A DNA stretch of 59,615 nucleotides from positions 1 to 59,615 of the forward strand of contig JAGAKI010000071.1 of NCBI GenBank assembly GCA_017625695.1, in the 5' to 3' direction. Both the position numbers and the translations under genes were made by a program. Positions 1 to 59,615 of this stretch are shown here, piece after piece (position 1 is the stretch's first letter; every line of letters starts with the position of its first letter). Origin of the DNA: Clostridia bacterium. GTDB taxonomy: Bacteria; Bacillota; Clostridia; UMGS1840. The notes beneath the pieces were generated by a model. That model saw only the letters and a list, made by a program, of their open reading frames with translations, did no database searches and had not been told where the DNA came from.

Positions 1-146
1 GTACAAAGAGACTGTGGTTAGAGCCTTTTAAAAACCATCAAGTGGTAGGAGGATTGAACTAATCCACAGTATCTAAACACAGTATAGCATATATCCGTTA
101 AAATGGATATTTAAACTATAATTATATAATACAAGGAGAATGTAAG
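1..146. other. left edge, upstream of rpoZ; no gene assigned
   Basis: All three plus frames reach a stop within the first 62 bases, so a gene entering from the left could end at 21, 31 or 62, but too few residues remain to identify it. Bases 90-112 contain the inverted repeat ATATCC/GGATAT with an 8-base loop. AAGGAG at 133-138 is the rpoZ ribosome binding site. No clear promoter is visible. Confidence 0.3.
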
Positions 147-332
147 ATGTTACAACCCGCAATCGGAAATTTAGTAGACAAAGCAGGAAGCAGATATGCC
201 TTGGTGATTGCTGTGGCAAAAAGAGCCAGAGATTTAAGTGAACAGGAAGAAATCCGTACTTCTTCGGCAAAACCGGTCTCTATGGCTGTGCAGGAAATTG
301 CAGATGGCACTATTGAAGTAGTTCAGAAATAA
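147..332 (+). CDS. rpoZ: DNA-directed RNA polymerase omega subunit
   Basis: The product is 61 aa, starting with ATG behind AAGGAG. Omega is the small chaperone subunit that holds beta-prime during RNA polymerase assembly. The sequence shows the family core: an N-terminal helix, SRYALVIAVAKRARDL (about residues 20-35), and the end of the conserved region with KPVSMAVQEI (about 45-54). It is short but within the usual 60-90 aa. It is followed two bases later by priA, so the two are probably cotranscribed; the same order is common in Firmicutes, where coaBC often lies between them but is absent here. Identification rests on the conserved core and on the context. Confidence 0.93.
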   Translation: MLQPAIGNLVDKAGSRYALVIAVAKRARDLSEQEEIRTSSAKPVSMAVQEIADGTIEVVQK

Positions 333-334
333 GT

Positions 335-2809
335 ATGAATCAGATTCCGTGTGCCAAGGTGGCAGTTTCCAATCTGAACTTTTCTGTGGATAAGGAATTT
401 TCCTATCTGATTCCGGCAAATCTGGTATCGCTGGTACAGCCGGGGGTCAGAGTGGTGGTTCCTTTTGGCAGATCCAATAAGAAACGTGAAGGTATCGTTA
501 CCCGGCTGTTTTATGACGAGGGTACGATACCTTTGAAGTCTATCTGTGAAATGATTGATTTAGAACCTGTAATTGACGAACAGGGAATGGAGCTTGCAAC
601 ATATATCAGCAAGCGTTACTATTCTACCTTTTACGATGCTGTTTCTTTGCTGCTGCCTCCCGGGTCCAATTTGAAATTTACGGAATATGTAAAACTGATT
701 GACGATTCTTTAGATGGCATTGAGGATCCCACCAATATCCGTCAGAAATTGGTGGAGTATCTTCTCATCAAACGCGTCCCTGTGAAAATTTCCGATATTG
801 AGGACGCCTTTTCCAATAAAGGAATCCGAAAAATTTTAACCGAATTAAAGCATTCGGGGAAAATTGAAATTTTTGAAGAAAGCCATCAGGCACATCGGGC
901 AAAGAGTATCCAGATTGCTGCCTTGTTACTGGAAGAACATGAGTTGTACGACTATATGGAAATCTACTTAAAGAAAGCACATGCCCAACGCAGAGTATTG
1001 GAACTGCTTTTGGAAAACGGCAGAATGCCGGTGGTGGATTTGGTTGCCTTTTCGGGGGCAAGCCGTGGGTCGATTACAGCTTTACAGAAAAAAGAAGTCA
1101 TTGAAATCACCGAAGAAATTGTGGAACAAGACCCCTTTGTGAAAGAAAAGAAAGCAGAGTGTTCCGAAGTTTTGTTAAACAGGGAACAAAAGCGGGTGGT
1201 AGATACTGTTTTAGAAGCCAGAAAACAAGGAGAATTTCAGGAATTTTTGCTGAAAGGAGTCACCGGTTCCGGCAAAACCGAAGTGTACCTTGCTTTGGTA
1301 GAGCAAATCATCAAAGAAGGCAAACAAGCCATTGTACTGGTTCCCGAAATTGCCCTGACACCCCAGATCAGACACCGGTTTTTCCGACGGTTCGGAGAAC
1401 AGGTAGCGGTACTGCATTCTGCCCTTTCCTTATCTGAGCGAAAAGACCAATGGAATCGGATTCAGAACGGTCAGGTATCGGTTGCAGTCGGTGCCAGAAG
1501 TGCTGTGTTTGCCCCGTTTCGGAATCTGGATTTGATTATTATTGACGAAGAACATGAAACTACCTATAAATCGGAGCATAGTCCCCGCTATCAGGCAAAG
1601 GATATTGCAAGATTCTTGCTTCGTCAGCGAAAAGGGACTTTGCTGTTGGCATCGGCAACTCCTGCCGTGGAGGACTATTACCGTGCCAAGATGGGAGAAT
1701 CCCGGCTTCTCCTGTTAGAAAAACGTTATCAGAACAGACAACTTCCCCAAGTGGAAATTGTGGATATGAGAGAAGAGCTGAAAAACGGAAACTATTCCGT
1801 CTTGTCCGAGAGTCTGAAAGCAAAGCTTATGGAAGTGAAAGAGAAAGGGGAAAAAGCCATCATTCTTCTCAATCGGAGAGGCTATTCTACCTTTGTCAGC
1901 TGTCGGGATTGCGGGCATGTGGTAAAATGTAAGAAATGCGATGTGGCACTCACCTATCACAGTATTGAAGGGCATTTGAAATGTCATTACTGCGGATATA
2001 CCGAACAGGTCAGCACCGTGTGTCCCGAATGTCATTCCACTTCGGTCCGCTATTTCGGCAGCGGTACGCAAAAGCTGGAAGAAGAAATTTACAAGATGTT
2101 TTCCGATACTCAGGTCATTCGGATGGATAACGATACCACGACCACCAAGATGTCTCACGAACGTTTGCTCAAACAGTTTGCAAAACCCGGCTGTTCCATT
2201 TTACTGGGAACGCAGATGATTGCAAAAGGACTGGATTTCAAGGAGGTTTCTCTGGTTGGTGTAATTTCCGCTGACAGTTCGCTTTTTGTGGGAGGCTACA
2301 ACGGAGCGGAAAAGACTTTTTCCTTAGTGACCCAGGTATGCGGAAGAGCGGGCAGGGGAGAGGTTCCCGGTTATGCAGTGGTGCAGACTTATCATCCTGA
2401 GCATTATGCCATTTTAGCAGCAAAATCTCAGGATTACGAGAAGTTTTATGAAAACGAAATCATTTTTCGTAAAAATGTGAAATATCCGCCTTTTTCCGAA
2501 ATCATCAATGTGATTTTTACGGGTACCGATGAGAAAAAGATTTTTTCTATGGCAGACGGTATCAAACAGATTATGACCGAAAAGGTCGATTTTTACGGAG
2601 AGCGTAAAGATTATATCGCAATGTATGGTCCTGTCCCTTGCGGTGTGTCGAAAATCCGCAATCAGTACCGGTATCACATTTTAATTAAATGTACTCGTGC
2701 AGATCGGGTAGAAACTTCATTTTCAGAAGCAGTTAAGACGCTGATTCTGGCAAACAAATCAAATGACATTACAGTTTCGGTGGATGTAAATCCCGTGAAC
2801 TTCTTGTAA
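335..2809 (+). CDS. priA: primosomal protein N' (replication restart helicase PriA)
   Basis: The product is 824 aa, a 3'-5' superfamily 2 helicase that recognises stalled forks and reloads the replicative helicase. The order is family-typical: an N-terminal fork-binding domain (about 1-105), a winged-helix region, then helicase lobe 1 with Walker A GVTGSGKTEVY near residue 308 and the DEEH box near 403. A zinc module with paired cysteines (CRDCGHVVKCKKC near 525, then CHYCGY and CPECHS) lies between the lobes, and lobe 2 carries the GTQMIAKGLDF and QVCGRAGRG motifs. ATG lies two bases after the rpoZ stop, implying translational coupling. The length is slightly above the usual 730-800 aa. DnaB, its downstream target, is encoded at 35.3 kb. 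Confidence 0.97.
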   Translation: MNQIPCAKVAVSNLNFSVDKEFSYLIPANLVSLVQPGVRVVVPFGRSNKKREGIVTRLFYDEGTIPLKSICEMIDLEPVIDEQGMELATYISKRYYSTFYDAVSLLLPPGSNLKFTEYVKLIDDSLDGIEDPTNIRQKLVEYLLIKRVPVKISDIEDAFSNKGIRKILTELKHSGKIEIFEESHQAHRAKSIQIAALLLEEHELYDYMEIYLKKAHAQRRVLELLLENGRMPVVDLVAFSGASRGSITALQKKEVIEITEEIVEQDPFVKEKKAECSEVLLNREQKRVVDTVLEARKQGEFQEFLLKGVTGSGKTEVYLALVEQIIKEGKQAIVLVPEIALTPQIRHRFFRRFGEQVAVLHSALSLSERKDQWNRIQNGQVSVAVGARSAVFAPFRNLDLIIIDEEHETTYKSEHSPRYQAKDIARFLLRQRKGTLLLASATPAVEDYYRAKMGESRLLLLEKRYQNRQLPQVEIVDMREELKNGNYSVLSESLKAKLMEVKEKGEKAIILLNRRGYSTFVSCRDCGHVVKCKKCDVALTYHSIEGHLKCHYCGYTEQVSTVCPECHSTSVRYFGSGTQKLEEEIYKMFSDTQVIRMDNDTTTTKMSHERLLKQFAKPGCSILLGTQMIAKGLDFKEVSLVGVISADSSLFVGGYNGAEKTFSLVTQVCGRAGRGEVPGYAVVQTYHPEHYAILAAKSQDYEKFYENEIIFRKNVKYPPFSEIINVIFTGTDEKKIFSMADGIKQIMTEKVDFYGERKDYIAMYGPVPCGVSKIRNQYRYHILIKCTRADRVETSFSEAVKTLILANKSNDITVSVDVNPVNFL

Positions 2810-2827
2810 TAGAAAGGAATTAAAAAA

Positions 2828-3298
2828 ATGGCAATCAGAAATATCGTGCCGGATACCGACGAAATTATGCATAAAAAATGTCGTCCGGTGGAAAAAATTG
2901 ACCAGAAAATTATTACCTTGTTGGATGATATGATTGATACCTTACGGGAGGCGGAAGGCGTAGGTCTTGCTGCTCCGCAGGTTGGGGTGTTAAAACGGAT
3001 TTTCATTATTGATACCATGGAAGACCCACAGGAATTTATCGAATTTATTAATCCCGAAATCATCGAAACCTCCGGTACTCAGGAGGGCAGTGAAGGATGC
3101 TTAAGCATCAAAGGTTTTGAAGGGCATCTCATCCGTCCCATGAAAGTCAAAGTGAAAGCTTTGAATCGTTTTGGGGAAGAATTTATCTTTGAAGGGGAAG
3201 AACTGATGGCACGTTGCTGTTGTCACGAAAATGACCATTTAGACGGCAAAACCATCCGTGATACCTGCGAATATGAAGTATTTCCTGAGGATGAATAA
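2828..3298 (+). CDS. def: peptide deformylase
   Basis: The product is 156 aa. It removes the N-formyl group from nascent proteins in the cytosol using a metal ion. All three signature motifs are present: motif 1 GVGLAAPQVG near residue 45, motif 2 EGCLS near 89 (Cys ligand) and motif 3 HENDH near 132 (two His ligands and the catalytic Glu). AAAGGAATT precedes the ATG at a suitable distance. It sits directly before fmt, its functional counterpart that adds the formyl group, in the classic priA-def-fmt order. Length and motifs indicate an intact enzyme. Confidence 0.97.
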   Translation: MAIRNIVPDTDEIMHKKCRPVEKIDQKIITLLDDMIDTLREAEGVGLAAPQVGVLKRIFIIDTMEDPQEFIEFINPEIIETSGTQEGSEGCLSIKGFEGHLIRPMKVKVKALNRFGEEFIFEGEELMARCCCHENDHLDGKTIRDTCEYEVFPEDE

Positions 3299-3317
3299 CC
3301 AGTGAGGAGAGAAGATT

Positions 3318-4232
3318 ATGCGGATTCTATTTATGGGTACGCCGGATTTTGCGGCATACAGTTTACAAAAATTGCTGGAAAGCAACCTGGAAGTTTGCGG
3401 GGTTGTAACCCGTGCCGATGCAAAAAAAGACAGAGGACAGAAAATCAAATTTTCTCCTGTGAAAGAAGTGGCATTGGAGCATAATCTTCCTGTTTATCAG
3501 CCGGTGAATTTAAAAGAAGAGAATTTTAAAGAGATTCTGGAACAGCAAAATCCTGATTTAATTGTGGTAGTTGCATATGGCAGAATTTTGCCCCCTTATG
3601 TGCTGGAATACCCCAAATACGGATGTATCAATGTGCATGCATCGCTGTTACCCAAATACCGTGGTTCTGCCCCCATTCAATATGCAGTTGCAATGGGCGA
3701 GACGCAGAGCGGTGTTACGATTATGCAGATGAACGAGGGGTTAGACACCGGAGACATGTTGTCAAAAACTGTGGTTCCCATCACTCCGGAAGAAACCGGC
3801 GGTTCCTTGCACGATAAACTGATGGTTGCAGGCGGTGAACTTCTTCTGGACACCATCGGCAAGCTGGATTCTTTGGTTGCTGTACCCCAGACTGAAGAAG
3901 ATACCTGCTATGCACCTCCGATCAAAAAAGAGGAAACGATTATTTCCTTTGATGCGGATGCAGAGGCAATCTGCAATAAAATCCGTGGATTTTATCCGTT
4001 CCCCGGAACCAGCTTTTTACACAATGACAAAGCCTACAAAATCCATAAGGCAGAACTGTATTCCAAAGAGGATATAAAGCCTTACGGTAAAATCGTGGAG
4101 TTTTCCAAAAACAAATTGCTGATTTCTGCAAAAAACGGAATCATCAATATTACAGAACTTCAGCCACCCAACAAAAAAAGAATGTCAGTTTCCGATTTTT
4201 ATAACGGAAATAAAGACAGCTTTTTGAAATAA
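3318..4232 (+). CDS. fmt: methionyl-tRNA formyltransferase
   Basis: The product is 304 aa. It transfers a formyl group from 10-formyl-tetrahydrofolate to Met-tRNAi. The N-terminal Rossmann formyltransferase domain starts MRILFMGTPDFAA. The catalytic region NVHASLLPKYRGSAPIQ (about residues 105-121) contains the Asn-His pair and the SLLP loop; the catalytic Asp lies in the following EGLDTGDML. The C-terminal 90 or so residues form the tRNA-binding OB-like domain. The ATG has GAGGAGAG just upstream. It directly follows def and precedes a zinc peptidase and rsmB, as in many Firmicutes. Confidence 0.97.
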   Translation: MRILFMGTPDFAAYSLQKLLESNLEVCGVVTRADAKKDRGQKIKFSPVKEVALEHNLPVYQPVNLKEENFKEILEQQNPDLIVVVAYGRILPPYVLEYPKYGCINVHASLLPKYRGSAPIQYAVAMGETQSGVTIMQMNEGLDTGDMLSKTVVPITPEETGGSLHDKLMVAGGELLLDTIGKLDSLVAVPQTEEDTCYAPPIKKEETIISFDADAEAICNKIRGFYPFPGTSFLHNDKAYKIHKAELYSKEDIKPYGKIVEFSKNKLLISAKNGIINITELQPPNKKRMSVSDFYNGNKDSFLK

Positions 4233-4266
4233 TTTCCCGAACTTACCAAATAAAAGGAGACATTTT

Positions 4267-4947
4267 ATGCTGGATATGACTTATGTTGTGTTTGTTTTAC
4301 CTGCATTGTTACTTGCAATGTGGGCACAGGCAAGAGTTTCTTCCACCTTTAACCGATACAGCAAAATTGCTTCCCAGAAGGGACTGACGGGTTATGATGT
4401 TGCCCGTAAAATTTTAGATGAAAACGGTTTGCACGATATCCGTGTGGAACGGGTAGCGGGCAATCTGACCGACCATTTTGACCCCAAATCCAACGTGATT
4501 CGTTTGTCTGACAGCGTTTATGCCAACAACTCCATCGGTGCGGTAGGCGTTGCGGCACACGAAGCCGGTCACGCAGTACAGTACGGAGAGGGCTACACCC
4601 CCATCAAAGTCAGAAATGCGGTGATTCCCGCTGCCAATATCGGTTCCTATGCGGCATTTCCGTTGGCACTGATTGGTATTTTATTTTCCAGCGACTGGCT
4701 GATTAATGCCGGGATTATTTTATTCTCGGCAGTTGTAATTTTCCAATTGGTGACTCTGCCGGTGGAATTTAATGCATCTCATCGTGCCATTCGGGTATTA
4801 GGAGACAGCGAAATGCTGGATAAGCAGGAAGTCCGTGGCGTGAAAAAAGTGCTTTCTGCAGCGGCTATGACATATGTTGCAGCGGCAGCAACCGCCATTA
4901 TGAACTTGGTTCGGCTGTTGGTGTTAACCAACCGTAACCGGGATTAA
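4267..4947 (+). CDS. YugP-family membrane zinc metallopeptidase
   Basis: The product is 226 aa. It starts with a hydrophobic helix (about 3-20), then a soluble section with a zinc-peptidase helix AAHEAGHAVQY near residue 97 (HExxH type), then two to three membrane segments (about 120-170) and a C-terminal hydrophobic stretch. Both His residues and the Glu are present. This matches the YugP/DUF2268-like zinc peptidases of Firmicutes, which are membrane proteins of unknown substrate. AAAGGAG precedes the ATG. Its place between fmt and rsmB is the conserved Clostridia/Bacilli context. Its biological role is not established. Confidence 0.88.
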   Translation: MLDMTYVVFVLPALLLAMWAQARVSSTFNRYSKIASQKGLTGYDVARKILDENGLHDIRVERVAGNLTDHFDPKSNVIRLSDSVYANNSIGAVGVAAHEAGHAVQYGEGYTPIKVRNAVIPAANIGSYAAFPLALIGILFSSDWLINAGIILFSAVVIFQLVTLPVEFNASHRAIRVLGDSEMLDKQEVRGVKKVLSAAAMTYVAAAATAIMNLVRLLVLTNRNRD

Positions 4948-5001
4948 TTTTTTAATTCTTTCACAAAAAATCTTTGCCGTTCAAGTGATGGGGATACCAG
5001 T

Positions 5002-6255
5002 ATGGAACGAAGAAAAATTGCACTTCTGATTCTGAATGAATACGAAGAAGAATCAACTTTTTTGAATTTGGCATTAAAGAACGGTCTTTCCAGATTGGAG
5101 GAGGGCCGTGCTTTTGTGACGGAATTGGTGTACGGTGTGGTACGTTACCGTCGTTTTTTGGATGAAGTTATCAACCGTTTTTCCACCACCAAGGTAAAAA
5201 AACTAAGCACGCCTGTGAAAAATATCTTGCGGATGGGTTTTTATCAGTATCATTTCATGGATAAGGTTCCCGACTTTGCCATTGTGAACGAAAGTGTCAA
5301 ACTGACCGCAAAATATGCCTATAAATCAAAAGGTCTTGTCAATGCTGTTCTTCGGAAAGGGTTTAGCGGATTCCCTAACGATTTTTCTTTGGCGGTAACC
5401 GAATCCTTTCCTGATGAAATCTATGATTTGCTGCAAGCTCAGTATGGAGAACAGGCGAATGAGATTCTTCGCAATTTAAATTGTAAGCTTCCTGCTGCCA
5501 TCCGATACAATCATATGCGGTATGAATCTGCTACAGAGGCACAAAAACAGTTGCCTGAATCTGAAATTATGGGAGATGTGTTGTTTCCGAAAGTTTCCGG
5601 CGATATTCGTTCCCTCATCGAAAATGGTGATTTTTCGGTGCAAAGTATGTCTTCTCAATTGGCTGTTTCGGTGTTGGACCCCAAACCCGGAGAGAAGATT
5701 TTGGACTGCTGTTCGGCACCCGGCGGTAAAACCGCATACATCGGGGAACTGATGAAAAACCGAGGAGAACTGGTAGCTTTAGAGTTTTATTCTCACCGTT
5801 GTGAACTTGTAAAGAAGAATCTGCAGCGGTGCGGTGTTACCATTGGAACTGTGATAGAAGCCGATGCTTCCAAAATAGAGTTTTCCGGACAGTTTGACCG
5901 TGTTTTAGCCGATGTACCCTGCTCCGGTCTGGGAGTAATCGGCAGTAAGCCGGACATCAAATGGAGAGATTTGCAGTTGGGGCAGTTGATTCCTCTCCAG
6001 AGAGAAATTTTAAAGAATATCAGTCAATATGTAGCAAAAGACGGAGTGTTGGTATATTCCACCTGCACCATAAATCAAGAGGAAAATGAATTGCAGATCC
6101 GACGGTTTTTAGAGGAAAATCCAAATTTTTCGTTGGAACCATTTTTCATAGAAGTCAATCACACCACCTACGGAGAGCAGGGAATGGCGCAGATTCTTCC
6201 CGACGGTGTGACCATCGGTTTCTTTATTGCAAAACTCAGAAAAACAAAAGAATAG
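5002..6255 (+). CDS. rsmB: 16S rRNA m5C967 methyltransferase RsmB
   Basis: The product is 417 aa. The first 130 or so residues form the NusB-like RNA-binding domain. The rest is a Rossmann SAM methyltransferase with the SAM loop LDCCSAPGGKTAYIGE near residue 234, VPCSGLG near 306 (motif IV Cys that releases product) and the catalytic motif VYSTCTINQEENE near 350. Both Cys are present, so it should be active. It methylates C967 in the small-subunit rRNA. The next gene starts only 3-12 bases after the stop. Confidence 0.95.
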   Translation: MERRKIALLILNEYEEESTFLNLALKNGLSRLEEGRAFVTELVYGVVRYRRFLDEVINRFSTTKVKKLSTPVKNILRMGFYQYHFMDKVPDFAIVNESVKLTAKYAYKSKGLVNAVLRKGFSGFPNDFSLAVTESFPDEIYDLLQAQYGEQANEILRNLNCKLPAAIRYNHMRYESATEAQKQLPESEIMGDVLFPKVSGDIRSLIENGDFSVQSMSSQLAVSVLDPKPGEKILDCCSAPGGKTAYIGELMKNRGELVALEFYSHRCELVKKNLQRCGVTIGTVIEADASKIEFSGQFDRVLADVPCSGLGVIGSKPDIKWRDLQLGQLIPLQREILKNISQYVAKDGVLVYSTCTINQEENELQIRRFLEENPNFSLEPFFIEVNHTTYGEQGMAQILPDGVTIGFFIAKLRKTKE

Positions 6256-6267
6256 GATGTGTTTTAT

Positions 6268-6495
6268 TTGAAAAAAGCACCCCTTTGGGACGAAAATCAG
6301 GAAAACACCTGCGGATTTTGTCAGTATGCCACTTTGTTAGGCGGTACAGAGCAGGTGATTTGTACCAAACGAAAAAATCTGTATGCCTTGGATCATACTT
6401 GTCGGAAGTTCAGGTTTGATATTTTAAAAAAGGATGTCAGACGGCAGAAACTTCCCGATTTCGGCAGATTTACCAAAGAACAGTTTGAACTGTAA
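6268..6495 (+). CDS. small Cys-rich protein, unknown function
   Basis: The product is about 75 aa if it begins at TTG 6268, preferred because AGGATG lies at 6254-6259 with an 8-base spacer; a GTG at 6259 would add three residues but has no good ribosome binding site. Four cysteines are arranged as CGFCQYA near the N terminus, then CTKR and CRKFRF, a pattern fit for a zinc or Fe-S site. The C-terminal half is basic. It is coupled to rsmB, so a link with rRNA or translation is possible, but nothing in the sequence proves it. No family name can be assigned with confidence. Confidence 0.7.
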   Translation: MKKAPLWDENQENTCGFCQYATLLGGTEQVICTKRKNLYALDHTCRKFRFDILKKDVRRQKLPDFGRFTKEQFEL

Positions 6496-6594
6496 AACTA
6501 CGGAAAAAACAGCATTGTTTATAAAAAACAAAGAAAATAAAAGAAAAATAAAGAAAAATAGGTGTTAAATAAAAGTAATTTGATTTATACTGAC

Positions 6595-6623
6595 TTGTGC
6601 CAAGCGGGAAGATATGGTACACT
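6595..6623 (+). promoter_or_regulatory. sigma-A-like promoter of the ACT-hom-lysC operon
   Basis: TTGTGC (6595-6600), a 17-base spacer and TACACT (6618-6623) lie about 35 bases before the ATG of the ACT-domain gene. The hexamers are imperfect, but the spacing is exact and the 5' leader would be short, leaving no room for a lysine riboswitch. Confidence 0.5.
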
Positions 6624-6657
6624 CTTACAATGTACAAATGTTTTTGAGGTGAGGACA

Positions 6658-7101
6658 ATGTTAGAGAATCACGAATACTACGTAGTAGACAAGCTGGCAG
6701 TTCCTTCTGTTTTACTAAAAACGATTCAGGTAAAACAACTGTTGGAAAAAAATCCGGGACTGAAGATATCGGATGCAGTGAAACAGGTGGACTTGTCCAG
6801 AAGTGCATTTTATAAGTATAAAGATTTGATTTTCCCCTACAATTCGCTGAAAGCTACCCGAATGGTTACTTTTTTTATGGAGCTTTCCGACGTGGCGGGG
6901 ATTTTGTCGCAGATTTTAAGAATTATTGCAAATTATGGTGCCAACGTACTGACCATCAATCAGAATATTCCTATGAACGGGAAAACCAATATTTCCATTT
7001 CCATTGATACTACCAGCATGGAAAAAACGTTGGACAGCCTGGAAAAGAAGCTTCGCTCCATTGAGGACATCAGTAAGTTTACCATCATCATCAGCGAGTA
7101 A
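6658..7101 (+). CDS. ACT-domain regulatory protein (PheB / UPF0735 type)
   Basis: The product is 147 aa with ATG at 6658 behind GAGGTGAGG; a longer reading frame upstream has no such signal and runs into the promoter. The N-terminal part contains a helix-turn-helix-like stretch, ISDAVKQVDLSRSAFYKYKD (about 37-56). The C-terminal half is an ACT domain, VTFFMELSDVAGILSQILRII and NVLTINQNIPMNGKTNISIS. This matches the UPF0735 family, called PheB in Bacillus. ACT domains bind amino acids. It heads an operon with hom and lysC, so sensing an aspartate-family amino acid is a reasonable inference, but whether it regulates enzymes or transcription is unknown. Confidence 0.85.
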   Translation: MLENHEYYVVDKLAVPSVLLKTIQVKQLLEKNPGLKISDAVKQVDLSRSAFYKYKDLIFPYNSLKATRMVTFFMELSDVAGILSQILRIIANYGANVLTINQNIPMNGKTNISISIDTTSMEKTLDSLEKKLRSIEDISKFTIIISE

Positions 7102-7127
7102 TGAGCGAATAGGAGGATAATAGCATT

Positions 7128-8315
7128 ATGTTAAACGTAGCAGTTATGGGATACGGCGTAGTTGGAAGCGGTGTCTGCGAAGTCATCCGTACCAATGCAA
7201 AGTCTCTGTCAGAGAAACTGGGCGACCGTGTGGAAGTAAAATATGTATTGGATATTAAACAAGTAGATCCCGCCGACCCGGAGGCTTCCAAAATTACTTC
7301 GGATTTTGAGCAGATTTTAAATGATCCGGAGGTAATGGTTGTTGCTGAGGTTATGGGCGGTGCCACCTTTGCATATGATTATACGAAGAAGTTGCTGCTT
7401 GCCGGCAAACACGTGGTTACCTCCAATAAGGAGTTGGTTGCTACCAAAGGTACTGAGCTTTTGAAAATTGCAAAGGACCATAATGTAAATTACTTATTTG
7501 AAGCCAGCGTAGGTGGCGGAATTCCGATTATCCGTCCTTTATACAGCTGCCTTGCAGCGAATGAAATTACCCGGATTACCGGGATTTTAAACGGCACCAC
7601 CAACTACATTCTGACAAAGATGTTCCGAGAAGGGGCTGATTTTGCAACCGCGCTGAAAGAAGCACAGGAAAAAGGCTATGCGGAACGAAATCCTTCTGCC
7701 GATGTTGACGGAATTGATGCTTGCCGTAAAATTGCAATACTGGCATCGTTGGTATTTGGGAAAGAAGTGGAATGTGACAAAATAAAAACGGTTGGGATTA
7801 CAGGCATCACTGAATCAGATGTAGCATATGCCGAAGCAATGGATTCTGTCATCAAACTGATTGGTCAGGCGGAATTGAAAGATGGCAAAGTGTATGTTTC
7901 CGTAGAACCGAGGGTCATTAAAAAGGGGACCCCGTTAGCATCGATTGACGATGTGTTCAATGGCATTATGGTCAACGGAAATGCAATCGGCGAAGTGGTA
8001 TTTTACGGTCCCGGTGCAGGAAAGCTTCCGACTGCCAGTGCTGTGGTTGCTGATATTATTGACTGTCTGCGGAATGACCGCAATCGTGAATACTGCTGGA
8101 CTCCCGCAGAAAACGGTTTTGTGGCAGACAGCGAAAACAATTTCGGACAGTATCTTTTAATTACCAAAGACCCGGCATCAGTGGAACAGAAATTAACCAT
8201 TCGGGAACGTATCACAGTAACCGACGGAGAATGTGCTTTTGTGACCGAAGAAATTACCGAAAAACAGTTGCAAACCATAAGCAATTCTATTTTGAAATAT
8301 ATTAAACTATGTTAA
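7128..8315 (+). CDS. hom: homoserine dehydrogenase
   Basis: The product is 395 aa. It reduces aspartate semialdehyde to homoserine with NAD(P)H, the branch point toward threonine and methionine. It has the Rossmann start VAVMGYGVVGSGVCEVI, the NKELVA segment, the family signature around GILNGTTNYILTKM (about 150) and the catalytic region AERNPSADVDGIDACRKIAIL. The C-terminal 65 or so residues are shorter and less typical than the full ACT domain of about 430-aa Firmicute enzymes (see findings). RBS AGGAGG lies 9 bases upstream. lysC follows after 24 bases; thrB and thrC are not in this window. Confidence 0.95.
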   Translation: MLNVAVMGYGVVGSGVCEVIRTNAKSLSEKLGDRVEVKYVLDIKQVDPADPEASKITSDFEQILNDPEVMVVAEVMGGATFAYDYTKKLLLAGKHVVTSNKELVATKGTELLKIAKDHNVNYLFEASVGGGIPIIRPLYSCLAANEITRITGILNGTTNYILTKMFREGADFATALKEAQEKGYAERNPSADVDGIDACRKIAILASLVFGKEVECDKIKTVGITGITESDVAYAEAMDSVIKLIGQAELKDGKVYVSVEPRVIKKGTPLASIDDVFNGIMVNGNAIGEVVFYGPGAGKLPTASAVVADIIDCLRNDRNREYCWTPAENGFVADSENNFGQYLLITKDPASVEQKLTIRERITVTDGECAFVTEEITEKQLQTISNSILKYIKLC

Positions 8316-8339
8316 TGCCATATAAACGGAGGGAATAAA

Positions 8340-9548
8340 ATGGGTATTATCGTGCAGAAATTCGGCGGAAGCTCTGTGGCAAACGCTGAAAAAATCTTTA
8401 ATGTGGCAGGTCGCATCCAGGATGCCTACGACGAGGGAAATTCCGTAGTGGTAGTCGTTTCCGCTCAGGGTGACACCACCGATGACTTAATTGAAAAAGC
8501 GGCAGAAATCAACGCAAAACCATCCAAAAGAGAAATGGATGTTCTTCTTTCTACCGGTGAGCAGATTACCATTGCACTCTTGGCAATGGCTTTGGAGAAA
8601 AACAAATATCCGGTTGTTTCTTTAACCGGATGGCAGACTCCCATCAAAACGAATATGGTTTATGGTGCGGCACGTATCGAAAAAGTGGAAACTACCCGTT
8701 TGACCAACGAGCTGGATAAAGGCAGAATTGTGATTGTGGCAGGCTTCCAGGGCGTGAACGCCGTGAATGATATCACCACCCTCGGCAGAGGCGGTTCCGA
8801 TACCACCGCAGTAGCATTGGCAGCAGCACTTCATGCAGATGTGTGTGAAATTTATACCGACGTAGACGGGGTTTATACCTGTGACCCCAGAATTGTACCG
8901 GATGCAAGAAAGTTAAAAGATATTTCCTACGACGAAATGCTGGAGCTGGCATCTTTGGGTGCCAATGTACTTCATAACCGTTCGGTGGAAATGGCAAAGA
9001 AATATCATGTTGATTTAGAAGTAAAATCCAGTTTCCAGAAAGTGGCTGGAACCAAAGTTAAGGAGGCAGGCAGCGTGGAAAAATTATTAGTTAGAGGCGT
9101 AGCAAGAGATAATGATGTAGCAAGAATTGCAGTAGTAGGGATTGATGATACTCCCGGTAAAGCGTATAGAATGTTTGCATTACTGGCAAAGAAAAACATC
9201 AACGTAGACGTTATTTTGCAGTCTATCGGAAGAGGTAACACCAAGGATATTTCCTTTACTGTATCCAGAAGCCAGATGGAAGAAGCTGTGAAAGTATTAA
9301 ATGAAAATCTGGAAGATATTGGTGCAAAAGAAGTTACTCATGATGAGAAAATCTCCAAGGTTTCCATCGTTGGTTCCGGTATGCTTTCCAATCCCGGTGT
9401 TGCTGCAAGAATGTTTGAAGCATTGTATGATGCAAACATCAATATCCGTATGATTTCTACTTCTGAAATTAAAGTTTCTGTACTGATTGATGAAGATATG
9501 GCAGAAAAAGCAGTTCAGGCAATTCATAATAAATTCTTTAAAGATTAA
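8340..9548 (+). CDS. lysC: aspartate kinase (monofunctional, with ACT domains)
   Basis: The product is 402 aa and catalyses the first step of lysine, threonine and methionine synthesis. The kinase domain starts IIVQKFGGSSVANAEKI and includes the nucleotide loop TLGRGGSDTTAVALAAAL (about 143-160) and EIYTDVDGVYTCDPR. Two ACT domains follow residue 260 or so (DTPGKAYRMFALLAKKNINVD and MISTSEIKVSVLI), giving feedback control. At residue 246 an in-frame GTG has a strong ribosome binding site of its own, as in Bacillus lysC (listed separately). It is the last gene of the operon; a strong terminator follows at 9608. Confidence 0.96.
   Translation: MGIIVQKFGGSSVANAEKIFNVAGRIQDAYDEGNSVVVVVSAQGDTTDDLIEKAAEINAKPSKREMDVLLSTGEQITIALLAMALEKNKYPVVSLTGWQTPIKTNMVYGAARIEKVETTRLTNELDKGRIVIVAGFQGVNAVNDITTLGRGGSDTTAVALAAALHADVCEIYTDVDGVYTCDPRIVPDARKLKDISYDEMLELASLGANVLHNRSVEMAKKYHVDLEVKSSFQKVAGTKVKEAGSVEKLLVRGVARDNDVARIAVVGIDDTPGKAYRMFALLAKKNINVDVILQSIGRGNTKDISFTVSRSQMEEAVKVLNENLEDIGAKEVTHDEKISKVSIVGSGMLSNPGVAARMFEALYDANINIRMISTSEIKVSVLIDEDMAEKAVQAIHNKFFKD
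9075..9548 (+). CDS. putative internal start: aspartokinase regulatory (beta) chain
   Basis: Within lysC, AAGGAGG (9060-9066) is followed after 8 bases by GTG 9075, in frame with the full gene (codon 246). Translation from here gives 157 aa comprising only the two ACT domains. In Bacillus subtilis and related organisms the same arrangement yields separate alpha and beta aspartokinase subunits from one gene. The Shine-Dalgarno match is as strong as any in the window, so internal initiation is likely here, though not shown experimentally. Confidence 0.6.
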   Translation: MEKLLVRGVARDNDVARIAVVGIDDTPGKAYRMFALLAKKNINVDVILQSIGRGNTKDISFTVSRSQMEEAVKVLNENLEDIGAKEVTHDEKISKVSIVGSGMLSNPGVAARMFEALYDANINIRMISTSEIKVSVLIDEDMAEKAVQAIHNKFFKD

Positions 9549-9607
9549 GAGGAAATATCCGATTTCAATTTCGTATCGGACCGATCATAATCTGTAATCG
9601 AAAAGAT

Positions 9608-9648
9608 ATCCTCCTATGGTGTTATCAGAGTACCGTAGGAGGATTTTT
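9608..9648 (+). terminator. rho-independent terminator after lysC
   Basis: The stem ATCCTCCTA...TAGGAGGAT with an additional GGT/ACC pairing above a mismatch and an 11-base loop is followed by TTTTT. Confidence 0.9.
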
Positions 9649-9656
9649 GATGCAAA

Positions 9657-9692
9657 AAATAAAGCAGATACCGATGCGTATCTGCTTTATTT
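9657..9692. terminator. bidirectional hairpin between convergent transcripts
   Basis: A perfect 15-bp stem (AAATAAAGCAGATAC with its complement, loop 9672-9677) has A-rich and T-rich sides. It could stop leftward transcripts leaving tRNA-Lys and the structured element, as well as residual lysC read-through. Confidence 0.65.
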
Positions 9693-9724
9693 ATGGCTTT
9701 CACGTTCATAATAGATGCAAGATA

Positions 9725-9899
9725 TTTTAGCTAAATTTTGCAACAAGTTGCAAAGCGAAATTATTGCTCCGCAACAGCTAAATAACTCCTTTGGAGTAGC
9801 TAAATTAAATTCGCTTTTAGCGTGCGAAGCACATTTAGCTGCCATAGGCTATTTAGCTGAACTTGTTCAATTTAGCTCGCGTCAGCGAATTTAGCTAAA
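9725..9899 (-). repeat. GCTAAAT multi-hairpin element, copy 1
   Basis: Read on the minus strand this begins TTTAGCTAAATTCGC and ends ATTTAGCTAAA. It contains short hairpins with arms TCGC/GCGA, TGAAC/GTTCA, GCC/GGC, GTGC/GCAC, ACTCC/GGAGT and TTGCAAC/GTTGCAA. Hairpins in the first half are separated by AGCTAAAT and in the second half by ATTTAGCT. A junction GCGAATTTAATTTAGCT pairs back to the start. It begins directly after the T-tract of the tRNA-Lys terminator on the same strand. It encodes no protein. Two more full copies lie at 41198 and 57538. Confidence 0.9.
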
Positions 9900-9936
9900 A
9901 AAAGACAGATTTCTTTGTCGAAATCTGTCTTTTTTT
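9897..9936 (-). terminator. terminator of tRNA-Lys
   Basis: On the minus strand AGACAGATTT pairs with AAATCTGTCT and is followed by a run of seven T. It lies immediately 3' of the encoded CCA of the tRNA gene. Confidence 0.85.
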
Positions 9937-9937
9937 C

Positions 9938-10013
9938 TGGTGCACCTTCAGGGACTCGAACCCGGGACCCACTGATTAAGAGTCAGTTGCTCTACCAACT
10001 GAGCTAAAGGTGC
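9938..10013 (-). tRNA. tRNA-Lys (anticodon CTT)
   Basis: 76 bases including an encoded CCA. The acceptor stem GCACCTT/AAGGTGC, D arm GCTCAGTTGGTAGAGC, anticodon stem ACTGA/TCAGT with loop CTCTTAA, and T arm GGGTTCGAGTCCC-type sequence form a complete cloverleaf. The anticodon CTT reads the lysine codon AAG. It has its own promoter and terminator. Confidence 0.96.
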
Positions 10014-10027
10014 ATACAACATCGAAT

Positions 10028-10056
10028 ATAATATCACAATTTTTTAGAAATGTCAA
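10028..10056 (-). promoter_or_regulatory. promoter of tRNA-Lys
   Basis: On the minus strand TTGACA, a 17-base spacer and TATTAT end 15 bases before the tRNA 5' end, the expected position for a stable-RNA promoter. Confidence 0.85.
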
Positions 10057-10089
10057 GTGCTTTTTTGGGAAAATATTTCAGTTTTACAG

Positions 10090-10119
10090 AAAAACCTCTC
10101 CCGATGAGGAAAGGTTTTT
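10090..10119 (-). terminator. terminator of ymdB
   Basis: On the minus strand AAAAACCT pairs with AGGTTTTT, with further pairing inside, and ends in TTTTT. It lies just after the ymdB stop at 10127. Confidence 0.8.
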
Positions 10120-10126
10120 GGTTTGT

Positions 10127-10909
10127 TTATTCAACGACTTTGATTCGTTCTACACTATGGCATTTACCTGTGGTTTCGTCCACATAAAAGATGGCACCCA
10201 TCATAGCGGGATTGGTATCTGCCCAGTCAAAGCGGGAACGCCTATGATACACAATTCGTCCGATGGAAATTTCTTTTTTTAAGCCAAGCACCGAGTCTGT
10301 GGCACCCGTCATTCCGATATCGGTGATGAAACCGGTACCATTTGGAAGTATCTGTTCATCAGCGGTAGGGGTATGGGTGTGTGTGCCAAACACGGCGGAT
10401 ACACGTCCGTCCACATAGTAGCCAAAGGCTTTTTTCTCACTGGTGGCTTCTGCGTGAAAATCTGCAATAATGATATCGGTTTTATCCTTCAGATAATCCA
10501 AGACTTTATCCATTGCCAAAAAGGGGCAGTTGACAGGGGAGAGATAAATTCTGCCCACTAAGTTTACTACGCTGATGCGATATCCTTTGGCATCCAGAAT
10601 AGTGTACCCCTCTCCTTCCAACGAACCGTCATAATTTAACGGACGTATGATACGGTTGGGGTAGCGGTCGAAAGCTTTTTCTACGTCTTTTTTATTGAAA
10701 GCATGATTTCCTAATGTGATACAGTCTGCTCCTGCAGTTAAGAGGTCTTCGGTAATGTTTAAGCTGATGCCGCTGCCGGGAAGAGCATTTTCTCCGTTGA
10801 CTATGGTGAAATCAATTTCGTTTTCTTTGATGAAGGTAGGCAGTTTTTTGACTAAAAAATTGACACCGCAATCTCCTACAACGTCACCGATAGCTAAAAT
10901 TTTCAACAT
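10127..10909 (-). CDS. ymdB: YmdB-family metallophosphoesterase
   Basis: The product is 260 aa, the usual size for the TIGR00282/YmdB family. Dinuclear metal-site motifs are visible: AIGDVVG (Asp8), VNGENA near residue 38, LGNHAFN near 66, FHAEAT near 150 and FGTHTHTPTAD near 174. YmdB of Bacillus subtilis is a 2',3'-cyclic-nucleotide phosphodiesterase that affects biofilm and sporulation gene expression; its cellular substrate is debated. In many Firmicutes it lies beside rny, which is not seen here; instead the Na/Pi cotransporter gene lies upstream with a gap of about 50 bases, so the two probably form one transcript. Confidence 0.93.
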   Translation of the reverse strand: MLKILAIGDVVGDCGVNFLVKKLPTFIKENEIDFTIVNGENALPGSGISLNITEDLLTAGADCITLGNHAFNKKDVEKAFDRYPNRIIRPLNYDGSLEGEGYTILDAKGYRISVVNLVGRIYLSPVNCPFLAMDKVLDYLKDKTDIIIADFHAEATSEKKAFGYYVDGRVSAVFGTHTHTPTADEQILPNGTGFITDIGMTGATDSVLGLKKEISIGRIVYHRRSRFDWADTNPAMMGAIFYVDETTGKCHSVERIKVVE

Positions 10910-10957
10910 AAATTTGATACCTTTCTATCTCTCGCAATGAGAGGAATTGGCTAAAAA

Positions 10958-12763
10958 TTATTCTTCTGTTTTCATTAAAGGGGTATAATATTTTGCCATA
11001 AAATCGTTGTAAATTCTGGAGTATTCCTGAGTCCGGCGGATGCTTTCCACTTCCAGATATTCGTGGGAGTTAAACAGTTTTTCTTCTGAATGAATCTGAA
11101 TGATGGCTACGCCAACATTGGAACAATGGTCTGCTACACGCTCTAAGTTGTTGACAACTTCCAGATATGCGATACCGGATTCTGCGGTGCATTTTTTCTT
11201 TGCAAGGCGTCCCATATGTTTTCTGCGGAAGGTGGATTTGAATAAGTCGATCACCTGTTCTTTGGGTTCAATCTGAGAAGCAACAGCCAGGTCATTGGTT
11301 TGAATGGCTTCTAATGTGGTGTCCAGTAAGTCATAGATCGCTAAGAACATATTGTGCAGTTCACGGATACCGCTTTTGGAAAGTTTCTGGTTATCTTCTA
11401 TCATCATTTTAGCGATATCACTCATATTGCTTGCATGGTCGGAAATACGTTCAATATCAGAAACCATACTGATGTATCCCATAGTTTGCCTGTTTTCGGT
11501 TTCAGACAAAGGTTTATCGGTAATTTTACCAAGGTAAGAAGATAATTCGCTTTCCATGGTATCCACATTTCTTTCAATTAACTTGATTTCACTCATAGCA
11601 TCTGCGTTTTTTTCTAATACGGCAGCTTCGGAGAGCAAAATGTTCTTTTTCGCCAGTTTCAGCATGGAGATGACTACGTTTTTACTCTGCCCGATTGCAA
11701 TAGCAGGAGAATGGAGAAAACGGTCATCCAGCAGACGGGAAGTTTTGCGTGCATCGGATTTTTCCTCTTTGGAAGAACCACCGATCAGTTTTACCAAAAG
11801 ACCGGCAAAGGGGAACAGAATGACGGTGGTGGTTACGTTAAAAATAGTATGGAAGTCTGCGATGGAGCCTGAGTTTACGCTTGCATTCATCAGATTGTTC
11901 CAACCGGGAACTACGTAAGGACATACAAAGAATAAGGCGATGCAGAATAAAACGGTACCGAGGATATTAAAGGTTAAGTGCAATACGCTTGCTTTTTTTG
12001 CGGTTTTTGTTGCACCCATAGAGGATAAAAGTGCGGTGATACAGGTCCCAATGTTCTGTCCTAAAATAATGGGAATTGTTCCTCCTAAGGTGATGGCACC
12101 GGTAGAAGCAACCGCTTGCAGAATTCCGACGGATGCAGAGGAAGACTGAATCATTGCAGTTACCACAGCACCGATTAAAATACCTAACAGCGGCATATTG
12201 GCACAGAACGCAAAAAGAGTTTCAAACACAGATTTATCAATGCTGTTTAGGCCATCGGACATGAACATCATGCCGGCAAAAATCAGGGAAAGCCCAATGA
12301 ATATTCCGCCGGATTCTTTTTTTGTCTGGCTTTTTGACAGGAAAATCAGCAACATACCAATGATAATTAATACAAACATCAGATTGTCGGGTTTGAAGAA
12401 GGAAAGAAAGAAGTTATCCGAAGATACATCGTTCAGTCTTAAGATATGTGCCGTAATGGTGGTTCCGATATTGGCACCCATAATGATTCCGGCTGCCTGT
12501 TTTAAGGTCATAATGCCTGCAGATACAAAGCCAACTACCATAACCGTGGTTGCGGAAGAGGACTGAATCACAGCAGTTACCAAGGCACCAACCAATACTC
12601 CTTTCAAGAGGTTTCCGGTCAGAGATTCAATGATTCTCTGCATTTTCATCCCTGCGGTTTTTTCTAAGCTGTCACCCATCAGATTCATTCCGAATAAGAA
12701 CAGGCACAAACCGCCGATTACCTGAATGGCAATGGTTACAAATAATCCAAATGTGTTGCCCAT
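10958..12763 (-). CDS. Na+/phosphate cotransporter with C-terminal PhoU domain
   Basis: The product is 601 aa. The N-terminal 310 or so residues hold about eight membrane helices with the two inverted QSSSA repeats typical of NptA/SLC34-type transporters (VIQSSSATTVMVVGF near 65 and MIQSSSASVGILQAV near 205). The C-terminal 230 or so residues are helical and resemble a PhoU domain (ERISDHASNMSDIA and ERVADHCSNVGVA), as in YjbB-like proteins. It should bring phosphate, or a related anion, into the cell with sodium, with the PhoU-like part controlling activity. The ATG has a weak ribosome binding site. A good promoter lies 135 bases upstream. Confidence 0.93.
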   Translation of the reverse strand: MGNTFGLFVTIAIQVIGGLCLFLFGMNLMGDSLEKTAGMKMQRIIESLTGNLLKGVLVGALVTAVIQSSSATTVMVVGFVSAGIMTLKQAAGIIMGANIGTTITAHILRLNDVSSDNFFLSFFKPDNLMFVLIIIGMLLIFLSKSQTKKESGGIFIGLSLIFAGMMFMSDGLNSIDKSVFETLFAFCANMPLLGILIGAVVTAMIQSSSASVGILQAVASTGAITLGGTIPIILGQNIGTCITALLSSMGATKTAKKASVLHLTFNILGTVLFCIALFFVCPYVVPGWNNLMNASVNSGSIADFHTIFNVTTTVILFPFAGLLVKLIGGSSKEEKSDARKTSRLLDDRFLHSPAIAIGQSKNVVISMLKLAKKNILLSEAAVLEKNADAMSEIKLIERNVDTMESELSSYLGKITDKPLSETENRQTMGYISMVSDIERISDHASNMSDIAKMMIEDNQKLSKSGIRELHNMFLAIYDLLDTTLEAIQTNDLAVASQIEPKEQVIDLFKSTFRRKHMGRLAKKKCTAESGIAYLEVVNNLERVADHCSNVGVAIIQIHSEEKLFNSHEYLEVESIRRTQEYSRIYNDFMAKYYTPLMKTEE

Positions 12764-13142
12764 AATATTTGCTTTCGATTGGTTTTCCGTTTTTTTGGAA
12801 AAGCAATCTTCCTTTCTTTAGGATTTTGGTATGTAAACATATTTTTTTCGATAGAATGAAGTGGAGGGGAAATTGCACGCCAATCTTCTCCAACTACAGT
12901 ATATCATAATATATCATAAATTTCAAATTTTTTTCCTTAAAAAATGAAATTTCGTAAAAAATCATAAAAAGTTTGCGATCTCTTCGACAAAATCTATTGC
13001 TTTTTGCTTCGCTCAGACAAAAAAATTAAAAATAATTGCAAATATTTCACAAAAACTATTTATTTTTTTTATAAACTATGATATAATAACTTGATAATAT
13101 GTGTTTTTTACATGAAAAGGTATCAAATTTGAGGTGAAGCAC
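12764..13142. other. divergent intergenic region between the Na/Pi transporter and uppS
   Basis: About 370 very AT-rich bases without a convincing gene. The minus-strand promoter at 12898-12926 serves the transporter. On the plus strand TATAAT at 13081-13086 lies about 50 bases before uppS, but no good -35 stands 17 bases before it. On the minus strand AAAGGAAG followed by TTG opens a short frame overlapping the transporter start; this could be a leader peptide but is weakly supported. Confidence 0.45.
12898..12926 (-). promoter_or_regulatory. promoter of the Na/Pi cotransporter - ymdB unit
   Basis: On the minus strand TTGAAA, a 17-base spacer and TATACT, giving a leader of about 125 bases. 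Confidence 0.7.
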
Positions 13143-13895
13143 TTGTTTTTATGGAAAAAGACAAAGAAAAATCAAATCAGATTAGACCCCAATAATATTC
13201 CATGTCATATCGCCATTATTATGGATGGCAACGGAAGATGGGCAAAAAAACGTGGTCTTCCCCGTACAGCCGGTCATGGTGCAGGTGCAGATACCTTGGT
13301 GAAGATTGCCCGTCACGCCTATGATTTAGGCGTTAAGTGTCTGACAGTTTACGCATTTTCTACCGAAAACTGGAAACGTCCTCAAGAGGAAGTTTCCAAT
13401 CTGATGAATTTGTGTATGAAACGGTTGCCTCAGATTGTGGATTTGATGGAGCACCGCAAGGTGGCAGTTCGTTTTTTGGGAGACCGTTCCCGCTTGCCGG
13501 CTCCTTTGGTCAAAATGATGGAAGATGAGGAAGCACGTACTGCAGAATATTCAAAAACCGGGTGCTTTTTGAATATTGCATTAAACTATGGAGGCAGAGA
13601 CGAATTAATCTTTGCAGTTAGGGAAATTGCGAAAAAGGTACAACAAAACGAGATCTCTTTGGAAGCTGTCAACGAAGAGCTGATTTCCGCACATTTATAT
13701 ACAGCACATTGTCCGGATCCCGACCTGGTGCTTCGTCCGTCGGGAGAAATCAGAATCTCCAATTTTCTGTTATGGCAATCGGCTTACAGCGAATTCTATT
13801 ATGACAATATTTTATGGCCCGATTTTTCTGAAAAGGATTTGGAACGGGCGATTCTTACATACCAGGGAAGAAACCGTCGCTTTGGCGGAGTATAG
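13143..13895 (+). CDS. uppS: undecaprenyl diphosphate synthase
   Basis: The product is about 250 aa from TTG 13143, chosen because GAGGTG (13131-13136) sits six bases upstream; GTG 13134 would overlap that signal. It condenses isopentenyl diphosphate units to the C55 lipid carrier for cell-wall synthesis. Family motifs: HIAIIMDGNGRWAKKRG with the catalytic Asp, TVYAFSTENWKRP, LNYGGRDEL near the middle and RPSGEIRISNFLLWQ near the end. It heads the uppS-cdsA-dxr-rseP-ispG run. Confidence 0.95.
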   Translation: MFLWKKTKKNQIRLDPNNIPCHIAIIMDGNGRWAKKRGLPRTAGHGAGADTLVKIARHAYDLGVKCLTVYAFSTENWKRPQEEVSNLMNLCMKRLPQIVDLMEHRKVAVRFLGDRSRLPAPLVKMMEDEEARTAEYSKTGCFLNIALNYGGRDELIFAVREIAKKVQQNEISLEAVNEELISAHLYTAHCPDPDLVLRPSGEIRISNFLLWQSAYSEFYYDNILWPDFSEKDLERAILTYQGRNRRFGGV

Positions 13896-13913
13896 AAAAA
13901 GGCAGGTGTTTTT

Positions 13914-14729
13914 ATGCTGGCAAGAGTGATAAGCGGAGTGATTGCCGCTGCCGTTTTAATTGTTGTTTTATGTTGTGATGTCTGGGTTATTGGTATCTGT
14001 GCTGCGGTGCTTTCGGTGTGGTGTTTGCTGGAAGCCTTCGGGGTATTTTCTTATCATAAGAACCCCGCCTTTCTTTTCGTTGGGCTGGTTGCCTGTGCTG
14101 CATCGCCTTTTCTCAGCCGTTGGGATTTTTCTCAGATGACGGGACTTTTGTTTTTGAGTCTGATTGTTCTTGCCGGAGTGATGGTTGCTGTTCCCCAAAA
14201 AGTGAATGTGACCGATGTGGCAAGGGTGATGTTTTTGTCGCTGATGATTCCTGTTTCTTTAAATTTGTTGGTTCAGATTCGTAGTGTTTTTGAATTTGGA
14301 ATTTTTTATATCTGGCTGCCATTTATTGGTGCATTTATGTCAGATATCGGTGCCTTTTTTGTGGGCAGATCTGTTGGTGGACCTAAGTTATGCGAAGCAC
14401 TCAGTCCCAAGAAAACCATTTCCGGCAGTATTGGCGGTTTGATTGGTTCTGTGGTCGGATTTTTCCTGTATTCTCTGGTTCTAAAATTCGGTTTTCAGAT
14501 TTCGGTTTCCCCCATTTGGTTTTACGGACTTGCCCTGTTATGTTCCGTGACAGGTCAGTTGGGAGATTTAACGATGTCTGCATTAAAACGGCAGGCAAAT
14601 GTGAAAGATTTCGGGAATGTAATGCCCGGTCACGGTGGAATGCTGGATCGTTTAGACAGTGTGATATTTGCCGGACCAATGGTATATATTTTTATTGTAA
14701 CCTTTGGACTTCAGATTATGAGGTATTAA
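13914..14729 (+). CDS. cdsA: phosphatidate cytidylyltransferase
   Basis: The product is 271 aa. It makes CDP-diacylglycerol from phosphatidate and CTP in the membrane. About seven to eight hydrophobic segments are present. The signature is clear in the C-terminal third: SDIGAFFVGRSVG near 140, then SALKRQANVKDFGNVMPGHG and GGMLDRLDS near 225-248, including the metal-binding Asp residues. It follows uppS by 18 bases with a moderate ribosome binding site (AGGTG). The next gene starts 4 bases after the stop. Confidence 0.95.
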   Translation: MLARVISGVIAAAVLIVVLCCDVWVIGICAAVLSVWCLLEAFGVFSYHKNPAFLFVGLVACAASPFLSRWDFSQMTGLLFLSLIVLAGVMVAVPQKVNVTDVARVMFLSLMIPVSLNLLVQIRSVFEFGIFYIWLPFIGAFMSDIGAFFVGRSVGGPKLCEALSPKKTISGSIGGLIGSVVGFFLYSLVLKFGFQISVSPIWFYGLALLCSVTGQLGDLTMSALKRQANVKDFGNVMPGHGGMLDRLDSVIFAGPMVYIFIVTFGLQIMRY

Positions 14730-14733
14730 CATC

Positions 14734-15906
14734 ATGCAAACAAAATCCGTTTATATTGCCGGTTCTACCGGTTCTATCGGCACCCAGGCATTGGCAGTTT
14801 GCAAAAAACACGGAATTCGTGTAGTGGGACTGTCTTGCGGGAAGAATTATCGGCTCCTTTGCGAACAGGCAAAAGAATTTGATGTAAAAGTTCTTCATAT
14901 TGGTGACGAGCGTGCCGTGGAAGAAGTAAAACAACTGTTTCCCGGCTGCGAAGTTGCCACGGGAGAAGAAGCACTTTGCCGTCAGATTCAAGAAAGCGAT
15001 GCTGATACACTTTTGGATGCCATTGTGGGCAGCGCAGGGTTAAAGCCTGCAGTTGCCGGAATTGTTTCTAAAAAGAAGCTGGCACTTGCCAATAAAGAGA
15101 CCATCGTATGTGCCGGTCAGTTGATTATGGATTTAGCCAAAGAAAACGGGGTTACCATTTTTCCGGTGGATTCCGAACATTCGGCAATTTTTCAGTGTTT
15201 ACTGGGCAATCATGATCGTGAAGTGAAGCGGATTTTATTAACTGCTTCCGGCGGTCCGTTTTTTGGAAGAGAAACCTTAGACAATATCCGTCCCGAAGAT
15301 GCCTTAAAGCATCCAAACTGGGATATGGGAAATAAAATTACCATTGATTCCGCTACTCTGATGAATAAAGGACTGGAAGTGATTGAAGCCTATCACCTGT
15401 TCGGTCATAAGCCGATTCAAGTGCTGGTGCACAGAGAAAGCATTATTCATTCTATGGTTGAGTATGTGGATAACGCCATTATGGCACAGCTTGGTACGCC
15501 GGATATGACAATTCCCATTCAGCTTTCTATGACCTATCCTAACCGAATGGAAAGCGATGCAGGAGAAGTGGATTTTGTAAAGCTTGGAACGCTCAGCTTT
15601 TACGAGCCGGATGCAAAGAAATTCCGTTGTCTGCAACTGGCTTATGATGCACTCTCAATTGGTGGTACCATGCCCTGTGTATTAAACGGTGCCAACGAAA
15701 TTGCTGTGGATGCATTTTTACAAGGGAACATCGGCTTTCCCGATATTCCCAAACTGATTGAACAAACCATGCAGGCTCATACGGCGATTTCAGACTATAC
15801 CTTAGAAGATGTATTTTCCGTGGACCTTTGGGCAAAAAACTATGCAAGAGCGTTAGTAACCGGGTTTGGTAAATCTTGCAATCAATCAATGGAGGAACTG
15901 AAATGA
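14734..15906 (+). CDS. dxr: 1-deoxy-D-xylulose 5-phosphate reductoisomerase
   Basis: The product is 390 aa. It converts DXP to MEP with NADPH, the first committed step of the MEP isoprenoid route. Motifs: NADPH loop AGSTGSIGTQALAV at the start, ALANKETIVCAG near 110, the metal-binding VDSEHSAIFQCL near 147 (Asp, Glu), TASGGPFFG and HPNWDMGNKITIDSATLMNKGLE (here quoted in two parts, near 190-215). The C-terminal helical domain is intact. It shares a 4-base ATGA overlap with rseP. Together with ispG downstream and uppS upstream it links isoprenoid precursor supply to the wall carrier lipid. Confidence 0.96.
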   Translation: MQTKSVYIAGSTGSIGTQALAVCKKHGIRVVGLSCGKNYRLLCEQAKEFDVKVLHIGDERAVEEVKQLFPGCEVATGEEALCRQIQESDADTLLDAIVGSAGLKPAVAGIVSKKKLALANKETIVCAGQLIMDLAKENGVTIFPVDSEHSAIFQCLLGNHDREVKRILLTASGGPFFGRETLDNIRPEDALKHPNWDMGNKITIDSATLMNKGLEVIEAYHLFGHKPIQVLVHRESIIHSMVEYVDNAIMAQLGTPDMTIPIQLSMTYPNRMESDAGEVDFVKLGTLSFYEPDAKKFRCLQLAYDALSIGGTMPCVLNGANEIAVDAFLQGNIGFPDIPKLIEQTMQAHTAISDYTLEDVFSVDLWAKNYARALVTGFGKSCNQSMEELK

Positions 15907-16910
15907 CCGCAATTTTAACAGCTGTTTGTGTGATATTGATTTTTGGATTGATTATTTTGATTCACGAGTTGGGTCATTTTGTTACTGCAAAGCTGTTTGG
16001 TGTAACGGTACATGAATTTGCCATTGGGATGGGACCGAAGTTGTTTGGAAAACAGTTGGGCGAAACCTTTTATTCTGTCCGTTTGATTCCTATGGGCGGT
16101 TACGTGAAAATGGAAGGAGAAGATGAGGACTCCGAAAGTGAAGGAGCCTTTTCCAAAAAGAAACCGTGGCAACGGTTTATCATTCTGTTTGCCGGTGCTT
16201 TTATGAACCTTTTGTTGGGTCTTTCTCTGTTAGTGATATTAAATTCTGTTAATCCTGAATTTTCGGTTATTCCGACGATGCAGATAGAAAGTACTATGCC
16301 GGGCATGGGAGCAGAGCAAGCAGGAATTCTACCTGGTGATAAATTGCTTGAAATTGACGGAAGCCGTGTGTTTACCCAGTTGGATTTGAACCTGACTATG
16401 AGTGAAAAAGAAACCGTTTCGGTAACAGTTGCCCGTAATGGGGAAAAACTGGACTTTCAGGTTCCCCTGACAGAGGGTAAAATCGGCATTATCAGAAAGG
16501 TTGAAGATAAACATCTGTGGAATGTGCTGTCCTATTCTTATTTTGAGGCATTTTCCATTGTGAAACTGACCTATCAGTCATTCTTTGGAATGTTTACCGG
16601 TGCTGTATCGGTAGACCAGATGTCGGGTCCGGTCGGGATTGTTACTGAAATCGGCAATGCGGTTCAGCAAGGCTTTTTGGATGTTTTATTTCTGGCACTT
16701 CTTATCAGCTTAAACCTCGGTGTGGTGAATTTGTTGCCTCTTCCTGCACTGGATGGTGGTCGTATTGTGTTTGTCCTTTGGGAAATGATTACCCGCAAGA
16801 AACTAAAACCGGAACATGAGGGAATTGTTCATTTTATCGGCTTTATTCTTCTCATTGTATTTATGCTGTATATTACCAAAAACGATATTGCAAAACTGTT
16901 TATCAAGTAG
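15903..16910 (+). CDS. rseP: site-2 intramembrane zinc protease RseP/RasP
   Basis: The product is 335 aa from ATG 15903, which overlaps the dxr stop by four bases; GGAGG lies 9 bases upstream. The first helix carries the zinc motif ILIHELGHFVTAK (HExxH near residue 20). One PDZ domain follows (GAEQAGILPGDKLLEIDGSRV, given here as a span near 140-160). The last helices have NLLPLPALDGGRIVF near 280, with the LDG zinc-ligand motif. Such proteases cleave membrane-bound anti-sigma factors and leftover signal peptides. The length and single PDZ are typical for Clostridia. Confidence 0.95.
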   Translation: MTAILTAVCVILIFGLIILIHELGHFVTAKLFGVTVHEFAIGMGPKLFGKQLGETFYSVRLIPMGGYVKMEGEDEDSESEGAFSKKKPWQRFIILFAGAFMNLLLGLSLLVILNSVNPEFSVIPTMQIESTMPGMGAEQAGILPGDKLLEIDGSRVFTQLDLNLTMSEKETVSVTVARNGEKLDFQVPLTEGKIGIIRKVEDKHLWNVLSYSYFEAFSIVKLTYQSFFGMFTGAVSVDQMSGPVGIVTEIGNAVQQGFLDVLFLALLISLNLGVVNLLPLPALDGGRIVFVLWEMITRKKLKPEHEGIVHFIGFILLIVFMLYITKNDIAKLFIK

Positions 16911-17014
16911 GGATTGCTAAAACTTACTTTCCTTGCAAATTTACGCTTCCTTACGTACACCCGGTACGCGGCGGTCGCTGAAATTTACAAATAAAGCAAG
17001 TTTTTGCAATCCGA
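16911..17014 (+). repeat. long imperfect hairpin between rseP and ispG
   Basis: About 100 bases fold on themselves: GGATTGC with GCAATCC, AAAACTT with AAGTTTT, CTTT with AAAG, AAATTT with AAATTT, and an inner CGTAC/GTACG stem. There is no T-tract, so it is not a standard terminator. The inner part is GC-rich compared with its surroundings. It could be an RNA processing or stability element or an interspersed palindromic repeat. Confidence 0.7.
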
Positions 17015-17067
17015 TTAACATAAGCGAAAAAAAAATCATCCCTTTTAAAATTCAGGAGGATTTCTCT

Positions 17068-18144
17068 ATGAATCTATCAAAAGAATCAAAAAAATCCAAC
17101 CGAATAAAAATAGGAAACCGTTTCATTGGCGGAGGGGAACCGGTTGCCATTCAGTCGATGACCAACACGCCGACTGCAGATGTTTCGGCAACGGTTCGGC
17201 AAATCCTGTCATTGGAGCAATGCGGTTGCGAAATTGTAAGAGCTACTGTCAATGACGAAGATGCCGCAAAAGCTATCAGCAAAATCAAGGAACAAATTCA
17301 CATTCCTTTAGTAGCAGACATTCATTTTGATTACCGTCTTGCTATTTTAGCGATAGAGCAGGGTGTGGATAAGGTCCGTATCAATCCGGGTAACATCGGA
17401 GACCGTGACCGTGTAAAACAGGTGGTGGATTCCTGCAAACGTTACGGAGTTCCCATTCGTGTGGGAGTCAACGGCGGTTCACTTCCTAAACCGATTGCGG
17501 AACGGTTCGGTGGAGTGACTCCCGAAGCATTAATGGAAGCGGCGAAGGAACAAATCCGTGTGCTGGAAGAACTTGATTTTCACGATATTGTGTTATCGCT
17601 AAAGGTATCTGATGTTGAGAAAAATATAGCGGCATATACCTTAGCAAGCGAAGTGTTCCCGTATCCGTTGCATTTGGGTGTGACCGAAGCGGGGGGCGGC
17701 ATCTGGGGTGTTACCAAGAACGCCATCGGGATTGGAACCCTGCTCCGAAACGGTATCGGTGATACCTTGCGCGTATCCTTAACCGAATCGGTGGAAGAAG
17801 AAATCGATGCTGCAAAAGCCATTCTGACAGCAACCGGAAGACGCAGAGAGTGGGTAGAGGTGATTGCCTGTCCTACCTGTGGCAGAACCAAGATTGATAT
17901 TATTTCTCTGGCAAAAGAAGTGAAAGAAAAAACAAAACATATACATAAACCGCTGAAGGTAGCGGTCATGGGATGCGTGGTAAACGGCCCCGGAGAAGCA
18001 AAAGACTGCGACATCGGGATTGCCGGCGGAGACGGTAAGGCAGTCTTGTTTGAAAAAGACGAAAACGGTGTTTCGCGGATTACCCAAACACTTCCCGAAT
18101 ATGAAATTGTGCAAACACTCTTAAATAAAATCGAGCAAATGTAA
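17068..18144 (+). CDS. ispG: (E)-4-hydroxy-3-methylbut-2-enyl-diphosphate synthase
   Basis: The product is 358 aa from ATG 17068, which has CAGGAGGA eight bases upstream; earlier in-frame starts run through the hairpin region and have no signal. IspG is a [4Fe-4S] enzyme of the MEP pathway that makes HMBPP. The N-terminal TIM barrel contains VAIQSMTNTPT and VADIHFDYRLA; the C-terminal iron-sulfur domain has the ligands ACPTCGRTK near 270 and MGCVVNGPGEAKD near 304. The size matches the short bacterial type without an insert domain. Confidence 0.96.
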   Translation: MNLSKESKKSNRIKIGNRFIGGGEPVAIQSMTNTPTADVSATVRQILSLEQCGCEIVRATVNDEDAAKAISKIKEQIHIPLVADIHFDYRLAILAIEQGVDKVRINPGNIGDRDRVKQVVDSCKRYGVPIRVGVNGGSLPKPIAERFGGVTPEALMEAAKEQIRVLEELDFHDIVLSLKVSDVEKNIAAYTLASEVFPYPLHLGVTEAGGGIWGVTKNAIGIGTLLRNGIGDTLRVSLTESVEEEIDAAKAILTATGRRREWVEVIACPTCGRTKIDIISLAKEVKEKTKHIHKPLKVAVMGCVVNGPGEAKDCDIGIAGGDGKAVLFEKDENGVSRITQTLPEYEIVQTLLNKIEQM

Positions 18145-18162
18145 AAAGGAAGGAAAAAAACA

Positions 18163-19389
18163 ATGGAAAATGTATTTGATGTGTTACAAGAAAGAGGACT
18201 GATTGCCCAGACTACACATGAGGAAGAAATCAGAGAATTATTAGGCAAAGAAAAGGTAACTTTTTATATTGGTTTTGACCCTACGGCAGACAGCCTGCAT
18301 GTAGGACACTTTTTGCAAATGGTGGTTATGCGTCACATGCAGATGCATGGGCATAAGCCGATTGCTTTGGTTGGCGGCGGTACCGGACATATCGGTGACC
18401 CCTCCGGCAGAACTGATATGCGTCAGATGATGACCAAGGAAACTATCGATCACAACTGTGAATGCTTTAAAAAACAGCTTTCCAGCGTGGTGGATTTCTC
18501 CGATGACAAGGCCATTATGGTAAATAATGCAGATTGGTTGCTGGACTTAAATTATGTAGAATTTTTGCGTGATATCGGTTCTTGCTTTTCAGTTAATAAA
18601 ATGCTGCAAGCAGAATGCTTTAAGCAGAGATTGGAAAAGGGCCTCTCTTTCCTGGAATTCAACTATATGTTGATGCAAAGCTACGATTTTCTGATGTTAA
18701 GCAGAAAATATGATTGTAAAATCGAGTTAGGTGGCGATGACCAGTGGAGTAATATTTTAGGCGGTTTGGAACTTTGCCGCAGAAAAGATCAGAAACAGGT
18801 TTATGGTATGACCTTCACTTTGCTTACCAACTCTGAAGGTAAGAAGATGGGAAAAACTGCCTCCGGTGCAGTATGGCTCGACCCCAACAAAACATCACCG
18901 TATGATTTCTATCAGTATTGGGTGAATGTTTCTGATGCCGATGTTATTAAATGTATTAAGCTTCTGACCTTTGTGCCGATGGACGAGATTCGTAAAATGG
19001 AACAATGGGAAGGTGCAGAACTTAATCAGGCAAAGAAAATCCTTGCCTACGAAGTAACCAAGTTGGTTCATGGTGAGGAAGAAGCCAACAAGGTGAAGGC
19101 AGCTGCAGAAGCTGTATTTGGCGGAGGCGGTGTTTCCGCAGATATGCCCACCAAAGAAATTGAAGATTTCGGTGATGGTATCGGTATTTTGGATTTGCTT
19201 GCCAACACCGGCATTGTTCCGTCTAAAGGGGAAGCAAGAAGATTGATTCAGCAGAATGGTCTTTCCTTAGGGGATGACAAAGTAACCGATCCTATGCTGA
19301 TGGTGACGAAAGCAGACTTTGAAAAAGAAGGCTTCATTATCGTGAAGAAAGGGAAAAAAGCTTTCTTCAAAGTGGTTATTAAAGGATAA
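18163..19389 (+). CDS. tyrS: tyrosyl-tRNA synthetase
   Basis: The product is 408 aa. It is a class I synthetase charging tRNA-Tyr. The N-terminal Rossmann domain has [19 protein letters not shown] near 32-50 with the HIGH-type HVGH, and [12 protein letters not shown] near 190. The second ATP motif is [12 protein letters not shown] (KMSKS variant KMGKT), typical of one TyrRS subgroup. The C-terminal S4-like RNA-binding domain begins near 345 (LVVNTG-type segment [17 protein letters not shown]). AAGGAAGG precedes the ATG. No T-box lies in the short gap after ispG, so expression probably depends on the upstream operon. Confidence 0.96.
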
Positions 19390-19745
19390 AACAGAATATC
19401 CAAATAATGAAAACATCAGGCACGGAAATCTTTCGTGCCTCAGCGTGTCAATAAACCTATCGAAACGCTGGGAGACTTTGAAAAGGGAAGTTATATTTTG
19501 TCAATTTGAATTCGTCGGCGTACGATGGCACGTTAGAGTTCAAATTGGCAAAAAGCAAGTAACCGCAAGGAAAATTCGATGTTTTCCTTGCGGTTGTATT
19601 TCGTATAATATCTGCCGAAATATTACGATTGTCTGAATATAAAAAAATATTACTTGCGGTAGAACGACCTTTTCGACAGTCTGAGGCACGGAAATCTTTC
19701 GTGCCTGAATCTTCTTTTTGATTACTAATTGCGAGAGTGTTTTTT
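19390..19745. repeat. palindrome-rich intergenic element bounded by identical 23-bp hairpins
   Basis: A 23-base palindrome (AGGCACG, 9-base centre, CGTGCCT) occurs twice without a mismatch, at 19418-19440 and 19684-19706. Between them lie three further inverted repeats: CAGCGT/ACGCTG from 19441; a 15-base pair 19495-19510/19539-19553; and a perfect 13-bp stem ACCGCAAGGAAAA at 19561-19573 with 19581-19593. GGGAGACTTTGAAAAGG near the left and CCTTTTCGACAGTCT near the right are partly complementary, so the whole unit can fold end to end. No credible gene is present. The right copy, followed by a T-rich stretch, could act as a terminator. Confidence 0.75.
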
Positions 19746-20564
19746 ATGAAACTGAAAGTAATGACCTTTAACATCTGTCACGGTGCCGACTATGGGGAAC
19801 TTCTGAAAATCAACCAAAGTCCTAACGGACCGTTGTGCTTCGGATATGAATTAACCGAACAACTGCTGACGGAAGAACATGCTGAAAAACTCATTGAAAC
19901 CTGGCACAAAAGTGTGAATCTGGAGCCGGTTGCCGATTTGATTCGCCGGTATGATTGTGATATTATCGCTTTAAACGAAGTGCGCGGAGAAGGGGAATCT
20001 CCTTATTATTCCAATCAGGCGGAGATTTTGGGACAAATGACCAATAAAAACTTTGCTTATGCGAAAGCAGTGGAGTTTCCCGGGGAGGGAAGCTACGGTA
20101 CGGCACTTTTGTCCCGTTTTCCTATCAAGTCTTGTGAAACGATTCGGATTCCGAGTATGGAAGAGGTACCTGATCGGGAACCCCGTTGTTTTTTGAAAGC
20201 TGTTCTTTTAGTCCCGGAGGAACTGACTGTGTTTGTCAGCCATTTTGGTGGACACCCCAAGGAACAGGAGCTTGCAGTAGAAACTTTTCTAACAGAAAGT
20301 GATAACATTACCACTCCGGTTCTGCTGATGGGGGATTTTAACACTACCCCTCAGGACGGGCGTTTAAGCCGGATTTATGATACCATGAAAGAGGCATTTG
20401 AGAAAGAAAATTTTTTCACTTTTCCATCCTTTCATCCTGTTCGTAAAATTGATTATATTTTTGCAAAAAATTCCAGCCAATTGCTTCACTTTTCAGAACA
20501 AAAAGTGGTCACTGAAACTGTTTCCGATCATTATCCTCTTTATGCTGAGATTCTGTTTGAATAA
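19746..20564 (+). CDS. endonuclease/exonuclease/phosphatase-family protein
   Basis: The product is 272 aa from ATG 19746. It shows the EEP fold landmarks: KVMTFNICHG at the start, IIALNEVRGEG (catalytic Glu, near 78), YGTALLSRFPI, FVSHFGGHPKEQ, LLMGDFNTTP near 195 (Asp-Asn) and TVSDHYPLYAEI at the end (catalytic Asp-His). This superfamily contains phosphodiesterases, sphingomyelinase-like enzymes and nucleases, and the substrate cannot be told from sequence. There is no signal peptide, so it is probably cytosolic. The P-type ATPase gene starts 12 bases downstream, suggesting cotranscription. Confidence 0.87.
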   Translation: MKLKVMTFNICHGADYGELLKINQSPNGPLCFGYELTEQLLTEEHAEKLIETWHKSVNLEPVADLIRRYDCDIIALNEVRGEGESPYYSNQAEILGQMTNKNFAYAKAVEFPGEGSYGTALLSRFPIKSCETIRIPSMEEVPDREPRCFLKAVLLVPEELTVFVSHFGGHPKEQELAVETFLTESDNITTPVLLMGDFNTTPQDGRLSRIYDTMKEAFEKENFFTFPSFHPVRKIDYIFAKNSSQLLHFSEQKVVTETVSDHYPLYAEILFE

Positions 20565-20576
20565 AGGAGATTTTTT

Positions 20577-22823
20577 ATGTCAGAACCGACTCATCAACCG
20601 GTCACCGAACAACCGAAGAAGCATCAGACGAACCGTATTCCACAGCCAGATACCCGTACTTTTGGAGATATTTTAAGAGATAATTTACTGACTTATTTTA
20701 ATCTTCTGAATCTGGCTTTGTTTTTTCTGATTCTTGCAACAGGCTCCTACCGTAATACAATGTTTATGGGCGTTGTAATTTCCAATGCTGTTATTGGGAT
20801 TTTTCAGGAGTTATATTTAAAACGAAAACTGAGTAAATTAAAAACTGTACGGCAGAAGTCTTATATGGAATTTCGTGACGGCAGACAGTTGCCGGTTCTT
20901 TGCGAAGATATTTGCATAGGGGCGATACTTCGGCTACAAGCAGGGGATGAGATTCCCTGCGATATGCAAGTGCTTTCTACCGACTATTTAGAGGTTAGTG
21001 AAGCCTTGATGACAGGCGAGGGAGAACCGATTATCAAAGCACCGGGAGATACTTTACTCTCCGGAAGCTTTTTGGTAGCGGGAGAATGTGTGGCAAAAGC
21101 CATTCGTGTGGGAGAAGATACCGAATATGCAAAAATGCTTTCCCATGCAGGAAAATATGAAAAACAAAGCTCCGAAATTCTAAAAGGGATTGAGAAAATC
21201 ATCCAGATGATGACTTTTGTGATTCTTCCTTTGGGAATTGTGTTATTTTTCTCATCCTTTTATCGGGAAGATATTTCCTGGCAGGAGGCGGTTATTACGA
21301 CTACTGCAGGCATTGTGGGGATGATTCCTTCCGGATTGTATCTGATTACTACTGTGACGGCAGGAAGTTCTGTATTAAAACTTGCCCGTAAAAAAGCCGT
21401 TGTGAACAGCTTTACTGCGGTGGAAGCGTTAAGTCGTGTCAGCACCTTGTGCCTGGATAAAACAGGAACCTTAACCACCGGTGACATTCGTGTGAAACAG
21501 CTGATTTCCTATTCGGACGAGAGTATCGAAATTTTAAAATTGTTTGCCAAAGTCTTTCCGGTCAGAAATCCTACCATGGAGGGGATTTATCAGGAATACG
21601 GAGACGATACCTCACTGAATTGGGACAAAGCGATTCCGTTTTCTTCTGTCCGGAAGTATTCTGAAGTCCAAATTGGGGAAACCTATTACCGTCTGGGAAC
21701 ACCGGACCATTTGGTTTCCTCCGAAGAGCTTTTAAGGGTTGTGTCTGAAAGGGTATCCGAGGGTGATCGTGTACTGGCACTCACAAAAGAAGGAGACTGT
21801 CTGGCTCTGGTAGTTATGTCCGATGTGTTAAAGAAAGATGCCCGTGAAGTGCTGGATTATTTGTTCACCCAGCAGTTTGATTTGAAAATCATATCCGGAG
21901 ACCGTCCGGAAACAGTTTCCGCCATTGCAAAACAACTGGGATTCCGGGAATGCAATCGCTATCTCAATTTACACGGACAACCCAGGACGATAGAACACTA
22001 TCAGACACTTGTGAAAAACTATTCTATTTTCGGTGGGGTCACCCCGGAAGAAAAACGTTTACTGGTACAAGCGTTAAAGAAAAACGGCGAAACGGTTGCG
22101 ATGGTTGGAGATGGCGTTAACGATGTATTGGCGTTGAAGGAAGCCGACCTTTCCATCGCTATGGCACAAGGAGACCAGGCATCCAAGGCAGTTTCGCAGG
22201 TGGTGCTGAGTGATTCGGATTTTACTCCCGTTCCTCATATTTTGCGGGAGGGCAGACGGATTGTCAATAATATCGAACGGGTAGCCAGTCTGTATCTGCT
22301 GAAAACTGTATATTCAGTGCTGTTGACCATTTGCTACAGTTTGCTTGGAATCAGTTATCCGTTTGCTCCGGTTCATATGACGGTCATTGGGGTATTTACG
22401 GTAGGAATTCCGTCATTCTTTTTAGCCATGGAGCCAAATGACAAACCTGTTAGCCGTGATTTTTTAACGACTGTGATTCATACGGCTTTGCCAAATGCGG
22501 TGCTGATTTCTTTGTTTGTAACGTTCTTTGGAATTTTAGAAAAAGTTGGCTTTTTGCCGCAGAAAGAAACCTTGTCTTTCTATCTGACTGCCTATTTCTG
22601 CTTTTTCCAGCTGATTCGTTGCAGCTTGCCTTTTAGCCCATGGAAAGCAGGTGTTGTGTTATTGGGAATAACGGGATTTTTTATTTGTTTATTTGTGCCC
22701 GGGTTATTGTTGCTGACGCCCCTGTCCTTTTCAGAGTTGATTTTGCTGGGTGCTTGTCTGGTTGTTGGGAGTGTTCTGCTTGCCTGGCGCCATAAAGGTG
22801 AAACGGCAGAAACAAACCTTTAA
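20577..22823 (+). CDS. P-type cation-transporting ATPase (P2/P3-like)
   Basis: The product is 748 aa. It shows all P-type landmarks: a TGE actuator loop (LMTGEGEPIIK near 145), the phosphorylation site CLDKTGTLTTGD near 293, the VMSDVLKKDA hinge, the TGD-type SGDRPETVSAIA and AMVGDGVNDVLALKEADL near 508. About eight membrane helices surround these. There are no N-terminal CxxC metal domains or CPC motif, so heavy-metal transport is unlikely. The protein resembles the CtpE/HAD-IC type exporters of calcium or other cations in Gram-positives, but ion specificity is an inference. The N terminus is short and hydrophilic. AAAGGAG precedes ATG. Confidence 0.9.
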   Translation: MSEPTHQPVTEQPKKHQTNRIPQPDTRTFGDILRDNLLTYFNLLNLALFFLILATGSYRNTMFMGVVISNAVIGIFQELYLKRKLSKLKTVRQKSYMEFRDGRQLPVLCEDICIGAILRLQAGDEIPCDMQVLSTDYLEVSEALMTGEGEPIIKAPGDTLLSGSFLVAGECVAKAIRVGEDTEYAKMLSHAGKYEKQSSEILKGIEKIIQMMTFVILPLGIVLFFSSFYREDISWQEAVITTTAGIVGMIPSGLYLITTVTAGSSVLKLARKKAVVNSFTAVEALSRVSTLCLDKTGTLTTGDIRVKQLISYSDESIEILKLFAKVFPVRNPTMEGIYQEYGDDTSLNWDKAIPFSSVRKYSEVQIGETYYRLGTPDHLVSSEELLRVVSERVSEGDRVLALTKEGDCLALVVMSDVLKKDAREVLDYLFTQQFDLKIISGDRPETVSAIAKQLGFRECNRYLNLHGQPRTIEHYQTLVKNYSIFGGVTPEEKRLLVQALKKNGETVAMVGDGVNDVLALKEADLSIAMAQGDQASKAVSQVVLSDSDFTPVPHILREGRRIVNNIERVASLYLLKTVYSVLLTICYSLLGISYPFAPVHMTVIGVFTVGIPSFFLAMEPNDKPVSRDFLTTVIHTALPNAVLISLFVTFFGILEKVGFLPQKETLSFYLTAYFCFFQLIRCSLPFSPWKAGVVLLGITGFFICLFVPGLLLLTPLSFSELILLGACLVVGSVLLAWRHKGETAETNL

Positions 22824-22851
22824 TGTATAATTTTTAACGGAGATGAAACAC

Positions 22852-23967
22852 ATGATTTATTTAGACAATGCTGCTACTACTCGTCCCTATGATGAGGTTG
22901 TTGAAACGGTCACAGAGGTTCTGGCCAACCGTTATGGAAATCCTTCTTCCTTGCACCGTCTGGGGATGGAAGCAGAAGATATCATAACCGAAGCAAGAAA
23001 AACGGTTGCTGCATCCATTGGTGCCAAGGAGACGGAAATTTATTTTGCACCTTCGGGTACGTTGGCAAATAATACTGCGGTTTTAGGGTATCTTCGTCGG
23101 AATAAGCATAGCGGAAACAAGGTGTTGATTTCTTCGGTAGAACACGCTTCGGTATACAATATTGGGAAATACCTGTCAGATATCGGCTATCAGGTGGAAT
23201 ATATTCCAATTAAAAATTACGAGCCGGACTGGGAATGGTTGGAAGAACATCTGGATGAAACTACAGCACTTGTCAGTATGATGGCGGTAAACAATGAAAC
23301 CGGAACGGTATTTGACATCAAACGAATCAGACAGATGATTGCAAAAAAAGGCTTAAAAACCGTTTTGCATTCCGATTGTATTCAGGCATATGGAAAGCTG
23401 GAACTTTCTGTGCGGGAGTTTGGTGCAGACCTGATGACCTTTTCCGGACATAAAATCGGTGCGCCGAAAGGAATTGGTGTGCTGTATGCAAGAAAGGGAA
23501 TTCTTCTGACTTCTCTGTATGTGGGAGGCGGTCAGGAAGACCAACTGTTTTCCGGCACCGAAAACGTGGCAAATATTGCCGGCTTCTCCCGTGCAGTAAA
23601 GCTGTTTCTGAAAGAAAAACCGGTGGAAAAAGTAAAGGTGTTATCACAACTGTTTTTAGAAAAGTTATCACCGGATATTCTCATAAACAGCAAAAACACC
23701 CTGGGAACCATTGTCAATATTTCAATGAATCTGCGTTCGGAAATTGTGCTTCATATGCTGGAAAGTGAGGGGATTTACGTGTCCTCCGGTTCTGCCTGCT
23801 CTGAAAAGAAGGGCGGCAATAACCGTGTTTTGGAAGCCTTTTCGGTTTCTAAGGCAATGCAGGATACTGCCATCCGGGTATCGTTTTCTCATGCTAACAC
23901 CGAAGAAGAAATCTTGATAGCAGCAGAGAAAATCAACGAAATTTATTGGAAAAATAAAAAAAAATGA
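22852..23967 (+). CDS. cysteine desulfurase (NifS/IscS family)
   Basis: The product is 371 aa from ATG 22852, chosen because AACGGAG lies nine bases upstream; ATG 22843 is too close to that signal. It is a PLP enzyme that takes sulfur from cysteine. Motifs: MIYLDNAATTRP at the start, SVEHASVYNI, MAVNNETGTVFD, the PLP lysine in MTFSGHKIGAPKGIG near 200 and the active Cys in VSSGSACSEKKG near 320. There is no IscU, ThiI or MnmA gene nearby, so whether it serves Fe-S assembly or tRNA thiolation is unclear. It follows the P-type ATPase by 28 bases. Confidence 0.93.
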   Translation: MIYLDNAATTRPYDEVVETVTEVLANRYGNPSSLHRLGMEAEDIITEARKTVAASIGAKETEIYFAPSGTLANNTAVLGYLRRNKHSGNKVLISSVEHASVYNIGKYLSDIGYQVEYIPIKNYEPDWEWLEEHLDETTALVSMMAVNNETGTVFDIKRIRQMIAKKGLKTVLHSDCIQAYGKLELSVREFGADLMTFSGHKIGAPKGIGVLYARKGILLTSLYVGGGQEDQLFSGTENVANIAGFSRAVKLFLKEKPVEKVKVLSQLFLEKLSPDILINSKNTLGTIVNISMNLRSEIVLHMLESEGIYVSSGSACSEKKGGNNRVLEAFSVSKAMQDTAIRVSFSHANTEEEILIAAEKINEIYWKNKKK

Positions 23968-23985
23968 AAAAGTTTTAAAAATCAC

Positions 23986-24014
23986 TTGACATTTTGATGG
24001 TTATTCGTTATAAT
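23986..24014 (+). promoter_or_regulatory. promoter of rpmH
   Basis: Perfect hexamers TTGACA and TATAAT with a 17-base spacer, about 115 bases before the rpmH ATG. This is one of the strongest promoters in the window, as expected for a ribosomal protein gene. Confidence 0.92.
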
Positions 24015-24130
24015 GTTTAATGCTAAAATTGATAAATATTGTTTATTTGAATCAAAGTTTAGCGTTTTCTCCCCAAAAAGGAGATTGGAATTGTTAAAGT
24101 AATCAATGATATATTTGGAGGTGCAAAAAT

Positions 24131-24265
24131 ATGAAAAGAACTTATCAACCGAAAAAAAGACAGAGAAAAAGAGAACACGGCTTCTTTAAGAGAATGAGAA
24201 CCAGAAACGGAAGAAAAATCTTAGCCAGAAGAAGAGCAAGAGGCAGAGTTAGTCTTAGTGCATAA
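24131..24265 (+). CDS. rpmH: 50S ribosomal protein L34
   Basis: The product is 44 aa, very basic: [18 protein letters not shown] at the start and the conserved [19 protein letters not shown] core, ending VSLSA. The length and sequence are exactly those of L34, a late-assembly large-subunit protein. GGAGGTG lies 8 bases upstream of the ATG. It is followed by a hairpin and rnpA, the standard order. It was found by direct translation, being shorter than typical gene-finding cut-offs. Confidence 0.97.
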
Positions 24266-24267
24266 TC

Positions 24268-24319
24268 AAAGATAAGAAATGTCGTCAGATGCTTAATGCT
24301 TGCGACATTTTTTCTTTAT
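24268..24319 (+). terminator. attenuator-like hairpin between rpmH and rnpA
   Basis: AAATGTCG pairs with CGACATTT around a loop of about 18 bases and is followed by a T-rich run. Outer bases AGATAAG and CTTTATCT extend the stem. It would let most transcripts stop after rpmH and a fraction continue into rnpA, matching the large difference in need for L34 and RNase P protein. Confidence 0.75.
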
Positions 24320-24397
24320 CTGCCGTTTTATCGACAAATAGGGAAAAATTTTTATCGCCTGTTTCGCCAGATTTGTATGTGATTTGAGGGGAATTGC

Positions 24398-24736
24398 TTG
24401 GTTACTTCTTTAACTGAAAACTACGAGTTTCAAAGAGTGTATAAAAAAGGGGTGTCTTATCCCGGCAGATATGCTGTGGTATATTACCGCAACAATCATC
24501 ATAGCGATTCTCTCCGTTTGGGAATCACCGCAACAAAAAAAATCGGAAAAGCGTGTAAACGAAACCGTGCCAGACGTCTGATTTACGAGAATATGAGACT
24601 GTTTCTTCCCCAAATGAAAACAGGCTACGACATTGTGGTGGTAGCAAGAGCGTCCATTGTGGGGGTCAATTTTTTCACGTTGGGCAGTGAATTGAAACGT
24701 TTGTTACATAAAGCAGGTGCTTTTTATGATGAGTAG
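24398..24736 (+). CDS. rnpA: ribonuclease P protein component
   Basis: The product is 112 aa with a TTG start (24398) six bases after GAGGGG. RnpA binds the P RNA and helps it trim the 5' ends of pre-tRNAs. The family core is present: NYEFQRVYKKG near the N terminus, LRLGITATKKIGKACKRNRARR (here in two blocks, about 45-67) with the RNR signature, and YDIVVVARAS. The uncommon start codon may keep its yield low. Its last bases overlap the start of yidD. Confidence 0.95.
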   Translation: MVTSLTENYEFQRVYKKGVSYPGRYAVVYYRNNHHSDSLRLGITATKKIGKACKRNRARRLIYENMRLFLPQMKTGYDIVVVARASIVGVNFFTLGSELKRLLHKAGAFYDE

Positions 24737-24935
24737 CTTGTTTATTTTTGTGGTTCGTTGTTATCAGAAATTCATTTCTCCCTTGTTTGGGGCACGTTGC
24801 CGATTTTATCCCTCCTGTTCGCAATATGCGATTTTAGCTGTGAAAAAATACGGCTTTTTTAAGGGGGTTCTAAAAGCCTGTTATCGGATTTTGCGGTGCA
24901 ATCCCTGGAATCCGGGCGGTATTGATTATCCGTAA
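24726..24935 (+). CDS. yidD: membrane protein insertion efficiency factor YidD
   Basis: The product is 69 aa from ATG 24726 (an ATG three bases later is also possible), overlapping the rnpA stop. The short hydrophobic N terminus is followed by the family block YQKFISPLFGARCRFYPSCS, then YAILAVKKYGFFKG and RCNPWNPGGIDYP with the conserved Cys residues. YidD assists YidC-mediated insertion at the inner membrane face. The rnpA-yidD-yidC order is the classic one. Confidence 0.95.
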   Translation: MMSSLFIFVVRCYQKFISPLFGARCRFYPSCSQYAILAVKKYGFFKGVLKACYRILRCNPWNPGGIDYP

Positions 24936-24959
24936 ACTTGAGCTGAAAGGAAAAGTTCG

Positions 24960-25862
24960 ATGAATTTTATTTATGTGTTTTTGGGCACAGTAATGAGCTA
25001 TATTTATAAGTTTGTAAACAATTTTGGTTTTGCCATCATTTTGTTTACCGTTTTGGTGCGTGCTTGTTTGCTTCCCCTGGTTGTGAAACAGCAGAAATCT
25101 ATGGCACATATGCAGAAAATGCAGCCCAAATTACAAGAACTTCAGAAAAAATATCAGTATGACAAAGATAAGCTGAATGAAGAAACCATGAAGCTTTATC
25201 AGCAATACAAAATCAATCCTATGAGTAGCTGTCTGCCCTTGTTTATTCAGATGCCAATTCTGATTGCCATCTATGGTGTAATTCAGAATCCGATTACCTA
25301 TATTTTAGGGCATCCCGTAACCGAGGAATTAAAAGCTGCATTGACCGTTCTGTGCCAGAATCCTACTGACACTCAGCTGAATGTTGTTGCATTTGTCAGC
25401 AACAATTTCGACAAAGCAAAAGAATTGCTTGCTACCATTCAGACCAACTTTACCGCAGAACAGTTTGTTATGAATTTTGACTTTTTTGGTCTGAATCTGG
25501 GACTCACTCCCAGCACATCTGTTGCTACCAATCCCATTTTATGGGTACTTCCCATTCTGGCAGGTTTAACTACTTTCCTGACCAGTTATATCACTCAGAA
25601 AATCAACGGAAAAACACAGACTGAAGAACAGAAATCTCAGATGAAGAGTATGCAGTTGATTTTCCCGTTTATGACAGCGTACTTCTGTTATATTCTGCCG
25701 GCAGCAATGGGACTTTACTGGATTGTAGGTAATTTGATTCAGATCGTTCAGAGCTTCACTTTGGACCGTTACATCATGAACAAAGAAGTGGAAGAAATCG
25801 AAGAAAAAGAAGAATTGAAAGCAATCCAGAGAAAAGAAACGAAAAAGAAGAAAAAGAGATAG
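24960..25862 (+). CDS. yidC: membrane protein insertase YidC/SpoIIIJ
   Basis: The product is 300 aa. It inserts membrane proteins alone or with Sec. The first hydrophobic segment is near residues 1-20, followed by FGFAIILFTVLVRACLLPLV (the helix with the conserved Arg near 35), a cytosolic helical hairpin rich in Lys/Gln (45-85), then further membrane segments near 95-115, 185-205 and 220-255. The C-terminal tail is very basic (KKKKKR), as in ribosome-binding YidC. Unlike many Firmicute homologs it lacks an obvious lipobox. AAAGGAAAAG precedes ATG. Confidence 0.95.
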   Translation: MNFIYVFLGTVMSYIYKFVNNFGFAIILFTVLVRACLLPLVVKQQKSMAHMQKMQPKLQELQKKYQYDKDKLNEETMKLYQQYKINPMSSCLPLFIQMPILIAIYGVIQNPITYILGHPVTEELKAALTVLCQNPTDTQLNVVAFVSNNFDKAKELLATIQTNFTAEQFVMNFDFFGLNLGLTPSTSVATNPILWVLPILAGLTTFLTSYITQKINGKTQTEEQKSQMKSMQLIFPFMTAYFCYILPAAMGLYWIVGNLIQIVQSFTLDRYIMNKEVEEIEEKEELKAIQRKETKKKKKR

Positions 25863-25867
25863 AAAGG

Positions 25868-26710
25868 TTGGAACCATCTGTGAAAGAAATTATCGCAACT
25901 GGCAAAACAGTTGATGAAGCTATCGAGAAAGCCGTAGCAGAATTAGCTGTTGACAGAGATTTGATTGAATTTGAAATTTTAAATGCACCTACCAGCGGAT
26001 TTTTGGGAATTGGTGCAAAACCTGCAAGAATTTTAGCAAGATATGATGTAAAAAAACCGGAAGATAAAAAAGAAGAAGCTCCGAAAAAAGAAGTAAGAGT
26101 ACAAAAACCCAAAGCGGAAAAGAAACCGGTGAAAGAAGTTGCTTCCGAACCGAAAGCAGAACCTAAAAAAGCTACCGTAAATTACGAAGAAGATACCGAT
26201 TTTGTTCCCAGTGAAAACGGTGTTCAGTTTGTTTCTGACTATGTAAAACAGCTGTTTGAGCTGATGGAAATGAATGTAACTGCAGAAGTAACCCAAAAAG
26301 GCAGAATTATTTCTGTCAATTTAACCGGAGACGAAGCAGGAAATATCATCGGAAAACACGGTGACACCTTGGATGCGATCCAGCATATGCTGCAGTTGGC
26401 GTTCAACAAGAAAGTAAAAGGCGGCGAAAAAATCCGTTTAGATACCGAAGATTACCGTCAGAAACGTGAAAAAACTCTGACAGGCTTAGCAAAAAGCATT
26501 GCAAACCGTGTGATCAAATCCAGAGGCAAATATGAGTTAGAGCCTATGAAAGCTTATGAAAGAAGAATCATCCATTCTGCACTTCAGAGCTATCCTATGA
26601 TTACTACTTATTCTGTTGGGGTGGAACCTCAGAGACGTTTGATTGTTGCGTTTAAGCATAGAAATCAGCAGAATCAGGAAGCAGTTGCGGAAGCTGCTTC
26701 TGAAGAATAA
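25868..26710 (+). CDS. jag: SpoIIIJ-associated RNA-binding protein Jag/KhpB
   Basis: The product is up to 280 aa. A TTG at 25868 is close to AAAGG; a GTG at 25880 is an alternative start giving VKEIIATGKTVDEAI. Domains in order: Jag_N (about 5-55, ending GFLGIGAKPARI), a Lys/Pro/Glu-rich linker (60-110), a KH domain (about 115-195, with IIGKHGDTLDAIQ carrying the GxxG loop) and an R3H domain (RRIIHSALQSYPMITTYSVG). Jag/KhpB binds RNA and influences cell division and wall growth in streptococci. It follows yidC directly, as usual. Confidence 0.94.
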   Translation: MEPSVKEIIATGKTVDEAIEKAVAELAVDRDLIEFEILNAPTSGFLGIGAKPARILARYDVKKPEDKKEEAPKKEVRVQKPKAEKKPVKEVASEPKAEPKKATVNYEEDTDFVPSENGVQFVSDYVKQLFELMEMNVTAEVTQKGRIISVNLTGDEAGNIIGKHGDTLDAIQHMLQLAFNKKVKGGEKIRLDTEDYRQKREKTLTGLAKSIANRVIKSRGKYELEPMKAYERRIIHSALQSYPMITTYSVGVEPQRRLIVAFKHRNQQNQEAVAEAASEE

Positions 26711-26726
26711 GTATTACAAAATTAAA

Positions 26727-26757
26727 AAAGGGCTGTCTATCATAATGGCAGCCCTTA
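26727..26757 (+). terminator. hairpin after jag, without a T-tract
   Basis: AAGGGCTG pairs with CAGCCCTT over a 13-base loop. As no T-run follows, read-through into the tRNA-Thr gene seven bases later is likely, which could be how that tRNA is expressed. Confidence 0.5.
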
Positions 26758-26763
26758 CCATAT

Positions 26764-26839
26764 GCTAGTGTGGCGCAGTTGGTAGCGCAATTGATTCGTA
26801 ATCAATAGGTCGAGGGTTCGAGTCCCTTCACTAGCTCCA
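26764..26839 (+). tRNA. tRNA-Thr (anticodon CGT)
   Basis: 76 bases including an encoded CCA. The acceptor GCTAGTG/CACTAGC, D arm GGCGCAGTTGGTAGCGC, anticodon stem ATTGA/TCAAT with loop TTCGTAA, and T arm GAGGGTTCGAGTCCCTT-type sequence are complete. Anticodon CGT reads ACG. No promoter of its own was seen. Confidence 0.96.
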
Positions 26840-26873
26840 AAAAAGGAAGTATCGGTTGATACTTCCTTTTTTG
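26839..26873. terminator. bidirectional terminator between tRNA-Thr and the arg operon
   Basis: AAAAAAGGAAGTATC pairs with GATACTTCCTTTTTT around a four-base loop. It has A-rich and T-rich flanks, so it can end both the rightward tRNA transcript and the leftward argD-argF-GNAT transcript. Confidence 0.9.
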
Positions 26874-26892
26874 TATATCTTATTTTTAAAAT

Positions 26893-27390
26893 TTATTTCA
26901 CTTTGGTATATTCTTTCACCATTAAGGCACGTTTGTAGCCACGGTCCTCGTTGATGGAATCAATATAAAATTTTCTGCCGTAGTAGAACCGAACCAAATC
27001 GAAATATTTTGCGGCGGTGTGCAGTTCCAACCGTTTTACACCTTTTTCCATCATAACGGTATCGACGACACTCATTAAGCTCTTGCCGACCCCGTGGTTC
27101 TGGAATTCGGGACTTACGCCAAAACGGCTTAAGTATGCCGTTCCGTCGGAATTTACTTTGATGCGGACACTTCCGGCAGGCACTTCGTTGATGAATGCTA
27201 CAAACACCAGCTTGGTATCCAAATCTTTTAAAATATCTTCATACGTTTCATTTAAGGCTTCGGTATCCTCTAATCCTGCATTTTTCACATATTTCTGAAA
27301 GGAAATCTTGGTGATTGCCTGAATTTCCGGAATTTCCGCTTCAGTTGCCAGACGGATATGAAACCCGTAGTAATCTTTTTCCTGTGCCAT
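26893..27390 (-). CDS. GNAT-family N-acetyltransferase in the arginine operon
   Basis: The product is 165 aa. It has the GNAT core: SRFGVSPEFQNHGVGKSLMS (acetyl-CoA pyrophosphate loop, residues about 88-107; Q/RxxGxG/A type NHGVGK), preceded by a beta strand GSVRIKVNSDGTAYL and followed by RLELHTAAKYFDLVRFYYGRK. It is the last gene of a tight argD-argF unit with ArgR-like operators. This suggests a role in arginine metabolism, for example making N-acetylglutamate, but the sequence alone does not show the acceptor. Only 16 bases separate it from argF. Confidence 0.85.
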   Translation of the reverse strand: MAQEKDYYGFHIRLATEAEIPEIQAITKISFQKYVKNAGLEDTEALNETYEDILKDLDTKLVFVAFINEVPAGSVRIKVNSDGTAYLSRFGVSPEFQNHGVGKSLMSVVDTVMMEKGVKRLELHTAAKYFDLVRFYYGRKFYIDSINEDRGYKRALMVKEYTKVK

Positions 27391-27406
27391 TTCTATGTAC
27401 CTCGTT

Positions 27407-28333
27407 TTATTTTTTGTAGGATTCTGCCATCAACATGGTCATAATTGCTTTTTGTGCGTGGAGTCTGTTTTCCGCTTCCTGAAAAATTCTGGAATGGGGA
27501 CCGTCGATGACGTCTTCGGTTACTTCAAACCCCCGGTAGGCAGGTAAGCAATGTAAGAAAATGGAATTTTCATCAGTCAGGGAGAACAGCTTTTGGTTTA
27601 CCTGATAGTCACCGAATTCTTTTACTTTGGTTGCTTTTTCTGCTTCCTGACCCATACTTACCCAGGTGTCGGTATAAACAATGTTAGCACCTTTCATCGC
27701 TTCTTCGGGATCGGTGGTTTCTACAATTTTTGAAGTTTTTGCCAATGCTTTCGCTTTTTCAATCTGGTCAGGAACACATTTGTATTTTTCGGGGGTTGCA
27801 ATGTAGCAATCGATGCCTGCCATCGCACAAGCGTGTGCCAAGGAGTGTGCCATATTGTTGCCGTCACCTACGTAGGCGAATTTCAGACCTTCCAATGTTC
27901 CGAATTCTTCGTAGATGGTCTGCATATCTGCCATTGCCTGACAGGGATGTTCCAGATCGGTTAAGGCGTTGATTACGGGGATTGAACCGTATTTTGCCAA
28001 ATCATAGACATCATCCTGAGAGAAGGTACGAATCATAATGCCGTCCAACATTCCGGATAATACATTTGCAGTATCATAGATGGTTTCCCCACGTCCTAAC
28101 TGAATGTCGTTAGAGCTTAAAAACAGGGGATGACCGCCCAACTGATACATTCCAACTTCAAAGGAAACACGGGTTCTGGTGGAAGATTTTGCAAAAATCA
28201 TCCCTAAGCTTTTGCCCGCTAAGTAGGGGTGGGGAGTACCTGTTTTCTGCATTTTTTTCAGCTTGTGTGCCAAGGTGAGAATATCGTCAAATTCTTGTTT
28301 TGTAATATCGGTAATACTGATAAAATGTTTCAT
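27407..28333 (-). CDS. argF: ornithine carbamoyltransferase
   Basis: The product is 308 aa. It makes citrulline from ornithine and carbamoyl phosphate. The carbamoyl-phosphate site FAKSSTRTRVSFEVGMYQLG (STRTR near 54) is intact, and the ornithine/catalytic motif FLHCLPAYRGFEV near 265 has the HCLP Cys typical of OTCases rather than aspartate transcarbamoylases. The intermediate LTDLEHPCQAMADMQT is also diagnostic. It lies 19 bases after argD in one minus-strand operon. Orientation and regulation suggest biosynthetic, not catabolic, use. Confidence 0.96.
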   Translation of the reverse strand: MKHFISITDITKQEFDDILTLAHKLKKMQKTGTPHPYLAGKSLGMIFAKSSTRTRVSFEVGMYQLGGHPLFLSSNDIQLGRGETIYDTANVLSGMLDGIMIRTFSQDDVYDLAKYGSIPVINALTDLEHPCQAMADMQTIYEEFGTLEGLKFAYVGDGNNMAHSLAHACAMAGIDCYIATPEKYKCVPDQIEKAKALAKTSKIVETTDPEEAMKGANIVYTDTWVSMGQEAEKATKVKEFGDYQVNQKLFSLTDENSIFLHCLPAYRGFEVTEDVIDGPHSRIFQEAENRLHAQKAIMTMLMAESYKK

Positions 28334-28352
28334 TATTTTTTAATCCTCTCTT

Positions 28353-29540
28353 TTATAACGTTTGCAGTAATTCATCTAATTTATCGGTCAGCAAGTTGAT
28401 TTCTGTTTTGGTAATGATTAAGGGCGGTACCAGACGGAACACAGTTTCACCGACGGTTCCAACTAAAAATCCTGCTTCAAATAATTGTTTGGATAATGCT
28501 TTTGCGATGGGTTCGGCGAATTCTACGCCAATCATTAATCCTTTTCCGCGGACTTCTTTGATGATGGGATATTTCTCTTTTAAAGCCGTTAATTTTTCGC
28601 GGAATAAGGCACCCATTTTGTTTGCGTTTTCTAAAACACCATTGTGCAGCAGTTCGTTGACAACACAAAGACCCGCTGCTGTTGCTAAGGGATTTCCCCC
28701 AAAGGTGGTACCATGGTCTCCGGGAACAAAAGCGGAGAATTTTTCTTTGCAAAGAATTGCACCGATGGGAACCCCTCCCGCCAAAGCTTTTGCTAAGGTG
28801 AAAATGTCGGGTTCCACGCCTACAGTTTCATATGCGAACAGGGTTCCGCATCTACCCATCCCGGTTTGGACTTCATCAAAAATCAAAACGATATCACGTT
28901 CGGTACAGATGTTGCGAATTTCTTCTAAATATGCCTTGTCTAACGGACGTACACCGCTTTCTCCCTGAATCACTTCCAGCAGTACCGCTCCGGTTTTTTC
29001 GGTAACGGCTTTTTTGAAAGCTTCGATGTCATTGGCCGGAACGTGGACAAATTTTTCTACCAGGGGAGCGTAAGGCTTCTGATACTTTTCCTGTCCCGTA
29101 GCAGAAAGAGTCGCTAAGGTTCTTCCGTGGAAGGAATTCTGTAAGGTAATTACTTCAGGTTTTTCTTGCCCTTTGTTGTAAAAATATTTGCGGGCAAGTT
29201 TTAAGGCCCCCTCGTTTGCTTCCGCACCCGAATTTGCGAAAAACGCCCTGTCGGCACAGGAATTTTCACATAGTACCTTGGCTAAATTTGCCTGAGATTC
29301 AATATAGTAAAGACTGGAGGTATGAATCAGTTTTTTTGCCTGGTTGCAAATGGTTTCTGTCAGTTTTGGATGATTATGTCCCAGACAGTTGACCGCAATT
29401 CCCGCCATAAAATCATAATAGATTTTACCGTCAGTGGCAGTCATGGTCATCCCGTTTCCTTCGGTAAAGCAGACAGGAAGCCGCTCACCAAAGGTGTTCA
29501 TATAATAAGCTTTGTCAGTTTGTTTGATTTGTTCTAACAT
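28353..29540 (-). CDS. argD: acetylornithine aminotransferase
   Basis: The product is 395 aa from ATG 29540, which follows AAGGTGAG; a longer frame upstream runs through the operator region and is unlikely. It is a class III PLP aminotransferase for N-acetylglutamate semialdehyde. Motifs: YYDFMAGIAVNCLGHNHPKL near the N terminus, ANSGAEANEGALKLAR, SFHGRTLATLSATGQ, IFDEVQTGMGRCGT near 220 and the PLP lysine in TLAKALAGGVPIGA near 248. It heads the operon argD-argF-GNAT under an ArgR-like operator. argC, argJ and argB are not in this window. Confidence 0.96.
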   Translation of the reverse strand: MLEQIKQTDKAYYMNTFGERLPVCFTEGNGMTMTATDGKIYYDFMAGIAVNCLGHNHPKLTETICNQAKKLIHTSSLYYIESQANLAKVLCENSCADRAFFANSGAEANEGALKLARKYFYNKGQEKPEVITLQNSFHGRTLATLSATGQEKYQKPYAPLVEKFVHVPANDIEAFKKAVTEKTGAVLLEVIQGESGVRPLDKAYLEEIRNICTERDIVLIFDEVQTGMGRCGTLFAYETVGVEPDIFTLAKALAGGVPIGAILCKEKFSAFVPGDHGTTFGGNPLATAAGLCVVNELLHNGVLENANKMGALFREKLTALKEKYPIIKEVRGKGLMIGVEFAEPIAKALSKQLFEAGFLVGTVGETVFRLVPPLIITKTEINLLTDKLDELLQTL

Positions 29541-29554
29541 TTTCTCACCTTCGA

Positions 29555-29568
29555 TGCATAAATATGCA
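29555..29568 (-). promoter_or_regulatory. ARG-box-like operator, promoter-downstream copy
   Basis: The 14-base palindrome TGCATAAATATGCA resembles the AT-centred half-site pairs bound by ArgR. It lies between the -10 and the argD ribosome binding site. Confidence 0.6.
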
Positions 29569-29589
29569 AATATAATCAATAATATCCCT

Positions 29590-29618
29590 ATTATAATACA
29601 TAATTATGCATTTGTCAA
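29590..29618 (-). promoter_or_regulatory. argD operon promoter with ARG-box-like spacer
   Basis: On the minus strand there are perfect TTGACA and TATAAT hexamers with a 17-base spacer. The spacer itself contains TGCATAATTATGTA (29597-29610), a second ARG-box-like palindrome, so a bound ArgR would block RNA polymerase directly. The two palindromes are 42 bases apart, about four helical turns. Confidence 0.8.
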
Positions 29619-29656
29619 TAACTTTTACGATATTTTTCATTTTTTGAAAAAAGTTA

Positions 29657-29685
29657 TTTACAAATAGGGAATATTATGTTATAAT
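29657..29685 (+). promoter_or_regulatory. promoter of lepA-hemW
   Basis: TTTACA, a 17-base spacer and TATAAT, divergent from the argD promoter with about 40 bases between the two -35 boxes. Confidence 0.8.
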
Positions 29686-29699
29686 ACTATATTGAAAAA

Positions 29700-29800
29700 A
29701 TATTGAAAAAATTCTCAGTTCCTCTGTTGACAGGGAAACTGACCGAAAAATTCATTTGAGAATTTATGCAAGAAATATACATTCCCCGACGGAATCATCG
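29700..29800 (+). promoter_or_regulatory. structured 5' leader of lepA
   Basis: The leader of about 150 bases contains AAATTCTCA (29709-29717) pairing with TGAGAATTT (29757-29765), an inner CAGTT/AACTG stem and a later ATTCC/GGAAT hairpin. No T-tract follows. No known riboswitch class is recognised. Confidence 0.45.
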
Positions 29801-29844
29801 AAGAAAGGAAAACGGCAGATACGATATCGCCCTTTGGTAAACTT

Positions 29845-31647
29845 ATGAGCGACAGACAAAATCATATCAGAAATTTTTCGATTATAGCCCATATTGACCA
29901 CGGAAAATCCACCTTGGCAGACCGCCTGTTGGAGAAGACCGGGGTTGTTTCTGCACGAGAAATGGAAGAACAGCTGTTGGACAATATGGAACTGGAAAGA
30001 GAACGTGGTATCACCATCAAGGCGAGAGCTGTTCGTTTGGTGTACCGTGCCAAAAACGGAGAAGAATATATCTATAATTTGATTGATACCCCCGGTCACG
30101 TAGACTTTAACTACGAAGTATCCCGAAGTTTGAAAGCTTGCGAAGGTGCTATCCTGATTGTGGATGCAGCACAGGGGATTGAAGCACAGACTTTGGCAAA
30201 TGCTTATTTGGCGGTAGACAGTGACCTGGAAATTTTACCCGTTATCAATAAAATCGATTTGCCCAGTGCACGTCCCGATGTGGTGAAGCAGGAAATTGAA
30301 GATATCATCGGGATTCCCGCAGATGAGGCACCTTTGATTTCTGCGAAAAACGGAACCAATATCGAAGATGTGTTGGAAGCGATTGCCGCAACCATTCCCG
30401 CACCCAACGGAGATGAAGAGGCACCGCTGAAAGCGTTGATTTTTGACTCTTATTATGATGCTTACAAAGGCGTTATTATCTACATCCGTGTGGTGGACGG
30501 TAAAATCACTCAGAACACCACGATGAAAATGATGTCCAACGGTAAGGAATTTGAAGTGGTGGAAGTGGGGTATTTAAACGCCCTCGGTATGACTCCCTGT
30601 CAGGAACTTTGTGCCGGGGAGGTTGGTTACGTTACTGCGTCCATCAAAACGTTACGTGATACTGCGGTAGGGGATACTGTTACCGACAAGTTTCATCCTG
30701 CATCTGAGCCGTTGCCCGGTTACAAAGCAGTTCAGCCGATGGTATTCTGTGGCTTGTACCCTGTAGACGGTGCCCGTTATGACGATTTGAAAGACGCACT
30801 TCTGAAACTGCAGTTAAACGATGCGGCACTGATTTTTGAGCCTGAAACCTCTATTGCGTTAGGCTTTGGTTTTCGATGCGGTTTCTTGGGACTTCTGCAT
30901 CTGGAAATCATTCAGGAACGGTTGGAAAGAGAATTTAACCTGGATTTAATCACTACCGCTCCCAGCGTAATTTACAAGATTACCAAAACCGACGGCACCA
31001 AAATGAATCTGGATAATCCTACCAACTTACCCAATCCGTCGGAAATTGCGTCTATGGAAGAACCCTTCGTTTCTGCAACCATTATGACCCCCACCGATTA
31101 TGTGGGTAACATTATGGAGCTTTGTCAGGAACGCCGCGGCGTGTTTATTGATATGAAATATCTGGATGAAACAAGAGTTTCTATCCATTACGATATGCCC
31201 CTGAACGAAATCATTTACGATTTCTTCGACGATTTGAAATCCCGCACCAAGGGATATGCTTCGTTGGACTACGAACTGGCAGATTACAGAGAATCCAAAC
31301 TGGTCAAATTAGACATCCTCTTAAACGGCGAAATCGTGGATGCACTTTCTTTCATTGTGCATACCGATAAAGCCTATGCCAGAGGTAGACGTATTGCAGA
31401 AAAATTAAAAGAAGTCATTCCGAGACAGCTGTTTGAAATTCCCATTCAGGCAGCAATCGGCACCAAGGTGATTGCCCGTGAAACTGTCAAAGCAATGCGA
31501 AAAGACGTATTGGCAAAATGTTACGGCGGTGACATCACCCGTAAGAAAAAACTTCTGGAAAAACAGAAGGAAGGGAAAAAACGGATGCGTCAGTTCGGTA
31601 CCGTGGAGGTGCCGCAGGAGGCGTTTATGTCCGTGCTGAAACTGTAA
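29845..31647 (+). CDS. lepA: elongation factor 4 (LepA) GTPase
   Basis: The product is 600 aa, the full family length. The G domain carries [17 protein letters not shown] (G1), ERGITIK (G2 region), [12 protein letters not shown] (G3) and [13 protein letters not shown] (G4). The EF-G-like domains II, III and V follow, and the LepA-specific C-terminal domain ends with [20 protein letters not shown] and GKKRMRQFG, a tRNA-binding region. EF4 back-translocates ribosomes and helps under ionic or cold stress. Its stop overlaps the start of hemW (TAATG). Confidence 0.97.
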
Positions 31648-32732
31648 TGAAAGCGGGACTTTACTTTCATATTCCGTTTTGTGTGAAAAAATGTGCCTAT
31701 TGCGATTTCTATTCGGTCTCGGATACCACTTCCCAAAAAGCATATTTTAAAGCCGTTCATAAGGAAATGGAATCATACCGCGGTCAGAATATTTCGGTGG
31801 ATTCCGTGTTTATCGGCGGCGGAACCCCATCTGTTGCAGATGCGTATGAAATTGAAAAACTATTAGAAAAGGCGAGAGAGCTGTTTTCTTTTTCGGCTGA
31901 TACCGAAATTACCATTGAATTGAATCCCAAAACCTTTGACAAAGACAAATTGAACGTTTATCGGGAGGCGGGAATTAACCGCATCAGCATGGGATTGCAG
32001 TCGGCAAATAATGAGGAGCTTAAAAAGCTTGGCAGAATCCATACGGCAGAGGAATTTTTAACATCTTACCATTTGCTTCGGGAAATGGGATTTTCTGACA
32101 TGAATGCAGATATTATGTATGGGTTGCCTGATTCTTCCCTTAACACCTTAGAGAAAACTCTGACCTTTTTGAAACAATTGGATTGTGAGCATATTTCCGC
32201 TTATGCCCTGACGTTAAACGAGGATTCACCGCTGTATCAGCGAGGTTACGTCTATCCGGATGATGACGGCGTGTACGAGCAATATCAAATGGTTTGCGAA
32301 TTTTTGTCTGATTACCGGCATTATGAAATTTCCAATTTTGTAAGAGCCGGGAAACAACCCTGTCGTCATAATCTGAAATACTGGACCCGTGCTCCTTATA
32401 TCGGCTTTGGTGCAGCGGCACACAGTTTTTACAGAAATCAGCGATTTTCCAATCCCTCAAGTATTTCGGAGTATGTCCGTAGGGCGTCTGTGAAAAACTA
32501 TGAAACCGTATCTTCCCAAGATGCACTCTTTGAGGAAGTGATGCTTTCACTTCGCACAGATATGGGCGTGAAATTTGAAAACCTGCCGGATTCGTTTTTG
32601 AAAAAGAATCAGGACCTTATAGAGCAGTATCAAAAGGGTGGTTATCTGATCGTTCAGACGGATGGTTTCCGGTTGACCGAAAAAGGATTTTTCGTGTCCA
32701 ACGCTATTATTTCTTCCTTTCTGATGGATTGA
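31647..32732 (+). CDS. hemW: radical SAM heme chaperone HemW
   Basis: The product is 361 aa. The N terminus YFHIPFCVKKCAYCDFYSV has the radical SAM CxxxCxxC cluster followed by the extra Cys-region typical of the HemN/HemW branch. GGGTPS, ELNPKTFD, GINRISMGLQSAN and DIMYGLPDSS follow in order. The C-terminal part resembles the HemW wing. True HemN-type coproporphyrinogen dehydrogenases are longer, near 450 aa, so HemW, which binds and delivers heme, is the better call. It overlaps lepA by one base, the common Firmicute arrangement. Confidence 0.93.
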   Translation: MKAGLYFHIPFCVKKCAYCDFYSVSDTTSQKAYFKAVHKEMESYRGQNISVDSVFIGGGTPSVADAYEIEKLLEKARELFSFSADTEITIELNPKTFDKDKLNVYREAGINRISMGLQSANNEELKKLGRIHTAEEFLTSYHLLREMGFSDMNADIMYGLPDSSLNTLEKTLTFLKQLDCEHISAYALTLNEDSPLYQRGYVYPDDDGVYEQYQMVCEFLSDYRHYEISNFVRAGKQPCRHNLKYWTRAPYIGFGAAAHSFYRNQRFSNPSSISEYVRRASVKNYETVSSQDALFEEVMLSLRTDMGVKFENLPDSFLKKNQDLIEQYQKGGYLIVQTDGFRLTEKGFFVSNAIISSFLMD

Positions 32733-32786
32733 AAAAATGATTTCCCAAACGGGAATCTGATAAACTAAAAAATGAGAGTAAACGCT

Positions 32787-34859
32787 ATGAAAAAGAATCA
32801 AAAAGAATCCAAAAAACAGAAAAAAAACAAAGACACAAAACAAAAGAATACCGTGAAAAAACAAGCCGTGCAGACTACGGAACAGACCAAAACCCTGGAC
32901 GCCATTTTAAAGATTTATTTTGTTCCCAAGGTGCTGATCAGTTTCGTTTTTCTTACCGTTTTTTCCTTGACGGTTTTCTTTTACAATCCGACTCTTGCAT
33001 TGGTGCAGTTTGTGTTGTCGATGAGTGTGTTTATCATTTTTGTATTCCGTGGAAGCACCTCATCCCAGCAGTTTCGTGATTATATCGAAAGTCTTTCGTT
33101 TGACGTGGAATCGGCAACCCATAACTCGGTTTTGAAATCACCCTTTCCTATGGTGATCTTACGAGAAACCGGGGCTATTGTATGGTATAATGATGCCTTT
33201 TCTACCTTGGTTCCCGATGAGGACTACACCAGCCGTCAGCTGACGGACATTCTTTCGGATTTTAAGCTTCCTGATGCATCCGGAAGTACTTGCGAAATCC
33301 GGTTGGCGGAACGCAGTTTCAAAGCCTACGGTGTGTTGGCGGATGAAACCAAAGCTTCCCAGGAACGGGTGTATGTGTATTATCTGATTGAGACCACCGA
33401 GTTAGGACAGCTGCAGAAAAAATATGACGAAGATATGATCATTAAAGGTTATATCTATGTGGATAACTTAGACGAAATCACCAAACAAATTTCCGACTCA
33501 GAACGTACTGTTATTGCTTCTCAGACGGAAAAGTTGATTTCTGAATTTGTAGGAATGCATCAGGGGGTTCTCAATAAATTTGATCGTGACCGGTATTCCT
33601 TCATTATGGAACGCAAAAACTTTGAAGAAATTTTAAAAACAAAAGTTTCTTTGTTAAAAGATGTAAAGAATATTGAAACCTTCGGCAGTCTGCCGGTAAC
33701 GTTAAGTATCGGTATCGGTGTTGGTGCAAGTTTGGGCGAAACCGAAAACTTCTCCCGTGTGGCACTGGATATGGCGTTGGGTCGTGGCGGTGACCAGGCG
33801 GTTATCAAGCAGGGCAACGATTTTACTTATTTTGGCGGACAGAATCGGGAGACGGAAAAACGCACCAAGGTTCGTTCCCGAATTATCGCTCTTTCCTTTA
33901 AGGAAATGGTAATGGAATCGGAAAAAGTGCTGATTATGGGACATAAGGGTGCCGATATGGATTCTCTTGGCTCTTGTTTAGGACTGGCAAGAATTGCCAA
34001 AGCACTTGATAAGCCTGCTTATATCGTCATTGATGAAAGCAATTCCAATACCGAAGCATTGTTTGCTAAAACTAATTTGGACAAAGATTTTGATGATGCG
34101 TTTGTAACTCCCTCTCAGGCAGAAACGCTGATGGATGACAATACCTTGCTTGCGATTGTGGATACTCACAAGGCATCCCTGACAGCGGCACCGGATCTGA
34201 TTCGGGAAGATGGTAAAATCTTTTTGGTGGACCATCACCGAAAGGGTGCAGATTTCATCTATCATGCAAGTCTCACCTTTCATGAGCCATATGCTTCTTC
34301 CACCTGTGAATTGGTGGTGGAAATGTTGCAGTACTTAGATGATAAGGTGAAACTCAAACGTTTGGAAGCAGAAAGCTTATATGCGGGAATTCTCATCGAT
34401 ACTCAGAATTTCTCCATCAAAACCGGTGTGAGAACCTTTGAAGCGGCATCTTATTTAAGAAAAACCGGGATGGAGCCGGGGGTTGCTAAAAATTTAGTCA
34501 AATCGGATTTTGATAACTATATCAAGGTGTCCGACATAGTGAAATCTGCTGAAATCTATAAAGACTCTATCGCCATCGCAAAATACTATGGAGAAGAAGA
34601 AAACAGTATTTTTATTGCACAGGCGGCAGACGATTTGATTGATATCAAACGCATTGAAGCAGCATTTGTGATTTTCCGTCGGGGCGAAGAAACCATCATC
34701 AGTGCCCGTTCCAATGGAAAAATCAATGTACAGGTCATTATGGAAAAATTAGGCGGCGGCGGGCATCAGCTGGTGGCAGGCTGTCAGAGCAAAGAGCTTA
34801 CTGTGGACCGTGCCGTTATGTTAATTAAAGAAACGTTAGACGAAATGGAAGAGGTTTAA
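32787..34859 (+). CDS. gdpP: cyclic-di-AMP phosphodiesterase GdpP
   Basis: The product is about 690 aa from ATG 32787 (GAGAG ten bases upstream); ATG 32772 is a weaker option. It starts with a very basic stretch (residues 1-35), then two membrane helices (about 50-95), a PAS-like domain (115-205), a degenerate GGDEF domain (205-340) and a DHH/DHHA1 phosphodiesterase: GHKGADMDSLGSCLGLA near 380, VDTHKAS near 455, VDHHRKGADF near 475 and GGGGHQLVAG near 653. All metal-ligand Asp and His motifs are present. GdpP degrades c-di-AMP and so adjusts turgor, wall stress and beta-lactam tolerance. It precedes rplI-dnaB as in Bacillus. Confidence 0.95.
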   Translation: MKKNQKESKKQKKNKDTKQKNTVKKQAVQTTEQTKTLDAILKIYFVPKVLISFVFLTVFSLTVFFYNPTLALVQFVLSMSVFIIFVFRGSTSSQQFRDYIESLSFDVESATHNSVLKSPFPMVILRETGAIVWYNDAFSTLVPDEDYTSRQLTDILSDFKLPDASGSTCEIRLAERSFKAYGVLADETKASQERVYVYYLIETTELGQLQKKYDEDMIIKGYIYVDNLDEITKQISDSERTVIASQTEKLISEFVGMHQGVLNKFDRDRYSFIMERKNFEEILKTKVSLLKDVKNIETFGSLPVTLSIGIGVGASLGETENFSRVALDMALGRGGDQAVIKQGNDFTYFGGQNRETEKRTKVRSRIIALSFKEMVMESEKVLIMGHKGADMDSLGSCLGLARIAKALDKPAYIVIDESNSNTEALFAKTNLDKDFDDAFVTPSQAETLMDDNTLLAIVDTHKASLTAAPDLIREDGKIFLVDHHRKGADFIYHASLTFHEPYASSTCELVVEMLQYLDDKVKLKRLEAESLYAGILIDTQNFSIKTGVRTFEAASYLRKTGMEPGVAKNLVKSDFDNYIKVSDIVKSAEIYKDSIAIAKYYGEEENSIFIAQAADDLIDIKRIEAAFVIFRRGEETIISARSNGKINVQVIMEKLGGGGHQLVAGCQSKELTVDRAVMLIKETLDEMEEV

Positions 34860-34891
34860 TTCCTCATTTTGATAAGAAAGGATGACAGAAG

Positions 34892-35338
34892 ATGAAAGTA
34901 ATTTTACTTCAGGATGTAAAAGGAAGCGGGAAAAAAGGAGATATCATCAATAGCTCTGATGGATATGCAAGAAACTTTTTGTTTCCGAAAAATTTAGCGG
35001 TGGAAGCGACTCAGGCAAATTTAACCACTTTAAAAAATCAGAAAGATTCTGTGGCACACAAACGTGCAGTAAATCACGATAATTCTGAAAAATTAAAGGA
35101 ACGTCTGGAAGCTATGACCTTCACCGTTTCTGCAAAAAGCGGGGATAACGGCAAACTGTTTGGTGCTGTAACCTCTATCGACATCGTAAAAGCCATCAAA
35201 GACCAGTCCGGCATTGAAGTGGAAAAGAAAAAAGTTGTGTTGAAAGATGCTATCAAAATGCTGGGCGTTTACGAAATTAGCGTAAAACTGTTTGAAGATG
35301 TCAGTGCAAAAGTAAAAGTTGAAATTAAAGGATTATAA
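34892..35338 (+). CDS. rplI: 50S ribosomal protein L9
   Basis: The product is 148 aa. The N-terminal domain [20 protein letters not shown] (here exactly the first 20 residues) with [19 protein letters not shown] is the L9 signature. A long connecting helix spans about 40-78 and the C-terminal domain has [21 protein letters not shown]9 bridges ribosomes at the L1 stalk. AAAGGATG lies upstream of the ATG. It lies between gdpP and dnaB, a conserved trio. Confidence 0.97.
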
Positions 35339-35343
35339 ACGCT

Positions 35344-36675
35344 ATGGATATTGTAAGAGACTTACCCTATAGCCTGGAAGCCGAAACTGCCGTTCTCGGT
35401 TCTGTCATTATTGATAAAGATTGTTTGCTGGAAGTTATGGAACTGATTTCGGCAGACGATTTTTACCTGGAAAAAAATAAAGCAATCTACCAGGCAATCT
35501 CCAATTTGTTCAATTTGAATATTCCCGTAGATGCGGTAACTCTTTACGACGAACTCACCCGTCAGGGAATCTATGAACAAATTGGCGGAAAAGAGTATAT
35601 TTTAGATATTGTAAATTCTGTGCCTACCACGGAAAATGTGAAGCATTATGCACAGATTGTTTCCGATAAATCCCACTTGAGAAAATTAATCGGACTGTGT
35701 CAGGAAATTGAAAATGCAGGCTATGATTCTAAGGGCGCCCAGGAGGTGACCGAGCTTGCCGTGCAGAAGATTTTTGACCTGGTTTCCGAGCGTGATGTGG
35801 GCGGTGCGGTTCATATCAAACAGATTTTGTATCAAAACTATAATAAACTGGCAGAGATGCTGGAGCATCACGGCGAGGTTTCAGGGCTTCCCACCGGATT
35901 TTGCGAATTGGATCGCCGTTTGTCAGGTCTTCAGCCGTCTACTCTGGTGCTGATTGCAGCCCGTCCTGCGATGGGGAAAACCTCGTTTGCCATTAACATT
36001 GCACAAAATGTTGCCATCGGACAGAATGTTCCGGTGCTGATTTTCTCTTTGGAAATGTCTAAGGAAGAGTTGGTGAATCGTATCATTTCTTCCGAAGCCA
36101 AAATCGAATCGGATAAAATCCGTTCCGGGGAAATTTCTCCCGAAGATTTGAATAAATTTCTGGATATTATGGAGCCGTTATCCAAAGCTCCCATCTACAT
36201 TGATGATACGGCATCTATCACGGTAACCGAGCTTCGTGCCAAAGCAAAACGGCTGAAACTGGAAAAGGGACTGGGACTCATTGTCATTGACTATCTGCAG
36301 CTGATGAACGGACGCCGTTCGGAAAGCCGTCAGGTGGAAATTGCAGAAATCAGCCGAAGTCTTAAGATTCTGGCAAAAGAGCTGGAAGTTCCTGTAATTG
36401 CAGTATCTCAGCTGTCCCGTGGACCTGAAAACCGAGCGGATAACAAACCCATGCTATCTGACTTGAGAGAATCGGGTGCTATCGAGCAGGACGCAGATAT
36501 TGTTATGTTTTTATTCCGTGAGGAATATTATAAACCCGAGACCACCGAAAAGCATAATATCGGCGAATGTATCATCGCCAAGCACAGAGCAGGGGAAACC
36601 GGTTCCTTTGAAATGACATGGCTTGGAAAATATACCAGTTTCTATGATTTGGAGACCCGTCATGACCCGTATTGA
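35344..36675 (+). CDS. dnaB: replicative DNA helicase DnaB
   Basis: The product is 443 aa with no intein. The N-terminal primase-interacting domain spans about 5-105 (LPYSLEAETAVLGSVIID), a linker follows, and the RecA-like motor has Walker A AARPAMGKTSFAINIA near 205, LIFSLEMSKEEL, the Walker B region LGLIVIDYLQLM near 312 and QLSRGPENRADNKPMLSDLR. The hexamer unwinds the fork (called DnaC in Bacillus). The start lies five bases after rplI, with the rplI tail supplying a weak ribosome binding site. The 3' end overlaps tilS by 14 bases. Confidence 0.97.
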   Translation: MDIVRDLPYSLEAETAVLGSVIIDKDCLLEVMELISADDFYLEKNKAIYQAISNLFNLNIPVDAVTLYDELTRQGIYEQIGGKEYILDIVNSVPTTENVKHYAQIVSDKSHLRKLIGLCQEIENAGYDSKGAQEVTELAVQKIFDLVSERDVGGAVHIKQILYQNYNKLAEMLEHHGEVSGLPTGFCELDRRLSGLQPSTLVLIAARPAMGKTSFAINIAQNVAIGQNVPVLIFSLEMSKEELVNRIISSEAKIESDKIRSGEISPEDLNKFLDIMEPLSKAPIYIDDTASITVTELRAKAKRLKLEKGLGLIVIDYLQLMNGRRSESRQVEIAEISRSLKILAKELEVPVIAVSQLSRGPENRADNKPMLSDLRESGAIEQDADIVMFLFREEYYKPETTEKHNIGECIIAKHRAGETGSFEMTWLGKYTSFYDLETRHDPY

Positions 36676-38008
36676 TGCGAAAAAATCTTTGGTGGTGGCA
36701 AAAGCTGACCGGTTGATTCAGTACGAAGCAATGCTTGAAAAAGGAGATTCGGTACTGGTTGGTTTGTCCGGTGGTGCCGATTCTGTGGCACTTTTGTGTG
36801 TTCTTTTGGAGTTGCGTGAGAAATATGATATTAAAATATCCTGTGCCCATATCAATCACAGACTGCGGGGCGAGGCTTCCTATCAGGATATGGAATTTGT
36901 GAAAGAACTATGCAAACGGCTGGAATTGCCGCTTTCGGTTTTGGAAGAAGATGTAGAGCAATTTGCCAAAGAACATCATTTGTCTTTAGAAAATGCGGGC
37001 AGACAAATTCGATACCGCTTTTTCTATCAGCAGAAAACTGACAAAATTGCTACCGCCCATACCAAAGATGATAATGCAGAAACGGTGGTTATGAACCTGG
37101 TAAAAGGCAATCTCCCCAAAGGGATTCTTCCCAAGCGGGGAAATATTATCCGTCCGCTTTTGGAAGTTACCAAAGAAGAAATATATGAGTATCTGAATGG
37201 AATCCATCAGTCTTTTGTTACGGATGAAACCAATTTTTCCACTGATTATACCCGAAATCGAATCCGTTTGGAAGTAATTCCGTATTTGAAAGAAAATTTT
37301 AACACAAATTTCACAAATACCGTTTATCATACCAGTTGTATTCTGCGTGAGGAAGAAAACTATTTTCACGAACTATGCGAAGCTTTTTGTAACGAACACA
37401 CAGAAACAGCAAACACATCAGTTTCGTTGAATATCAGCGCCCTGGTGGCTTTGCATCCCGCTGTGGGAAAGAAGATTCTGCGATATGTATACCATCGGGT
37501 GACCGAGGGACAAGGCAGAATTTCTTTTGAGGAAATTGAGCGTATCTTAACGCTTTGTCAGAACGGACAGAGCGGACAGAAGATTACGCTGTCGCAGTCC
37601 TGGGAAGCCATCCGGTGCTCCGGGAACCTGATATTTCAAAAAGGTTCTCCGGTTACAGCATTTTCTTATCCGTTAACCAAAACAAAAAGCTGTGTTCTTC
37701 CTTCGGGAATGAAACTGATTCTGGCAAAAGAACCTGTCGAAGAATGCAGATGGTGTTATCCCATCACGGTTTTGCCGGGTGATTTTGTTCTGGTTAGAAG
37801 CCGACAGCCGGGAGATACGTTATATCTTGAAAATTTAAACATACATAAAAAACTGTCAGATTTTTTTATTGATAAAAAAATCCCGGTCACTTTGCGGAAC
37901 GAGATTCCGTTAATAACCGTGAATGGTAAGGTACGGGTGGTTGTGGGGCATTTTTATGAAAAACCTCACGACAATCCGGAATATCGATATTACATTGTAG
38001 TAAAATAA
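36662..38008 (+). CDS. tilS: tRNA(Ile)-lysidine synthetase
   Basis: The product is 448 aa from ATG 36662, inside the last codons of dnaB. The PP-loop VGLSGGADSVALLCVL near 34 binds ATP. CAHINHRLRGEAS and ATAHTKDDNAETVVMNLV follow, as in TilS, and TDETNFSTDYTRNRIR is the tRNA-binding signature. The C-terminal half has the two small TilS-type domains. The enzyme changes C34 of the tRNA for AUA codons to lysidine. tilS-hpt-ftsH is a near-universal Firmicute order and is kept here. Confidence 0.95.
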   Translation: MTRIDAKKSLVVAKADRLIQYEAMLEKGDSVLVGLSGGADSVALLCVLLELREKYDIKISCAHINHRLRGEASYQDMEFVKELCKRLELPLSVLEEDVEQFAKEHHLSLENAGRQIRYRFFYQQKTDKIATAHTKDDNAETVVMNLVKGNLPKGILPKRGNIIRPLLEVTKEEIYEYLNGIHQSFVTDETNFSTDYTRNRIRLEVIPYLKENFNTNFTNTVYHTSCILREEENYFHELCEAFCNEHTETANTSVSLNISALVALHPAVGKKILRYVYHRVTEGQGRISFEEIERILTLCQNGQSGQKITLSQSWEAIRCSGNLIFQKGSPVTAFSYPLTKTKSCVLPSGMKLILAKEPVEECRWCYPITVLPGDFVLVRSRQPGDTLYLENLNIHKKLSDFFIDKKIPVTLRNEIPLITVNGKVRVVVGHFYEKPHDNPEYRYYIVVK

Positions 38009-38029
38009 AAAGCAAAGGAAAAAGAAACT

Positions 38030-38578
38030 ATGAATCAGATGGAACAGGATGTTAAAAAGATTTTGTTTTCAAAGGAAGAAATTCAGGCAAGAATCGAAGA
38101 GTTAGGAAAGCAAATTTCAGAAGACTACAAGGACGCCAAAAGCTTATTGGTGATTGGGATTTTAAAAGGGTCCTGCGTGTTTTTTGCTGATTTAATCCGT
38201 CAGATTAGCTTACCCATTGAAATTGAATTTATGAGCGTTTCCAGCTATCAGGACAGCAGTATTTCCAGTGGTGAAGTAAAAATTACCAAGGATGTGAATA
38301 CTTCTGTTACGTTAAAGCACGTGCTGTTTGTGGAAGATATTATCGATACCGGCTTTACGATGTCTAAGGTAATGGAAATGTTCTGCGAACGGGGTGCCGC
38401 TTCGGTGAAACTTTGCTCGCTGTTAAGTAAACCCGACCGTCGTAAAGTGGAAATTCCTATTGATTACTTAGGCTTTACCATCCCCGATGAATTTGTTATC
38501 GGATATGGACTGGATTTTGCAGAAAAATACCGCAATCTCCCCTATGTGGGTGTGTTGGATGAAAAAGTTTATCTGTAG
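38030..38578 (+). CDS. hpt: hypoxanthine phosphoribosyltransferase
   Basis: The product is 182 aa (or 179 if ATG 38039 is used). It salvages hypoxanthine and guanine with PRPP. The PRPP-binding motif HVLFVEDIIDTGFTMSKV near 105 has the acidic pair and TGxT loop. LVIGILKGSCVFFADLIRQI near 42 and FVIGYGLDFAEKYRNLPYVG near 150 are the family's base-binding regions. It lies between tilS and ftsH. Confidence 0.95.
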   Translation: MNQMEQDVKKILFSKEEIQARIEELGKQISEDYKDAKSLLVIGILKGSCVFFADLIRQISLPIEIEFMSVSSYQDSSISSGEVKITKDVNTSVTLKHVLFVEDIIDTGFTMSKVMEMFCERGAASVKLCSLLSKPDRRKVEIPIDYLGFTIPDEFVIGYGLDFAEKYRNLPYVGVLDEKVYL

Positions 38579-38619
38579 AGATTTTTCTTTGAAATTAACT
38601 GAACTGTAGGAGGTAACGG

Positions 38620-40497
38620 ATGAACAAATTTTTAAAGAACATCGGATTCTATGTGCTGTTGTTTGTAATTTTTATGACAGTGCTGTCGATTCTGACGGTA
38701 GGAGAACAGATAGAAACCGTCAACTATTCCGATTTTATTCTCCAGTTTAAAGCGGGAGAAATTAAATCTATGGAATATCAGTTGGGAGAAAACCGCATCG
38801 AAGCAAAACAAAATGTCAATGGGGTAGAAAAAACCATTGAGGTTATTATCCCAAGCTTGGATACCCTGAATCAGGATTTGGGTATGGATATTTCCAAATA
38901 TATTTCGGAAGGCAAGGATAAACTGACTTATTCGGTGAAGCCTCCCCAGACTGCACCCTGGTGGTTTTCTATCATTTCTCCCTTGGGACTCATTGTGATT
39001 GCAGTATTGTTCTGGGTGTTTTTCCTTCGTCAGGCAAATGGCGGCGGCGGTGCCATGTCTTTTGGTAAAAGTAAGGCAAAAATGACTGACCCATCCAAAA
39101 CCACAGCGACCTTTGCCGATGTGGCAGGTGCCGACGAGGAAAAAGAAGAATTAAAAGAAGTGGTGGATTTCTTAAAGAATCCCGAAAAATATCACGCCAT
39201 CGGTGCAAGAATCCCCAAAGGATTACTGCTGGTAGGTCCTCCCGGTACCGGGAAAACCCTGCTTGCCAAAGCTTGTGCCGGAGAGGCGGGCGTTCCCTTT
39301 TTCTCCATCAGCGGTTCCGACTTTGTAGAAATGTTTGTGGGCGTGGGTGCTTCCCGTGTAAGAGATTTGTTTGAAAATGCGAAAAAAGCATCCCCCTGTA
39401 TTATCTTTATCGATGAAATTGATGCGGTAGGCCGTCACAGAGGTGCGGGTTTAGGCGGCGGACACGACGAAAGAGAACAAACTTTAAACCAGTTATTGGT
39501 AGAAATGGATGGTTTTACCGAAAATCAGAATATTATTATTATTGCGGCAACCAACCGTCCCGACATCTTAGACCCTGCACTTCTTCGTCCCGGCAGATTT
39601 GACCGTCAATTAGTTGTCAACTATCCTGACGTGAAAGGCAGAGAAGAAATTTTAAGAGTTCACTCCAGAAAGAAACCTTTGGATTCTGACGTGGATTTAT
39701 CGGTGGTTGCAAAAACCACTGCTGGTTTTACCGGTGCAGATTTGGAAAACCTGTTAAACGAAAGTGCACTGTTGGCTGCCCGTCAGCAGAGAACCAAAAT
39801 CACCATGCAGGATGTTTCTGAAGCGATGATTAAAGTGATCGCAGGTCCGGAAAAGAAATCGAAAAAAGCAAGCGAAAAAGAGAAAAAACTGACTGCTTAC
39901 CACGAAGCAGGTCATGCAATCGTGACCAAGCTGATGCCCAATCAGGACCCGGTTCATCAGATTTCCATTATTCCCCGAGGTCGTGCCGGCGGTTATACCT
40001 TGTCTCTCCCCAGCGAAGATAAAATGTATGCCTCCAAAACCGGTATGATGGAAGAAATCGTAGTGCTGCTTGGCGGTCGTGTGGCAGAAAAACTGGTATT
40101 GGATGATATTTCCACCGGTGCCTCCAATGATATTCAGCGTGCTACCAAAATTGCTCGTGAAATGATTACCAAATATGGTATGAGTGATAAACTCGGTCCC
40201 ATCTGTTTCGGAAGCGAACAGGATGAAGTGTTCATCGGAAAAGACTTTGGTCAGACCCGTAACTATTCCGAACAGGTTGCTGCCTTGATCGATGAAGAAA
40301 TCAAGGCCGTAATCGACGGTTGTTACCAACAGTGTCAGACACTGCTTTCCGACAATATGGAGCTTCTTCATGCTTTGTCTGAGTTGTTGTTGGAAAAAGA
40401 AAAGGTAGAAGGCGACGAATTTTTGGCTCTCTATAATAAAATGAACGGAATTGAAGAATCGGTTTCGGATGAAGAGGCACAAGATGGCAACGAATAA
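38620..40497 (+). CDS. ftsH: ATP-dependent zinc metalloprotease FtsH
   Basis: The product is 625 aa. It has two membrane helices (about 6-26 and 115-137) with an extracytoplasmic domain between, then the AAA+ module: [20 protein letters not shown] near 204, the pore loop [15 protein letters not shown], Walker [19 protein letters not shown] and the SRH region [20 protein letters not shown]. The peptidase has HEAGHAI near 427 and the third zinc ligand in the [10 protein letters not shown] region. The acidic tail is short. GTAGGAGGTAACGG lies in front of ATG. Its stop overlaps the RNase H gene by 14 bases. Confidence 0.97.
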
Positions 40498-41110
40498 GAA
40501 AAAATTCTATGCTGTCAAGATTGGAAAAACTCCCGGTATTTATGAATCCTGGGCAGAATGTGAACCTTTGATCAAAGGCTTTCCCGGGGCTGAATACAAA
40601 AGTTTTTCCGCCAAAGCAGAAGCAGAGTGTTACCTTACGGGCACCACGTCGGAAACAACTGAAACACAAGGGCTTCCGCCGGTAGGGACTCTTTACGCCT
40701 ATGTGGACGGAAGCTACAATATTGAAAGCGGTTTCTACGGCTACGGCGTAGTATTGATTTTTCCCGACGGTCGTACCGAAGAACAATTCGGTGGCGACAA
40801 AAAAGAATCCGTTGCTACGATGCGGAATGTGGCAGGAGAATTAAAAGGTGCTATGCTTGCTATGCAGTATGCGGTGAATCATGGCTATTCCCATGTGAAG
40901 ATTTTTCACGATTATGAAGGCATTGCAAAATGGGCAAAAGGAGAATGGAAAGCCAATCTGGAGGCCACTGCAGCTTATCGGGAATTTGCCTGGATGATTC
41001 AGTCTAAAATTCAGGTGTCTTTTCAGAAAGTGGATGCCCATACCGGTGTATTCTACAATGAACGTGCCGATATTTTGGCAAAACAGGGTGCAGGCATTTT
41101 AGAAGAATAA
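40484..41110 (+). CDS. ribonuclease H with N-terminal viroplasmin-like domain
   Basis: The product is 208 aa from ATG 40484, inside the last codons of ftsH. The N-terminal 45 residues (KKFYAVKIGKTPGIYESWAE, then GAEYKSFSAKAEAECYL) form the caulimovirus-viroplasmin / RNase HI N domain that binds RNA-DNA hybrids. The catalytic domain follows: YVDGSYNIESGFYGYGVV near 76 (Asp), GELKGAMLAMQYAV (Glu), IFHDYEGIAKWAKGEWKA (Asp) and VDAHTGVFYNERADILAKQG (Asp). The DEDD set looks complete. It removes RNA from hybrids in the cytoplasm. The gene ends just before a terminator/promoter module. Confidence 0.92.
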   Translation: MATNKKKFYAVKIGKTPGIYESWAECEPLIKGFPGAEYKSFSAKAEAECYLTGTTSETTETQGLPPVGTLYAYVDGSYNIESGFYGYGVVLIFPDGRTEEQFGGDKKESVATMRNVAGELKGAMLAMQYAVNHGYSHVKIFHDYEGIAKWAKGEWKANLEATAAYREFAWMIQSKIQVSFQKVDAHTGVFYNERADILAKQGAGILEE

Positions 41111-41116
41111 AAGTAC

Positions 41117-41160
41117 AAAAAATGACAATATTTGCTCGACAAGTATTGTCATTTTTATTT
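41117..41160 (+). terminator. terminator after the RNase H gene
   Basis: AAAAATGACAATA pairs with TATTGTCATTTTT and runs into a T-rich tract. The descending arm contains TTGTCA of the next promoter. Confidence 0.88.
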
Positions 41161-41174
41161 TTGTGTGATATAAT
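41146..41174 (+). promoter_or_regulatory. promoter embedded in terminator, module A
   Basis: TTGTCA (41146-41151), 17 bases (the terminator T-tract plus TTGTGTGA) and TATAAT (41169-41174). It would transcribe the structured element and the next genes. Confidence 0.8.
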
Positions 41175-41197
41175 GATTTCATCGAAGATGAAATCAT

Positions 41198-41377
41198 AGC
41201 TAAATTCGCGTTCCGCGAGCTAAATTGAGCAAGCTCAGCTAAATTGCCTACGGCAGCTAAATGTGTTTCGCACGCTAAAAGCGAATTTAATTTAGCTACT
41301 CCAAAGGAGTAATTTAGCTATGGAGCAAAGCGGAATAATTTAGCTTTGAACGAAGTTCAAAATTTAGCTAAATAACG
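41198..41377 (+). repeat. GCTAAAT multi-hairpin element, copy 2
   Basis: Hairpins in order with their arms: TCGCG/CGCGA, TGAGC/GCTCA, TGCC/GGCA, GTG/CAC, then the junction GCGAATTTAATTTAGCT that pairs with the element start, ACTCC/GGAGT, a weak GC/GC hairpin, and TTGAAC/GTTCAA. The linkers are AGCTAAAT in the first half and ATTTAGCT in the second. It starts about 23 bases after the -10 of module A, so it lies at the 5' end of the predicted RNA. Confidence 0.92.
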
Positions 41378-41483
41378 GCATCTAAATCGTTCACAGATTC
41401 TATAATTAGCATCGGAGTATGAATTGCACTGCGGATACAGAAAGGCAATTCATTCCTGTTTGAATGTATATCGGGAGGTCAAG

Positions 41484-41816
41484 ATGAAAAAAGGTGATTA
41501 TTTAAGACTGTGGCAGAATATCGGTATCGTGCTGGGTGTCATTGGCTTTCTTATTTTTTTCATTTTAAAGCGGGAAGTTTTAGGGCCTGTCATTGTGGTT
41601 ATCGGTGCCGTTATCAGCATTATCCCGGGCTTTTTCGGGAAGTATGTGTATATTTGCCCGCAATGTCAGACCAAGTTTCGGGAAATTGATGATAAGATTG
41701 TAGTTCAATCTAACTTTCATCTTAAGGGATTTGCACTTTTAACTTGTCCTAAGTGTAAAAAGACAAACTTTATGCGATTAAAGTTAATATCCAAAGAAGA
41801 ATTTCATAAATCGTGA
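41484..41816 (+). CDS. small membrane protein with zinc-ribbon-like Cys pairs
   Basis: The product is 110 aa from ATG 41484 behind GGGAGG; a longer frame upstream has no signal. It has two hydrophobic segments (about 10-30 and 35-52) and then a soluble tail with CPQCQTKF and CPKCKKTN, a four-Cys zinc ribbon. The protein is likely anchored in the membrane with the ribbon on one side. No family with a known role can be named. The next gene starts 15 bases after its stop, so it belongs to the following accessory operon. Confidence 0.75.
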   Translation: MKKGDYLRLWQNIGIVLGVIGFLIFFILKREVLGPVIVVIGAVISIIPGFFGKYVYICPQCQTKFREIDDKIVVQSNFHLKGFALLTCPKCKKTNFMRLKLISKEEFHKS

Positions 41817-41830
41817 TACAAAGGAGAAAG

Positions 41831-42652
41831 ATGATGGACCAAAAAGAACAGATTTTAAGAAAATGGTACAAAAGATTAGAATTTCCTGCTCATTTTGATG
41901 CGTTATTTGAAGATTTATTAAAAAGAAAAACGTTGCCTGAAAACTGTGTTCTGGCTCGTTACAATGAACTGTTGGACCAGCATGGAGATGTAGAATTAAA
42001 TTTTCTGATTTTGTTGTATCTCTGTGAAGAATTAAGTGAATGGTACAAAGAACATGGGATTCCTTATGAAATTTGTCTGCATACCGTAAAAGACCTGGTG
42101 CTCTGGATTGAGGACTATTACCGACAGTCAAACGGTGTGTTGGGGATTGCGTTTGAAGTGCTTTGGATGAGTAATCATTATTTGGGCAAAGTATTTCGCT
42201 TGGGCAGATTGGAATTTGAACGTTCTACTGCCTGGAGAGATATTCCGGGTACCGATATCAAAATTGGGGATACCTACATTTCCGTACATATTCCGGAAGG
42301 AAAGGGAATGACTCCCGAAGCTTGTCAGGAATCCTTTGATATGGCGGTTCCTTTCTTTCAAAAATTCTTCCCGGAACATAAATTTGATTGTTTTTTATGC
42401 CATACCTGGATGTTTGATGAACAACTAAAGAGTGTACTGTCTCCCAATTCCAACATCATTAATTTTTTTGATTTCTTCGAGGTAGTGCATTTGGAAGAAT
42501 CTGATGAAATCATCCGTCATATTTTCGGAAACGGGTCTACCCGTGAAAATATCTTAGACCGTCCTGCTAATTCTTCCTTATCCGGATGGATTTTGCAAAA
42601 TGTAAAAGAAAACGGAAAGTTCTATGAAGGCTTCGGTATTCGTAAATTGTAG
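41831..42652 (+). CDS. acyltransferase-domain (DUF5596-like) protein
   Basis: The product is 273 aa from ATG 41831 behind AAAGGAG (a second ATG follows at once). It is soluble, with no signal peptide. The N-terminal half is helical (LRKWYKRLEFPAHFDALFED at the start) and the C-terminal half has mixed strands with ISVHIPEGKGMTPEACQESF and CFLCHTWMFDEQL. This is the pattern of the Firmicute acyltransferase-domain / DUF5596 family, which resembles a divergent GNAT fold. Substrate and function are unknown. It shares its operon with an MBL-fold protein and an aldolase, suggesting small-metabolite chemistry, but that is only an inference. Confidence 0.65.
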   Translation: MMDQKEQILRKWYKRLEFPAHFDALFEDLLKRKTLPENCVLARYNELLDQHGDVELNFLILLYLCEELSEWYKEHGIPYEICLHTVKDLVLWIEDYYRQSNGVLGIAFEVLWMSNHYLGKVFRLGRLEFERSTAWRDIPGTDIKIGDTYISVHIPEGKGMTPEACQESFDMAVPFFQKFFPEHKFDCFLCHTWMFDEQLKSVLSPNSNIINFFDFFEVVHLEESDEIIRHIFGNGSTRENILDRPANSSLSGWILQNVKENGKFYEGFGIRKL

Positions 42653-42675
42653 GAGAAGAAAAGAGGTCGCCTGAT

Positions 42676-43470
42676 ATGAAAGAAAATGCCGTGTCTGATA
42701 TTCGTCCGTTTCGGATGTATGGCAATCTGTATTTTGTGGGAAGCTCTAAGGTTTCGGTGCACGTGATTGAAACTTCGGTTGGGCTTGTGATGATAGACAC
42801 GGGTTATCCTGATATGTATGAACAGATTCTAAGCAGTATGGAAGAATTAGGCTTGAATCCCAAAGATATCTGTGCGATTTTCCATTCCCACGGACATATT
42901 GACCATTTTGGATGTACCCAGCGTCTGAAAGCACTTTCGGGTGCCAAAACCTATATCAGCCGGATTGATAATGCCATTGTGAACGGTACCTATGACTGGT
43001 CCTGGGCAAAAGAATTGGGACTGCCCCGACCGGAACCCTTTGACTGTGATGTTTTCGTAGAAGACGGCAACTGTTTTACTTTTGGAGATACCACGGTGCG
43101 TTGTGTCTTAACGCCCGGTCACACCGAGGGGGTATTGTCTTTCTTTGTCAATGTGGAAGAAAACGGGACATCCATCATTGCGGCAATGCACGGCGGTATC
43201 GGGATGAACAGTATGGCGGCTGAGTTTTTAGATAGTTATGGTTTTTCCAGAGATTGCCGTGAAATTTTCAGAACAGGACTTTGGAAACTCCAACAGGAAT
43301 CTGTAGATTTGGTGATGGGGAATCATCCCTTCCAGAATGACACCGAGGGGAAACGCAAACGTTTGGAAATGGGAGAAACATCCATTGTTGATTCTGCAGA
43401 ATGGCTTCGCTTTCTGGCAGAAACCGAAGCCGCTTTAGATCAAATGTTACAGCAAGAGCAAATGAATTAA
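42676..43470 (+). CDS. MBL-fold metallo-hydrolase
   Basis: The product is 264 aa. The metallo-beta-lactamase fold is clear: VIETSVGLVMIDTGY (strand and first Asp), the metal motif IFHSHGHIDHFGCTQ (HxHxDH near 75-80), LTPGHTEGVLSFFV (third His near 150) and AAMHGGIGMN with a distal His, followed by GNHPFQND. It is a cytosolic hydrolase of unknown substrate; glyoxalase II-like and lactonase-like members share these motifs. It lies in the operon with the DUF5596-like gene and the class II aldolase. Confidence 0.88.
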   Translation: MKENAVSDIRPFRMYGNLYFVGSSKVSVHVIETSVGLVMIDTGYPDMYEQILSSMEELGLNPKDICAIFHSHGHIDHFGCTQRLKALSGAKTYISRIDNAIVNGTYDWSWAKELGLPRPEPFDCDVFVEDGNCFTFGDTTVRCVLTPGHTEGVLSFFVNVEENGTSIIAAMHGGIGMNSMAAEFLDSYGFSRDCREIFRTGLWKLQQESVDLVMGNHPFQNDTEGKRKRLEMGETSIVDSAEWLRFLAETEAALDQMLQQEQMN

Positions 43471-43524
43471 AAATTTGTGGGATACCCACAGGAGAAAATA
43501 TAGAATTCACGGAGGAAATTGAGT

Positions 43525-44433
43525 ATGAATTCACAGCAAGCAGTTCGTGCGGCAGTTGATGCCCACACCATTATTCCCGCATTTAACATTCCCTATTTGC
43601 CAATGGTAGAACCCATCGTTCAGGCAATTGTGGATGAAGATTCTCTGGCGATGATTCAGGTTGCCCGTTTGGAATGGGAAAAATTTGAATCTCAGAGTCC
43701 GGAAGCGGTTGCAAAAGAATACTTTAAATTTGCAAAAGAGGGATATACACTTTTGCATTTAGACCACGTTCCGGCTATTGACGAGGATATGAAAAAAGTT
43801 GACTATATGGAAATATTAAAACGGGCGTTGGATATTGGTTATCAGTCTGTTATGGTAGACGGTTCCAGATTGCCTCTGGATGAAAATATTGCTACCACCG
43901 CTGAAGTTTCTGCATTTGCAAAAACTTACGGTGCAGCAGTAGAAGCAGAACTCGGTGCAGTTTCCGGTCATGAAGGAAGCGGTATCGGATTAAGCTACGA
44001 AGAGCTTTTTACCACCAAAAAAGGATTCACCGTGCCTGAAGAAGCCAAACGTTTTGCTAAAGAATCCGGTTGTGACTGGTTGTCCGTTGCAGCAGGAAGC
44101 TTCCACGGTGCCATTGCAGCAAGCACCAAACACTTAAAAAAACCCAATGCAAGACTGGATATTGACCATATTAAAACGTTGTCTGAAATCACCGGTAAAA
44201 TGCCGTTGGTTCTCCATGGTGGCAGCGGAATTGAACAGGATTACATCTTAAAAGCGATGGCAAACGGTATTGCGAAAATCAATGTGGGTACCGAAATCCG
44301 TCAACCCTATGAATTTGCATTGGAAGAAAAACCGGGCGATATTGCCTATGCACAGCAGAAAGTATATGATCGTACCCGTTGGGTCATCAGCGAATTCTTA
44401 CGCACCACCGGTAACCACAGCAAGTTAAAATAA
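43525..44433 (+). CDS. class II (zinc) ketose-bisphosphate aldolase family protein
   Basis: The product is 302 aa from ATG 43525 behind GGAGG. It has a TIM barrel with IIPAFNIPYLPMVEPIVQAI at the start, the zinc/catalytic region LLHLDHVPAID near 77 (usual form LDHG or LDHA), SVMVDGSRLPLDEN near 110, VEAELGAVSGHEG near 138, ASFHG-type AAGSFHGAIA near 193 and VLHGGSGI near 232, followed by KINVGTEIR. All metal His positions are present. It may act on fructose-1,6-bisphosphate, tagatose-bisphosphate or another ketose phosphate; the altered LDHV motif and its neighbours suggest a specialised substrate rather than core glycolysis. Confidence 0.88.
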   Translation: MNSQQAVRAAVDAHTIIPAFNIPYLPMVEPIVQAIVDEDSLAMIQVARLEWEKFESQSPEAVAKEYFKFAKEGYTLLHLDHVPAIDEDMKKVDYMEILKRALDIGYQSVMVDGSRLPLDENIATTAEVSAFAKTYGAAVEAELGAVSGHEGSGIGLSYEELFTTKKGFTVPEEAKRFAKESGCDWLSVAAGSFHGAIAASTKHLKKPNARLDIDHIKTLSEITGKMPLVLHGGSGIEQDYILKAMANGIAKINVGTEIRQPYEFALEEKPGDIAYAQQKVYDRTRWVISEFLRTTGNHSKLK

Positions 44434-44465
44434 TTAAGAATACATCAAAGTTGTGAGGAATGGGT

Positions 44466-45404
44466 ATGAAAACGGTTTTTATCGTAAATCCCAAAGCAGG
44501 GAAGGGCAAAAAAGAAAAACAACTGATAGAACAAATCTGTACGTTGATTGCTTTGAACAATACGGATTGGGAATGGTATCTGACCCAATCAGTAGGAGAT
44601 GCTACCCGTTTTGTAAAGGAATATTGTGAAACTAAAGGAGTTGCACGATTTATCGCCTGTGGCGGAGATGGTACCTTTGGTGAGGTAGTGAATGGAGTAT
44701 TTGGTTTTCCGGATGCTGAGGTCGGGGTAATTCCGATTGGAACAGGAAACGATTTTTGCAGAAATTTCTCCAAAAATATTGATTTTTTTGATTTGGAACT
44801 GCAAGCTTCCTCTAAAACTGCTGTCTGCGATGTCATTCGTTATGTAACGGAAGTGGACGGTATGGAAAAACAAGGGATTTGCGCTAATATGTTTAACATT
44901 GGGTTTGACTGTAATGTTGCGGATAAAACCAACGATTTCAAAGCCAATACCATCTTTGGCGGTTCATTTGCCTATGTGGTATCCATTTTATGGAATCTGA
45001 TTCGTAAAAAAAGCACCAATCTCTTAGTGGAATTGGATGGTATCAAACAGTACAACGGAGAATTGCTGCTATGTTCCGTTGCTAACGGGAAATACTGCGG
45101 TGGCGGGATTATGAGTAATCCTTTGGCAGAGGTGACTGACGGCAAAATGAACGTGAATCTGATCCGGAACATTTCAAGACTTCGGTTCTTAAGTTTGTTG
45201 CCTTCGTATATGAAAGGGACTCACCTTAAAATCAGAGGGATTGAGAAAATCATTATCAACCGGGACTGTGAGATACTGACAGTTACTCCTAAAACCGGCA
45301 TTATGCGATTATGTATCGATGGTGAGATTATCACTGCAGGAACTACTACATTTACGGTGATTCCCGGTGGAATCAGATTTGTATTACCTCAAAAAAACAG
45401 ATAA
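44466..45404 (+). CDS. diacylglycerol/sphingosine kinase-like lipid kinase
   Basis: The product is 312 aa from ATG 44466, six bases after GAGGA. The DAGK catalytic fold has FIVNPKAGKGKKEKQLIEQI at the start, the nucleotide motif ACGGDGTFGEVVNGVFG near 63 and GVIPIGTGNDFCRNF near 92. CSVANGKYCGGGIMSNPLAE near 203 is the YegS/DgkB C-domain hallmark. Firmicute homologs recycle diacylglycerol to phosphatidate or act on related lipids. It is the last gene before a terminator/promoter module. Confidence 0.92.
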   Translation: MKTVFIVNPKAGKGKKEKQLIEQICTLIALNNTDWEWYLTQSVGDATRFVKEYCETKGVARFIACGGDGTFGEVVNGVFGFPDAEVGVIPIGTGNDFCRNFSKNIDFFDLELQASSKTAVCDVIRYVTEVDGMEKQGICANMFNIGFDCNVADKTNDFKANTIFGGSFAYVVSILWNLIRKKSTNLLVELDGIKQYNGELLLCSVANGKYCGGGIMSNPLAEVTDGKMNVNLIRNISRLRFLSLLPSYMKGTHLKIRGIEKIIINRDCEILTVTPKTGIMRLCIDGEIITAGTTTFTVIPGGIRFVLPQKNR

Positions 45405-45409
45405 ATCAT

Positions 45410-45448
45410 AAAAATGTCAATATTTTCATCTAAAATATTGACATTTTT
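45410..45448 (+). terminator. terminator after the lipid kinase gene
   Basis: AAAAATGTCAATATT pairs perfectly with AATATTGACATTTTT, followed by T-rich sequence. Compared with the other modules one base pair is changed on both arms (GACA/TGTC swapped), a compensatory change. Confidence 0.9.
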
Positions 45449-45466
45449 CATTTTTTGTGTTATAAA
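45438..45466 (+). promoter_or_regulatory. promoter embedded in terminator, module B
   Basis: TTGACA (in the terminator arm), a 17-base spacer made of the T-tract, and TATAAA. It drives the EamA transporter gene. Confidence 0.82.
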
Positions 45467-45512
45467 CTGGTGTGGAAGTTTTGGGAAAGGTTTTTATGGA
45501 AAGGAAAAATGT

Positions 45513-46397
45513 ATGAATCCGTACCTCGTTATTATTTTAGCTGACGTCTTGTTAGCGACTACTTTTGTGTTTCAGAAAAAGTACCAGCAGAAGGTTGGCA
45601 CCGCTCTTCGGGCCAGTCTTTGGTACACCATTCTGACAGCATTGTGTTCTGTGGTGTTTTTATTTGTGTTAAACGGTTTTACGATTCGCGTAAGCGGACC
45701 CTCTCTTTTGTTAGCCGTTTTGATGGCGTTGGCAAGCACCATTTATGGGCTGATTGGCTTTCGTATTATGGAAAAAGGAAGTCTTGGTGTGTATATGTTG
45801 TTCTTAATGAGCGGTGGAATGGCGATTCCGTATTTTTACGGTATCTGGTTTTTGGGTGAAACTCCATCTCTTGTCAGCACTATAGCCTTTAGTTTGATTA
45901 TTGCTTCTACTTTCATTTCCAACATTAGTAAGGATAAGGTAGAGAAAAAACAACTGTTGCTTTGCATTATCGTATTCTTCTTAAACGGGATTGTAAGTAC
46001 TGTTGGAAAAATCCATCAGATGCATCCTGTCAGTCAGTGGGTTACTCCTTCTTATTTTACCTTTTTGACCTCGTCTTTGAGAATTGTTGTTTCGTTGATT
46101 ACCTTAGCATTTTGTCACAAAATCGATCCCAAGGAAAAACAGGGAAAAGTGCAGATTTCTTTAAAACCCGTTCTTTTGCTGATTCTAATTTCGTCAATCG
46201 TCGACAGTGCTTGCTATATGCTTCAGTTGGTAGGAGCTTCCAACCTACCCGCAACTGTAATGTATCCCTTACAGAATGGTGGTACTGTTGTTTTGACCGC
46301 TTTGGCCGGTTATCTCTTCTTCCGGGAAAAACAAACTGTGAAACAGTTGATCGGAACCGGAATTGCCTTGGTTGGCACCTTGCTTTTCTTATTGTAG
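45513..46397 (+). CDS. EamA/DMT-superfamily transporter
   Basis: The product is 294 aa from ATG 45513, nine bases after AAGGA; the longer frame upstream passes through the promoter. Ten hydrophobic segments can be counted, in two halves, as in drug/metabolite transporters of the EamA type. Weak landmarks are VFQKKYQQKVGTALRASLWY (helix 1-2 boundary) and YPLQNGGTVVLTALAGYLFF near the end. The substrate, perhaps an amino acid or other metabolite, cannot be told. It is flanked on both sides by terminator/promoter modules, so it is a single-gene unit. Confidence 0.85.
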   Translation: MNPYLVIILADVLLATTFVFQKKYQQKVGTALRASLWYTILTALCSVVFLFVLNGFTIRVSGPSLLLAVLMALASTIYGLIGFRIMEKGSLGVYMLFLMSGGMAIPYFYGIWFLGETPSLVSTIAFSLIIASTFISNISKDKVEKKQLLLCIIVFFLNGIVSTVGKIHQMHPVSQWVTPSYFTFLTSSLRIVVSLITLAFCHKIDPKEKQGKVQISLKPVLLLILISSIVDSACYMLQLVGASNLPATVMYPLQNGGTVVLTALAGYLFFREKQTVKQLIGTGIALVGTLLFLL

Positions 46398-46430
46398 CCG
46401 GTTGTGAAGATTTCAGAAAAATAAAAAACT

Positions 46431-46465
46431 AAAATGACAATATTGTAACAAATATTGTCATTTTT
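46431..46465 (+). terminator. terminator after the EamA gene
   Basis: AAAATGACAATATT pairs with AATATTGTCATTTT around a seven-base loop, followed by T-rich DNA. Confidence 0.9.
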
Positions 46466-46483
46466 CTTTTTGTGTGTTATACT
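46455..46483 (+). promoter_or_regulatory. promoter embedded in terminator, module C
   Basis: TTGTCA in the terminator arm, 17 bases ending TTTTTGTGTGT, and TATACT. It drives the secreted stalk-like protein gene about 85 bases downstream. Confidence 0.8.
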
Positions 46484-46570
46484 TTATGTCGAGACAGCAA
46501 TGGTAAACAATCAACTATATTTTCAAAGGGCTTTTGAATGTCCGAGAGTTTTTTCACAAGGAGAGATTTT

Positions 46571-48148
46571 ATGAAAAAATTATTATCCGTTTTTCTGAGT
46601 ATGGTATTGATGCTTACAACATCTGCTACTGTTTTTGCGGCAAACGGCGATATTGTGGGACATATCTATTCCACTGATATTCGTGCGTTTATCAACGGCG
46701 TGGAAGTGGAGTCTTATAACATCGGCGGAAAAACCGTGGTTGTGATTGAAGATATTTTGGCGAACAGTTCTTCCTGTGTTTACAGCGATTATTACAGAAC
46801 TTTAAAATTTTTCAGTTTGAATCCTGCAATATTGGTAGAAAGTAAGAAGCAGGATGCTCCTACTCCCGGGAAAATTATTGGCGACGTTTATGAAACCGAC
46901 ATTGTAACCTCCATTTACGATGTGGCAATTCCTACTTACAATATTGGAGGAAAAACTGCAGTTGCTATCGAAGATTTGGGGCATCACGGTGAATTTTCAC
47001 CCATTGGCGGAAAATTCCTCTGGAATGAAGCAGAACGTACCATCCGTTTAGAATTTTTATATCAGAATTCTTCTATTTTAGCTGCTGATAAGAACATTAC
47101 CATTACCGCCAATGAAACAATGTCAGAAGCTAATGCAACCTTTCAGGAGGTGCTTCATTGCGGCGGCAGAGCAGAATATTTCAGTTTTCCGGAATACGTA
47201 ACCGACGATGCAACGATTGAAACGGTAATGCCAATTAAAGCAGATGGAGAAATCATCGGATATTATTTCAGAAGACCTTCCAAGGATTATAAGTTTACTG
47301 CTTTTACTTTCTATTATCCCGAAAAAGTACAGGAAGCAGAAAAAAACTATACTCCCGACCCGCAGAAAACCAGAGAGGGTGTCATCAACCATTTTATCGG
47401 TGGTCATTCGATGGGAGAACCCAGAGCACGGTTTGATACAGAAAAATATTCTTTTGTGTACATTTCGGTAGCAGGCACCTCCTGGACCTCTTACAATCTT
47501 TTGCAGGTGTATGAGGACGGAACCTATGTGGATTATAAGGATTCCATCCATATGCCAAACCGTTCCCCGAACAATCTGGAGATTGATCGGGAAAACGAAC
47601 TGGTAACCTTCCGTCATTCGGATCGTTATCATCCCGAGTGGTACACCGACTATCAAATCAATTTAAAAACCGGTAGTATTGAAGCTGTGGAACCAAAACC
47701 GGTTACGAAAGAAGATTTAAGCTACAAAATACATTTCACAGACAGAACAGAACCAAAGGAAGAAGGAGATGGTGAATTTTCCATCGTCTATACCCAAGAT
47801 TCAATATATAAAACCGGCGATGCCGAATACTTTTCCGGCAGCTTACACAGCAACGGAGAAGAATATTACATTCTTTTGGATTTTGAAGATGGAAAATATG
47901 CAGGCAAACTGATTGATTTGTTTGGTCAGATTTCCAGTGGCAATCAGACAGTTCCGATTCATAACGAAGAAGAAAAATATGATGCTGTCAACGAAAAAGT
48001 AACCATCACCATCAACCGAACAACTGCGCAGCAAGTTGCTGTGAAGCGGGTATTCTGGAAAGGGAATACAACTGTTTATCTGCATGTAAGAGATATCGAA
48101 CCGATTCCTATGGATCTGGTTCAGAAATTTTCTATCAACGTGAAGTAA
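46571..48148 (+). CDS. secreted protein with stalk-like N-terminal repeats
   Basis: The product is 525 aa from ATG 46571 behind AAGGAGAG. MKKLLSVFLSMVLMLTTSA with a cleavage site after VFAA is a signal peptide. Two related segments follow: GDIVGHIYSTDIRAFINGVE...SYNIGGKTVVVIEDI (about 24-65) and GKIIGDVYETDIVTSIYDVA...TYNIGGKTAVAIEDLG (about 105-145); these resemble copper amine oxidase N-terminal stalk domains. The remaining 380 or so residues are strand-rich with no motif I recognise. There is no sortase signal or membrane anchor, so it is probably released or held by its repeats. Its role may be cell-envelope related, but that is an inference. Confidence 0.82.
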   Translation: MKKLLSVFLSMVLMLTTSATVFAANGDIVGHIYSTDIRAFINGVEVESYNIGGKTVVVIEDILANSSSCVYSDYYRTLKFFSLNPAILVESKKQDAPTPGKIIGDVYETDIVTSIYDVAIPTYNIGGKTAVAIEDLGHHGEFSPIGGKFLWNEAERTIRLEFLYQNSSILAADKNITITANETMSEANATFQEVLHCGGRAEYFSFPEYVTDDATIETVMPIKADGEIIGYYFRRPSKDYKFTAFTFYYPEKVQEAEKNYTPDPQKTREGVINHFIGGHSMGEPRARFDTEKYSFVYISVAGTSWTSYNLLQVYEDGTYVDYKDSIHMPNRSPNNLEIDRENELVTFRHSDRYHPEWYTDYQINLKTGSIEAVEPKPVTKEDLSYKIHFTDRTEPKEEGDGEFSIVYTQDSIYKTGDAEYFSGSLHSNGEEYYILLDFEDGKYAGKLIDLFGQISSGNQTVPIHNEEEKYDAVNEKVTITINRTTAQQVAVKRVFWKGNTTVYLHVRDIEPIPMDLVQKFSINVK

Positions 48149-48198
48149 ATGTTAAACCCGTGGAACATGAGTGGTAACGAAATCGTAGAGGATGAAAC

Positions 48199-48714
48199 AT
48201 GGATACAATACAAATCATTGCACAAATTTTGGGCTTTGTTACCGTAATCTTAGGATTTTTGGCATATCAGGTGAAAAATGACAAACAGCTTTTAATTGTC
48301 AATTTGCTGGATTGTGCAGTGTTTGCCGCACACTATTACCTTTTGGGTGCCATTCCCGGTGCGGTGTTAAATACGGTGGGAGTCATCCGTAGTTTTGTGT
48401 ATTATCATAAAGATAAGCCCTTTTATCATCCGCGGCTGTTTCCTGTTCTGTTTGCTTTGGTGATGCTGGTGCTGGGCATCTGGTCGGCAGACAGCATTTA
48501 TTCTGTGTTGGTCATTGCAGCACTTGTGATTAACACTCTGTGTCTGTCCTTTAAAAGTGCTCAGAAGGTGCGAATCAGTGTGCTTGTCACCTGTCCGATG
48601 GTTTTGATTTATGATTTGCTTGTACACTCCTGGGGCGGTGCTGTTTACGAATCGGTAGCCATTGTTTCTGCTATTATCGGCATCATCAGATACCGAAAGA
48701 AAGAACTTGCATAG
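48199..48714 (+). CDS. YgjV-family inner membrane protein
   Basis: The product is 171 aa with about six membrane segments. IAQILGFVTVILGFLAYQVK at the start, then DKQLLIVNLLDCAVFAAHYY and GAVLNTVGVIRSFVYYHKDK match the YgjV family, which is found in many bacteria and has no firm function. There is no signal peptide beyond the first helix. The gene lies 50 bases after the secreted protein gene and may be cotranscribed with it. Confidence 0.83.
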   Translation: MDTIQIIAQILGFVTVILGFLAYQVKNDKQLLIVNLLDCAVFAAHYYLLGAIPGAVLNTVGVIRSFVYYHKDKPFYHPRLFPVLFALVMLVLGIWSADSIYSVLVIAALVINTLCLSFKSAQKVRISVLVTCPMVLIYDLLVHSWGGAVYESVAIVSAIIGIIRYRKKELA

Positions 48715-48740
48715 TTTATAAAAAAATAATTATATATAAA

Positions 48741-48769
48741 TTGACAACTGGGTTGAACGGATATATAAA
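48741..48769 (+). promoter_or_regulatory. promoter of the alpha-galactosidase gene
   Basis: TTGACA, a 17-base spacer and TATAAA, about 25 bases before the start codon. There is no obvious operator palindrome. Confidence 0.8.
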
Positions 48770-48795
48770 AATAAAAATGAAATGGAGAACTGCAA

Positions 48796-50916
48796 ATGAA
48801 GCATTTTATTTTCAACAAAGAACGAATGGATTTTCGCTATAGCTCCGGTACTACCATTTATAGCGAAAAACTTTGGGACGGCAGACTGGTGAGTATCAAC
48901 TACTGTGCAACCGGTATGCCTCCGCATGACCATGACTGTGTGATGGAGGCTCCCGTGTGTGCCTTTGACTTAGCGGTTGACGGCCAGGATGCCACTTTTG
49001 GCTGGGAATTTGAAAACTGGGATACCAGGGAAGAAGACTCCGGCAGAGCGTGTGCAGAATTGACTCTTAAAAATCCCAGATTACAAATACAGATGCGTGT
49101 GCAGACGTATTGTGGCGAAAACGGATTTTTCTCCAGACACATTTATTTGAAAAACCTTGCTGATAAACCGCAGTCAATTACCAAAATTTCACCTCTTGCA
49201 GGTACCTTGTGGGAAAAGAAACACGACGTAAAAGATTCTTTGGGTGACTATGATGAATCTTTGGTTTATGTAGGTTGCTTCAAAGATAATCACTGGGGAG
49301 CAGAAGGTAATTTTGATTGGTATAATGTACCTTATAATGCATGGGTTTCCTTTGGGGGTGAAAACGGTCGTAGCGGTCACGGACATCCTTTTGCGATTGC
49401 AAGAAATGACTTGCTGGGCGGATACTTTGTATGTCAGATGGAATGGGGGGCAAACTGGAAATTTGCTTTCAAAAACGATTTTCGTAACTTTGCGGCAACC
49501 GATAATAACGGTTTGAAACCTTACATCCGTGTAAAATTCAACTTATCTCCCGAAGCACCTGCACCCATGCGTGTGATGGAAGCAGGAGAAGAAGTGGAAG
49601 TACCCCGTATTCATTTCGGCTTCGGCTACAATGATTTTGACGATACGATCCACGCTTTGCATACCTATCAGAGAAAGTATTTATTACATAGACCCAACCG
49701 TGGATATGATATGATTTCCTATGACCATTGGGGTTATATGGAACACGAAATGACCGAAGAAAAACTACTCATCGAAGTGGAACGTGCTGCAAAATTAGGT
49801 GCAGAAATCTTCGTGATAGATGCCGGCTGGTACGGCAGAGCCGACAAAAACTTCTGGTTAAGTGTGGGTGACTGGCATATGTGCCATTTGGAAAACGACT
49901 TGCATCCCGTAATCAAAAGAGCGAAAGAACTTGGCTTGAAGTTTGGTCTTTGGGTAGAACCGGAAGCTTGGGGGATTGACAGCTTAGCACGTGAAGAGCA
50001 TCCCGGATGGTTGCTCCAGCGTTACGGTCACGGCATTGAAAGAGTGATTGATTTTTCTCATCCCGAAGCAGAAAAATATATTGAAGATGTGCTTTGTTCC
50101 TTAGTGGAAAAATACGACTTGGATATGATTCGTCTGGATTATAACAATGGTTATATCGGCGAAGGCGGTTTCAATGAAAACGGGGAATATTTAGAAAACA
50201 GTCATTGGCGTAACGTGGAAGCCATCCACAGAATTTTTGATAATATCCATAAAAAATATCCGGATTTACATTTGGAAAACTGTGCATCCGGTGGGGGAAG
50301 AACTGACCTTGGTATGATGACCCGTTTCTCCAAAACCCAGTTCTCCGACTGGTATAAATTCCCCAGAGTTGCCCGTACCTTTAACGGTATGTCCATGTGC
50401 TTACCGCCGGAATGTCTGATGTTTATCTATGGTTCTGCAATGAGTGCATCTGCCTACGGCAATGCAGAAGCACAGCTTCAGATGACCATTCAGGGGATTC
50501 CTCAGCTGTCCGGCTATGCCCGTTATGAAGAAGAGGGCAATCCTGCATTGGAAGCTATGATTCAGAAATATCTGAAACTCTTCAAAGAATATATCAGACC
50601 CATTCAGAACAAGGTGAAACTTTACCATCATACTCCCGTTGTGGGCGGTTTCTCCGGCAGAGGATGGGTAGTAACCGAAGCAATGCTTCCCGACGGCACC
50701 AAAGGTTATGTCAACTTAAACCGCCTGCCTAATACCGAAGAGGATACCTGGCAGTTAAAACTGAAAGGCTGTGATTGCACCAAAGATTACATCTTAACCG
50801 ATGTAGCTACCGGCAAGAAATTCGCAGTCAGCGGCTACAGCTTATATGCAGAAGGTATGCCTGTTACTTTAGATGGTTCTTTAACCTCAAAAATGTTTTT
50901 AGTTGAAATGAAATAA
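48796..50916 (+). CDS. alpha-galactosidase, glycoside hydrolase family 36
   Basis: The product is 706 aa with no signal peptide, so it acts in the cytoplasm on imported alpha-galactosides such as melibiose or raffinose breakdown products. The N-terminal beta-sandwich spans about 1-300. The TIM barrel has IFVIDAGWYGRADKN near 340, FGLWVEPEAWGIDSL near 390, the nucleophile region LDMIRLDYNNGYIGEGG near 445, ENCASGGGRTDLGMM near 493 and the acid/base region FSDWYKFPRV near 517. A C-terminal beta domain follows. AATGGAG precedes ATG. No sugar transporter or regulator lies beside it. Confidence 0.95.
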   Translation: MKHFIFNKERMDFRYSSGTTIYSEKLWDGRLVSINYCATGMPPHDHDCVMEAPVCAFDLAVDGQDATFGWEFENWDTREEDSGRACAELTLKNPRLQIQMRVQTYCGENGFFSRHIYLKNLADKPQSITKISPLAGTLWEKKHDVKDSLGDYDESLVYVGCFKDNHWGAEGNFDWYNVPYNAWVSFGGENGRSGHGHPFAIARNDLLGGYFVCQMEWGANWKFAFKNDFRNFAATDNNGLKPYIRVKFNLSPEAPAPMRVMEAGEEVEVPRIHFGFGYNDFDDTIHALHTYQRKYLLHRPNRGYDMISYDHWGYMEHEMTEEKLLIEVERAAKLGAEIFVIDAGWYGRADKNFWLSVGDWHMCHLENDLHPVIKRAKELGLKFGLWVEPEAWGIDSLAREEHPGWLLQRYGHGIERVIDFSHPEAEKYIEDVLCSLVEKYDLDMIRLDYNNGYIGEGGFNENGEYLENSHWRNVEAIHRIFDNIHKKYPDLHLENCASGGGRTDLGMMTRFSKTQFSDWYKFPRVARTFNGMSMCLPPECLMFIYGSAMSASAYGNAEAQLQMTIQGIPQLSGYARYEEEGNPALEAMIQKYLKLFKEYIRPIQNKVKLYHHTPVVGGFSGRGWVVTEAMLPDGTKGYVNLNRLPNTEEDTWQLKLKGCDCTKDYILTDVATGKKFAVSGYSLYAEGMPVTLDGSLTSKMFLVEMK

Positions 50917-50929
50917 AAACGTAATAACG

Positions 50930-50965
50930 TACAAAGGGACGATCTTTCTTGACCGTCCCTTTGTA
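50930..50965 (+). terminator. terminator after the alpha-galactosidase gene
   Basis: TACAAAGGGACG pairs with CGTCCCTTTGTA around a 12-base loop. The T-tract is weak. Confidence 0.65.
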
Positions 50966-50991
50966 TTATCATAAAAAATACGAAAAAAACC

Positions 50992-51020
50992 TTGACAAAT
51001 GTTGATTCATATGCTATACT
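50992..51020 (+). promoter_or_regulatory. promoter of the T-box leader
   Basis: TTGACA, a 17-base spacer and TATACT. The predicted start near 51027 begins the T-box RNA. Confidence 0.88.
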
Positions 51021-51026
51021 GTGTTC

Positions 51027-51325
51027 TAATGAAAGGCTGTGACGAAGAGGGCAAATCCAAGGGAACCCGGGAGAGAAGTGGCGGTTGGTGCGAGCCATGG
51101 GGGACAGGTTTTGTTTGTAGCTTCTGAGCCGGGAGGAAGAAAGTTTTTGCTGTGTGAAAATGAGTAGAACCTCTCCGTGATTGCTGCGTGAAGGCACAAG
51201 AGGTTGTTAGACCTTGAAAGTGGCAATGAGATATCATTGCAATTTGAGTGGTACCGCGGGTGCAGATTTTAGTAATACACTCGTCTCAAAGAATTTTACC
51301 GATACTTTGAGGCGGGATTTTTTTT
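51027..51325 (+). promoter_or_regulatory. T-box leader, specifier probably GUA (Val)
   Basis: Stem I base: GGCT (51035-51038) with AGCC after GAAG (51044-51047) pairing CTTC (51121-51124). The distal part contains GGGAGAGAAGTGGCGGTTGG and GTGCGAGCC-type AG-bulge/loop sequences. The codon before the stacked purine and CTTC helix is GTA at 51117-51119, which would read tRNA-Val. The T-box signature TGGTACCGCGGG is at 51249-51260 in the antiterminator. The terminator stem CTCAAAG/CTTTGAG is followed by eight T (51318-51325). Uncharged tRNA would allow read-through into the synthetase gene. The T-box call is firm; the specifier identity is moderate. Confidence 0.92.
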
Positions 51326-51350
51326 GCCTCAAAAAAGGAGGATTTATTCT

Positions 51351-53642
51351 ATGGAAAACTCAAGAGACCTCAGTTTAAAAATTAAAGAAATGGCGTGGCG
51401 TATTCGTGAGCTTCGTGAAATCGAAGGTGTAACTTCCGAAGAAATGGCACAAAAAACCGGCGTATCTTTAGAAGAATACTTGAGAATGGAAAATGGGGAA
51501 GCGGATTTGAACTTTGCTTTCATTTACCGTTGTGCAGAAGCGTTCCGTGTCAACGTAACCGATATTATCGAGGGTGCCAGCCCGAACCTGCGTTCTTACA
51601 CCGTAACCCGTGCAGGGGCAGGTCAGCAGATTGCCAAAGCACACGGCATGGTGTACTACAATATGGCACACGCGTTTCGTAACCGTATTGCAGAGCCTTT
51701 GTATGTTGTGAGTACTTATGATGAAGCGGCTCAGAATAAAGAGATTGAATTAACCACTCATGACGGTCAGGAATGTGACATTGTCATTGAGGGGAATCTG
51801 ATGGTACAAATCGGGGAACACAAGGAAGTTTTGGGACCCGGTGACAGTATCTATTACAACAGTAATACTCCTCACGGCATGATTGCTGTGAACGGAAAAG
51901 ACTGTAAATTCTACGCAATCGTGCTTCGTGCTGATGCAGAAGTTGCTGAAACCACCAAAGAAGTGGTTCCAACCGAGCAGATTATCGGTTCTATTCATAG
52001 AGATACCAAGGACAGAATCTATCATAAATTCATTGATGTGGTGGAAGATGAACAGGGAACTCCTACCTCCATCACCTTTAAAAATACCGAAAAGTTCAAT
52101 TTTGCATTTGACCTGGTAGATGAACTGTCCAGAAAAGAACCCGACAAGCTCTGTATGCTCCATATTTCCAAAAACAAAACCGAGCGTCGTTTCACCTTTA
52201 CCGATATGCGTAAAAAATCCAGTCAGTGTGCCAACTACTTTGCATCCTTGGGGATTAAAAAGGGTGACAGAGTCATGCTGATTTTAAAACGTCACTATCA
52301 GTTCTGGATTGCAATGCTGGGCTTAAACAAATTAGGTGCCGTTGCAATTCCTGCTGTTGATCAGCTTCACGAACATGATTTGGAATACCGTTTCCAGTCT
52401 GCCGGTGTAAGTGCTATCGTTTGTACTGCAGACGGCGAAGTGGCAAATTATGTGGATTTGGCAGCGAAAACCTGTCCTACCTTACAGCATAAAATGCTGG
52501 TTGGCGGTAAAAAAGAAGGCTGGAGAAACTTTAATGAAGAATACAAACGTTTCAGCACTCATTTTGACCGTACCGAAGATTCTCCCTGCGGTGATGACAC
52601 GATGCTCATGTACTTCACTTCGGGTACTTCCGGTTATCCTAAAATTGCAACGCATAACTATAAATATCCCTTAGGTCATTTCCACACTGCGAAATACTGG
52701 CACAACGTTGACCCTGACGGACTGCACTTTACCATTTCCGATACCGGCTGGGCAAAGGCGATGTGGGGAAAACTCTACGGTCAGTGGCTCTGTGAAGCAG
52801 CAACCTTTGTGTATGACTTTGACCGTTTTGATGCAGCGGAAATTCTGCCGATGTTTGCAAAACATCATATTACGACCTTCTGTGCACCTCCGACCATGCT
52901 TCGTATGATGGTAAAACAGGATATTTCCAAATACGATTTTTCCTCAGTTCGTCATATGACTACTGCAGGGGAAGCATTGAATCCCGAAGTTTACCGTCAA
53001 TTTGAAAAAGCAACCGGTTTGCAGATTAAAGAAGGTTTCGGTCAGACAGAAAGTACCATGATTATTGGTAACTTAGTCGGTAAACCTCATAAAATCGGTG
53101 CAATGGGTAAACCTGCACCCATTTATAAGGTAGAACTTCATAATGCGGATGGTAAACAGGTAGCGACCAGTGAATCCGGCGAAATCGTTATCAACGTAAA
53201 AGACGGTGCACCTTGCGGTCTGTTTACCGGTTACTATGGTGCAGAAGAAAAAACCAAAGAAGTATGGCACGACGGCTACTATCACACCGGTGACGTTGCA
53301 TGGTGTGACGAAGATGGTTACTATTGGTATGTTGGCCGTGTGGATGATGTGATCAAATCTTCCGGCTATCGAATCGGCCCCTTTGAAATTGAAAGCGTTA
53401 TTATGGAGTTGCCCTATGTTTTAGAATGTGGTGTTTCTGCAGTTCCTGATGAAGTGAGAGGTCAGATTGTTAAGGCAAGCATCGTTCTGGTGAATGGCAC
53501 CGAAGGTACCGAAGAATTGAAGAAAGAAATCCAGAACTATGTTAAGGAAAAAACTGCACCATACAAATATCCCAGAATTGTGGAATTCAGAGATTCCCTG
53601 CCTAAGACTGTAAGCGGAAAAATTCAGCGTAACAAATTATAA
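51351..53642 (+). CDS. HTH-cupin-acyl-CoA synthetase fusion protein
   Basis: The product is 763 aa from ATG 51351 behind AAAGGAGG. It has three modules. First, an XRE-type helix-turn-helix (about 10-70: REIEGVTSEEMAQKTGVSLE). Second, a cupin (about 125-200: GDSIYYNSNTPHGMIAV). Third, an AMP-forming synthetase (about 235-763) with YFTSGTSGYPKIATHN, GFGQTESTMI, YHTGDVAWCDEDGYYWYVGR and the catalytic Lys in PKTVSGKIQR. The last module is closest to medium-chain or short-chain acyl-CoA synthetases. It should activate a carboxylic acid with CoA; the HTH and cupin may sense substrate or bind DNA, as in cupin regulators. A T-box, probably for valine, controls it, suggesting a branched-chain acid as substrate (inference). 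Confidence 0.9.
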   Translation: MENSRDLSLKIKEMAWRIRELREIEGVTSEEMAQKTGVSLEEYLRMENGEADLNFAFIYRCAEAFRVNVTDIIEGASPNLRSYTVTRAGAGQQIAKAHGMVYYNMAHAFRNRIAEPLYVVSTYDEAAQNKEIELTTHDGQECDIVIEGNLMVQIGEHKEVLGPGDSIYYNSNTPHGMIAVNGKDCKFYAIVLRADAEVAETTKEVVPTEQIIGSIHRDTKDRIYHKFIDVVEDEQGTPTSITFKNTEKFNFAFDLVDELSRKEPDKLCMLHISKNKTERRFTFTDMRKKSSQCANYFASLGIKKGDRVMLILKRHYQFWIAMLGLNKLGAVAIPAVDQLHEHDLEYRFQSAGVSAIVCTADGEVANYVDLAAKTCPTLQHKMLVGGKKEGWRNFNEEYKRFSTHFDRTEDSPCGDDTMLMYFTSGTSGYPKIATHNYKYPLGHFHTAKYWHNVDPDGLHFTISDTGWAKAMWGKLYGQWLCEAATFVYDFDRFDAAEILPMFAKHHITTFCAPPTMLRMMVKQDISKYDFSSVRHMTTAGEALNPEVYRQFEKATGLQIKEGFGQTESTMIIGNLVGKPHKIGAMGKPAPIYKVELHNADGKQVATSESGEIVINVKDGAPCGLFTGYYGAEEKTKEVWHDGYYHTGDVAWCDEDGYYWYVGRVDDVIKSSGYRIGPFEIESVIMELPYVLECGVSAVPDEVRGQIVKASIVLVNGTEGTEELKKEIQNYVKEKTAPYKYPRIVEFRDSLPKTVSGKIQRNKL

Positions 53643-53652
53643 AGTACAGTAA

Positions 53653-53692
53653 AAAAATGACAATACTGCATTGCAATGATTGTCATTTTTTT
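53653..53692 (+). terminator. terminator after the synthetase gene (module D, no -10)
   Basis: AAAAATGACAAT pairs with ATTGTCATTTTT. TTGTCA is in the arm as in modules A-C and E, but 17 bases later there is TTCCCG, not a -10, so this copy is a terminator only. Confidence 0.88.
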
Positions 53693-53750
53693 GCATTCTT
53701 TCTTCCCGTGACTTGCGGGAATTTTCTTAGCGTTAACAGAGGTTTCAGAT

Positions 53751-54923
53751 ATGAAAAAAATATGGATAGGAATTAGTGCTTTTTTAGGGATTGTGATTGT
53801 GACTGCTTGTTTTGTGGTTCCCAAGTTGTTTGTAGAGCTTTACTCCCGGGACGGACAGAAGGTTTCTGCTTGGATTATGAATGTGAAAGAATATAAGGCA
53901 GACGGTTGGTATGAGGCTCCGGTAGTTACGTTGTATACACCGGATGGGAAACAGATGGTTGTTTATGCCTCAGAAGTGGAGAAATACCGGGCAGACGGTT
54001 GGTATGACGAACCGGTAACCACTTTGTATCAAACGGACGGAAGCTATGAAATCGTTCCTGAGGTTCAGGTGGAAGCAAAATTGAAAAACGGATGGTATCG
54101 GGAACCTGTGGCACAAATGGTAAAAGGAAATCAGACCAAAGAGGTGCTTGAATCTGAAACAGATGCTTATCGTGAGGAAGGTTGGTTATTCAAGGAATAC
54201 TGTGTGGGACTTTCCCGGCTTTCCCAAAAGATTGCAGATTACATAAAGGAAAAACCGGGAGAGCACGGAGTTTATATCAAAAATCTCAATACCGGAGATT
54301 TTCTCGTGTTAAACGATGCAAAATACCATGCTGCAAGTGTCATTAAGCTCTATCAGCTGGCAGCAATTTATGATGAAATCGAAAAAGGAAATCTGACGAT
54401 GAATTCCGATATCGAATTTTATTTGCACGAAATGATTACCGTCAGCGATAATTATGCTTCCAATGAACTGGTCCGCATCATCGGACACGGAAACTATAAA
54501 AAAGGATTCGATGTGCTTAATCAGTTTGCAAACTCTATCGGATGCATCAATACTCAGCAACTTTCGCTGTTCAGCGGTGCAGGACAATTTGTGGCATATG
54601 GTTACAGTCGCATTTCGCCTTATGATTGCGGTTTGATTCTGGAACAGATTTATCGTCGTACTCTGGTATCGCCTGAAGCCAGTGATGAAATGCTTTCTTT
54701 GTTAAAACAGCAGACACGGCAGCATAAAATTCCCTACAAACTCCCCGAAGGAACTGTCTGTGCCAATAAGACCGGTGAAACCTCGAAAATTGAAAACGAT
54801 GTAGCGATTGTGTATTCACCCGGTTGTGACTATATTATTTGTGTGTTGACCAATGATGCTCCATCCGGCATTTATGATGTTCGCGATATTTCTGAAATGA
54901 CCTATCAATACTTTAATCCGTAA
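53751..54923 (+). CDS. beta-lactamase-fold lipoprotein with N-terminal GW-type repeats
   Basis: The product is 390 aa. MKKIWIGISAFLGIVIVTAC has a hydrophobic helix and VTAC, a plausible lipobox, so it may be a lipoprotein (otherwise membrane-anchored). Residues 40-145 hold about four repeats of a 35-residue unit with pattern YKADGWYEAPV.TLY..DG. The C-terminal 240 residues form a serine-hydrolase (class A beta-lactamase-like) fold: SxxK in AASVIKLYQLA, SDN in VSDNYASNEL and KTG in CANKTGETSK. All three catalytic motifs are present, so it could be a beta-lactamase, a penicillin-binding-type enzyme or a peptidoglycan-active hydrolase. The repeats may bind the wall. Confidence 0.85.
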   Translation: MKKIWIGISAFLGIVIVTACFVVPKLFVELYSRDGQKVSAWIMNVKEYKADGWYEAPVVTLYTPDGKQMVVYASEVEKYRADGWYDEPVTTLYQTDGSYEIVPEVQVEAKLKNGWYREPVAQMVKGNQTKEVLESETDAYREEGWLFKEYCVGLSRLSQKIADYIKEKPGEHGVYIKNLNTGDFLVLNDAKYHAASVIKLYQLAAIYDEIEKGNLTMNSDIEFYLHEMITVSDNYASNELVRIIGHGNYKKGFDVLNQFANSIGCINTQQLSLFSGAGQFVAYGYSRISPYDCGLILEQIYRRTLVSPEASDEMLSLLKQQTRQHKIPYKLPEGTVCANKTGETSKIENDVAIVYSPGCDYIICVLTNDAPSGIYDVRDISEMTYQYFNP

Positions 54924-54940
54924 TAGAGAAGGAAAAAGGA

Positions 54941-55066
54941 ATGGAATTTAAACCAATTACAGTTTGGGAACCTATCCGTTTGGATGCGGTTTATCATATC
55001 GGAGAAAACGCGGGCTATGAGATAGAACGGGCAGTCATTTCAATTAAAAATCTGAATTTAAAATAA
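54941..55066 (+). CDS. 41-aa small protein, unknown
   Basis: ATG 54941 lies behind AAAAAGGA. The predicted peptide (MEFKPITVWEPIRLDAVYHI and then GENAGYEIERAVISIKNLNL plus K) is acidic to neutral, with no membrane segment. It fits between the serine hydrolase and eutH with gaps of 17 and 13 bases, so it appears translated and cotranscribed. Nothing similar is known to me. Alternatively it could be the remnant of a longer gene. Confidence 0.55.
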   Translation: MEFKPITVWEPIRLDAVYHIGENAGYEIERAVISIKNLNLK

Positions 55067-55079
55067 AGGAATCAAAAAT

Positions 55080-56153
55080 ATGTTGGAATTTATATTTGGT
55101 ATTTTTGCACTGCTTGGTGCGTTGGACCGTATCACGGGAAATCACTTGAAAATCGGTGAAGAATTTGAAAAAGGAATCTTGTCTGTAGGAACTTTAGCGG
55201 TTGCTATGGTGGGAATGATTACCATTGCGCCTGCTTTGGCAAATTGGTTAACGCCAGTTTGCGAATGGGTTAGTCAGCAATTGGGACTTGACCCCTCTTT
55301 TTTAGGCGGTTTTGTGGCAAATGATATGGGAGGTGCTTCCATTGCTTCAAGTTTGTCCCGGACACCCTGGAGTCGTTTCCACGGACTTGTGGTTGCCGCT
55401 ATGATGGGGGTAACGATTTGTTTTACCATTCCCGTTGCGTTAAAAATGGTAGAAAAACAATATCACAAGGATATGCTGACAGGAATTTTGTGCGGTGTGG
55501 CAACCATTCCGTTGGGATGTGTGGTATCGGGACTTTATATGGGGTTTTCTTTTGGTGAATTATTTCTTAATTTGATTCCCGTAATTTGCGTCTCCTTACT
55601 GACCTGTCTGGGACTTGTTTTTTGTCCTGATGTTTGCAGAAAAGTTTTTCAGTTGATTGGAAATCTGGTTCTGACGGTCATTACCATTGGTCTTGCCACA
55701 GGAATTTTTACCCATCTGACAGGGGTTGTATTGATTCCCGGGATGGCACCTGTCACTGAAGGCTTTATGACGGTGTCAAGCATTGCTATGATTTTAGCGG
55801 GAGTATTTCCTCTGATTTCGGTATTGTCCCGGCTGTTACAAAAACCCTTTCGCTGGATTGGCGGAACAATGGGAATGAATGAAGACGCTGTGATAGGACT
55901 TCTTTCCTCTTTAGCTAACAGCATTCCTACCTTTACCTTGGTGGAAAAAATGAATTCCAGGGGAATTATTATCAATATGGCGTTTGTTACCTCTGCCTCC
56001 TTTGTGTTGGGAGACCATCTTGCCTTTACTATGGCGTTTGACAGGGAAGCGATTCTTCCTATGGTGATTGGAAAGCTGACCGGTGGAATTTTAGCTGTTG
56101 TCGTTGCCGTGATTGTGTGCCGTCAATCTGATAAGAAAAAATTGAATGGTTAA
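55080..56153 (+). CDS. EutH-family ethanolamine permease-like protein
   Basis: The product is 357 aa with about ten to eleven hydrophobic segments. FVANDMGGASIASSLSRTPW near residue 77, the long central helices and LLSSLANSIPTFTLVEKMNS near 281 match EutH, which brings ethanolamine into the cell in some conditions. No ethanolamine ammonia-lyase, shell protein or regulator is nearby, so it is an orphan and could carry another small amine or amino alcohol. AAAGGAATC precedes the ATG. The gene probably ends an operon that begins with the serine hydrolase. Confidence 0.88.
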   Translation: MLEFIFGIFALLGALDRITGNHLKIGEEFEKGILSVGTLAVAMVGMITIAPALANWLTPVCEWVSQQLGLDPSFLGGFVANDMGGASIASSLSRTPWSRFHGLVVAAMMGVTICFTIPVALKMVEKQYHKDMLTGILCGVATIPLGCVVSGLYMGFSFGELFLNLIPVICVSLLTCLGLVFCPDVCRKVFQLIGNLVLTVITIGLATGIFTHLTGVVLIPGMAPVTEGFMTVSSIAMILAGVFPLISVLSRLLQKPFRWIGGTMGMNEDAVIGLLSSLANSIPTFTLVEKMNSRGIIINMAFVTSASFVLGDHLAFTMAFDREAILPMVIGKLTGGILAVVVAVIVCRQSDKKKLNG

Positions 56154-56213
56154 TTGGTTGGTTTTAAGTATAAAAATTTTTATGACTTTTTCACAAAAAG
56201 AGAGTTTTGCTTC

Positions 56214-56230
56214 AGATGGAAAATTTCCAT
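56214..56230. promoter_or_regulatory. palindrome upstream of the ald promoter
   Basis: GATGGAAA and TTTCCATC flank one central A. It lies about 30 bases before the -35 of ald, a position for an activator or repressor. It could also be part of a weak terminator after eutH. Confidence 0.3.
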
Positions 56231-56259
56231 CAAAAAAGAGAAAAATTCCACAAAAATAC

Positions 56260-56288
56260 TTGACAAATAAATCATAGGATTTTATAAT
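56260..56288 (+). promoter_or_regulatory. promoter of ald
   Basis: Consensus TTGACA and TATAAT with a 17-base spacer, 43 bases before the start codon. Confidence 0.9.
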
Positions 56289-56331
56289 AAAAGGCAGAGC
56301 AAAAAATGCTCATAAGAAAGGGTGAATTGAT

Positions 56332-57444
56332 ATGGTAATCGGTACCACAAAAGAAATTAAAAATCATGAATATCGAGTAGGGCTTATTCCAGATAATGTG
56401 GAAGTCCTGGTAAAAGACGGTCATACTGTTTATGTAGAAACAAACGCCGGTGCAGGTGTTGGTTTTACAGATGAGATGTACGCCGCCGCCGGTGCCGTTA
56501 TCTTGAATACCCCTGCAGAAGTCTTTGAAAAATGCGAAATGATTATCAAAGTAAAAGAGCCGGAAGAATGTGAATACAAATACTTAAGAGAAAATCAGAT
56601 TTTATACACTTATCTGCATATCGCTCCCAATCCTTCTTTAGGAGATGCACTTATAAAAAGTGGAGTAAAAGCAGTTGCTTATGAAACCATCACCGATAAA
56701 GACGGAAATCTTCCCTGCCTTCGTCCTATGAGTCAGATTGCGGGCAGACTGAGTATTCAGGAAGGTGCAAAATACTTAGAAAAATCCTTCGGTGGACGCG
56801 GTATCTTATTAGGCGGTGTTCCCGGTGTAGAACGTGGTAAAATTGCCATCATCGGCGGCGGTATTGCAGGTACCTATGCAGCAAAAGCAGCGGTAGGCAG
56901 TGACGCTCAGGTAACATTATTGGATGTGAACTTAAACCGTCTTTCCTACTTGGAAGATGTGTTCGGTGCATCTGTTACCACTTTGTACTCTAATGAAGCA
57001 AACATCAGAAAAGTGTTGCAAAAAGCTGACCTGGTCATTGGTTCTGTGCTGATTCCCGGTGGTAAAACTCCTAAACTGATTCGTAAAGAACACTTAAAAC
57101 TGATGAAACAAGGAGCGGTAATTGTTGATATTGCAATCGACCAGGGCGGTTGTTGCGAAACTTCTCATACCACCACTCATGATGACCCCGTGTTTATTGA
57201 AGATGGTATCGTTCACTATTGTGTTGGTAATATGCCCGGTGCAGTACCTTATACCTCTACTATGGCATTATCCAATGCGACCTTCCCCTATGCAAGAAAA
57301 ATTGCTAATCTGGGTCTGGAAGCTGCGATCAAACAGGATGCAGGTCTTAGAAACGGTGTGAATGTGTATGCCCATAAATGCACCAATGAAAACGTGGCAA
57401 AGAGCCTTGGCTATGACTATGTAGATGTAACAGAACTGATTTAA
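56332..57444 (+). CDS. ald: alanine dehydrogenase
   Basis: The product is 370 aa, the standard length. It interconverts alanine with pyruvate and ammonia using NAD. TKEIKNHEYRVGLIPDNVEV at the start with the substrate-binding Arg, TYLHIAPNPSLGDAL with the catalytic His near 95, IIGGGIAGTYAAKAAVG (NAD loop, near 178) and VDIAIDQGGCCETSHTTTHD near 265 with the catalytic Asp are all present. It has a strong promoter of its own. In gut Clostridia it is often used for nitrogen balance or alanine fermentation. Confidence 0.96.
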   Translation: MVIGTTKEIKNHEYRVGLIPDNVEVLVKDGHTVYVETNAGAGVGFTDEMYAAAGAVILNTPAEVFEKCEMIIKVKEPEECEYKYLRENQILYTYLHIAPNPSLGDALIKSGVKAVAYETITDKDGNLPCLRPMSQIAGRLSIQEGAKYLEKSFGGRGILLGGVPGVERGKIAIIGGGIAGTYAAKAAVGSDAQVTLLDVNLNRLSYLEDVFGASVTTLYSNEANIRKVLQKADLVIGSVLIPGGKTPKLIRKEHLKLMKQGAVIVDIAIDQGGCCETSHTTTHDDPVFIEDGIVHYCVGNMPGAVPYTSTMALSNATFPYARKIANLGLEAAIKQDAGLRNGVNVYAHKCTNENVAKSLGYDYVDVTELI

Positions 57445-57458
57445 TCTGTTTTGGAAAT

Positions 57459-57494
57459 AAAAATGACAATACTGTAACAGGTATTGTCATTTTT
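57459..57494 (+). terminator. terminator after ald
   Basis: AAAAATGACAATAC pairs with GTATTGTCATTTTT around an eight-base loop, then T-rich DNA. Confidence 0.9.
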
Positions 57495-57512
57495 TTGTAG
57501 TTGTGATAGAAT
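57484..57512 (+). promoter_or_regulatory. promoter embedded in terminator, module E
   Basis: TTGTCA in the terminator arm, 17 bases (T-tract plus GTAGTTGTGA) and TAGAAT. A hairpin TAGATTTAAC/GTTAAATCTA follows, then the structured element. Confidence 0.72.
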
Positions 57513-57537
57513 AGATTTAACAGAGTTAAATCTATTC

Positions 57538-57717
57538 AGCTAAATTCGCCTGACGGCGAGCTAAATGTGCTAAAGCACGCTAAATTACTTCGTAGCTAAA
57601 TTGACCTCCGGTCAGCTAAAAGGCGAATTTAATTTAGCTGTTTTGAAAAAAAACAATTTAGCTATGGAGCGAAGCGGAATTATTTAGCTTTGAACTTTAG
57701 TTCAAAATTTAGCTAAA
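57538..57717 (+). repeat. GCTAAAT multi-hairpin element, copy 3
   Basis: Hairpin arms in order: TCGCC/GGCGA, GTGC/GCAC, TAC/GTA, TGACC/GGTCA, the junction GGCGAATTTAATTTAGCT, TGTTTT/AAAACA, the conserved ATGGAGCGAAGCGGAAT segment, and TTGAAC/GTTCAA. The linkers AGCTAAAT then ATTTAGCT are as in the other copies. It ends 22 bases before the start of the four-helix-bundle gene and would form that gene's 5' untranslated region. Confidence 0.92.
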
Positions 57718-57739
57718 AAGAATTATGGGAAGTGAAGAT

Positions 57740-58099
57740 ATGGCAGAAAGCATAATGCTTGATAAAGCAAAAGATTTTGCAGTTGAAATTATAAATATGT
57801 GCAAAAACATAAAAGAAACAAAGAGAGAAAGTGTATTAACTAACCAACTTATGCGTTCCGGCACATCTATCGGCGCCAATATTCACGAATCAAAATATGC
57901 TCATGGAACTGCTGATTTTATATCAAAAATGCAAATAGCTTTAAAAGAGTGTTACGAGTCAGAATATTGGTTAGAACTTCTGAACAGAACAGGATATATT
58001 GATGCAGAACAGTATAAGTTGATAATAAATAATTGTGGACAAGTTCGCAGAATGTTGATTTCATCAATTAACACAGTCAAAGAAAAATCTCAAAAATGA
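57740..58099 (+). CDS. four-helix-bundle protein (S23 / Avd-like)
   Basis: The product is 119 aa from ATG 57740, which has GGGAAGTGAAG just upstream; an ATG at 57725 is less likely. It is entirely helical: LDKAKDFAVEIINMCKNIKE, TNQLMRSGTSIGANIHESKY (the family signature SxxSIxANIxE-type), FISKMQIALKECYESEYWLE and the last helix with QVRRMLISSINTVKEK. This family is found inside intervening sequences of some 23S rRNA genes and is related to Avd of diversity-generating retroelements. Such proteins are small, basic and thought to bind nucleic acid. It directly follows structured element 3. Confidence 0.9.
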   Translation: MAESIMLDKAKDFAVEIINMCKNIKETKRESVLTNQLMRSGTSIGANIHESKYAHGTADFISKMQIALKECYESEYWLELLNRTGYIDAEQYKLIINNCGQVRRMLISSINTVKEKSQK

Positions 58100-58108
58100 G
58101 GTGTTCTA

Positions 58109-58471
58109 ATGAAATACGGAGTAAAAGTAATATATACATATTCTGTTGGAGAAAATTGCAGAAAATATTATGAAGAACAGATACTATTAGTAGATGCAAA
58201 GTCTTTCGATGAAGCATATGAAAAAGCAAAAAAATATATTGCTGTATATGATATTGAACATAAAAATCCTCAAGGAGAATTGGTACAGACCGAGAAAATT
58301 GAATTGTTGGATTGTTTTCATGCGTTTGATGAAGAGGAAGATGTTCAGGAAGTATATTCTTCAACAATGAAAAACCAAACATCATTAAGTGAGGAAGAGT
58401 TTTATCAGACAATCACAAATCAGTGCGATGATGAAGAAATGTATGCTTTAAGGTACGAAGAATTCAATTAA
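58109..58471 (+). CDS. DUF4288-like protein
   Basis: The product is 120 aa. ATG 58109 is preceded by GAGGTG that overlaps the stop of the four-helix-bundle gene, so the two are coupled. MKYGVKVIYTYSVGENCRKY, then YEEQILLVDAKSFDEAYEKA and ELLDCFHAFDEEEDVQEVYS match the general DUF4288 pattern: a small alpha/beta protein with a conserved EA.SFEEAYEKA helix. The C-terminal third is acidic. Function is unknown. Its pairing with the four-helix-bundle gene and the flanking repeats is noted in the findings. Confidence 0.7.
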   Translation: MKYGVKVIYTYSVGENCRKYYEEQILLVDAKSFDEAYEKAKKYIAVYDIEHKNPQGELVQTEKIELLDCFHAFDEEEDVQEVYSSTMKNQTSLSEEEFYQTITNQCDDEEMYALRYEEFN

Positions 58472-58501
58472 TTTTGTGGCATCTAAAATGTTCATCAATT
58501 C

Positions 58502-58575
58502 TAGAATAGAGGTAACAAAGTTAAATTTATTCAGCTCAATTGACTTCGTCAGATAAATGTGAAATTGTGCTGAAC
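58502..58575 (+). repeat. decayed fragment of the GCTAAAT element leader
   Basis: TAGAATAGAGGTAACAAAGT and the following TAAATTTATTCAGCTCAATT align with the start of element 3 (57506-57547) with few changes. After that the copy is degenerate (TGACTTCGTCAGATAAATGT). It is in the same orientation as element 3, so the four-helix-bundle/DUF4288 pair lies between direct copies. Confidence 0.7.
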
Positions 58576-58576
58576 A

Positions 58577-58606
58577 TAAAAATGCCTTCCCGAAGAAGGG
58601 AAGGCA
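58577..58606 (-). terminator. terminator of thiT
   Basis: On the minus strand TGCCTTCCC pairs with GGGAAGGCA around a six-base loop, followed by TTTTTA. Confidence 0.9.
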
Positions 58607-58613
58607 AGGTGGG

Positions 58614-59192
58614 TTATTCGTTGGGTAATAACTGTTTTAGAAACCGTGACTGGAATAACAGCCAGGTGACAATTGTAGAGATAACGATTTCAGGAATCAT
58701 GTAGGAGCCGTTATAAATGAGGGAGTAGGCGAGAACCGATTGCCCCTCTTCGGCGTAGACACCCCAGATGAGGATTCCCGACAAAATGTGACAGACATAG
58801 CGGAGCGTGGTGACAAAAAAGGCACCCAAAGCCGCAGAAATTGCAGTTTGCTTTTGTTTGATACGGAAAATTCCGCCAAGGCCCAATACCCCGAATGCCA
58901 GTATGTAATCTAACAGAACGACTAAGACAAAATAGAAAAATGTCTGAGTCGGTGGCGGATAAAATCCGAACATCATCTGAATGATGGCATAGGTCACAGA
59001 GGACAGAAGTCCCCATTTGGTGCCAAACAGAATTCCCGTTATAATGATGGGAACCATGGAAGCTAAGGTGATGCTTCCCCCTTGAAGCCACGGAGCGGGC
59101 AAGAGCTTGCTGACCCACATTAATACAGTGGCAAGTGCAACCATCAGTGCACTGGTTGTCATTTTTTTGGTTGTAGTCATTTGTTTTTTCAT
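58614..59192 (-). CDS. thiT: thiamine transporter substrate-binding subunit ThiT (ECF S component)
   Basis: The product is 192 aa with about six membrane segments. MTTSALMVALATVLMWVSKL, then GGSITLASMVPIIITGILFG and AIIQMMFGFYPPPTQTF match ThiT, which captures thiamine for the shared ECF energizing module (EcfA, EcfA', EcfT, encoded elsewhere). The TPP riboswitch directly upstream supports the substrate. ATG 59192 sits very close to AAAGGA, so ATG 59180 might be the true start. It is a single gene with its own terminator. Confidence 0.95.
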   Translation of the reverse strand: MKKQMTTTKKMTTSALMVALATVLMWVSKLLPAPWLQGGSITLASMVPIIITGILFGTKWGLLSSVTYAIIQMMFGFYPPPTQTFFYFVLVVLLDYILAFGVLGLGGIFRIKQKQTAISAALGAFFVTTLRYVCHILSGILIWGVYAEEGQSVLAYSLIYNGSYMIPEIVISTIVTWLLFQSRFLKQLLPNE

Positions 59193-59226
59193 TCCTTTCT
59201 TTTTTTCTGTAAGGAATCATTCCAAC

Positions 59227-59263
59227 AAAAAATCGGACCGAAGGGAGTTCGGTCCGATTCATA
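59227..59263 (-). terminator. expression-platform terminator of the TPP riboswitch
   Basis: On the minus strand AATCGGACCGAAC pairs with TTCGGTCCGATT (loop of four) and is followed by TTTTTT. It lies between the aptamer and thiT. Confidence 0.9.
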
Positions 59264-59282
59264 GAAAATCTGAACAAAAAAT

Positions 59283-59379
59283 TTCCCTACGTTGGCATTA
59301 TCCAAATCAGGTATGGCGAAAAACGCCCGGGTTAAAGCGGCAATACGCTTACTCTCAGCCTGCATGCGCAAGCTCCCCA
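59283..59379 (-). promoter_or_regulatory. TPP (THI-element) riboswitch
   Basis: On the minus strand GGGGAGC starts the aptamer. GCTGAGAG (pyrimidine-binding region) and ACCTGATTTGGATAATGCCA with ACGTAGGGA (pyrophosphate-binding region) are the canonical THI-box sequences. Binding of TPP should favour the terminator downstream and switch thiT off. Confidence 0.97.
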
Positions 59380-59411
59380 AAAAATATTTAGTTTTGTTCC
59401 GGAACGGCTTC

Positions 59412-59440
59412 ATTATACTACCAGTTATTTCATTTGTCAA
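59412..59440 (-). promoter_or_regulatory. promoter of the TPP riboswitch-thiT unit
   Basis: On the minus strand perfect TTGACA and TATAAT with a 17-base spacer, ending about 33 bases before the aptamer. Confidence 0.9.
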
Positions 59441-59615
59441 CATTTTTTATAAAATTTCCAGAAAACTTAAGAACATTATAAGACTAACTATTAAATGTCA
59501 AGAGAAAAATTGAAATTTCTTGAAATATTTTTTAGAGAGTCGAAATAATCAGTTGAACATTGAAAATTGCATGACAAATAGAGCAACCTAAGTTGCTCGT
59601 CAAAAAATGGAATGA
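59441..59615. other. right edge; possibly leader or spacer of an rRNA operon
   Basis: There is no gene. TTGAACATTGAAAATTGCAT near 59553 resembles the short motif common in Firmicute rRNA leaders and 16S-23S spacers, and GAGCAAC/GTTGCTC (59581-59599) forms a hairpin as in such regions. The evidence is weak because the window ends here. Confidence 0.3.

Follow-up and report, generated by a model that had tools for sequence, protein, structure and literature searches.

The window analysed here is a stretch of 59,615 nucleotides from a Clostridia bacterium (UMGS1840; assembly GCA_017625695.1, contig JAGAKI010000071.1, positions 1–59,615, forward strand). Between ald and thiT it contains a unit extending on the forward strand from about 57509 to 58508, which comprises, from 5' to 3', a hairpin, a motif array, an IVP gene, a DUF4288 gene and a 32-nt tail. 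These features, together with two gene-less copies located elsewhere in the window, are the following:

9726–9897, reverse strand: gene-less array directly after the tRNA-Lys terminator, on the strand of the tRNA
41175–41411, forward strand: gene-less copy (hairpin, array and tail), absent at the orthologous site in the sister species G003
57484–57512, forward strand: promoter-like −35/−10 (TTGTCA 57484–57489, 17-nt spacer, TAGAAT 57507–57512), pre-existing upstream flank, outside the unit
57509–57537, forward strand: 5' hairpin of the unit, stem GAATAGATTTAAC/GTTAAATCTATTC
57538–57717, forward strand: hairpin array, four copies of AGCTAAAT with hairpins, a centre, and four copies of ATTTAGCT with hairpins
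57740–58099, forward strand: IVP/S23 four-helix-bundle gene (PF05635); the ORF could also begin at 57725
58109–58471, forward strand: passenger gene, DUF4288 (PF14119, E 4e-18)
58477–58508, forward strand: 3' tail, right end of the unit, 32 nt, TGGCATCTAAAATGTTCATCAATTCTAGAATA
58504–58580, forward strand: start of a second unit in tandem, decayed (hairpin 58504–58532 and eroded left half)

The start of the IVP gene at 57740 is the one common to its relatives, and the DUF4288 stop codon lies 5 nt before the tail. The window is devoid of rRNA, the unit being situated between ald and thiT and not in a helix of a 23S rRNA gene; at the gathering score, Rfam reports two tRNAs and nothing else in the whole window. 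A region upstream of thiT (about 59290–59390, reverse strand) has by eye the look of a TPP riboswitch, for which there is no Rfam report at this score.

Comparison with related loci allowed the boundaries to be placed. The initial annotation had the element begin at 57484, but the 25 nt from 57484 to 57508 correspond to a promoter-like −35/−10 upstream of the insertion. The aligned ald flank of the sister species stops at window position 57512–57513, that is at the −10 box TAGAAT, where the unit starts, and the same or equivalent hairpins (GAATTCAAC..GTTGAATTC, GATTTCATC..GATGAAATC) precede promoter-type arrays at other loci. The ald–thiT site is rearranged in the sister species, and no clean target duplication is established for it. 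A degraded direct copy of the element start had also been recognised after the gene pair and is indeed present (the local alignment of 57507–57609 with 58502–58590 scores 74, against a shuffled maximum of 45). It is nevertheless not the right boundary, since the unit ends with the tail at 58477–58508, which is common to gene-less copies; the decayed piece marks where a second unit begins in tandem, comparable to those found in the relatives L268, L195 and L088. Apart from this, a terminator hairpin of about 54 nt with a promoter-like −10 (TGACAATATTG..CAATATTGTCATTTTT..TGTGATA) occurs in four copies in the window (41117, 45409, 46426 and 57455), two of which (41117 and 57455) are sites of unit insertion.

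Genes of the S23/IVP family were described in 23S rRNA insertions decades ago. The protein encoded in the window matches PF05635 (23S_rRNA_IVP) with an E-value of 2e-28 (99 bits for a cut-off of 33.8), and its AlphaFold2 model (pLDDT 96.6) gives a TM of 0.92 to the S23-family crystal structure 2rld and of 0.79 to Avd (4dwl), in agreement with the S23/Avd-like four-helix bundle assigned from the sequence at the outset. Both solved relatives have five chains per structure entry and, by homology, the window protein would be a pentameric four-helix bundle. The likeness to the Avd of diversity-generating retroelements is one of fold, whereas no reverse transcriptase, template or variable repeat lies beside the window IVP: neither a reverse transcriptase nor TR/VR repeats were found adjacent to the unit, the reverse transcriptase genes of its own genome being on other contigs. 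The neighbouring genes are ald, DUF4288 and thiT, in line with the lack of a reverse transcriptase remarked upon initially, and the unit itself carries no catalytic gene. Elsewhere in the same genome (G000, contig C7, about 4283–5765; L046), a reverse transcriptase gene and an apparent variable repeat come after an Avd-like gene, and this locus is a probable diversity-generating retroelement.

The array of about 180 nt consists of four copies of the 7–8-nt motif AGCTAAAT and then of four copies of its reverse complement; successive copies are separated by hairpins that differ from, and are unrelated to, each other in sequence. Compared with dinucleotide shuffles, the window array folds with a z-score of −6.3 as RNA and −7.1 as DNA, none of 200 shuffles being as good. 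Together with the array itself and the PF05635 and DUF4288 matches, this bears out the structured element that had been noticed ahead of the two genes. The predicted consensus fold is a ladder of duplexes between left and right motifs with four-way junctions, a hairpin lying on either side of each joint. In an alignment of 22 arrays, identity reaches 98% in motif columns versus 75% in the other columns, hairpin pairs are kept in 96% of the cells, and covariation within the hairpins amounts to 82 double-changed cells versus 27 in shuffles (0/500 shuffles). Judged from this alignment, the structure of the array is under selection. Motif copies are identical within one array and change together between families. 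Because the copies that change together are split by unrelated hairpins, they would be expected to have one common reader; this single reader, which the co-changing motifs imply, is the heart of the argument.

The initial annotation proposed that homologues of the gene should be found next to the element in other genomes, and in most cases they are. IVP genes of this class in gut Clostridia usually carry an array of identical architecture and different motif (TCGATAT, GTGAAAT, ATGATAT, AGTGATA, AATTCAT, ATGAAGC, GTTATGA and more). With a count of at least 4 for the top 7-mer upstream of the gene as a measure, arrays precede 31/49 and 58/82 of the SI/VGAN-class IVPs in two data sets, compared with 6/177 and 25/1221 control windows of the same sets; among other IVP/Avd-like proteins, an upstream array was found in just 1 of 22. 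Exactly one strand switch is present in 59 of the 69 arrays with at least five motifs. The motif follows the protein rather than its bacterial carrier (Mantel r 0.53, 0/2000 permutations): the nearest neighbour at no more than 80% protein identity has the same motif in 73% of cases, versus 11% after permutation, and single genomes contain up to five IVPs, each with a different motif. These comparisons show the array motif to be tied to the IVP subfamily, some part of the correlation being what linked inheritance alone would give. Since motif and protein co-vary, binding of the IVP to the array is predicted, and we infer that each IVP recognises its cognate motif.

One of these motif families was already known in another guise. 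The Gut-1 RNA (RF01706), described as a noncoding RNA from human gut sequences only (Weinberg 2010, PMC2864571), corresponds to the left half of GUGAAAU-family arrays and scores above the gathering threshold before eight IVP genes of this family (L048, L060, L105, L121, L148, L151, L163 and L165). The window array reaches 17.4 bits against this model, below the gathering threshold of 50.

Arrays are not confined to IVP genes. The genome of the window holds about 13 in all, most of them gene-less. Comparison of the gene-less copy at 41175 with the empty site of G003 again places the joint at the −10 box, the difference between the two also taking in a small gene after the tail. The left flanks of arrays are of several types, after a tRNA terminator, after a −10 box, or after TTGACA and a GC-rich hairpin; arrays beside tRNA or tmRNA genes are on the strand of the tRNA in every case checked, and some are framed by terminators and have no gene immediately downstream. 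Among 99 genomes, AGCTAAAT arrays were found in 12 (one being a coding false hit) and TCGATAT arrays in 9, the backward pattern used as a control giving 1 hit each, and the number of copies reaches dozens in one genome. In G007, arrays of two motif families stand in tandem with a common tail and GC-rich 5' hairpin (L263, L266). The gene-less copies are thus shown to be MITE-like derivatives dispersed in the genome. The data do not support the view that arrays strictly need a cognate IVP in the same genome, as this protein was not detected in several genomes with many arrays (e.g. G060, G015 and G004); such arrays fit old non-autonomous copies, and the gene may not be needed for their persistence.

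The right end of the unit was further characterised by means of a tail profile. Scores above 37 were obtained downstream of five IVPs (window, L025, L050, L129 and L061), the window scoring 40 and the best antisense match 6.7; the window tail was part of the training set, the four others were not. A tail was found after 6 of 155 IVPs, five of one type and one of another, and cassettes with this right end are therefore a minority of IVP loci. In the four loci besides the window the same tail follows an IVP and one exchangeable gene, and it likewise forms the 3' end of gene-less copies from two motif families. The second tail type, in L053, follows in the same place a DUF4288 gene 64% identical to that of the window. 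As passenger, L129 has a bacterial PH domain, L025 a pyrophosphatase-like protein that scores below the Pfam cut-off, and L050 and L061 have proteins without family assignment that look membrane-bound by inspection. DUF4288 is thus present in 2/6 tail-bearing units, and its role as a constant partner is rejected. The passenger stop codon is found 0–7 nt before the tail in five units and inside the tail in the sixth (L061), a layout that resembles the integron gene cassette, the likeness being limited to this arrangement. Deletion derivatives are also observed: in L088 an IVP fragment lies between tandem arrays (E 2e-6), and in G060, which belongs to another host family, an array is joined to a fragment of the passenger from G025, with 25/25 residues identical.

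Outside the Clostridia, tandem heptamers flank genes of this protein family on plasmids of Cyanobacteria, Bacteroidota, Spirochaetota and Chloroflexota. Exact tandem units are present at 36/46 IVP flanks versus 9/108 controls (p 9e-18, with the 46 flanks including plasmids of related Nostoc strains and not being all independent), and the enrichment is restricted to period 7. The heptamers on one side of the gene are often in inverse orientation to those on the other, and the unit differs from gene to gene. Complementary ends enclose the ORF in the plasmid relatives L277, L279, L285, L289 and L290, but not in the window, where both halves of the array lie upstream of the gene. In other phyla, the relatives consist of a gene of this family enclosed by heptamer arrays in opposite orientation. 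In Nostoc sp. C052, one of two plasmids carries a 422-bp (TAATTCG)n-IVP-(CGAATTA)n unit that the other lacks. The joints coincide with the outer limits of its heptamer arrays, and the right flank is 99.8% identical; the unit replaces 188 bp of the other plasmid and is not a clean insertion. Sharp junctions, which had been considered diagnostic of an insertion unit, are thus seen where sites lacking the unit can be compared, in Nostoc at the array edges. Plasmid IVPs are often situated inside defence or modification loci (hsdS-hsdR, drmD-pglX, cas2-cas1), adjoining cas1/cas2 in L281, L282 and L291 and lying within DISARM or restriction operons in L280 and L287. As IVP units adjoin cas1/cas2, and IVP is named in a figure of CRISPR-linked proteins (PMC10910872), heptamer arrays might at times be mistaken for CRISPR arrays. 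The short tandem heptamer repeats of cyanobacteria, including the TAACTGA repeats (PMC4679880), share the heptamer unit, and cyanobacterial IVPs are heptamer-flanked. A direct link between TAACTGA and IVP was not found: in 80 viral loci with TAACTGA repeats an IVP occurred in 1/80 and none within 700 nt, compared with 0/80 in the control (80 loci among the listed matches to the GCTAAAT pattern in viral contigs).

Taken together, these observations suggest, with a probability of roughly two in three, that the unit constitutes a mobile cassette belonging to a selfish element based on S23/IVP, whose protein is predicted to recognise its cognate motif; the unit has no catalytic gene, and mobility is read from sequence comparisons. 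The insertion unit imagined in the initial annotation is thereby partly supported: the association of an element, a four-helix-bundle gene and a companion gene is upheld, whereas its right boundary has moved to the tail and DUF4288 is no longer a core part. In the proposed mechanism, a pentameric IVP would read the motif of its own array, which presents it in several copies as DNA or RNA, and this recognition would tag the unit, along with its gene-less relatives, to be copied or inserted. The preferred insertion sites would be transcript-compatible, namely just downstream of a −10 box, behind a tRNA terminator in the sense orientation, or within an operon between two genes. DNA joining is assumed to be performed by a recombinase of the host or of another element, or by the replication-repair machinery, and a resident reverse transcriptase would seemingly not be required.

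Several known systems and explanations have to be weighed against this mobile cassette. The main rival, which we consider unlikely, is a cis-regulatory leader, the IVP being a TRAP-like autoregulator acting on the array of its own 5' leader and the dispersed arrays forming a regulon that does not move. It would account for the sense orientation of the arrays, many of which immediately follow a −10 box and precede a gene, and for their conserved RNA-like structure. Arrays between terminators and the dozens of copies in one genome are difficult to reconcile with it, and tandem copies, deletion derivatives and array-free sites point to mobility, with which a regulatory role of leader arrays could be compatible. 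Slightly less probable again are MITE-like elements moved by an unrelated transposase acting on the hairpin and tail ends, the IVP being just another passenger. The tail and 5' hairpin common to different motif families would agree with this, as would arrays lacking a detected cognate IVP, but the IVP is constant and motif-matched while the other passengers vary, and in other phyla the unit is reduced to heptamers and IVP. Similarly, REP/RAYT systems and MITEs resemble the present case in having scattered structured repeats linked to a single protein gene, as well as internal-deletion derivatives, and differ from it in that the unit has no Y1 or DDE transposase. Indeed, no transposase is linked to the element and Y1 enzymes are few, with no cognate one beside it, a single match on another contig of G000 and none in G006. 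RNA-level mobility via reverse transcription, as in diversity-generating retroelements with their IVP-like Avd, appears improbable and is already largely contradicted. In its favour are the shared Avd fold, the arrays in sense to tRNA genes and the reverse transcriptase genes of the own genome; dependence on this enzyme is rejected because PF00078 was not detected in G007, the genome richest in arrays, nor in G006, G060, G086, G050 and G025. Finally, neutral repeats arising by slippage and homogenised by chance beside IVP genes would explain the variable number of plain tandem heptamers between close relatives (L289 vs. L295) but can practically be dismissed, as slippage cannot homogenise eight motifs split by unrelated hairpins and enrichment is found only at period 7 and at IVP flanks.

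A close precedent for the mobile cassette is provided by the 23S rRNA intervening sequences of Coxiella and Leptospira, selfish elements with complementary ends and the same protein family. In the Coxiella one, the S23p gene is immediately preceded by 2–3 heptamers (GACAGAT) in tandem, and both the spread of such insertions and the role of the S23/IVP protein are still open questions (PMC4990558). The window unit differs in its location outside rRNA and in its palindromic array lying wholly upstream of the gene; the present arrays are elaborate, subfamily-specific and dispersed, and passenger genes accompany them. In the open literature, subscription papers and bioRxiv preprints being outside the scope of the search, no publication was found that connects heptamer arrays with S23/IVP genes in general. 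With somewhat less than even confidence, we tentatively propose a previously unrecognised class of minimal mobile elements in several phyla, in which a pentameric S23/IVP protein would read a cognate heptamer, either in tandem or between hairpins. Such elements would move with neither a transposase nor a reverse transcriptase among their own genes, and Gut-1 RNA and the 23S rRNA intervening sequences would be special cases of the class. The close match of a protein subfamily to a short repeated motif makes this a question of binding that is open to experiment, the orphan Gut-1 RNA gains a genomic home, and an explanation is offered for some of the short heptamer repeats of cyanobacteria.
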